Position numbers and translations under genes: made by a program. The notes under the pieces were generated by a model. The model did not search any database. It was not told the origin of the DNA and was given only the letters and a program-made list of their open reading frames with translations. From Methylophilaceae bacterium (GTDB taxonomy: Bacteria > Pseudomonadota > Gammaproteobacteria > Burkholderiales > Methylophilaceae), in contig BJGS01000001.1 of the NCBI GenBank assembly GCA_014190615.1, positions 1-38,994 on the forward strand: 38,994 nt of DNA. The letters run 5' to 3'. This document shows, piece by piece, positions 1 to 38,994 of this stretch (position 1 is its first letter; the number at the start of each line of letters is the position of its first letter).

Positions 1-159
1 TGCAACTCGTTTGTTCATAGTGTGAACACCTCTAGTGGGGGATTTCAGGAGGTTGGAAGGTATCAAAACTGGAGGGAAAGGCAAGCAAATACCTTATTAC
101 TACTTTATTACTTGTGTATAAAAAATGAATAAAATCAATGACTTACAAAATGATAAACA

Positions 160-206
160 GACTCTTAATCCGTTTGTCGCGAGTTCGACCCTCGCATCCC
201 CCACCA
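160..206 (+). tRNA. 3' fragment of tRNA-Lys(CTT), from the anticodon arm to CCA; no proper 5' half directly attached
   Basis: gACTCTTAATCCGTTTGTCGCGAGTTCGACCCTCGCATCCCCCACCA: anticodon loop CTCTTAA, T-arm GCGAG-TTCGACC-CTCGC, acceptor 3' strand ATCCCCC-A-CCA. The bases directly upstream (aaaatgataaaca) do not form a D-arm, and the 5' side of the anticodon stem is mismatched (ACAGA vs TCCGT). Confidence 0.7.
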
Positions 207-207
207 A

Positions 208-648
208 TTAAATCATCTTCTCTTGTGGGATCTTTTCTATTGGGACGATATTATGAGGAATAGCCTCAGCAGGATGTCTCTTCTCGCCAAACAAAATAAT
301 TCCAATAATTACGATAGCTGCAAGAATCAGAATTCTATGTTCTTTTAATGATTCAAATATAGGCGGGGGCTCGCCATTATTTTCTTCATTCGAATAAAAC
401 GTTTGAGGCTCATAAACATTTTGATTTGTGAAGTTAGGTTGCAAAGATTCATCATATTTTCGTCTTGATTCTGGATCTAATAAAACCTCATGCGCGACAT
501 TAACATCCTTCATCATGTCTTCTGCATATTTTTGATTGTCGGGATGTTTATCTGGATGGTATTTTGAGGCAAGCCTGTGATATGCCTTTTTAATTTCATC
601 TGAAGATGCGGTACTTTTGACCTTAAGAACTTCGTAATAATTTTGCAT
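208..648 (-). CDS. Small J-domain (DnaJ-like) protein with a C-terminal transmembrane segment
   Basis: [38 protein letters not shown] has the J-domain and HPD motif; hydrophobic [16 protein letters not shown] near the C-terminus; no G/F-rich or zinc-finger domain. Confidence 0.88.
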
Positions 649-702
649 GCGAATATATTACAATGGGTTCTGGCACTTAACTTAATTAATTAGAGGATAT
701 CC

Positions 703-1017
703 ATGGCTACTGCTGTCATCATCAAACATCCGAATTCAGGCATGATTAAAATTGGTTACTATGGCTTTAGTTGGACGTACCTCTTTTTTGGATGGTTTGT
801 ACCGCTATTTAGAGGTGAATTGGGTGTCGCGGCCCTACATATGCTTTTTTCGATTATCACATTAGGGATATGGCAGTTTATTGTCGCTTTCTTATACAAC
901 AGACAATATATGACGCGCATGTTTCTGAGTGGATGGGTTTTAGCAGATTCGGAAGGTAATAACGAAATGGCTGCTCAAAGGCTTGGTGTTGTTCTACCTA
1001 AACGCGGACGTAAATAA
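703..1017 (+). CDS. Small conserved membrane protein (DUF2628-like), function unknown
   Basis: 104-aa ORF with several hydrophobic segments (YYGFSWTYLFFGWFVPLFRG, GVAALHMLFSIITLGIWQFIVAFLY); agaggatatcc precedes the ATG. Confidence 0.75.
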   Translation: MATAVIIKHPNSGMIKIGYYGFSWTYLFFGWFVPLFRGELGVAALHMLFSIITLGIWQFIVAFLYNRQYMTRMFLSGWVLADSEGNNEMAAQRLGVVLPKRGRK

Positions 1018-1021
1018 AGTT

Positions 1022-1402
1022 CTATTTCTTTTTGCTACAGACAAGCTTCAAATATAAATCGTTAAGCGTTTTAGCTTTAACGGCTTGCCAATCCAAAGCT
1101 TCGCCTTTATTAAATATAGCGCGTCCTTGACCCATAGGATCTGGATATAACGCATAAGCTAAAATTCTCATTTTCCGAGCCTTGCAATCAAATTCCGATC
1201 TATTTTTAATGGATCGATATTGAATATTTTTGATAGTTTGTGGTTCAGCATAATTTTGTAAATACCAAGCCCTTGTTTTGTGTCCACTCTTACTCATAAG
1301 CACATAATCAATATAATGATCAGCATCATCTTGATGAACTAAAGACCAGTCAGCATAAGATTGGATGGGGAAGATAAGCGAGAGGAGAAGTAAGAATTTC
1401 AT
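1022..1402 (-). CDS. Secreted protein resembling the surface-adhesin protein E family
   Basis: N-terminal signal peptide (MKFLLLLSLIFPIQSYA) and a DWSLV...DADHYIDY...KTRAWYL...S...FDCKARKMRIL pattern typical of the family. Confidence 0.65.
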   Translation of the reverse strand: MKFLLLLSLIFPIQSYADWSLVHQDDADHYIDYVLMSKSGHKTRAWYLQNYAEPQTIKNIQYRSIKNRSEFDCKARKMRILAYALYPDPMGQGRAIFNKGEALDWQAVKAKTLNDLYLKLVCSKKK

Positions 1403-1521
1403 GGGTCAAATGATCTCATTTAATAAACCTTTTCTCAACCTGAAACTTTTAAGAAATGATGGCTTGTTTATTACCTGAAGGCTGATCATAATAAAATATC
1501 GTTTAATTTAAGACAATAAAA

Positions 1522-2526
1522 ATGAAAAAAGTACGTTGGGGTATTCTAGGAGCAGCTCGTGTCAATGAACGTCTTCTTCCGGCTATTGCGAATAGTCCTT
1601 TTGGTGAACTCGTTGCTATTGGAAGTAGGAGGCAGAATGCAGCGACAGAATGTTTGGAAAAATACCAGCCTACACTTGTAGGAAAAGTTCAAACCTTCGA
1701 TTCCTTAGATGAAGTGATTAATCATCCTAATATAGACGCTATTTACATCCCACTTTCAAATGAAGAGCATACTAAGCCCGCTCTTAAAGCTATTTATAAT
1801 AAAAAACATGTGCTCATAGAAAAACCGATCACACTTCATTCAAAAGAAGTTGAATTAATTCAAGAAGCGGCTGATAAAAATCACGTTAAAGTGATGGAAG
1901 GTTTTATGTACGTCTTTCATCCACAGTTTAATCGTGTAAAAGAAATCATTAGCTCAGGATTGTTAGGTGATGTTCAGTATGTACATTCTATGTTTTCTTT
2001 TCCGATCCAACCCGCACGTTTTTATCGTATCGATCGATCAATTGAAAATGGTGGCGGTGCTCTCTGGGATATTGGGCCTTATGCTATTCATACGATTCGA
2101 CAATGCTTTAATCAGAACCCTCTATCAGTTATTGCAACAAGCCATCTCAACGATCACGCTGCAGATCTCACAACTTCAGGCATGATTGATTTTGGTCTGA
2201 ATCGACGCGCTCAATTTGATATTAGCTTTGAATGTATACGACGTTCTCAATTTGAAATATTTGGATCAAAAGGGAAGTTGATGTGTCACACCGTATGGCA
2301 GCATGAAAATGATGAGGCACAATTAACCATCACAACAGATGCAGATGGCTTAAAGAATGAGCGCATTGAAAAAGGCAATCACTTTGCACTTGAGATTGAT
2401 CACTTTAACCAATGCATCGTCAATGATACTTTGCCGAAACTTTCTCTAGATGATGCACTTTGGAATACAAAAACATTAGAAGCGATTCAGGCATCTATAA
2501 AAACAAAAGCCTGGATAAATCTTTAA
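1522..2526 (+). CDS. Gfo/Idh/MocA family oxidoreductase
   Basis: Rossmann start VRWGILGAARVNERLLPAI, AIYIPLSNEEHTKPALKAI, HVLIEKPITL motif. Confidence 0.93.
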   Translation: MKKVRWGILGAARVNERLLPAIANSPFGELVAIGSRRQNAATECLEKYQPTLVGKVQTFDSLDEVINHPNIDAIYIPLSNEEHTKPALKAIYNKKHVLIEKPITLHSKEVELIQEAADKNHVKVMEGFMYVFHPQFNRVKEIISSGLLGDVQYVHSMFSFPIQPARFYRIDRSIENGGGALWDIGPYAIHTIRQCFNQNPLSVIATSHLNDHAADLTTSGMIDFGLNRRAQFDISFECIRRSQFEIFGSKGKLMCHTVWQHENDEAQLTITTDADGLKNERIEKGNHFALEIDHFNQCIVNDTLPKLSLDDALWNTKTLEAIQASIKTKAWINL

Positions 2527-2539
2527 AAGCATTAAAAAC

Positions 2540-2570
2540 AAAAAAGCCCGCATTTAGCGGGCTTTTTTTA
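2540..2570 (+). terminator. Rho-independent terminator (probably bidirectional) between the Gfo/Idh gene and pqqA
   Basis: aaaaaAGCCCGCatttaGCGGGCTttttttt hairpin followed by a T-run, with an A-run on the other side. Confidence 0.9.
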
Positions 2571-2581
2571 AATCTGAATAA

Positions 2582-2653
2582 TTATTTATTCATTACATAC
2601 ATTGTAACTTCGAAACCGAAACGCATTTCAGTAGCAGCTGGAGTTGTCCACAT
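2582..2653 (-). CDS. pqqA: PQQ precursor peptide PqqA (23 aa)
   Basis: Reverse-strand ATG..TAA encodes MWTTPAATEMRFGFEVTMYVMNK, matching the PqqA pattern MW.KPA.T(D/E).R.GFEVTMY with the conserved E-x-x-x-Y; aaaagga lies upstream as ribosome-binding site. Below the length cut-off of the supplied ORF track. Confidence 0.93.
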   Translation of the reverse strand: MWTTPAATEMRFGFEVTMYVMNK

Positions 2654-2747
2654 GATGTTGATCCTTTTATTTAAGTTAATAAGAAATTACTTAAATGTAA
2701 TCTTACTCGAACTTAAAAAGTAAACACCTTAAGGATCATGAATGAGG

Positions 2748-2766
2748 TCTCATGAAAATCATGAGA
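2748..2766. promoter_or_regulatory. Perfect inverted repeat upstream of pqqA (candidate operator)
   Basis: TCTCATGA-AAA-TCATGAGA, 8-bp arms; a third TCATGA lies at 2736-2741. Confidence 0.4.
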
Positions 2767-2825
2767 GATATAACACTAAGCCAGGGTAATTATAAAAATA
2801 CTATATAAATCAATAGCTTGTAAAA

Positions 2826-2894
2826 TTATACCTTAGCTGGCTTAGGTTGTGGTTTTTTACCTTTAGATTCTTTTCTTTTATCTTTGCTGCCCAT
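2826..2894 (-). CDS. 22-aa highly basic microprotein, MGSKDKRKESKGKKPQPKPAKV
   Basis: ATG..TAA on the minus strand preceded by a strong Shine-Dalgarno (aaggaggctatatATG). Confidence 0.6.
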   Translation of the reverse strand: MGSKDKRKESKGKKPQPKPAKV

Positions 2895-2942
2895 ATATAG
2901 CCTCCTTAATAGGTTGGTTAAATGAATATTGTATACGAAAGC

Positions 2943-3212
2943 TTAAAGCTTCAGCCGCTTCTTAATCTCTTTTTCATACTCGGGGAAATAGTGAGTAATG
3001 ACCTTTAAATCAAACTGAGAAAGTATGGAGTTATTCGATTCGCGCTCCAACAAAAACTCAAACGATACTATAATTAAATTTTCATAAGAAACCTTGCCTC
3101 CAGTAAGTAACTTATAAAACTCATTCGAGACATGAACCTCATGTTGAGTGATTGACTTTAATTCGACTGTCACTTTAAAATCGGACCCCTTAATTAATTT
3201 AACAGCAATCAT
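2943..3212 (-). CDS. Hypothetical protein, 89 aa
   Basis: Intact ORF overlapping the upstream ORF by 4 nt (ATGA-type coupling). Confidence 0.65.
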   Translation of the reverse strand: MIAVKLIKGSDFKVTVELKSITQHEVHVSNEFYKLLTGGKVSYENLIIVSFEFLLERESNNSILSQFDLKVITHYFPEYEKEIKKRLKL

Positions 3213-3505
3213 TTACGTCTTGATGCTGCCTCGTTACCCCAACGCCTTACAAGAAGATAGAGGATAAAAAAAGAAAAGGCTACAAAAGTAATTCTGATCG
3301 GAAAATATGTCAGATCAGAAAATATATACTGAAAAAATATATAGGGTGTTAAAAGTATTGCAGAAATAACTCGCGCCCAATATAAATTTTTTAATTGCTT
3401 ACTTTTTTTATTCTTTTGATAAATTTTCCATGAAAGGAACGCGAAAGAAAAAGCAGCTATTAAAAACAGGATGCCGCCATACATAATCACCATAAATACA
3501 TTCAT
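3209..3505 (-). CDS. Hypothetical membrane protein, 98 aa
   Basis: Two or three hydrophobic segments; ORF coupled to the downstream 89-aa ORF. Confidence 0.65.
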   Translation of the reverse strand: MNVFMVIMYGGILFLIAAFSFAFLSWKIYQKNKKSKQLKNLYWARVISAILLTPYIFFQYIFSDLTYFPIRITFVAFSFFILYLLVRRWGNEAASRRK

Positions 3506-3527
3506 GCTTTACCCTTATTAAATAATT

Positions 3528-4802
3528 TTACCCAAAGAACCAATAACAAACAGCAATAGAAGCTAAGACGCCAACAAAGTCTGCAAATAGTGCGCAAGCA
3601 ACTGCGTGTCGTGCACGCTGAATACCAACTGCACCAAAATAAACTGCTAAAACATAAAAAGTAGTTTCAGTACTACCCTGCACAGTTGCTGCTAAAAGTG
3701 ACGGAAAGCTGTCTACACCGTGTGTTGTCATAGTATCAATGAGCATAGCTCTTGCGGCACTTCCAGAAAAAGGCTTCACAAGTGCTGTAGGTAACGCATC
3801 TACAAAACGCGTATCCCAGTTTAAACTTTCAGCACCATATCGAATCATATCTAGAGCCACATCAAGGGCACCTGATGCGCGAAGTACACCTACAGCACAT
3901 AACATAGCCACCAAATAAGGTAGTAAATTTTTTGCTACATCAAATCCTTCTTTAGCACCTTCAATAAAAGACTCATAAACATGAACTCTTCGTAAAATGC
4001 CGGCAAGTAAAAAAATAATAATTAATCCAAAGAGTGTTGTATTACCCAATAAAGATGAGAATGATGCTAAGGCTAACGCTGAGAGACTGCTTAAGAAAAA
4101 AATCAGTATACTTAAAAAAGTTGTTATACCTATTAACCAAGCAAGCACAATTGGGTCACGTAACTTAATTCGCTGAATAAAAGCTACAGATAAAAAACCT
4201 GCTAAGGTTGAAGCGCTGGTTGCTAAGAGTATAGGTAAAAAAACTAATGTCGGATCTGGCGCTCCTTGCTGCGCGCGATACATAAAGATAGATACTGGAA
4301 GTAAGGTTAGCGATGAAGCATTCATAACTAAAAATAAAATCTGTGCATTACTTGCAACTGTAGACTTTGGATTAAGTGACTGAAGTGATCGCATCGCTTT
4401 TAGTCCGATAGGGGTTGCTGCATTATCAAGACCTAATGCATTCGCAATAAAATTCATAGTCATAAGACCTACTGCAGGATGATTTTTAGGTACTTCTGGC
4501 ATTAAACGTTTAAATAATGGCGAAAGCCATTCCGCTATTTTTTTAACTAGTCCTGCATGTTCCGCGATCTTTAAAAAACCTAACCAGAGTGTCAGTGTGC
4601 CAAAAAGTAACACCATGACTTCGACGGATAATTTAGCCATAGAAAAAAGACTATCGACCATTGTAGCGAAAACTGCGGAATCACCTTTTCCAAACCACCG
4701 CCATATCGCACTGAAAGTAGCTATAAAGAAAAAACTTACCCACAATGAATTTAATACAGACCCACTAGTACTCGATAAGCCTTTGCTTTTGAACCAATAC
4801 AT
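3528..4802 (-). CDS. Nucleoside-recognition/spore maturation (SpmA-SpmB type) membrane protein
   Basis: Motifs NFIANALGLDNAATPIGLKAM and VKPFSGSAARAMLIDTM...VQGSTETTFYVLAVYFGAVG. The ORF track uses a TTG at 4808; an in-frame ATG at 4802 is more likely. Confidence 0.88.
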   Translation of the reverse strand: MYWFKSKGLSSTSGSVLNSLWVSFFFIATFSAIWRWFGKGDSAVFATMVDSLFSMAKLSVEVMVLLFGTLTLWLGFLKIAEHAGLVKKIAEWLSPLFKRLMPEVPKNHPAVGLMTMNFIANALGLDNAATPIGLKAMRSLQSLNPKSTVASNAQILFLVMNASSLTLLPVSIFMYRAQQGAPDPTLVFLPILLATSASTLAGFLSVAFIQRIKLRDPIVLAWLIGITTFLSILIFFLSSLSALALASFSSLLGNTTLFGLIIIFLLAGILRRVHVYESFIEGAKEGFDVAKNLLPYLVAMLCAVGVLRASGALDVALDMIRYGAESLNWDTRFVDALPTALVKPFSGSAARAMLIDTMTTHGVDSFPSLLAATVQGSTETTFYVLAVYFGAVGIQRARHAVACALFADFVGVLASIAVCYWFFG

Positions 4803-4804
4803 TC

Positions 4805-4978
4805 TCAATCCTCTAAGATATCGACGGACTCTATTTCTAAACCTTCTGAACTATCAGGAATAATGGTTCTTTGTAAAATTAAATCTTTAAATAAATCAAT
4901 TGCCTCATCTTCAGAATATGCTTCAATTTCTTCAGCATAAGATACCGTTTCAAATGCATATACCATGTATCTTTTCAT
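4805..4978 (-). CDS. Small acidic hypothetical protein, 57 aa
   Basis: ATG..TGA ORF MKRYMVYAFETVSYAEEIEAYSEDEAIDLFKDLILQRTIIPDSSEGLEIESVDILED, directly upstream of the SpmAB-type gene; not in the supplied track. Confidence 0.65.
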   Translation of the reverse strand: MKRYMVYAFETVSYAEEIEAYSEDEAIDLFKDLILQRTIIPDSSEGLEIESVDILED

Positions 4979-5003
4979 ATGAATTTTCTAAATATGCGAT
5001 AGT

Positions 5004-5309
5004 TTATTTAGGTCTTGAAGCTTCATCGGCAGCCTTTTGCGCTTCATGTTTTGCACGAATTGCATCCATCGCACCCTTCTCATTTTCATGACAGGCCTGC
5101 ATTTGTTCGCGAGCTGTTGCAGCACTTGCACAGTTTAAAGCGGTTTGTAAAACTACCATCCTACTTTGGATGCCTTCGATATGCATTGCTTTATGTTTTG
5201 CGAAGTTTGCCTGTTTATTTGCATCATCACCCTTAGGATTGTTTTCAGCAAAAGCATTCATAGTAAATAAGAGAGAACTAACAATTGTTGAGACTAATAA
5301 CTTATTCAT
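5004..5309 (-). CDS. Small secreted/periplasmic hypothetical protein
   Basis: Signal peptide MNKLLVSTIVSSLLFTMNAFA; Lys/Ala/Gln-rich helical body with two Cys. Confidence 0.75.
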   Translation of the reverse strand: MNKLLVSTIVSSLLFTMNAFAENNPKGDDANKQANFAKHKAMHIEGIQSRMVVLQTALNCASAATAREQMQACHENEKGAMDAIRAKHEAQKAADEASRPK

Positions 5310-5348
5310 AGCGTTTTCCTTTAATTAAAGATTAAGTATACAAGATTA

Positions 5349-6758
5349 TTAAATAGACATGCGATTGAGCCCATCAAGTGCTGCTGTTTTATAGCATTCT
5401 CCAAGTGTCGGAAAATTAAATACTGCATTTACAAAATAATCGATAGTGCCTTCGTGTGCCATGACAGCTTGCCCTATATGAATTAATTCACTTGCGCCTT
5501 CTCCAAGAATATGAATGCCAAGTATTTTTTTATCATCTGGATTGAAAATCAACTTTAGGATACCTGTGCTATCTCCAATAATTTGTCCTCGTGCAATTTC
5601 TCTATAGCGTGCCTTTCCAATTTCGTAGGGTATACCTTCGTCTGTGAGTTCATGTTCAGTTTTTCCTATAGTTGAAATTTCAGGTATGGTATAAATTCCG
5701 TAAGGAGAAAGTCCAATACCTGATTTAAGTTCATCATATATACCAAAAGCATGTCTAGCAGCAGCTCGTCCTTGTTCGTAAGATGCAGATGCTAATGCAG
5801 GAAATCCAATCACATCTCCAACAGCGTAAATATGAGGGATATTAGTCTGAAAATGTTCATTCACTGTGATGCGGTTACGATCATCTTTATTTATACCTGC
5901 ACGATCAAGAGCAAGACTTTCTGTTGCGCCGATGCGTCCAATAGAATAGAGACAGGCTTCAGCGCGAAGTACTTTACCGCTTTTTAATTTAACTTCGACT
6001 GTCTTTATATCACTTTCAATAATTTGCATGCTCACAACTTCTTCACTAAGTCGCATCGTAATATTATTTTGCTGGACGACATAAGTCAGTGCTGCGGAAA
6101 TCTCATGATCTAAAAATGGGAGTAATGTAGCTCTTTTATCGATAATCGTAACTTTGATACCAAGCGCCGCAAACATTGTTGCATATTCAACACCAATCAC
6201 ACCTGCACCAACAATAATAATTGATCGTGTAAGTTGTTTTAGGCCAGGTATATCGTCACTTGTAAATACTTGCTGCCCATCAAATGGTAAATTGCTATCA
6301 CGTGCCGCATCTGTTCCACATGCAATCACAATTTTATCTCCAGTAATCTGACGTTTTCCATCACCATTATTTGAAGTCAGTTCAATTCTATGGGGATCAA
6401 TAAAAGATGCCGCAGATTCAATGAGCTCAACACGATTTCTTGACATCTGATTTTTTACTAAATCAATTCCTAAATTAATCACCTGCTGAACTCGAAAGAG
6501 TAAATCCTCAATGCTAATGTCTTGCTTTACTCGATAAGATGACCCATATATACCCCGCTCGCGAAATCCAGAAAGATGAAGCGCTGCTTCTCTAAAAGTT
6601 TTAGATGGAATCGTTCCTGTATTAGTACATACACCACCAACAGATTTATTTTTTTCAATAATTGAAACGCGTTTACCAATTTTAGCTGCTTGAATTGCAG
6701 CGCGCTGACCAGAAGGGCCGGAACCAATAACAATAAGATCGTAATCAAATGAAGTCAA
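5349..6758 (-). CDS. sthA: Soluble (Si-specific) NAD(P)+ transhydrogenase
   Basis: DLIVIGSGPSGQRAAIQAAK, GGVCTNTGTIPSKTFREAALHL (no second redox Cys, as in SthA), C-terminal pyridine nucleotide-disulfide oxidoreductase dimerisation domain. Confidence 0.93.
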   Translation of the reverse strand: MTSFDYDLIVIGSGPSGQRAAIQAAKIGKRVSIIEKNKSVGGVCTNTGTIPSKTFREAALHLSGFRERGIYGSSYRVKQDISIEDLLFRVQQVINLGIDLVKNQMSRNRVELIESAASFIDPHRIELTSNNGDGKRQITGDKIVIACGTDAARDSNLPFDGQQVFTSDDIPGLKQLTRSIIIVGAGVIGVEYATMFAALGIKVTIIDKRATLLPFLDHEISAALTYVVQQNNITMRLSEEVVSMQIIESDIKTVEVKLKSGKVLRAEACLYSIGRIGATESLALDRAGINKDDRNRITVNEHFQTNIPHIYAVGDVIGFPALASASYEQGRAAARHAFGIYDELKSGIGLSPYGIYTIPEISTIGKTEHELTDEGIPYEIGKARYREIARGQIIGDSTGILKLIFNPDDKKILGIHILGEGASELIHIGQAVMAHEGTIDYFVNAVFNFPTLGECYKTAALDGLNRMSI

Positions 6759-6813
6759 TTTATTCGATCAGTTTTCTTAGTAGCTTTCTTTATCATTTAA
6801 GAAATTGCTTCAT

Positions 6814-7179
6814 TTAATTCTCTGCATGCAGATGGAATATCTTATTCATAATTTTCCACTCACCATCCACTTTAAGTAGTGTAAAAAAGTCAGTAAATTT
6901 GTGACCTGTCCAATTATCTGATTCTAATCTTGCTGTTGCGATAGAACCTTCAATATCTATATGTGCAATCTTAGTGACGATGTCAGTAGCAGGTCCATTT
7001 TCATCATTCCAATCAAAAAGCTTTTGAATGGGTCCTGCAAATAAATCACTTCCAATGTAACCAAAAATGGTGGCATCTTTATGAAACGCAGGCTTCATAT
7101 CATCACCCTTACCTGATTTAGCTCCATCAATATAATGTTGGATTGTTGATTCAACTAGCTTGAAATCATCATTATTCAT
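6814..7179 (-). CDS. Nuclear transport factor 2-like/SnoaL-like protein (putative lumazine-binding)
   Basis: 121 aa; pattern YIDGAKSGKGDDMKPAFHKDATIFGYIG...FTDFFTLLKVDGEWKIMNKIFH. Confidence 0.8.
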   Translation of the reverse strand: MNNDDFKLVESTIQHYIDGAKSGKGDDMKPAFHKDATIFGYIGSDLFAGPIQKLFDWNDENGPATDIVTKIAHIDIEGSIATARLESDNWTGHKFTDFFTLLKVDGEWKIMNKIFHLHAEN

Positions 7180-7278
7180 TTAATCTTCCTTATTAAATGG
7201 TATACCCACTAGTATACCCATTGAGAAAAGAGAGAGGATTTGAGATTACCGCTTTTTCACGTAAGTCATTGATTTAAT

Positions 7279-7355
7279 TGGTCGGAGCGGTGAGATTCGA
7301 ACTCACGACCCCTTGCACCCCATGCAAGTACGCTACCAGGCTGCGCTACGCCCCG
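7279..7355 (-). tRNA. tRNA-Pro(GGG)
   Basis: Reverse complement CGGGGCGTAGCGCAGCCTGGTAGCGTACTTGCATGGGGTGCAAGGGGTCGTGAGTTCGAATCTCACCGCTCCGACCA; anticodon loop ATGGGGT. Confidence 0.97.
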
Positions 7356-7374
7356 AAAATTAAAACAATGATAA

Positions 7375-7815
7375 TTACTTTTTAAGAAGCTCAATGATGT
7401 TGAGCAATTCGTTTTTGATCGATTTGATATTAAGACCAGCAAGAGAATTAGTTTGATTAAGATTTTCTAATGGCAATTCAACTTGGCCTTGCTTAGTCAC
7501 TTGAAATTCTTTAGGTGGCTCCGCTTGCTTTATTTCCTTAACAAAATTTTTATCTTTAAGTCTTTGTTTAGCGCCTTGAATCGTAAACCCTTCGTCATGA
7601 AGGAGTTCTCGAATTTTGCGAATAAGTAAAACTTCAGGCAATTGATAATAGCGTCGATTGCCACGTCGCTTCACATCTTTAAGTTGATCAAACTCTTGTT
7701 CCCAATAGCGAAGCACATGTGCTTTGACGAGACAAAGCTCACTTACCTCTCCGATTGCAAAATATCTCTTTGAAGGTATTTCAGGTAAGACGGGGGATTT
7801 AAGCTTTCTTTCCAG
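7375..7815 (-). CDS. MerR family transcriptional regulator (start codon uncertain; track start is GTG at 7716)
   Basis: Reading frame open from 7827; the encoded [42 protein letters not shown] is a full MerR helix-turn-helix, but its first half lies upstream of the GTG. CTG at 7815 is one candidate start; no ATG/GTG/TTG is available. Confidence 0.8.
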
Positions 7816-8101
7816 AGAAGTTCTCTTCTACGTTGCTTTTTAGTTTTTGACTTGCATGAAAGGTAACAACACGCCTTGCCTTGATTGGTATTTCTTCACC
7901 TGTTTTTGGATTGCGGCCAGGTCTTTCTGATTTTTTTCTTAATTCAAAATTACCAAAACCGGATAATTTAATGCTGTCGCCATTTTCAAGCGCATTGCGA
8001 ATTTCTTCAAAAAAAGCTTCGACCATGTCTTTGGCCTCACGTTTATTTAAACCTACGCGGTCAAATAATATTTCAGATAAATCTGCTTTAGTTAATGTCA
8101 T
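7799..8101 (-). CDS. ihfA: Integration host factor subunit alpha
   Basis: [73 protein letters not shown]; pheT-ihfA-MerR-tRNA-Pro order. Confidence 0.97.
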
Positions 8102-8136
8102 AACGGCCTACTTTTAAATCGGTATTAAATAAGGGA

Positions 8137-10488
8137 TTAGTTGCGGAGCGTTGCACCAAATTGTTTTTCAAGTAATTCAACGATTTTTGATACAGAAGAA
8201 TCAGCTTCGCTATCAACTAATGTCTTTGAAGTATCCTGCATAAGTATCAGAAATGCAACACTTTTTTTGTTTTCTGGGATGCCTTTCCCTTGATAAACAT
8301 CAAATAATGCCATCTTATTTAAGAAGGGAATTTTGGCCTTATATACAGCATTTAAAATGGCATCGACTTCCACTGACTCATCAATCACGATGGCAATATC
8401 TCGCCTTAGGGGTAAGAATTTAGAGATTTCCTCATATTGGAATGCTTTTTCTTGTAAAAGCTTACTTACTTTTAACTCAAAAAGGTAAGGCGCTTTTGAA
8501 AGAGAAAAGTGTTGCTGCCATTTAGGATGCAATTTCCCAACCCACCCTAATGACTGCCCATCTAAAAAGATTTCTGCGGCCTGACCTGGATGAAGGGCCA
8601 AAGGTGTTTTATCACTACTTTTAAAATTTAATGTTTTCGATGTTAATGCTTCAACATGCGCTTTTATGTCATAAAAATCGACATCCCTTATTTTGTCTGC
8701 CCATTGCTCAGGCATAAAACTTCCGTAAGTTAAGCCTGCAATCACTTCAGTTTCAATAAACTCTTTTTGAGTGCCATGGAATGTTTGGGCCACTTCAAAA
8801 ATATTTAAGCGTGAAATTTGACGATTCAAGTTATAGCTTAATACCTCCAAGTGACTTCCCCATAGGGATGAACGCATCGTCGACATTTGACTTGCAATAG
8901 GATTTTGTAATTGAATGGGATGAAGATTGCCATGCAATGATTTTTCAATCTCATCTTCTATAAAACTATAAGTCACTACTTCATAAAAACCACGTGATGT
9001 TAACGCATCTTTTAGATGGTTGTCCTGTGAGCTCTTTTTTGGAAGCATAGCTTGATGAGTGATAGGATGATGTGAAGGTATTTTGTCATAGCCATATAGC
9101 CGAACAACTTCTTCAATAAGATCTTCTTCGATCGCAATATCAAATCGATAAGATGGGGGCGTGACTTTAAATCCCTCAATCGTTTTATTAACTTCAAAGC
9201 CTAACTCATGAAATATATGTTCAACATCTTGACTCGGGACTTCGATACCTAAAATAGCATTGAGCTTTTTAAGTCTTAGGTGAATTTGATTGCGAAGAGG
9301 AAGTGTGTTGATAACTTCAGTAATTTCTCCAGCCTCACCACCACAATATTCAAGTATGAGAGAAGTTGCACGCTCAAGCGCTTGACGTGTATTTGCAAAA
9401 TCCACACCGCGCTCAAAACGGTAAGAAGAATCTGTAGATAAATTATATGCTCTCGCTTTTCCTGCAATAACAACGGGATTAAAAAAAGCGCTCTCTAGGA
9501 AAATTGTTTTGGTAAGTTCTGTGACTGAAGATGGCATGCCACCCATCACACCTGCAAACGCAATCGCGCCATGATTATCTGCAATCACTAAATCTTTTTT
9601 AGATAATTTAACTTTTGTATCATTTAGTAAATGAATAGGCTCTTCATTTTTGGCGTAGCGCACTGAAATATCACCTTGTAATTTGTCATGATCAAATGCA
9701 TGAAGTGGCTGGCCAATTTCAAGTAATACATAATTGGTAATATCAACAATGGGACTAATTGATTTGATATTAGATCGCTCAAGTCGTGAAGCCATCCAAT
9801 CAGGTAATTTTTTTGTGTTATCAATATTTTTAATAATGCGCCCACAATAACGCGGGCATGCAGTTTTTTCTTCAACAGCGACTATTTTTTTATCGCTATG
9901 TTGTATTGGATTCACATTATAAATAACGGGGGTGACTTCTGACTCCAAGATTGCAGCTACTTCTCTTGCAACACCCCAGATACTTAAGCAATCACTTCGA
10001 TTGGGTGTTAATTTTAAAGTTGTAATCTGATCATTGAGGTCAAGCGCAATTCTTACATCGGTGCCATTTTTTAAATCATGTCTCATTTCTAAAATGCCCT
10101 CTGCCTCTTCGCTCAATCCTAATTCTTTCAAAGAACAAAGCATGCCGAATGATTCAACACCTCGAACTTTAGCTTCTTTGATATCAATGGCAGGTAATTT
10201 AGCGCCTACTAAAGCACATGCCACTTTAATACCCTGTCTTGCGTTGGCTGCACCACATACAATTTGTAATGTTTGATTGCCGATATTGACATCACAGACT
10301 TGAAGTCGGTCTGCGTCAGGATGTTTTTTAATGCCAACAATTTCACCCACGACCACATGACTAAAAGATGAGCCAAGAGGTTGGGAATCATCGACATCAA
10401 GGCCTGCCATAATCATGACATGATTAAGTGCATCACTATCGAGTGATGTATTTACATAAGACCTTAACCAGTTTTCAGAAAATTGCAT
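8137..10488 (-). CDS. pheT: Phenylalanine-tRNA ligase beta subunit
   Basis: 783 aa; MQFSENWLRSYVN, tRNA-binding domain, B3/B4, C-terminal anticodon-binding domain; next to pheS. Confidence 0.98.
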   Translation of the reverse strand: MQFSENWLRSYVNTSLDSDALNHVMIMAGLDVDDSQPLGSSFSHVVVGEIVGIKKHPDADRLQVCDVNIGNQTLQIVCGAANARQGIKVACALVGAKLPAIDIKEAKVRGVESFGMLCSLKELGLSEEAEGILEMRHDLKNGTDVRIALDLNDQITTLKLTPNRSDCLSIWGVAREVAAILESEVTPVIYNVNPIQHSDKKIVAVEEKTACPRYCGRIIKNIDNTKKLPDWMASRLERSNIKSISPIVDITNYVLLEIGQPLHAFDHDKLQGDISVRYAKNEEPIHLLNDTKVKLSKKDLVIADNHGAIAFAGVMGGMPSSVTELTKTIFLESAFFNPVVIAGKARAYNLSTDSSYRFERGVDFANTRQALERATSLILEYCGGEAGEITEVINTLPLRNQIHLRLKKLNAILGIEVPSQDVEHIFHELGFEVNKTIEGFKVTPPSYRFDIAIEEDLIEEVVRLYGYDKIPSHHPITHQAMLPKKSSQDNHLKDALTSRGFYEVVTYSFIEDEIEKSLHGNLHPIQLQNPIASQMSTMRSSLWGSHLEVLSYNLNRQISRLNIFEVAQTFHGTQKEFIETEVIAGLTYGSFMPEQWADKIRDVDFYDIKAHVEALTSKTLNFKSSDKTPLALHPGQAAEIFLDGQSLGWVGKLHPKWQQHFSLSKAPYLFELKVSKLLQEKAFQYEEISKFLPLRRDIAIVIDESVEVDAILNAVYKAKIPFLNKMALFDVYQGKGIPENKKSVAFLILMQDTSKTLVDSEADSSVSKIVELLEKQFGATLRN

Positions 10489-10500
10489 GTATAAGTATCT

Positions 10501-11484
10501 TTAAATAAATTGCTGAAGAAAACGTAAATCATTATTAAAAAAGTGACGTAAATCTTGAACGCCATAACGCAACATCGTTAACCGTTCAACGCCTAATCCA
10601 AAAGCAAACCCTTGATATTGATTTGAATCAATACCTACATGTTTAAAAACTTCTGGATGCACCATGCCACAGCCGCCAATTTCTAACCAACCGCCTTTCC
10701 AAGTCATATCCATTTCAGCAGAGGGCTCTGTAAATGGAAAGTAAGAGGGTCTGAAACGTACTTTCAAATCTTTATTCTCAAAAAAGTTTTGTAAGAAATC
10801 TTCAATCACGCCTTTAAGATCAGCGAAGCTCACTTGTTGATCTACCCATAAACCTTCTACTTGATGAAACATGGGTGAATGCGTTGCGTCTGAATCGACT
10901 CGATAGACACGACCAGGTGAAATAATTTTCAATGGTGGTTTATTTTTTTCTAAATGACGAATTTGTACAGGCGATGTATGTGTTCTGAGCACAAAAGATT
11001 CATCGATATAAAATGTATCATGCATCGCACGTGCAGGATGCGACTCAGGAATATTGAGCGCAGTAAAATTATAAAAATCGGATTCAATTTGGGGTCCGTA
11101 CGCCACTGAAAAACCAATCGAGTGAAATAGTGACTCAATGCGATGGAGTGTTTGTGTAACTGGATGTAAACTGCCACGCTCTTCTTTTCTTGAAGGAAGA
11201 GTAACGTCTAAAGATTCTTCCGCAAGTTGTTTTGCTTGTGACTCATTTAAAATTGCTTGACGTTTTTTTTCTAGCGCTTCTTCAACGCCTTGCTTAACGA
11301 CATTAATCTCAGCACCTACTTTAGGTCTTTCCTCTGCAGATAATTTTCCTAATGATTTAAGGGCATCTGTTAAGAAGCCATTTTTTCCTAAGTATTTAGC
11401 TTTCGCTTGATCGAGATCCGTCAAAGACTGGCATTGATCAAAGTCTTTTTGAGCTTCTTTTAAGGTATGGTCGAGATTATTCAT
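10501..11484 (-). CDS. pheS: Phenylalanine-tRNA ligase alpha subunit
   Basis: [53 protein letters not shown] class II core; [17 protein letters not shown]. Confidence 0.98.
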
Positions 11485-11504
11485 TGACTATCATTTTAAT
11501 AAAA

Positions 11505-11529
11505 AAAAGGAGGCTAGAAGCCTCCTTTT
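11505..11529 (-). terminator. Intrinsic terminator or attenuator hairpin between rplT and pheS
   Basis: Perfect 10-bp stem AAAAGGAGGC/GCCTCCTTTT with a 5-nt loop, followed on the minus strand by a T-run. Confidence 0.8.
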
Positions 11530-11544
11530 AAAAATTAATATTTT

Positions 11545-11907
11545 TTATGCTGCTCCTGAACCAGATTTAGCAATTTCGACAAACTTAGCAAAAGCTGCTT
11601 TATCGAATACTGCCATATCTGCCAATACCTTACGATCCACTTCAACCGAAGCTTTCTTAAGGCCATTCATGAAACGGCTATAGGTAAGACCACATTCACG
11701 CGATGCAGCGTTAATACGCGCAATCCATAGTGTTCTAAATTGACGTTTTTTCTGACGACGGTCACGGTATGCATACTGACCCGCTTTCATCACTGCTTGT
11801 TTAGCTATACGGTATACATTCTTACGACGACCGCGATAACCCTTAGCAAGTGCTAAAACTTTTTTATGTTTCGCTCTAGCGGTGACACCACGTTTTACTC
11901 TAGGCAT
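11545..11907 (-). CDS. rplT: 50S ribosomal protein L20
   Basis: [51 protein letters not shown]. Confidence 0.99.
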
Positions 11908-11917
11908 ATTATTCCCC

Positions 11918-12115
11918 TTATTGAGTTGGCATCATCGCGCGAACGCGTTTGATATCGGTTGCAGAAATGAGGACAGTGCCTCTGAGATTACGTTTTTGTT
12001 TCGTTGTTTTTTTGGTCAGGATATGACGTAAATGAGAACGCGTTCTCTTTACTAAACCGCTTCCTAAAAACTTGAAGCGCTTTTTCGCACCACTTTTTGT
12101 TTTCATTTTTGGCAT
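11918..12115 (-). CDS. rpmI: 50S ribosomal protein L35
   Basis: [46 protein letters not shown]. Confidence 0.98.
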
Positions 12116-12170
12116 TTTGATCTCCTTAGTTAGAGTAGTAAGAGTGCTTAGGCATGCCGTTTAAGCCGTA

Positions 12171-12725
12171 TCACTCAGAAACTTTTGCTTCAGTGGTTTT
12201 TGTTTTAACCTTTTTTTGCGGGGCTAAAACCATCACCATTTGTCGACCTTCCATTTTCGGAAATTGTTCGACGACTGCATAATCTAGTAAATCTTGTTCC
12301 ACACGTTTTAAAATTGCTAAACCATATTCTTGATGCGTAATTTCTCGACCTCTAAAACGTAAGGTAATTTTTGCCTTATCGCCATCTGAGAGGAACCCAA
12401 TGAGGTTTCGTATTTTGATGTTGTAATCACCATCATCTGTTCCCGGTCTAAACTTTACTTCTTTAATCTTGACCTGCTTTTGTTTCAAGCGAGTTTCGTG
12501 TTGCTTTTTACTTTCTGCATATTTAAATTTACCGTAATCGAGTAACCGACATACGGGGGGTAAGGCTTGTGGAGCAATTTCCACCAAATCAATATCTATC
12601 TCTTCTGCTTTTGCAAATGCCTCAGCTAGTGTCACTATGCCAAGCGCTTCGCCGTTTACGCCAATTAATCGAATTTCTGGAGCTGTAATATCCCCGTTAA
12701 TTCTGACTTCTTTCTCTTGAGCGAT
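12171..12725 (-). CDS. infC: Translation initiation factor IF-3, likely starting at ATC
   Basis: Extending the track ORF (GTG at 12635) upstream gives (ATC)[43 protein letters not shown], the conserved IF3 N-terminus; SD aggggA lies 6-7 nt before the ATC. Confidence 0.9.
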
Positions 12726-12771
12726 AACAAATCCCCTGTAAATATAAAAGAAAAACCGCGCTACCTGATCA

Positions 12772-14679
12772 CTAGACTTTAGTTTGAACTTCCTGATTTA
12801 GTCGATCAATCAATAACTTAATCGACATGGATCCTAAGTCTTCGCCTTTTCGGGTTCGCACGGCAACTTGCCCAGCTTCCATTTCCTTTTCTCCTACAAT
12901 TAAGAGATAAGGAATCTTTTGTAAGCTATGTTCGCGTATTTTATAGGTTATTTTCTCATTTCTCAAGTCAGAATCGCATCGGATGTGGTTTTTCTTGAGT
13001 TCATCCATGACTTTTGAGGCGTAGTCTGCGTGTGCGTCAGCAATATTGAGGATAACTGCTTGTGTTGGGGCAAGCCAAAGGGGCATGGCACCTGAGTAAT
13101 GCTCAATGAGAATCCCGATAAAACGCTCCATAGACCCTACTATCGCCCGATGAAGCATGACAGGATGCTTGCGGCTATTGTCTTCAGTGACATATTCGGC
13201 ACCTAGGCGCTCTGGCAGGTTAAAGTCGAGCTGGATTGTGCCGCATTGCCAAAGACGGCTTAAACTATCTTTAAGGGTAAATTCGATCTTAGGGCCATAA
13301 AAAGCCCCCTCTCCCGGTTGAAGGTCAAATTCAAGCTTATTTTCAAGCAAAGCAGCTTTTAGGGCGGTTTCAGCCTTATCCCAAGTCTCGTCTGAACCTA
13401 CACGCTTTTCAGGACGGGTAGACAATTTAACCAAAACATCCTTAAATCCAAAGTCTTGGTAGGCCTTATAAAGCATGATGATAAATTTAGCGACTTCATC
13501 CTTAATTTGTTCTTCGGTGCAAAAAATATGAGCATCATCTTGGGTAAACTCTCGAACACGCATTAAGCCATGAAGCGATCCTGAAGGCTCATTGCGATGG
13601 CATGAACCGAATTCTGCAAGTCTTAAAGGCAGCTCACGATAACTATGCAGTGCATTATTAAAAATTTGAATGTGTCCAGGGCAATTCATAGGCTTAACTG
13701 CATAATCTCTATTTTCAGAAGAAGTCGTAAACATATTGTCCCGATAGTTCTGCCAATGCCCTGATTTTTCCCATAAGGACTTATCCATCACGGTAGGCGT
13801 CTTAACTTCCTGATATCCAAAATCTAAAAACATTTTGCGCATGTAATGTTCAACTTCAAGCCAAATTGACCATCCTTTAGGATGCCAGAACACCATGCCG
13901 GGTGCTTCATCTTGCATGTGAAATAAATCGAGTTGTTTGCCTAATTTACGGTGATCTCTTTTTTCTGCTTCTTCCAACATAAAGAGATAATTTTGTAAGT
14001 CCTCTTTATTCGTCCAAGCAGTGCCATAGATTCTTTGTAGCATTTCATTTTTAGAATCTCCACGCCAATAAGCACCGGCGACCTTCATTAATTTAAATAC
14101 TTTTAATTTACCAGTCGATGGCACATGGGGGCCTCGACAAAGATCTGTAAATTCACCTTCGGTATACAAAGAAACTTCCTGATCTGCGGGGATCGATTCG
14201 ATAATTTCAGCTTTATAATTTTCTTTAATTGATTTGAAGTATTGAACTGCGTCATTCCGTGGCATGACTTTTCGTGTAATAGGTAAATCGCGATTCGCGA
14301 TTTCCGTCATTTTTTTTTCAATTTTTTCTAAATCTTCAGGTGTGAAAGGTCTTTGATATGAAAAGTCATAATAAAACCCTTGATCAATCACAGGGCCAAT
14401 AGTGACTTGTGCATCTGGAAATAATTCTTTAACGGCGTAAGCTAAAAGATGCGCTGTTGAATGACGAATGACCTCAAGTCCTTCAGGATTTTTGTCAGTG
14501 ATAATTGCAAGATCGCTATCCTCACGAATCACAAATGAAAGATCAACTAGCTGATTGTTGACAAGGCCAGCAAGGGCAGCACGCGCAAGGCCAGCACCAA
14601 TATTTTGTGCAACCTCTGCAACAGTCACATCACTTTCGAATTGTCGCTTAGACCCGTCTGGTAATCTTATTTCAGGCAT
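12772..14679 (-). CDS. thrS: Threonine-tRNA ligase
   Basis: 635 aa with TGS, editing ([34 protein letters not shown]) and class II catalytic domains. Confidence 0.99.
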
Positions 14680-14758
14680 AGTTGAATTGAGTAATTAGAA
14701 TGCATCATTTTATAAGCTTTTCTGCCTTCTTGATAGCTTGAACAATGAAGCAAGAAAT

Positions 14759-14835
14759 TGGTAGGCGCGATTGGACTCGAACCAACGACCCCCACCATGT
14801 CAAGGTGGTGCTCTAACCAGCTGAGCTACGCGCCT
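14759..14835 (-). tRNA. tRNA-Val(GAC)
   Basis: Reverse complement AGGCGCGTAGCTCAGCTGGTTAGAGCACCACCTTGACATGGTGGGGGTCGTTGGTTCGAGTCCAATCGCGCCTACCA. Confidence 0.97.
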
Positions 14836-14875
14836 AAAGAATTTAGGAGTTTGGATTCTATCCTATTGAAGAACC

Positions 14876-15724
14876 CTAATCAATCATCGCTTCGTAACCA
14901 TGCGTAAAATCAGGGTACTTCAATGTGAATCCAGTTTCATTTAATAAAATAGATCTTAATTGCTTACCCCCTTCAATGATAGGCAATTCGACAGTATCAA
15001 TCGACAATTGAAGACGCTTTCTAATCCACATTAATACATCATATTGTTTTGTGGGTACCCCATCAGTAACAACATAAAGTGGCTCGACAGATTTATGAGT
15101 GAGAACCTGTTTCATGAGAAATACAATAAAGCGAGCACCATCTTCTTCATGAATGCGATTAGACCAGTTGTTTGTCGCAGGCCAATTACCAGGGTTGCTT
15201 TGGGCTAATTGAATCATACGAGTACGATTAGGACCGTATATTCCTGAGAGGCGCAATACAGTGGCCTTACTTTTTAATTGCTGAGTAATTATTTCAGCCT
15301 CCATTAAAGCTTCACCGCCATAATCGGCAGGCTCTGCTTTATCCAATTCATTTAAAATCTTCGTTGTTTTCTGGCCATAAACTCTTGTGCTTGAAATAAA
15401 GAAAAGATGTTTGAAATTTTTGAGCTGTAAAATAGCTTCATAAGTTTTTTTGATGCCATTCACATAATGCTCTTGATAACTTTCAACTGATTGCGTATCT
15501 GCGGAGACTGTATAGACAATAATTTCAGGTTCAATTGATTTAATCATACCAATCGCCTCAGTCTTTAAAATATCGACCTGGTGCATCTCGATAGAGGGAG
15601 GAGATTTTTTTAAACTTCGACTAAAGCCATATGTTTTAAACATAAGAGGATCAATATTTTTTGCAATTGCGAAACCTAATTGACCGCAACCTATGATTAA
15701 AACTTTAAGAGGTACTATTTCCAA
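14876..15724 (-). CDS. NAD-dependent epimerase/dehydratase family protein (YeeZ-like)
   Basis: VLIIGCGQLGFAIAKNI, FISSTRVYGQ, VLRLSGIYGPNRTRMI. Confidence 0.85.
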   Translation of the reverse strand: MEIVPLKVLIIGCGQLGFAIAKNIDPLMFKTYGFSRSLKKSPPSIEMHQVDILKTEAIGMIKSIEPEIIVYTVSADTQSVESYQEHYVNGIKKTYEAILQLKNFKHLFFISSTRVYGQKTTKILNELDKAEPADYGGEALMEAEIITQQLKSKATVLRLSGIYGPNRTRMIQLAQSNPGNWPATNNWSNRIHEEDGARFIVFLMKQVLTHKSVEPLYVVTDGVPTKQYDVLMWIRKRLQLSIDTVELPIIEGGKQLRSILLNETGFTLKYPDFTHGYEAMID

Positions 15725-16002
15725 AGCGTTTTAAAAATAAATCCAGGAAAAGAAAAAACTAAAAACAAAAAGAAAGTCACTGCATAAAATTCCCATGCTT
15801 GTGATTGAATATGACCTACAACTTGAAGCTCAGTGAAAAGTGCAATACCGCCCGTTAGAAAATATAGAATCACCACTTCAAGCAAAGAAAAGAAAAAAGG
15901 CTTTTTATGTGATGGAAATTTTTTTACAAAAAGAAAGTCACTAAACATCCATGGAATATTAGCCATGATGATACTAATAAGAATAAGAATCCATTGTGTC
16001 AT
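15715..16002 (-). CDS. DUF2818-like small membrane protein downstream of nuoN
   Basis: 95 aa with three hydrophobic segments; start codon directly follows the nuoN stop. Confidence 0.75.
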   Translation of the reverse strand: MTQWILILISIIMANIPWMFSDFLFVKKFPSHKKPFFFSLLEVVILYFLTGGIALFTELQVVGHIQSQAWEFYAVTFFLFLVFSFPGFIFKTLWK

Positions 16003-17454
16003 TTAATGAAAACTCAAAGCTACAGCTTGGGTTGTAGCTTCCATAAATGTGTGAGGAACTAAACCAATTACTAAAAGTGCTAACGCATTAGTTGAAAGTA
16101 TCCATTGCATATCAATTGGGACCTCAATATTGTTTTTTAATTTTGGCTCATCAAAATACATAAGCTTTACGATTCTCATGTAATAGAACATACCCACTAA
16201 AGCCATCAATACTGCATATACGACAAAGCCAGCAAAACCTGCATCAAGTGCAGCTTGCAACACCATAAACTTAGCATAAAATCCAATCGTGGGTGGAATA
16301 CCCGCCATACTTAACATCGTAATTAACATAAGAAAAGCATACCAAGGATTTCTCTTATTTAATCCTTTAAAATCTTCAAGTGTTTGGCAGTCAAAATTCT
16401 TGCTAGACATCATCATAAGAACTGCAAATGAAACTAGCGTCATAAACATATAACTGACCACATAAAATAAACTTGATGCATAACCATTAAGCGAACCACT
16501 CATCAAGCCAAAAAGAATAAAACCAATATGTGAAATAGTAGAGTAGGCATACATACGTTTAATATTTGTTTGTGCAATCGCAGTTATATTTCCAATACCA
16601 ATAGAAAGAATGGCCATGATGAGCATCATTTGCTTCCAATCTACCATCATCGACTGAAGTCCATCACCTAATAAGCGAAGAGTAATCGCAAAAGCTGCAA
16701 GTTTTGGTACTGAACTAATGAGCATTGCAATCGATGAAGGTGAGCCCTCGTATACATCAGGAACCCACATTTGAAATGGTACTGCGCCTAATTTAAATGC
16801 TAGCCCTGCCACCACAAATACAAGACCTAATACAAGAATGGCATGATCCATAGGATGATTTAATAGGGACGCTGCAATCACACTTAAATCTAAACTTGAA
16901 GTCGCACCATAGATCATGGACATGCCATAAAGAAGCAGGCCTGATGCAAGTGCGCCTAATACGAAATATTTAATGGCAGACTCTGTTGCTTTTTGATTGT
17001 CACGATCAAGGGCTGTAAGAGAATATAAACATAACGATAGAAGCTCTAAGCCCATATACACTAAAAGCATATTGTGACTTGAGATCATAATCATCATGCC
17101 AAGCAATGCAAAAAGCACAAGGGAAAAATATTCTCCCCGATATAAGTCACGATCTTTCATATAAGATCGGCTATAGAAAAAAATCAGTGACGTTCCCATA
17201 TAACTCATCATTTTTAAAAGATCCGCTAACCCATCACGGACAAACATGTTTGAAAAAGCAAATTGTGTTTCATGATTAAAATGCTGGCTTGTTAAATAAG
17301 CGCCACCTAATAAAGTCAATTGAGACAATGCAAAAATAATCCAACGAGAAGATGGCTTAATAAATAAATCTGTCATAAGCACAATCATAGCCATAGAAAG
17401 AACAAAGACTTCTGGGAGGATCAATGAAATATCAGATTGAATAAATTGATTCAT
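16003..17454 (-). CDS. nuoN: NADH-quinone oxidoreductase subunit N
   Basis: Proton-pumping antiporter-like subunit; LLVYMGLELLSLCLYSLTALDR; last of the nuo order. Confidence 0.97.
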   Translation of the reverse strand: MNQFIQSDISLILPEVFVLSMAMIVLMTDLFIKPSSRWIIFALSQLTLLGGAYLTSQHFNHETQFAFSNMFVRDGLADLLKMMSYMGTSLIFFYSRSYMKDRDLYRGEYFSLVLFALLGMMIMISSHNMLLVYMGLELLSLCLYSLTALDRDNQKATESAIKYFVLGALASGLLLYGMSMIYGATSSLDLSVIAASLLNHPMDHAILVLGLVFVVAGLAFKLGAVPFQMWVPDVYEGSPSSIAMLISSVPKLAAFAITLRLLGDGLQSMMVDWKQMMLIMAILSIGIGNITAIAQTNIKRMYAYSTISHIGFILFGLMSGSLNGYASSLFYVVSYMFMTLVSFAVLMMMSSKNFDCQTLEDFKGLNKRNPWYAFLMLITMLSMAGIPPTIGFYAKFMVLQAALDAGFAGFVVYAVLMALVGMFYYMRIVKLMYFDEPKLKNNIEVPIDMQWILSTNALALLVIGLVPHTFMEATTQAVALSFH

Positions 17455-18957
17455 TTATATATCCATTGGTAATGATGTGACAGGTTTCATAAGATGTATA
17501 TGCTCTAAAAATTGAACCGTCGTCGCATTTGTCATATCCGTAATTATTTTAGGATAAACACCTATTAAAATAATAAGGATCGCTAATACCGAAAGAATAA
17601 AAAATTCACGCCATGAAATATCTTCTAATGATTTAATTTTTTGATTGCGTACCTCACCATAAAAGACTCGCTTGACCATCCATAATGAATACGCTGCACC
17701 AAAAATAAGTGATGTTGCTGCAATGAGCGCGATCCAGAAGTTATTTTGCATAGCGCTCATAATAACCATAAATTCACCAACAAACCCTGAAGTGCCTGGA
17801 AGGCCACAATTTGCCATAGCAAAAAATACTGCAAAGGCAGCAAAAGTAGGCATCGCATGAATTACGCCGCCATAATCTGCGATTTGTCTGGTATGTAATC
17901 TGTCATATAAAACACCAACAGATAAAAACATAGCTGCTGAAATAAATCCATGCGAAATCATTTGAACATAAGCGCCCTCAATACCGATTGCGTTAAACAT
18001 AAAAAGACCTAAAGTTACAAAACCCATATGTGATATTGAAGAATATGCAATGAGCTTTTTCATATCTTTTTGTACAATCGCAATAAGTGCAATATACAAA
18101 ATAGCAATCAGCGACAAAGTCACCATAAAATCTTTTAAATAAAATGCAGCTTCAGGTGCTATCGGCATTGCAAAGCGCATGAAGCTATATGCACCTAATT
18201 TCAACATTACAGCTGCCAAAACCACAGAGCCTCCTGTAGGCGCTTCTACGTGCGCGTCAGGCAACCATGTATGTAGGGGCCACATAGGAATTTTGACTGC
18301 AAACGCCATAAATAAAGCTAAGAAAATAAGGATCTGAGGATACAAGCCAAGTCCGGCATTATAAAAATTAACTATTTCGAACGAATGCGTATGTAAGTAG
18401 AGATAAATAAATGCTACTAACATCAATAAAGAACCTAAGACAGTATATAAAAAGAATTTAATTGTGGCGTAAATCCGATTAGGTCCGCCCCAAATACCTA
18501 TCACCAAGAACATAGGTATAAGCATGGCTTCCCAAAAGATATAGTAGAGCATGGCATCGAGCGCACTAAATACACCTATCATAAGACCCGACATGATTAA
18601 AAAGGCCGCCATGTATTGAGCCACACGATCTTCTATGGACGTCCATGATGCAATAACAACAATCATAGTTGTAAAGCTTGTGAGAAGAATTAGAGGAATC
18701 GCGAAACCATCTACACCTAAATGATAATTAATATGAAATGCGGGAATCCAATGAAAAAATTCCTGAAATTGAAATTGTCCAAAAGAAAAATCGAAAGATG
18801 AGTAAAGCGGTAATGTAATTAAAAAAGAAATGATACTGCTTATGAGTGATAACCATTTAGCTTGCGTATTACTCAACTTTGAACTTAACAAGAGTATTAA
18901 GCCGCCTAAAAATACAGGAGTCCAAATTGAATAACTTAATATGTGCGTTAAATTCAT
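17455..18957 (-). CDS. nuoM: NADH-quinone oxidoreductase subunit M
   Basis: YHLGVDGFAIPLILLT, FWEAMLIPMFLVIGIWGG, MWPLHTWLPDAHVEAPTGGSVVLAAVMLKLG. Confidence 0.98.
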   Translation of the reverse strand: MNLTHILSYSIWTPVFLGGLILLLSSKLSNTQAKWLSLISSIISFLITLPLYSSFDFSFGQFQFQEFFHWIPAFHINYHLGVDGFAIPLILLTSFTTMIVVIASWTSIEDRVAQYMAAFLIMSGLMIGVFSALDAMLYYIFWEAMLIPMFLVIGIWGGPNRIYATIKFFLYTVLGSLLMLVAFIYLYLHTHSFEIVNFYNAGLGLYPQILIFLALFMAFAVKIPMWPLHTWLPDAHVEAPTGGSVVLAAVMLKLGAYSFMRFAMPIAPEAAFYLKDFMVTLSLIAILYIALIAIVQKDMKKLIAYSSISHMGFVTLGLFMFNAIGIEGAYVQMISHGFISAAMFLSVGVLYDRLHTRQIADYGGVIHAMPTFAAFAVFFAMANCGLPGTSGFVGEFMVIMSAMQNNFWIALIAATSLIFGAAYSLWMVKRVFYGEVRNQKIKSLEDISWREFFILSVLAILIILIGVYPKIITDMTNATTVQFLEHIHLMKPVTSLPMDI

Positions 18958-18958
18958 C

Positions 18959-20962
18959 TTATATTTTTATAAAGAAAGTTAGAAATAAAAATACGCCGAT
19001 CACCATAGCAAATGCGTAGTGATAAATATAACCTGATTGAATGACACGTATTTTTTCTGAAAGTTTTCCTATGGATCTAGCTGTTCCATTTACAAGCCAT
19101 CCATCAATAATTTTGATATCACCTATTTGCCAGAACTTTTCTCCTAAAAAGCGACTGCCGAGTGCAAAGAATTTTTCATTGAATGTATCAAAGCCATATT
19201 TATTTTCTAATATGCGATAAATGCCTTGTGTGCGACTAAAAACAAATTTAGGTAAATTTAAATTAATTTGATAACAGTAATAAGCTAAAAGAACCCCACT
19301 TGAAGCAAATAAGAAAGGTAGACTTATGATGCTATGTAATGCCATACCAAACGGTCCGTGATAAATTTCATGAAAGTGATGGCTTAAATGTGCCATCGTA
19401 GGATGCACTTCAGGATTTAAGAAAATACTTTTCGTAAAAAAACTACCAAATAACATTGGTTCAATAGTGATGTAACCGATTACAACGGATGGAATAGCAA
19501 GAAGAACTAACGGCAATGTAATACTTAAAGAACTTTCATGCGGATTATCTTTTGGACTCAAGCCATGATGGTGATCATCATGACGAGCTAATTTTTGAAG
19601 GCGCCATTTTTCTTTACCATGAAAAACAAGGAAATAAAGTCTGAATGAATAAAAAGCTGTTACAAATACACCTACCAATACAGAAAAATACGCAAAGCTA
19701 CTGCCAGCAAGATCTGACAGCTTCACAGCTTCAATTAAACTATCTTTGGAATAGAAGCCTGAAAATAATGGTGTACCTATAAGCGCTAAAGAGCCTATTA
19801 AAAAAGTAATCCATGTGATCGGCATGTATTTTCTTAAATTTCCCATGTGCTGAATGTTTTGATCATGATGCATACCTATGATGACTGACCCGGCACCTAA
19901 GAATAGAAGCGCTTTAAAAAATGCATGTGTCATTAAATGAAACATTGCGACAGAGTAAGCGGATGCTCCTAAAGCTACCGTCATGTAACCTAATTGTGAA
20001 AGTGTTGAATAAGCAATCACGCGTTTAATATCATTTTGAATGATGCCTAGTAAGCCCATGAATAAAGCAGTAATAGCTCCAATAATCATGACAAAAGAAA
20101 GCGCTGTGTCAGATAATTCAAATAAAGGTGATGTGCGTGACACCATAAAAATGCCCGCAGTCACCATTGTGGCTGCATGAATTAATGCAGATATAGGTGT
20201 AGGTCCCTCCATAGAGTCTGGAAGCCATACATGAAGAGGAACTTGTGCTGATTTACCCATCGCACCAATAAATAACAAAATACAAATGACTGTAATAACT
20301 GAAACAGGTTGGCCGAATAGCTGAATAGTATGTGCACTGATCACACCTACGTTTTTAAATACCGTCGCATAATCAAGAGAACCCGTCCAATAAAGAATCA
20401 TGGCGATACCTAAAATAAAACCAAAGTCCCCGACTCGATTAACTAAAAAAGCTTTCATATTTGCATAAATTGCAGTTGGTCTTTCAAACCAGAAACCTAT
20501 GAGAAGATAAGAAACAAGGCCTACAGCCTCCCATCCAAAAAAGAGCTGCATAAAGTTATTGCTCATCACTAGCATGAGCATTGAAAAGGTAAATAAAGAT
20601 ATATAGCTAAAGAATCTGCGATAACCTGGATCACCTTTCATATAGCCCATAGTGTAAATATGGACCATCAGCGATACAAAAGTCACAACGACCATCATCA
20701 TGGCAGTTAAATTATCAATTAAAAATCCAACTTCAAATTGATAATGTCCAGTGAGAAGCCATTGATAGATGGTCTGATTTAAAATCAAACCATTTAATGT
20801 TTCATTTAAGGTCATACATGAAAGCAGGAATGAAATAAAAACGGATGAAATAGTCATGCTTGATGCAAAAAACTCTGGAAGTTTTCGACCTAAAATACCT
20901 ACAATAAAAGAAGCAATGAGAGGTAGTAAAGGGACCGCTAGATATGAATAAATAGAATTCAC
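18959..20962 (-). CDS. nuoL: NADH-quinone oxidoreductase subunit L
   Basis: FGWEAVGLVSYLLIGFWFERPTAIYANMKAFLVNRVGDFGFILG; SAQVPLHVWLPDSMEGPTPISALIHAATMVTAG. Confidence 0.98.
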   Translation of the reverse strand: MNSIYSYLAVPLLPLIASFIVGILGRKLPEFFASSMTISSVFISFLLSCMTLNETLNGLILNQTIYQWLLTGHYQFEVGFLIDNLTAMMMVVVTFVSLMVHIYTMGYMKGDPGYRRFFSYISLFTFSMLMLVMSNNFMQLFFGWEAVGLVSYLLIGFWFERPTAIYANMKAFLVNRVGDFGFILGIAMILYWTGSLDYATVFKNVGVISAHTIQLFGQPVSVITVICILLFIGAMGKSAQVPLHVWLPDSMEGPTPISALIHAATMVTAGIFMVSRTSPLFELSDTALSFVMIIGAITALFMGLLGIIQNDIKRVIAYSTLSQLGYMTVALGASAYSVAMFHLMTHAFFKALLFLGAGSVIIGMHHDQNIQHMGNLRKYMPITWITFLIGSLALIGTPLFSGFYSKDSLIEAVKLSDLAGSSFAYFSVLVGVFVTAFYSFRLYFLVFHGKEKWRLQKLARHDDHHHGLSPKDNPHESSLSITLPLVLLAIPSVVIGYITIEPMLFGSFFTKSIFLNPEVHPTMAHLSHHFHEIYHGPFGMALHSIISLPFLFASSGVLLAYYCYQINLNLPKFVFSRTQGIYRILENKYGFDTFNEKFFALGSRFLGEKFWQIGDIKIIDGWLVNGTARSIGKLSEKIRVIQSGYIYHYAFAMVIGVFLFLTFFIKI

Positions 20963-20966
20963 GCTA

Positions 20967-21272
20967 TCATCCGTTAAGACGATTTAAATCGTCAACATTA
21001 ATAGAGCGTGTATTTCTGAAAATCAAAACAATGATCGCTAAACCTATTGCAGATTCCGCAGCTGCTACAGTTAAAATAAAGAATACAAAAATTTGGCCAG
21101 CAATATCATTTAAATAATGAGAAAAAGCTATGAAATTTATATTCACTGCAAGAAGCATTAGCTCAATAGACATCAACAATATAATGATGTTTTTTCGATT
21201 AAGAAAAATACCTACCACACTGATAGTGAATAAAATCGCAGCAAGAATAAGGTAATGAGATAAACCAATCAT
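20967..21272 (-). CDS. nuoK: NADH-quinone oxidoreductase subunit K
   Basis: [24 protein letters not shown]...[21 protein letters not shown]. Confidence 0.97.
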
Positions 21273-21895
21273 GTTCTTTCCTTTGCTTTTGGTTTGACAT
21301 ACTTTTCCTCAGATTTCATTTGTACTAATCTCACACGATCTTTCCGTTTAACCGCAATTTGATCTGCAGGATTTGTTTTTTTACTATCTTTACGATCGCG
21401 AAGTGTTAATGCGATAGCTGAAACAATCGCAATCAGTAAAACCACAGAGGCTAACTCAAAAGGTAGGACATAATCTGAATACAAGGTATTACCTATTAAT
21501 TCTGTATTAGATGCGTTTGGAAGTGTTTCAGAGAGAGGTGGCAAATTAAATTGTTTAGTTTTAAACACCATTACCATTTCAACCATCATAAGAATACCTA
21601 TAAATCCTGCCATGGGAAGATAATCCCAAAAGCCTTCCCTTAATTTATCAAGATTAATATCCAGCATCATGACCACAAAAAGAAATAAAACCATTACAGC
21701 CCCTACATAAACCAGCACTAGTGCAATAGCCAAAAATTCAGCCTGCAAAAGAAGCCAAATGCCGGCGGCATTAAAAAAAGCTAGCACCAAAGAAAGCGCT
21801 GCAGTCACAGGATTTCTAGATGTGATTACACTTAATCCTGAAGCTATGAGCACTAATGACAATACGAAAAATACAAAATCTTTAAATTCAATCAT
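21269..21895 (-). CDS. nuoJ: NADH-quinone oxidoreductase subunit J
   Basis: [52 protein letters not shown]. Confidence 0.97.
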
Positions 21896-21898
21896 AGA

Positions 21899-22390
21899 TT
21901 ATCGATATCTTTCATCTTGTGCGCGATCTTCTGCAATTTGTTTTTCGTACTTATCGCCAACGGCAAGTAGCATTTCTTTTGTATAAATTAAATCACCCCT
22001 TGATTCACCGTGATAATCTAAAATTCTTGTTTCAACAATTGAATCCACAGGGCAAGATTCCTCACAAAAACCACAAAAGATACATTTGGTAAGATCAATG
22101 TCATAACGTGTTGTACGTCTTGTTTTATCTTCACGCTCTTCTGACTCAATCGTAATAGCCATCGCTGGACAAACTGCTTCACATAATTTACATGCAATAC
22201 AGCGCTCTTCTCCATTTGCGTATCGACGAAGCGCGTGAAGCCCTCTAAAACGATTAGATTGTGGAGTTTTTTCTTCTGGATATTGCACAGTAATTTTTCT
22301 TGCAAAGAAGTAGCGCCCAGTGAGAAGCATCCCCTTTAGAAGTTCAATGAGCATCAAGCTTGATAAAAATTGTTTAGTTTTTTTAATCAT
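21899..22390 (-). CDS. nuoI: NADH-quinone oxidoreductase subunit I
   Basis: Two 4Fe-4S motifs: [16 protein letters not shown] and [16 protein letters not shown]. Confidence 0.98.
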
Positions 22391-23422
22391 TTAATGGAAT
22401 AAATATCCCCATGAGGTTTGCATCATGCCGCCAATAAAAACTATCCAAGCGATCGTAATTGGAATAAAAATTTTCCAGCCTAATCGCATAATTTGATCGT
22501 ATCGATAGCGAGGGAATGTTGCTCTAAACCATATAAAACAAAATAATAAAAACGCAACCTTAATAAGTAGCCATAAAAAACTATCTGGGATAAATGGTAT
22601 CGGTGATAACCAACCACCTAGAAACATTAATGCTGCCAACATAGAAACTAAGATCATATTTGCATATTCTGCTAAGAAAAATACTGCAAAAGCCATGCCC
22701 GAGTACTCCACATGGAATCCAGCTACAATTTCTGACTCCCCTTCTGCCACATCAAATGGAGCGCGATTTGTTTCTGCAACTGCACTAATAAAATAGATAA
22801 TAAATAAAGGAAATAAAGGCCAGACATACCAATGCCAGAATCCGCCTGCTTGACCCATTACAATTTTTCCTAAATTGAGACTGTTAGCGCACATTAAAAC
22901 GCCTACTAATGTAAATCCCATGGCAATTTCATAAGATACAATTTGTGCAGCAGACCGCAAGCTTCCAAGAAAAGCATATTTTGAATTTGAAGCCCAGCCA
23001 GCAATAATTACTCCATATACAGCAATGGATGTCATAGCTAAGATATATAAAAGACTTGCATCAATATCGGCAATTACTAAATTTAAATCAAAAGGAATTA
23101 CAGCCCATGCTGCAAATGCAGGAGCAATTGCTAAAACGGGTGCTAAGAAAAATAAAACTTTATTAGATGCTGTAGGAAGAATGATTTCCTTGAATAAAAG
23201 TTTTAATGCATCGGCAATAGGTTGAAGCAAACCAAAATAACCTACACGATTCGGCCCTATACGCACTTGCATGAAGCCAATTACTTTTCTTTCAAAATAA
23301 GTTAAATAAGCAACTGATATCATTAAGGGGAGAACAACGGCTACAATCTTTAAAAGTATCCAGAATGTCTTCGCTATACTAGGTCCCCATAACCCAAAAA
23401 CAGATGTCATTAAAGCGTCCAT
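22391..23422 (-). CDS. nuoH: NADH-quinone oxidoreductase subunit H
   Basis: [58 protein letters not shown]. Confidence 0.98.
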
Positions 23423-23423
23423 C

Positions 23424-25814
23424 TTAAGATGGACTCCCTGAAGTCATTTTTTTGACTGTAACATCGCCCCAAATGTCGCCTAAATTTGCTGTTTCATCAA
23501 TGCCACTTGGAATGAAGATAGATCCTTCTGGGATCCCTATATCTTCAATCACAATAAGACTAATTGATTGACTACCTTGAATTACTTTAATTTTGTCGTT
23601 TGTTTTAAGTCTTAATCCCTTCATTTCTATAGGATGAAGTTTTGCAATCGCTTTTGTCTTTTGGATTGCCACTTGTAAAGATGGCGCCCTTCTTACAATC
23701 GAGTCAATTCGATACTGATGAATTTCACCCACACGAGTAAATTGTTTAGGCTTAGATAAGCGAATCTTGTAATCATTTTTAATATTAATTTCATTAGACA
23801 ATTCTTTTGAAATAAACTGACTTTTAATCTTAATGTGCGCATTCTTAACATCTAAGCTAGATTCGTAATCAAATCCATCTAAGCCTAGATGATTAGCTAA
23901 TACTCTTAAAACTTTCCATGCTGGTCTAGACTGCCCCAAAGGCTGAGTAACCGCTGTGAAACTTTGTACTCTACCTTCCATATTAATAATCGTGCCAGAA
24001 GACTCTGTAAATGGAGAAATAGGCAAAAGGACATCAGCATCATTAAGATATTTAGACTGGTAAGAAGTTAACGCAACAGTAAAATTTGAAAAGGTAATAG
24101 CATCTTTCATTAATTGCGCATTTGACGAATCTAGTTGAGGTTCGATATTTAGCAAAAGATAAGCTTTTAATTTTTTCTCGAACATAGTCCGAGCATTTAA
24201 ACCGCCTTTTTCCGGTAAAACATTTGCAGCTTCAAGACCTACACTATTTAAATGTGACGGCAATACTCCAAATGAAGCTTGAGATAATTTTGAAATTTCA
24301 AAAGCAAGTTTATAAATAGTTGAATAATCCGGATGTTCTTCAGCTAACTGTCCTAATAATAAAGATGTATTACTTTTCTTGCCCTCTAAAACATTTTTCA
24401 TTAAATGTTGCGCTATTGCATCACTTGTTTTATCTGATTTAATTTTTTCAAGATCTGCTTTAATAAATTTAATATCTTTCTTTAAAACACCTTTTAACTC
24501 TGTCATTGATTTTAGAATTTTTGCCAGTTCTTGAGGCAGCTTATGAGTTGTTTGAATAACTTTTTCAGTCACAGTCATTAATGGATCACAGTCTATTGGA
24601 TTAACTATAAAAAGCTTTGCGCCGTGATTCACTGCTTTACGAATTCTTGAAGTTAATAAAGGCTGTTCATTTCTTAAATTACTGCCAATAACAAAGAACT
24701 GATCAAAATTCCCTATTGAGGCAATATGGTTTCCTAACCAATGAGCGCCTTGATGTTGCATTGAAAAATCAGATTGACGAATGCGATGATCGATATTAAA
24801 AGATTTTATTGATGTACTTATTTTTTTAGCTAATATGCCTTCTTCGCAAGAGCTTTGAGGTGAAATAAGTATGCCTAACTCTTCTGGGCCTTCATTATTT
24901 AGGAGAAGTTTTAACTTTTCACTCACAATAGTTAAAGCAGTTTCCCAGTCAGATTCTTTCCATTGACCTTTTTCTTTGATCATAGGAACTTGTAATCGAT
25001 CTTCGCTATTTAAACCTTCGTATGAAAAACGGTCCCGATCAGAAATCCAACATTCGTTAATGGATTCGTCTTCACGAGGAAGCATTCTAATAACTTTGTT
25101 TTGTTTAATATGTGCCTCAAGCGGCGAACCTAAACTATCATGGTGCGCTAAAGTTGGCCTTCTAATAAGCTCCCATGTACGAGCTTTATATCTAAATGGT
25201 TTGCTTGTAAGGGCTCCTACAGGACATAAATCAATGATATTTCCGGAAAGCTCTGATTGGATCGAACGATCGACATAGGCTGTTATTTCGGAATGTTCGC
25301 CACGACCAACCATGCCGAGCTCCATCATACCCCCTACTTCCTGCAAAAATCTCACGCATCGAGTGCACTGAATGCATCGCGTCATATCTGTAGAAATTAA
25401 AGGGCCTATATTTTTATTAAATACGACTCGTTTTTCTTCTTTATATCGCGTTTTCCCACTTCCAAATGCAACCGCTGTGTCTTGAAGTTCACATTCACCT
25501 CCTTGATCACAAATTGGGCAATCAAGCGGATGATTGATAAGTAAAAATTCCATCACACTTTGCTGAGCCTCGATGGCCATTTTAGATTGTGTTGAAACTT
25601 TCATACCATCAGCAACTAATGTTGCGCAGGCCGGTTTTGGATTATTAAATTTTTCAACATCAACTAAACACATGCGGCAATTTGCAGCAATCGATAGTTT
25701 TTTGTGATAACAAAAACGGGGAATTGGAATGCCAGCTTTATCGGCAGCAGCAATAATTGTCGTATTTTTTTCTACTTCAATTTTCTTGCCATCTATTTCA
25801 ATTGTTATTTTCAT
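23424..25814 (-). CDS. nuoG: NADH-quinone oxidoreductase subunit G
   Basis: N-terminal 2Fe-2S ferredoxin domain, [27 protein letters not shown]-terminal molybdopterin oxidoreductase-like region. Confidence 0.97.
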
Positions 25815-27130
25815 TTAGCCTTAACCATTGAGTGACCATGTTGAATAAAATACTCAAACTCGGGTCTGAAGTGTTTAATGAAACTCAGGACAGGGGTTGC
25901 AGCTGAATCGCCTAAAGCACATATAGTTCTTCCAGAAATCTTTTTACTTACGTCTGTTAAAAGATCTAGATCGTCCATTGTGCCTTTGCCATCTACAATT
26001 CTTTTAATTACACGATAAACCCAACCTGTCCCTTCGCGACATGGCGTGCATTGGCCACAGGATTCTTCATAAAAGAAATAAGAAAGACGTTTGAGCGCAC
26101 TCACCATACAAGTAGAATCATCCATGATAATTACAGAACCAGCACCTAAGCTTGAACCTACTTTTTGAAGTCCATCGTAATCCATAGTTGCATTTTCAAT
26201 TAATGCTGCAGGTAAAACAGCCGTTGAGGGGCCGCCAGGAATGACTGCTTTTAATTTTCTTCGATGCCAAACGCCTCCTGCCATTTTTAATAATTCATTA
26301 AATGGAGTACCCATTTTAATTTCATAATTACCTGGCTTTTCAACATGGCCTGATACAGAAAATAATTTAACGCCACCGGAATTCTCCACGCCTAAATCTT
26401 GAAATGCTTGTCCGCCGTGTTCCAAAATCCAAGGTACAGATGCAAATGTTTCTGTATTATTTACATTAGTGGGCTTTCCATAAATACCATAAGTGGCCGG
26501 GAATGGAGGCTTATAGCGCGGCTGGCCTTTTTTTCCTTCAATGGATTCAATAAGCGCTGTCTCTTCTCCGCAAATATAAGCGCCATAACCATGGAATGCA
26601 TACAAATCAAAACTAAAGTCTGAGCCTAAAATATTTTCACCAAGGAAGCCATATGCTTTTGCTTCGTCGAGAGCTTTTTCAAAAAGTTCATATTCGAACC
26701 AAATCTCGCCATGAATATAGTTATAGCCTATACGTGTTCCCATCACATATGCTGCTATTGCCATGCCCTCAATAAGTTGGTGTGGGTTATATCTCAAGAT
26801 ATCTCGATCCTTAAATGTGCCCGGCTCTCCTTCATCAGAATTACATACAAGATATTTCATGCCTTCGTAATCGCGAGACATAAAAGACCATTTGATCGAG
26901 GTAGGGAAACCTGCACCACCACGACCTCTTAATCCTGAAATTTTTAATTCGGCCAAAATAGCTTCTGGTTTAACGTTCGTTTTGAGAATTTTTTTAAGCT
27001 GTTCGTAACCACCCATTTTCAAATAAGTATCGATTGAACTAGGGTCTTCATGCACCATAGTTCTTAAGCAAACCAAGTCTTGGTTTGGAAAAATTTTAGA
27101 TGGTTTAATAATGTCGATTTGCTTTACCAT
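25811..27130 (-). CDS. nuoF: NADH-quinone oxidoreductase subunit F
   Basis: [62 protein letters not shown]. Confidence 0.98.
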
Positions 27131-27604
27131 TTATTTAAGGCTCGCTATGAGCTTGTCAATTTTTTCAGTGGTTAAATGTTCGTGCATTGTGTGATTATTT
27201 ACTAAACATAAAGGTGCGCCGCTGCATGCGCCCATACACTCACCTTCTTTGAGTGAAAATTTTTTGTCTTTAGTTATCTCACCGAAACTAATGCCTAATT
27301 TTTTTTCTAAATGATGCACAATCTCAAATGAATTTCTCAACATGCATGAAATATTTGTACATACAGTAATCTGGTATTTACCTTTTGATTCCAAATTGAA
27401 CATGTTATAAAACGTCGCAACTTCCATAGCTGCTATTTCTGGCATACCAAGATAATTTGCTACATCTGAAATATGTTCGTGAGTAAGCCACCCATGTCTC
27501 GTCTGAACTATTCGTAATGCTGCAATCACTGCAGATTGCTTTTGATTGTCAGGAAACTTTTTTAATTCTTTATTAATTAATTTAATGTCATCAGCATGTA
27601 TCAT
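27131..27604 (-). CDS. nuoE: NADH-quinone oxidoreductase subunit E
   Basis: 2Fe-2S thioredoxin-like fold: TVCTNISCMLRNS...EGECMGACSGAPLCLVN. ATG at 27604 preferred over the track start at 27658, which overlaps nuoD. Confidence 0.95.
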   Translation of the reverse strand: MIHADDIKLINKELKKFPDNQKQSAVIAALRIVQTRHGWLTHEHISDVANYLGMPEIAAMEVATFYNMFNLESKGKYQITVCTNISCMLRNSFEIVHHLEKKLGISFGEITKDKKFSLKEGECMGACSGAPLCLVNNHTMHEHLTTEKIDKLIASLK

Positions 27605-27608
27605 TTTT

Positions 27609-28859
27609 TTACCGATCAATCTCACCAAATACAATATCTTGTGTACCAATGATGGCAACTAAGTCAGAAATCATATGGCCACGTGTCATTTCGTCTAGCG
27701 CTGCTAAATGCGGAAAACCTGCGGCACGAATTTTTAAGCGATATGGTTTATTCGCACCATCTGAAACTAAATAAATACCAAACTCACCCTTAGGATGTTC
27801 GACTGCTGCATAAGCTTCGCCTGCTGGAATATGAAAGCCTTCTGTAAATAATTTAAAGTGATGGATCATGGCTTCCATGTCTTCTTTCATGGCAGCTCGA
27901 TTGGGAGGTGCTACTTTATGGTTATCACTAATCACAGGGCCTGGATTTTTTCTTAACCAGTCTATACATTGCTTAATAATGTGATTAGATTGTCTAAATT
28001 CTTCGATACGGACAAGATATCGATCGTAACAATCGCCATTAACGCCTACAGGAATATCAAAATCAAGTTTGTCATATACTTCGTAAGGTTGTTTTTTTCT
28101 TAAATCCCATGCAATACCAGATCCTCTTAGCATTGGGCCGGTCATACCAAGGGCAATTGCGCGATCAGGATCAACCACGCCAATACCAACAGTACGTTGT
28201 TTCCATATACGGTTATCTGTTAATAAAGTTTCATACTCATCTACATATGTTGGAAAGCGATTTGCAAAGTCTTCAATAAAATCTAAAAGCGAGCCACTAC
28301 GATTTTGATTTAAACCATCTAATTCTTTTTTGTTTTTCAACGAAGATTCGTATTGAGGCATGCGATCAGGGAGGTCACGATAAACGCCACCAGGTCGATA
28401 GTAAGCTGCGTGCATTCTCGCACCTGATGCTGCTTCATAACAATCGAAGAGATCTTCTCTTTCTCGGAATGCGTATAAAAATACCGTCATAGCTCCGACA
28501 TCAAGTGCATGTGCACCCAGCCATAATAAATGATTTAAGATACGCGTAATTTCATCAAACATGACACGAATATATTGTGCGCGAATTGGTACATCGATAT
28601 TAAGTAGTTTTTCAATAGCTAAAACATAAGCATGCTCATTTGCCATCATAGATACGTAATCTAAACGATCCATATAAGGAACGGTTTGCAAATAAGTTCT
28701 GTTTTCAGCTAACTTCTCTGTACCACGATGAAGCAGTCCAATATGAGGATCTGCGCGTTGTATAACTTCACCATCTAACTCTAATACTAATCGCAAAACA
28801 CCATGTGCTGCAGGGTGTTGCGGGCCAAAATTCATCGTATAGTTTCTAATCTCAGCCAT
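27609..28859 (-). CDS. nuoD: NADH-quinone oxidoreductase subunit D
   Basis: [53 protein letters not shown] at 28859 preferred over the track start at 28877; overlaps the end of nuoC by 8 nt. Confidence 0.97.
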
Positions 28860-29445
28860 TGTGGAAACCTTCTTCACGAATGATGCGCGGGACGTTATTT
28901 CTTTCTTCGATTGAAACAGGTTGATAAATTACGCGTTTTTGTGCGTCGTCATAACGGACTTCAACTTTACCAATCATCGGAAAATCTTTTCGAAATGGAT
29001 ACCCTACAAAACCATAATCAGTGAGTATGCGTCTAAGATCAGGGTGGTCAGTAAACATGAAACCAAATAAATCAAATGCTTCCCTTTCATACCAATTAGC
29101 AACTGGCCATAAATCAATGACCGATGGAAATAAGGGAAAGTCTTCTTCCTTAGAAAAAGTTCTTACACGAATACGATGATTATGTTCGATAGATAAAAAA
29201 TGATAAACCACGGCAAAGCGAGGTTTCGTCCAAGTGCCCTCACCATAATCTTTATAGTCAACGCCGCAAAGATCAATCAATTGCTGAAATTTAAATGTCT
29301 TGTGCTCTTTTAAAGTTTTGAAAGTAGACAAGAGATTGTCGATCTTTACTTCGATTGTGAGTTCGTTATGCTCTATAGATGTATGGCTTAATTCTTTACC
29401 AAAAACTGATTTTATTTCTTTAAGTAGTGTTTCGACTGAACTCAT
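28852..29445 (-). CDS. nuoC: NADH-quinone oxidoreductase subunit C
   Basis: [45 protein letters not shown]. Confidence 0.97.
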
Positions 29446-29448
29446 AAA

Positions 29449-29925
29449 TTAACGCGCAATCGTATTTGTACGTTTAATTTTATTTTGAAGCTGAATAATT
29501 CCAAACATGAGAGCTTCAGCTGTGGGTGGGCAACCCGGAACATAAACATCCACTGGAACAATACGATCGCAACCACGAACGACTGAATAAGAGTAATGAT
29601 AGTAACCGCCGCCATTTGCGCATGAGCCCATCGAAATGACCCAACGTGGCTCTGCCATTTGATCGTAAACTTTTCTTAATGCAGGCGCCATTTTATTCAC
29701 TAAGGTGCCTGCTACAATCATCACGTCTGACTGTCTTGGGCTTGGTCTAAATACAATACCAAATCGATCTAAGTCATATCGAGCTGCGCCAGCATGCATC
29801 ATTTCAACCGCGCAACAAGCTAACCCAAAGGTCATAGGCCATAAGGAGCCCGTGCGAGTGTAATTAATAAGGGTATCTAGATTTGTGGTAACAAACCCTT
29901 TTTCCATGACGCCTTCAATACTCAT
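29449..29925 (-). CDS. nuoB: NADH-quinone oxidoreductase subunit B
   Basis: [18 protein letters not shown]...[42 protein letters not shown]. Confidence 0.98.
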
Positions 29926-29928
29926 ATA

Positions 29929-30285
29929 TTATTCCCAGTCAAGGGCGCCTTTCATCCATTCATAAATAAATCCAACCACCAAAATAGCCAGGAAAATCAT
30001 CATGGCAATAAATCCAAACATACCAATTTTTTGAATCACAACTGCCCAAGGGAAAAGAAATGTGATTTCAAGATCGAATAGAATAAAGAGAATAGCGACA
30101 AGATAATATCGGACATCGAATTTCATACGCGCATCTTCGAATGCTTCAAAACCACATTCGTATGGAGAATTTTTTTCGCTATCAGGTTTATTAGGGGAGA
30201 GAATGCTGCCGATTAGTAGTGGCCCTGCACCAACCGCAAGTCCTACACATATGAACAATAAAATTGGAAAATAATTTTCCAGCAC
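29929..30285 (-). CDS. nuoA: NADH-quinone oxidoreductase subunit A
   Basis: [43 protein letters not shown]. Confidence 0.98.
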
Positions 30286-30323
30286 ACCGATTCCTTAAAA
30301 AAATATTGCCTGATTTTCTTATT

Positions 30324-30408
30324 TGGTGCCGTCGGAGAGACTCGAACTCTCACGACTTTCGTCACTACCCCCTCAAGATAGCGTGTCTACCAATTCCACC
30401 ACGACGGC
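30324..30408 (-). tRNA. tRNA-Leu(GAG)
   Basis: Reverse complement GCCGTCGTGGTGGAATTGGTAGACACGCTATCTTGAGGGGGTAGTGACGAAAGTCGTGAGAGTTCGAGTCTCTCCGACGGCACCA; class II tRNA with variable arm. Confidence 0.96.
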
Positions 30409-30427
30409 TTTATAGATTTAACAGTCT

Positions 30428-30781
30428 CTATTTTGGGATATTTTGAGCGCCATTTGATGAATTCGACTGAGCTTCACCGCTTTTAGTTTCAGGAGATTTT
30501 TGCACTTCTGATGATGTCTCAGTTGCTTTCACCACACTTCCGCTACCTGATTTTTGACCTGCGATAAATGCTAGGGAAATGCTGGTCAGAAAAAAGACTA
30601 AAACAAATATTGCTGTTGTTCTGCTTAAAAAATTAGATGAGCCGCTTACGCCAAATAAGCTTCCTGACGAACCGCTTCCAAAAGCAGCGCCCATATCAGC
30701 ACCTTTGCCATGTTGCATCAGCACCAAGCCAATGAGAGCCAAGCATGCAATCACATGAATAATCGTTACTAAATTTTCCAT
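30428..30781 (-). CDS. secG: Preprotein translocase subunit SecG
   Basis: VTIIHVIACLALIGLVLMQHGKGADMGAAFGSGSSGSLFGVSGSSNFLSRTTA. Confidence 0.96.
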   Translation of the reverse strand: MENLVTIIHVIACLALIGLVLMQHGKGADMGAAFGSGSSGSLFGVSGSSNFLSRTTAIFVLVFFLTSISLAFIAGQKSGSGSVVKATETSSEVQKSPETKSGEAQSNSSNGAQNIPK

Positions 30782-30799
30782 AATCCTATTTTCTTTGAT

Positions 30800-31552
30800 T
30801 TATATTTCGGCCGAATGACATATAGACTGGAAATCACTGGCATTTAAAGAAGCTCGCCCTACGAGTCCGCCGTCTACGTCTGGCATAGAGAATAATTGTA
30901 ACGCATTTTGAGGGTTTACGCTCCCTCCATAGATGATTTTGAGGCTCTTTCCAACCTTAGCATTTGGGGATAATTTCTCGCGAATAAACTGGTGCATCGT
31001 CTGAGCTTGTTCTGGGGAAGCTGCCATATCACTGCCTATCGCCCATACAGGCTCATAGGCAATGATAGTTTCATCAAAGATATCTTCACCATACATTTCA
31101 ACTATGGTATCCAGCTGCTTGGAAACTACTTTTTCCATAATGCCGGCTTCTCTCTCAATTAAGCTTTCACCTACACACAAAATGGGTGTCATATCTGCTT
31201 GTTTAACCATCATAAGTTTAGTGGCAATATTTTCATCAGACTCACAATAAGCTGTGCTTCGCTCGGAATGACCAATAATCACGTAGCTTGCTCCAAATTC
31301 TTTCAGCATGGATACGCTCACTTCGCCCGTAAAAGCCCCTGATTCGAATTTAGCAACATTCTGCGCACCCCAACGAATAGAAGAGTTTTTTAAATAAGAT
31401 TGCGTCTGAAATAAATAAGGATATGGCGCACATATAACGATATCTGTGGAGATCTTTTGAGGTATCTTTTCTACCAAGGCTTTAAGAAGTGCTTCATTAG
31501 AAGCCAAAGAACCATTCATTTTCCAATTACCTACAACAATTTTACGTCTCAT
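30800..31552 (-). CDS. tpiA: Triosephosphate isomerase
   Basis: MRRKIVVGNWKMNGS, YVIIGHSERS, IIAYEPVWAIGS, IIYGGSVNPQN. ATG at 31552 preferred over the track start at 31606. Confidence 0.97.
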   Translation of the reverse strand: MRRKIVVGNWKMNGSLASNEALLKALVEKIPQKISTDIVICAPYPYLFQTQSYLKNSSIRWGAQNVAKFESGAFTGEVSVSMLKEFGASYVIIGHSERSTAYCESDENIATKLMMVKQADMTPILCVGESLIEREAGIMEKVVSKQLDTIVEMYGEDIFDETIIAYEPVWAIGSDMAASPEQAQTMHQFIREKLSPNAKVGKSLKIIYGGSVNPQNALQLFSMPDVDGGLVGRASLNASDFQSICHSAEI

Positions 31553-31624
31553 GACACTCTCTTCATTAGTTTGTTGAATTTTACTTTGTTGAGACAAGAT
31601 GGGCAATTACGCTATGACCCTCTT

Positions 31625-33307
31625 TTAAGATAGCATCCTTAACTGAATCTGGATTTTTTTATTACCATTAAACTCATTAGAATCAACCTGATAGATAGCT
31701 TTTATCTTGCGAGGAAGATGCTCGCTATGATTAAAATAGATAGCTTCAAATACCTTGTTTTGTAATAGAAGATTTAACTTTAAGTGTTTATCTGCAAGGA
31801 TTTTTTGTTGTACAACTTCAAATTCACCTTCAAAAATAGGAAGTGGAAAACCTTGTCCCCATACTTGCGAATTAATATGCTCAATATCCTCATACGTCAC
31901 TTCTGAAAAATTAAATGCTTCATCAACTTCAATAGTCAACTCAAGATCATCTGAAGTAATTAATCCCTGAACAGTTTCCTCAAATAAAGTAACAAAACGA
32001 TCAAAATCTTTTTCTCTAATCGTCAGTCCAGCTGCCATTGCATGGCCGCCAAATGTAATAAGAATACTGGAGTCTTTTTTTGAAATAAGATCAAGTGCAT
32101 CCCTTAAATGAAGTGATTGAATTGATCTGCCTGATCCCTTAAGAATACCTTCATCAGATTTTGCAAAAACAATGGCGGGTCGATGGTATTTATCTTTTAT
32201 ACGAGATGCAATAATACCAATCACACCCTGATGCCAAGTAGGATCATAAAGCGCAATACTAAATTGCGCATCACAATTGACATCATGTAACTGAATGGAA
32301 GCTCCATCTTTCATTTCAGATTCAATTGATCTTCTTTTAAGATTTAAAGCTTCAAGTGATGATGCAATAAAACGTGCATCCTCATAATTTTCTGATAAAA
32401 GACATTGAATGCCTAATGTCATGTCTTCAAGTCTACCTGCTGCATTAAGTCTTGGCGCAATACTAAAAGCTAAATCAGATGTATGAAACTGTGATGGATT
32501 TTTTTTAGTTAATGCCATCAATGCACGAATACCAGGATTAGCTTGGCCCGATCTAATTTTACGAATACCATATTCAACTAAAGTGCGATTATTACGATCT
32601 AAAGGTACTAAATCTGCAACCGTGCCTAAAGCAACAAGATCGATCAATTGCATGAGATTTGGCTCTGGTTGATCTTTAAAATATTCTCGCTTTCTAAGTT
32701 CCGCTCTTAACGCTAACATCACATAAAAAATTACGCCTACGCCACATAGATATTTACTTGGAAAATCACACCCATATTGATTTGGATTCACAATGCATTT
32801 AGCGCGAGGCAATTCGTCCCCAGGAAGATGGTGATCAGTCACTAAGACATCAATGCCATAAAGATTTGCTCTATCCACACCTTCAACGCTCGCAATGCCG
32901 TTATCCACAGTAATAATAATTTTAGGATTTTTTTCTTTTGCTAAATCAACAATTTCAGGCGTTAATCCATAACCAAATTCAAATCGATTAGGCACTAAAT
33001 AATCTACATCAGCACCCATCATTTTAAGTGCCCTTACCCCTACAGCCGTTGAAGTTGCCCCATCAGTATCATAATCACCAATAATTAAAATTCTATGTTT
33101 TTGCATAATGGCGTCAGCTAAGATTGATGCCATGAGATGATTGTTTGTCAACGCTTCTGGTGGAATAATTTTTTCAATAGAAAGTGTTGCGTCATCAATG
33201 TGCTTAATGCCTCGCGCTGAATAGAACTTTGCTAAGTGAGGATTAAGTCCTGAACTTATTAATGTATCTAGAGCTTTATAGTCAACTTTTTTTGATTTAA
33301 TGAACAT
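31625..33307 (-). CDS. recJ: Single-stranded-DNA-specific exonuclease RecJ
   Basis: DHH-type motifs ILIIGDYDTDGATSTAVG, VLVTDHHLPGD, LVALGTVADLVPL, FGGHAMAAGLT. Confidence 0.96.
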   Translation of the reverse strand: MFIKSKKVDYKALDTLISSGLNPHLAKFYSARGIKHIDDATLSIEKIIPPEALTNNHLMASILADAIMQKHRILIIGDYDTDGATSTAVGVRALKMMGADVDYLVPNRFEFGYGLTPEIVDLAKEKNPKIIITVDNGIASVEGVDRANLYGIDVLVTDHHLPGDELPRAKCIVNPNQYGCDFPSKYLCGVGVIFYVMLALRAELRKREYFKDQPEPNLMQLIDLVALGTVADLVPLDRNNRTLVEYGIRKIRSGQANPGIRALMALTKKNPSQFHTSDLAFSIAPRLNAAGRLEDMTLGIQCLLSENYEDARFIASSLEALNLKRRSIESEMKDGASIQLHDVNCDAQFSIALYDPTWHQGVIGIIASRIKDKYHRPAIVFAKSDEGILKGSGRSIQSLHLRDALDLISKKDSSILITFGGHAMAAGLTIREKDFDRFVTLFEETVQGLITSDDLELTIEVDEAFNFSEVTYEDIEHINSQVWGQGFPLPIFEGEFEVVQQKILADKHLKLNLLLQNKVFEAIYFNHSEHLPRKIKAIYQVDSNEFNGNKKIQIQLRMLS

Positions 33308-34220
33308 TGAAATATTTTTTTACTGTATTAGTTTTTTTCCATAATTTAAGTATCTGCATAAATTGATTATCAATATGCAGTAAATGATCTTGATAACTTA
33401 CATAGATGTCCAGTGTCTTTATTTTTCTTTTTTTAAAGTTATTCCATATAAGCCCTAAAATCCGATCAATATCTTCGTCATTTTCAAGTGCAATTAACGT
33501 GTCTTGATTAAAGCTTGCTTGATCTAAGATATCTAATGGTTGAAGAGAAATTTGTGCGTCAATTGATATCAATTTCTTTAAGAATGCAGCATTAGAAAAT
33601 ATGGCCGCATAGCGATTAAGAATGCCCTTAGGCAATGATCCACCTCCTGAAAACCAAATACTATTAGCTGAAAGTGCTCCTCTTTTTGAGCGTTCATGAT
33701 TAATAGGATGGTCAAAAAGAAACATTTGAATTTCGTTCATAAAAGCATGCCATGACATCGCTTCCTCACCTTGCGGCATAAATAAATCGATAGATTGAGG
33801 TTTTATATGCGCAAACGATGTTGTTTTAATTTTTGGTCTTATTGTGAGTTCGAGAAATAAACGTCCCTCATGATTTAATGTAAATTTCTGAATATCACTC
33901 TGAAATATTTTATTAAGTGAGTCGCATAAATCTTTAATTTCATTTTGTGTAAAATCATCCGTAAATCTTTTTTCTAAAAAGAATGTATCTCTTTGAAGGC
34001 TCAAATAAACAGGGTCTGCATATAGGTAATAAGAGGCTTGGTTTTCTTGATAATCAATTGAAGCTAGTGGGTAATCTGGGCTTGGTTTTATGTCAAATAG
34101 CTGACATATTAATTCTTCATACGAAAGCTTTGTAGATTGAGCATGTCCGATCGTTAAAAATCGATCGAGTAATGGATGATTAAACTCAAGAGCAAACTTA
34201 CAAAGAAGTGTGGTATTCAA
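33297..34220 (-). CDS. Uncharacterised COG4255-like protein (sometimes labelled phosphoglycerate mutase) overlapping recJ
   Basis: ORF with ANSIWFSGGGSLPKG motif; overlaps the recJ start by 11 nt. Confidence 0.7.
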   Translation of the reverse strand: MNTTLLCKFALEFNHPLLDRFLTIGHAQSTKLSYEELICQLFDIKPSPDYPLASIDYQENQASYYLYADPVYLSLQRDTFFLEKRFTDDFTQNEIKDLCDSLNKIFQSDIQKFTLNHEGRLFLELTIRPKIKTTSFAHIKPQSIDLFMPQGEEAMSWHAFMNEIQMFLFDHPINHERSKRGALSANSIWFSGGGSLPKGILNRYAAIFSNAAFLKKLISIDAQISLQPLDILDQASFNQDTLIALENDEDIDRILGLIWNNFKKRKIKTLDIYVSYQDHLLHIDNQFMQILKLWKKTNTVKKYFNVH

Positions 34221-34242
34221 ACTACAAAGAAATAATAAAATG

Positions 34243-34329
34243 TGGTGCCCGGGGCCGGAATCGAACCGGCACGACCTTGCGATCGAGAGATTTTAAGTCT
34301 CTTGTGTCTACCAATTTCACCACCCGGGC
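34243..34329 (-). tRNA. tRNA-Leu(TAA)
   Basis: Reverse complement GCCCGGGTGGTGAAATTGGTAGACACAAGAGACTTAAAATCTCTCGATCGCAAGGTCGTGCCGGTTCGATTCCGGCCCCGGGCACCA. Confidence 0.96.
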
Positions 34330-34397
34330 CTTTTGAAATAAAACTAAGACCGAATTTTATCACTAATTATTCTTTAATATCCCTAAGCACTAATAAG

Positions 34398-34471
34398 TGG
34401 AGGCGCGAGCCAGAATCGAACTGGCGTCTACGGCTTTGCAGGCCGCTGCATAACCATTTTGCTATCGCGCC
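34398..34471 (-). tRNA. tRNA-Cys(GCA)
   Basis: Reverse complement GGCGCGATAGCAAAATGGTTATGCAGCGGCCTGCAAAGCCGTAGACGCCAGTTCGATTCTGGCTCGCGCCTCCA. Confidence 0.96.
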
Positions 34472-34496
34472 ACATGAATGTCTCCAAAATTAAAAA

Positions 34497-34516
34497 GGGG
34501 AAGACAATGCTTCCCC
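34497..34516 (-). terminator. Intrinsic-terminator-like hairpin between tRNA-Gly and tRNA-Cys
   Basis: GGGGAAG-acaatg-CTTCCCC, followed on the minus strand by TTTTTA. Confidence 0.7.
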
Positions 34517-34526
34517 GATTATTATT

Positions 34527-34602
34527 TGGAGCGGGAAACGAGTCTCGAACTCGCGACCTCAACCTTGGCAAGGTTGCGCTCTACCAACTGAGCTATTCCC
34601 GC
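34527..34602 (-). tRNA. tRNA-Gly(GCC)
   Basis: Reverse complement GCGGGAATAGCTCAGTTGGTAGAGCGCAACCTTGCCAAGGTTGAGGTCGCGAGTTCGAGACTCGTTTCCCGCTCCA. Confidence 0.97.
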
Positions 34603-34671
34603 GTAAAGAACCCAGTATTTTAGCGTTTTTTGAGCTACTGTCAATTTAAAGTCTTGTCTCATCCTTAAGGA

Positions 34672-35250
34672 TTACCTTATTTTTACGCTCTTTCTTAGGG
34701 TAGGCCAAGCCACACGGATGTAATAAGCCATCGAAATTACAGTCAAAAATGCGGCAATGTTGATCAATACATTCCCTATCCACTTTACATTGATAAACCA
34801 TAAATCGTCATGGTAAAGAAGAAATAAAATAGCGATCATTTGGATTACTGTCTTTAGTTTTCCAATGAACATAACAGCCATACCTCCAGGTCTCCCAATT
34901 GTTGCCATCCATTCTCGGAGAGAGCTAATAGAAAGCTCACGGCCAATGATGATTAGGGAAATAATTGCGTTTACTCGGTCAAGCTCTAATAAAACAAGAA
35001 GTGCTGCAATCACCATCAATTTATCTGCTACAGGATCGAAAAACGCACCAAATTTAGAGGCTTGGTTTAAATATCGCGCAAAAAATCCATCTAACCAATC
35101 TGTAATAGCTGCAAATAAAAAAATACCAGCCCCAATCCAATTCATCAAAGATTGATTAATTAAAGTATGTGGAAAGTAATAAATACCTACAAAACAAGGT
35201 ATCAAAACAACCCTGAAGAAAGTGAGCGCATTAGGAACATTAATTTTCAT
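34672..35250 (-). CDS. pgsA: CDP-diacylglycerol-glycerol-3-phosphate 3-phosphatidyltransferase
   Basis: CDP-alcohol phosphatidyltransferase motif TDWLDGFFARYLNQASKFGAFFDPVADKLMV. Confidence 0.96.
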   Translation of the reverse strand: MKINVPNALTFFRVVLIPCFVGIYYFPHTLINQSLMNWIGAGIFLFAAITDWLDGFFARYLNQASKFGAFFDPVADKLMVIAALLVLLELDRVNAIISLIIIGRELSISSLREWMATIGRPGGMAVMFIGKLKTVIQMIAILFLLYHDDLWFINVKWIGNVLINIAAFLTVISMAYYIRVAWPTLRKSVKIR

Positions 35251-35263
35251 AGGCTTTTATTTC

Positions 35264-37060
35264 TTAATGAAAGTAATCATAAATTTTTTCAGCTAATTTT
35301 TTATCAATGCCATCAACCATAATAATTTCTTCAATACTAGCATTTTTAATACGCTCTATACCGCCAAAATAGACGAGCAAATTCTTCCTCTTTTGTGAGC
35401 CAATCCCTTCAATATCTTCCAAAGAGGAAGTAATCCTTTTTTTAGCGCGCTTGGCTCTGTGGCCTGAAATTGCAAAACGATGGGCCTCATCTCTAATTTG
35501 CTGAATGAGATGAAATCCAACATTATCTTTTTTAACAATAATAGGCTCATTTTTTCCTTCTAAAAAAAGCTGTTCCAATCCCGGCTTTCTTCCCTCACCT
35601 TTTGCAATACCAACAAGCAATATGTCGCTTAAACCTAATTCTTGAATTACCTCAATAGCAATATTGAGTTGTCCTTTGCCGCCGTCAATAAAAATCAGAT
35701 CGGGTTTAATTCCTTCGCCAGTTGCAATCTTTTTATATCGTCGATTTAGCACTTCTCGCATAGCCCCATAATCGTCTCCGGGAGTAATGCCTTCGATATT
35801 AAAACGTCTATATTCTTTATTCTGAAGATTGCCCTTATCAAACACCACGCACGATGCCACTGTGCCTTCTCCCATCGTATGGCTAATATCAAAACATTCA
35901 ATTCTTGAAAATGAATCTGATAAATTAAAAATGGCTTTCAATGCTTCAACACGATTTTCTTGGCTCTCTGTTTGCATTAATTTTTGCTTTAAAGCAATCA
36001 GCGCATTTTTTTGTGCCATGGTGAGCCAAACGCGTTTATCGCCAATAGCCTTATTAATTACTTTAACTTCGATGTCATAATTTAATTTAAAAAATTCAGA
36101 TAGAAGTGATTGATTGACATGTTCTTGCGTCACAATTAATTTAGGTATCGTCTGATTTGTATAGTATTGCGCAATAAATGTTTCAATCACATCTTGAGTT
36201 TCAATATCCGCAGCGTTTTTAGGAAAAAAACTTTTATCTCCTAAATGCCTCCCTGCTCGAATCATCACTAAGTTTAAGCAATATTCACCAGCTTCTTCAA
36301 CGCACGCAATAATATCAGCATCACTCGCACTAAAATCGCTAACAAATTGTTTTGTTCTTACCTGTCTTAAGCTTTGAATACGATCTCGATATAAAGCAGC
36401 ATGCTCATATGCATGTGAGATTGCAGCATCATTCATTTGGTTTGTAAGCTGGCTAATAACTTCGCTATCTTTACCTTCTAAAAATAGCGATGCATGTTTA
36501 ATATCATTTTTATACTCATCCTCTTGAATAAGATCAACACAAGGGGCTGTGCATCTATGAATCTGATATTGAAGACAAGGTCGTGATCTATTTTTAAATA
36601 CTGAATTTTCGCATGTTCTTAATTTAAAAACTTTTTGCAAAAGCTGAATACTCTCTCTTACAGCATTTGTATTTGGAAAGGGTCCAAAATATTGATTTCC
36701 TTTTTTCTGAGCCCCACGATGAAAAGCTAAGCGCGGATATTTTTCGCCAGTTAATACAATATAGGGATACGATTTGTCATCTCTAAAAATAACGTTATAA
36801 CGGGGCATGTGAGACTTGATCATATTGTTTTCTAAGATCAAAGCCTCGGCTTCGGAGTGCGTGACGGTAATTTCAATATGGTCAATGTGGCCGACCATCA
36901 TTTTTGTTCTTGGACTTACAATAGTTTTAACAAAATAAGATGAAACTCTTTTTTTTAAATCCTTCGCTTTGCCTACATAAATAACTTCCCCTGCCTGGTT
37001 AATCATCCGATAAACACCAGGCAAATTAGGAAGCGTTTTTAAAAAGGGTTTTATATCCAT
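35264..37060 (-). CDS. uvrC: Excinuclease ABC subunit C
   Basis: GIY-YIG-type start LPNLPGVYRMINQAGEVIYVGKAKDLKKRVSSYF; C-terminal HhH domain. Confidence 0.98.
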   Translation of the reverse strand: MDIKPFLKTLPNLPGVYRMINQAGEVIYVGKAKDLKKRVSSYFVKTIVSPRTKMMVGHIDHIEITVTHSEAEALILENNMIKSHMPRYNVIFRDDKSYPYIVLTGEKYPRLAFHRGAQKKGNQYFGPFPNTNAVRESIQLLQKVFKLRTCENSVFKNRSRPCLQYQIHRCTAPCVDLIQEDEYKNDIKHASLFLEGKDSEVISQLTNQMNDAAISHAYEHAALYRDRIQSLRQVRTKQFVSDFSASDADIIACVEEAGEYCLNLVMIRAGRHLGDKSFFPKNAADIETQDVIETFIAQYYTNQTIPKLIVTQEHVNQSLLSEFFKLNYDIEVKVINKAIGDKRVWLTMAQKNALIALKQKLMQTESQENRVEALKAIFNLSDSFSRIECFDISHTMGEGTVASCVVFDKGNLQNKEYRRFNIEGITPGDDYGAMREVLNRRYKKIATGEGIKPDLIFIDGGKGQLNIAIEVIQELGLSDILLVGIAKGEGRKPGLEQLFLEGKNEPIIVKKDNVGFHLIQQIRDEAHRFAISGHRAKRAKKRITSSLEDIEGIGSQKRKNLLVYFGGIERIKNASIEEIIMVDGIDKKLAEKIYDYFH

Positions 37061-37064
37061 TGAC

Positions 37065-37244
37065 TTAACCTAACAAACTTCCTCCTACAGACCAATCTTC
37101 ACCTTTTACCTCATCAAATACAATGTAAGTATAAGAGGCAGGCTTATGTGCAACTTTTTCCATAAGCTGCGTTATTTCTTTTGCAATTGTTTCTTTTTGG
37201 TCGCGATTCAAAGTTCCTGCTAACTTGATATTGATATAAGGCAT
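37065..37244 (-). CDS. 4-oxalocrotonate tautomerase family protein (59 aa)
   Basis: MPYINIKLAGTLNRDQKETIAKEITQLMEKVAHKPASYTYIVFDEVKGEDWSVGGSLLG with catalytic Pro2; not in the supplied ORF track. Confidence 0.93.
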   Translation of the reverse strand: MPYINIKLAGTLNRDQKETIAKEITQLMEKVAHKPASYTYIVFDEVKGEDWSVGGSLLG

Positions 37245-37246
37245 AT

Positions 37247-37879
37247 TTAACTCTCCATTTCTCTTTTGATTGATTGAAAAACACTAAAAAACATTTCCTC
37301 TGTCAGTCTCTTCGTTTGTGTATTGTATCGACTGCAATGATAACTATCATACAAAACTAGTTGACTGGGTAAATCATGACGGGCGCCATGTGAAAATACA
37401 TAATCGGATTTTTTTAATTGAAAAGCGGTTAACACAGATTGGTGGGCAATACTTCCCAAAGCCAATATAAACGACTGAGGTTGAAGTGATTTTAATTCTG
37501 CCTTGAGATAGTGATTACATTGTTTTATTTCTTTAGGTTCGGGCTTATTTTGTGGGGGCAAACATTTCACTGCGTTTGTGATTCTGCAATTCATAAGACG
37601 TAATGGATCCTCGGCTGAAATCGACTCTTGTTGATTTGAAAACCCAAAATGAAATAATGCTTTATATAAAAGAATGCCTGCATGATCCCCAGTAAATGGC
37701 CTGCCCGTCCTATTCGCACCATGCATACCAGGAGCTAATCCTACAATCAATAAACGAATAGATGTATCGCCAAACGGGGGTACAGGCTTACAAAAATAAT
37801 CGGGCTGATCTAATTTGACTTGATCTAAAAATGAAGCAAGCCTGGGGCATTCTCTACAGTCTTCTTTGTATTGGGTCAT
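37247..37879 (-). CDS. Uracil-DNA glycosylase superfamily protein (family 5/UDGb-like)
   Basis: CRECPRLASF, LLIVGLAPGMHGANRTGRPFTGDHAG, RITNAVKCLPPQNKP. Confidence 0.88.
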   Translation of the reverse strand: MTQYKEDCRECPRLASFLDQVKLDQPDYFCKPVPPFGDTSIRLLIVGLAPGMHGANRTGRPFTGDHAGILLYKALFHFGFSNQQESISAEDPLRLMNCRITNAVKCLPPQNKPEPKEIKQCNHYLKAELKSLQPQSFILALGSIAHQSVLTAFQLKKSDYVFSHGARHDLPSQLVLYDSYHCSRYNTQTKRLTEEMFFSVFQSIKREMES

Positions 37880-37954
37880 TATTTAGTATCGTGAGAATTC
37901 ACGTATTTTATCTATAAACTCTATAATAGCCCATGTTCATCACGACCTCTATTC

Positions 37955-38794
37955 ATGCTTAGTTATCGACACGGTTTTCATGCAGGCAACCATGCAGACG
38001 TGCTAAAACATATTGTTTTAACGCTCATTTTGGATTACCTGAAGCAAAAAAATAAACCTTATTGGTTTATTGATACACATGCGGGTGCAGGTAAGTATTC
38101 ACTCGAAAGTGATTTCTCAAATAAAACATCTGAACATCTTGATGGTATTGGAAAGATCTTCCATGACGAAAAAAAACCATTAGCGTTATCAAAATATATT
38201 GAAATCATTCGTCATTTAAACGGTGGCGATCAATTAAAACAATATCCTGGCTCACCTTGGATTGCGAGCCAACTCTTATCTTATGAGGATAAAATAAGGC
38301 TGTTTGAATTACATCCTACTGACTTAACTTCGCTTCTTCATGTCTTAGGTAGAAAATCGAATACTAAAATCTATGGTGAAGACGGCTTTAACGGGTTAAA
38401 GGTAATGATTCCACCGCCACCAAAAAGAGCGCTTGTATTAACAGACCCCTCTTATGAAATTAAAAATGATTACCTTAAAGTCGTAGAATCCCTAAAAGAT
38501 AGCTTAAAGCGTTTTGAAACTGGAATCTATATGGTCTGGTGCCCTTTGATTGATCGAAGCGAACCCTTGGTAATGCTAAAACAACTACAAAAATTGAACA
38601 CTAAAGAATGGCTTTATATAAGTCTTTCGATCGCAAAACCTAGTGATGATATCGGCATGTTTGGAAGCTATCTTTTTATCATTAACCCCCCTTGGAAACT
38701 TAAAGAACAAATAGAAGAAATCATGCCTTATTTAAGCCATCAATTAGGCCTTAACGGCCACGGTTCTTATGAAATTGAAGCAAAAACGAGTTAA
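37955..38794 (+). CDS. rlmJ: 23S rRNA (adenine(2030)-N(6))-methyltransferase RlmJ
   Basis: MLSYRHGFHAGNHADVLKHIVLTLIL, DTHAGAGKYSL, LTDPSYEIKNDY. Confidence 0.96.
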   Translation: MLSYRHGFHAGNHADVLKHIVLTLILDYLKQKNKPYWFIDTHAGAGKYSLESDFSNKTSEHLDGIGKIFHDEKKPLALSKYIEIIRHLNGGDQLKQYPGSPWIASQLLSYEDKIRLFELHPTDLTSLLHVLGRKSNTKIYGEDGFNGLKVMIPPPPKRALVLTDPSYEIKNDYLKVVESLKDSLKRFETGIYMVWCPLIDRSEPLVMLKQLQKLNTKEWLYISLSIAKPSDDIGMFGSYLFIINPPWKLKEQIEEIMPYLSHQLGLNGHGSYEIEAKTS

Positions 38795-38825
38795 AATAAC
38801 ACTATATATCTCATAGGATTTCTAC

Positions 38826-38994
38826 ATGCAATTATCAACACTCAATGCCCTCTCTCCGCTTGATGGAAGATATGCTAAAAAAGTAGATAATTTGCGCCAA
38901 TATTTTAGTGAATTTGCCCTGATCAAATTCCGTGTTGAAGTTGAGATTAAATGGCTCATTTCATTATCTGATGAAAAAGTAATTAAAGAGGTGA
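38826..38994 (+). CDS. purB: Adenylosuccinate lyase, 5' end only (runs off the window)
   Basis: MQLSTLNALSPLDGRYAKKVDNLRQYFSEFALIKFRVEVEIKWLISLSDEK. Confidence 0.93.
   Translation, partial: MQLSTLNALSPLDGRYAKKVDNLRQYFSEFALIKFRVEVEIKWLISLSDEKVIKEV

Follow-up and report, generated by a model that had tools for sequence, protein, structure and literature searches.

The gene that lies at positions 2582-2653 on the minus strand of the 38,994-nucleotide stretch that we have analyzed, referred to throughout as the window, is, on the grounds of profile matches and conservation, a genuine pqqA. We consider it very probable that it is a functional, stand-alone pqqA of the streamlined freshwater methylotroph Candidatus Methylopumilus, in which pqqA lies outside the operon and a dyad-binding protein would jointly control the pqqA copies and pqqBCDE. 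What we have observed directly is the identity of the gene, its copy number, the purifying selection acting on it, its detachment from the operon in complete congeneric genomes and the distribution of the upstream box.

In the PqqA family Glu15 and Tyr19 of the 23-residue peptide are cross-linked by PqqE/PqqD, and PQQ, which serves XoxF methanol dehydrogenase as its cofactor, is released in further steps; both are established for the family and, by homology, the same chemistry and gene function would be expected here. Since each PQQ made would consume one PqqA, and PqqB-E act as enzymes, precursor supply could be raised by several short single-gene transcription units without more enzyme. In Methylopumilus pqqA has left the pqqBCDE operon altogether, yet one dyad, TCATGA-N3-TCATGA, is retained in front of both main copies of pqqA and of the operon that lacks it. 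According to the scheme that we propose, one DNA-binding protein, probably an activator, would act through this dyad to control precursor supply and processing together.

The window gene and its surroundings

The features of the locus on which the discussion below depends are as follows.

2582-2653, minus strand: pqqA, encoding the 23-residue PQQ precursor peptide MWTTPAATEMRFGFEVTMYVMNK, with an ATG start and the Glu15/Tyr19 cross-link pair (profile matches, conservation)
2661-2668, minus strand: ribosome-binding site AAAAGGAT (sequence); orthologous copies keep AAAAGGATMAACATC-ATG
2540-2568, minus strand: intrinsic terminator AAAAAAGCCCGCTAAATGCGGGCTTTTTT, located where pqqA and the oxidoreductase gene converge, kept in orthologues
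2700-2705, minus strand: candidate -10 hexamer TAAGAT, 44 nt from the box (alignment reading)
2723-2728, minus strand: weak -35-like GGTGTT, 17 nt 5' of the -10 candidate (alignment reading)
2738-2764, minus strand: putative operator ('pqq box'), consisting of the dyad TCATGATTTTCATGA at 2750-2764 and a third half-site TTCAT at 2738-2742 (conservation, pattern searches)
1522-2526, plus strand: Gfo/Idh/MocA-family oxidoreductase, a convergent, conserved neighbor outside PQQ synthesis (profile scan, synteny)

The peptide scores well above the cut-offs of both curated models, PF08042 (40.3 bits, 3e-10, against 21.1) and TIGR02107 (38.8 bits, 5.6e-10, against 20), and the Glu-x-x-x-Tyr pair expected in a PqqA of ∼22-24 residues is present as Glu15 and Tyr19 and is invariant in 30/30 copies from the genus. 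Chance can be set aside as the origin of the open reading frame because between one and three copies occur in all 15 congeneric genomes searched. The original prediction of an orphan 23-residue pqqA with the Glu-x-x-x-Tyr crosslink motif, its own ribosome-binding site, a terminator directly downstream and no pqqBCDE nearby is thus borne out: the reading frame is as described, AAAGGA sits 8 nt 5' of the ATG, a 12-pair hairpin followed by a T run occupies 2568-2540 (minus strand; one such terminator found as compared to 0.3 in shuffles), and no pqqBCDE was seen around pqqA within the window. A search of PHROGs gave no match to the peptide, and no chain in the PDB matches it by sequence.

A sigma-70 promoter scan gave no good match at the proposed -10/-35 and no more sites than in shuffles, so that the two promoter elements are read from the alignment, where pqqA copies keep GTGTWT at the -35-like position and the second copy of the draft genome, on contig C5, has TATAGT at the aligned -10 position, 45 nt from its box. 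An Rfam scan of the window returned tRNAs and one borderline match only, with no riboswitch near pqqA; the borderline match, to the HPnc0260 antisense RNA at 14661-14797 (plus strand, 59.4 bits against a gathering threshold of 59), overlaps a tRNA on the opposite strand and is probably spurious. Upstream of pqqA and on the same strand is a lysine-rich open reading frame of 22 residues, MGSKDKRKESKGKKPQPKPAKV, at 2826-2894, without a Pfam match and inside a region conserved at the DNA level in congeners. Some congeners (L088/L140, L091/L138) have an extra ∼0.8 kb relative to the window, beyond the small reading frames upstream of pqqA and orthologous to window position ∼3520.

The draft genome from which the window derives (1,218,605 bases in 134 contigs, 85.6% complete, the window lying within contig C1) is a member of the genus Candidatus Methylopumilus, family Methylophilaceae. 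The closest relatives of the oxidoreductase neighbor, at 83-93% protein identity, are mostly Candidatus Methylopumilus or Methylophilaceae records, including Ca. M. universalis MMS-RIV-52, and the pqqA region is colinear with congeners over ∼4 kb at 78-91% DNA identity. The suggestion that the organism is a methylotroph gains support both from synteny of the locus with Ca. M. universalis MMS-RIV-52 (85.5% DNA identity) and from an XoxF-type PQQ methanol dehydrogenase at C25:7002-8672, found by profile search (TIGR03075, 602.9 bits), which also answers the earlier question of whether the genome holds a PQQ-dependent dehydrogenase.

Copy number and separation from pqqBCDE

The gene had been called possibly multicopy, and the draft does contain a second pqqA, at C5:24444-24512, whose peptide is identical to that of the window copy and whose DNA differs from it at 10 of 72 bases, all silently. 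Over all 30 copies from the genus the lone peptide change is Ala6 to Ser in one copy of one genome (G002), and the DNA shows at most 10 changes relative to the window copy, every one silent save that leading to Ser. A near-invariant peptide together with silent DNA changes establishes the window pqqA as a coding gene under purifying selection. Beyond the genus up to 11 copies per genome are found elsewhere in Methylophilaceae, and pqqA is present in 42 of the 61 genomes searched, including all 37 from this family. Some congeners possess a third class of pqqA with other upstream sequence and a weak box (L079 and L084 in G013 and G015, L075 and L089 in G004 and G002), which is absent from the draft as far as it is assembled.

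It is unlikely that the window copy is a decayed or redundant leftover, with the other copy supplying all of the PQQ that is needed. The two peptides are identical, as redundancy would have it, and one of multiple pqqA genes in Methylovorus reportedly contributes dominantly, going by the title of work by Ge et al. from 2015 to which PMC9851590 refers. Further, in a methylotrophic PQQ producer whose five pqqA copies, of which three are separate, are unequally transcribed, some copies are nearly silent (PMC9851590). However, most of the genus has retained the orthologous copy in spite of genome reduction, with an invariant peptide, ribosome-binding site, terminator and box, and neutral drift would break a gene of 23 codons. 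Methylophilaceae are reported to have 3-12 pqqA copies, usually with the remaining pqq genes in a single set (PMC4109929), and with multi-copy stand-alone pqqA thus already documented in the family the window gene, read as functional, is an ordinary case of something known.

In complete Methylopumilus genomes pqqA is wholly detached from pqqBCDE, with pqqC more than 100 kb from every pqqA; in G013, for example, pqqC is at 592,972 and the pqqA genes are at 424,492, 468,709 and 1,193,511. The usual arrangement, not a strictly defining one, has pqqA directly before pqqB, and this was found in none of the nine Methylopumilus genomes where the start of pqqB is present; the surroundings of pqqBCDE that were inspected in the genus likewise contain no pqqA. 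In three genomes from elsewhere in the family (G018, G024, G036, from other genera) one pqqA lies ∼1 to 2 kb 5' of pqqC, which places it immediately in front of pqqB.

Absence of pqqBCDE from the genome was the observation that the original prediction had set against itself, and on the surface it is what the draft gives, since profile searches of this 85.6% complete assembly found none of pqqB, pqqC and pqqE. A weak pqqE match on C89 (45 bits against a cut-off of 381) was dismissed, as all 14 control genomes also produce matches below the cut-off. The missing genes, together with the added PQQ that the medium for marine OM43 strains receives (PMC9004378), are what could be expected of a cofactor auxotroph, a species without pqqBCDE whose orphan peptide is unused or has another role. 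We regard this as very unlikely. When the 13,001-base pqqBCDE region of a congener (L106 of G015) is aligned to the draft, matches are obtained at its two ends only: bases 1-2172 run to the last base (3775 of 3775) of contig C84, and bases 12274-12999 resume at base 2 of contig C72. The ∼10 kb that includes pqqBCDE in congeners is thus missing as a block between the end of C84 and the start of C72, along with a hisC-like gene and other housekeeping genes. Because matches stop and resume at contig ends and housekeeping genes are lost in the same block, the absence is best read as an assembly gap, and pqqC is found in all 13 of the searched genomes that are at least 90% complete.

A dyad common to pqqA and pqqB

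Alignment of 30 pqqA copies reveals a conserved upstream block in which a third TCAT half-site comes after the core, the dyad TCATGA-N3-TCATGA. The window copy and most Methylophilaceae copies are preceded by this dyad at a distance of ∼105 nt. A Methylopumilus genome of 1.2-1.4 Mb contains the exact form only one to three times, and almost always in front of pqqA. In the draft it precedes both pqqA copies and is found at one further site, on C59; this extra dyad, apparently one orthologous site that is also seen on C1 of G002 and C1 of G005, lies in a bioF-like coding region in the latter two genomes and was taken as chance. Scores of at least 10/12 are reached by 44 of 59 distinct Methylophilaceae pqqA upstream regions and by 0.8% of shuffles, a threshold that is not by itself specific because 18 of 356 unrelated upstream regions reach it as well. 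All five pqqA copies of one further genome (G034) have a box within three mismatches of the long form.

The box is not limited to the precursor gene. The pqqA-less pqqBCDE operon has CTCATGGATTTCATGAG, a one-mismatch version of the pqqA box, at -103 to -105 of pqqB in all nine testable Methylopumilus genomes (for instance at about 5315 of L106, and also in L104 and congeners), and a strict search of eight genomes for the exact form CTCATGNNNTYCATGAG gave no matches apart from those at pqqB and at the window pqqA's orthologue. The two xoxF upstream regions that were checked gave background box scores only, so that a regulon defined in this manner would exclude the enzyme that uses PQQ. With the dyad almost confined to the upstream regions of pqqA and pqqB, we infer a small PQQ regulon in which it would serve as the putative operator common to the pqqA copies and pqqBCDE. 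Alternatively, the dyad could have been copied along with pqqA and not selected.

Read as an operator, the box suggests common control, since the window copy shares it with the other pqqA and, in congeners, with pqqBCDE. The earlier suggestion that the gene is separately regulated is better worded as separately transcribed. In the alignment-based promoter reading the center of the dyad is ∼64 nt upstream of the likely start site, where activators commonly bind, and the -35 is poor, so that the regulator acting through it is probably an activator rather than a repressor.

pqqA in phages, and known systems

The Methylophilaceae phage P19250A (KX815270.1, 28085-28153, minus strand) contains an unannotated pqqA whose peptide is identical to that of the window. 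MEP301, Venkman, MEP401 and MEP402 have pqqA genes that are 83-91% identical, at sites with no annotated gene, and in Melnitz and the Manatee Spring podovirus the site has been miscalled as a hypothetical gene on the opposite strand. Besides KX815270.1, the records concerned are MW452941, MT375522, OP830906, OP830907, MZ577095-98 and MW202481 (phage isolates of Methylophilaceae and OM43 bacteria and one environmental podovirus). Plausible ribosome-binding sites precede the phage copies, and box scoring of these copies found no host box above background.

At least 120 stretches of viral contigs in IMG/VR match a degenerate DNA pattern for pqqA. Among the matches listed, 101 loci (L239-L339) encode 28 distinct peptides, and 94 of the 105 pqqA sequences examined are distinct. 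Pairwise comparison of these sequences, again among the matches listed, yields 28,915 silent and 7,194 replacement codon differences, a ratio that is inflated because the search pattern itself fixed many residues, with the third-position variation nevertheless real. Four sampled contigs encode phage-type proteins (RecE-like exonuclease, UvsX-like recombinase, portal and DNA ligase). Five of the contigs (L271, L288, L292, L320, L335) have stretches that resemble host pqqA loci, and these contigs may not all be viral.

That the window copy was itself left by a phage is suggested by the 100% identical peptide encoded by P19250A, a phage of a Methylopumilus relative, but is highly improbable and was rejected: no phage-like neighbors were seen among the genes scanned at the locus, which is syntenic across the genus, the window copy has the host box that phage copies do not show above background, and the uptake of a host gene by phages is the simpler assumption. 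Turning from the origin of the window copy to the family as a whole, we lean slightly toward a Methylophilaceae-wide PQQ regulon operating through TCATGA-N3-TCATGA at dispersed pqqA genes and pqqBCDE, with phages almost universally carrying pqqA outside that control and so supplying cofactor for methanol oxidation during infection.

Because PQQ synthesis consumes the precursor peptide, methanol oxidation in abundant lake methylotrophs could plausibly be controlled through the gene dosage of pqqA; even with its genome stripped to about 1.3 Mb, the genus has retained two or three 72-bp pqqA genes at separate sites, together with a shared operator-like site in front of the enzyme operon. The pqqA genes overlooked in several groups of cultured phages suggest that this bottleneck is exploited by viruses as well, and cyanophages exploit photosynthesis genes in a comparable way. 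Tiny genes easily escape annotation, and pqqA has been missed or miscalled in the phage records examined. Overall, then, this is an ordinary gene in an interesting setting, of a kind already known; what appears to be undescribed is how completely pqqA is detached in the genus, that its box is shared with pqqBCDE and how widely phages carry it, none of which we found in the open-access literature searched. Text searches of two phage papers returned PQQ solely as a medium supplement for Melnitz (PMC9004378) and no mention of it for MEP401/402.

In length, in its conserved RFGFEVTMY core and in its Glu-x3-Tyr pair the window peptide resembles the PqqA family described by PF08042 and TIGR02107, with the difference that its gene has no adjoining pqqB and is a free-standing unit with its own terminator. 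Several dispersed copies in a methylotroph are likewise a feature of the multi-copy systems of Methylophilaceae (PMC4109929) and of the PQQ-producing strain (PMC9851590), although none of the papers found describes the shared box; that strain retains one pqqA in a pqqABCDE operon, unlike complete Methylopumilus genomes, where none is in the operon. Finally, pqqA has been reported as an auxiliary gene in one viral population of Lake Baikal methylotrophs, VP_266, in a study stating that P19250A has none of these genes (PMC7678222). VP_266 and the phages considered here are alike in that a stand-alone pqqA is carried by a Methylophilaceae virus; in contrast to that report, however, our search shows that P19250A encodes an identical pqqA and that the Venkman, MEP and Melnitz phages encode related versions.
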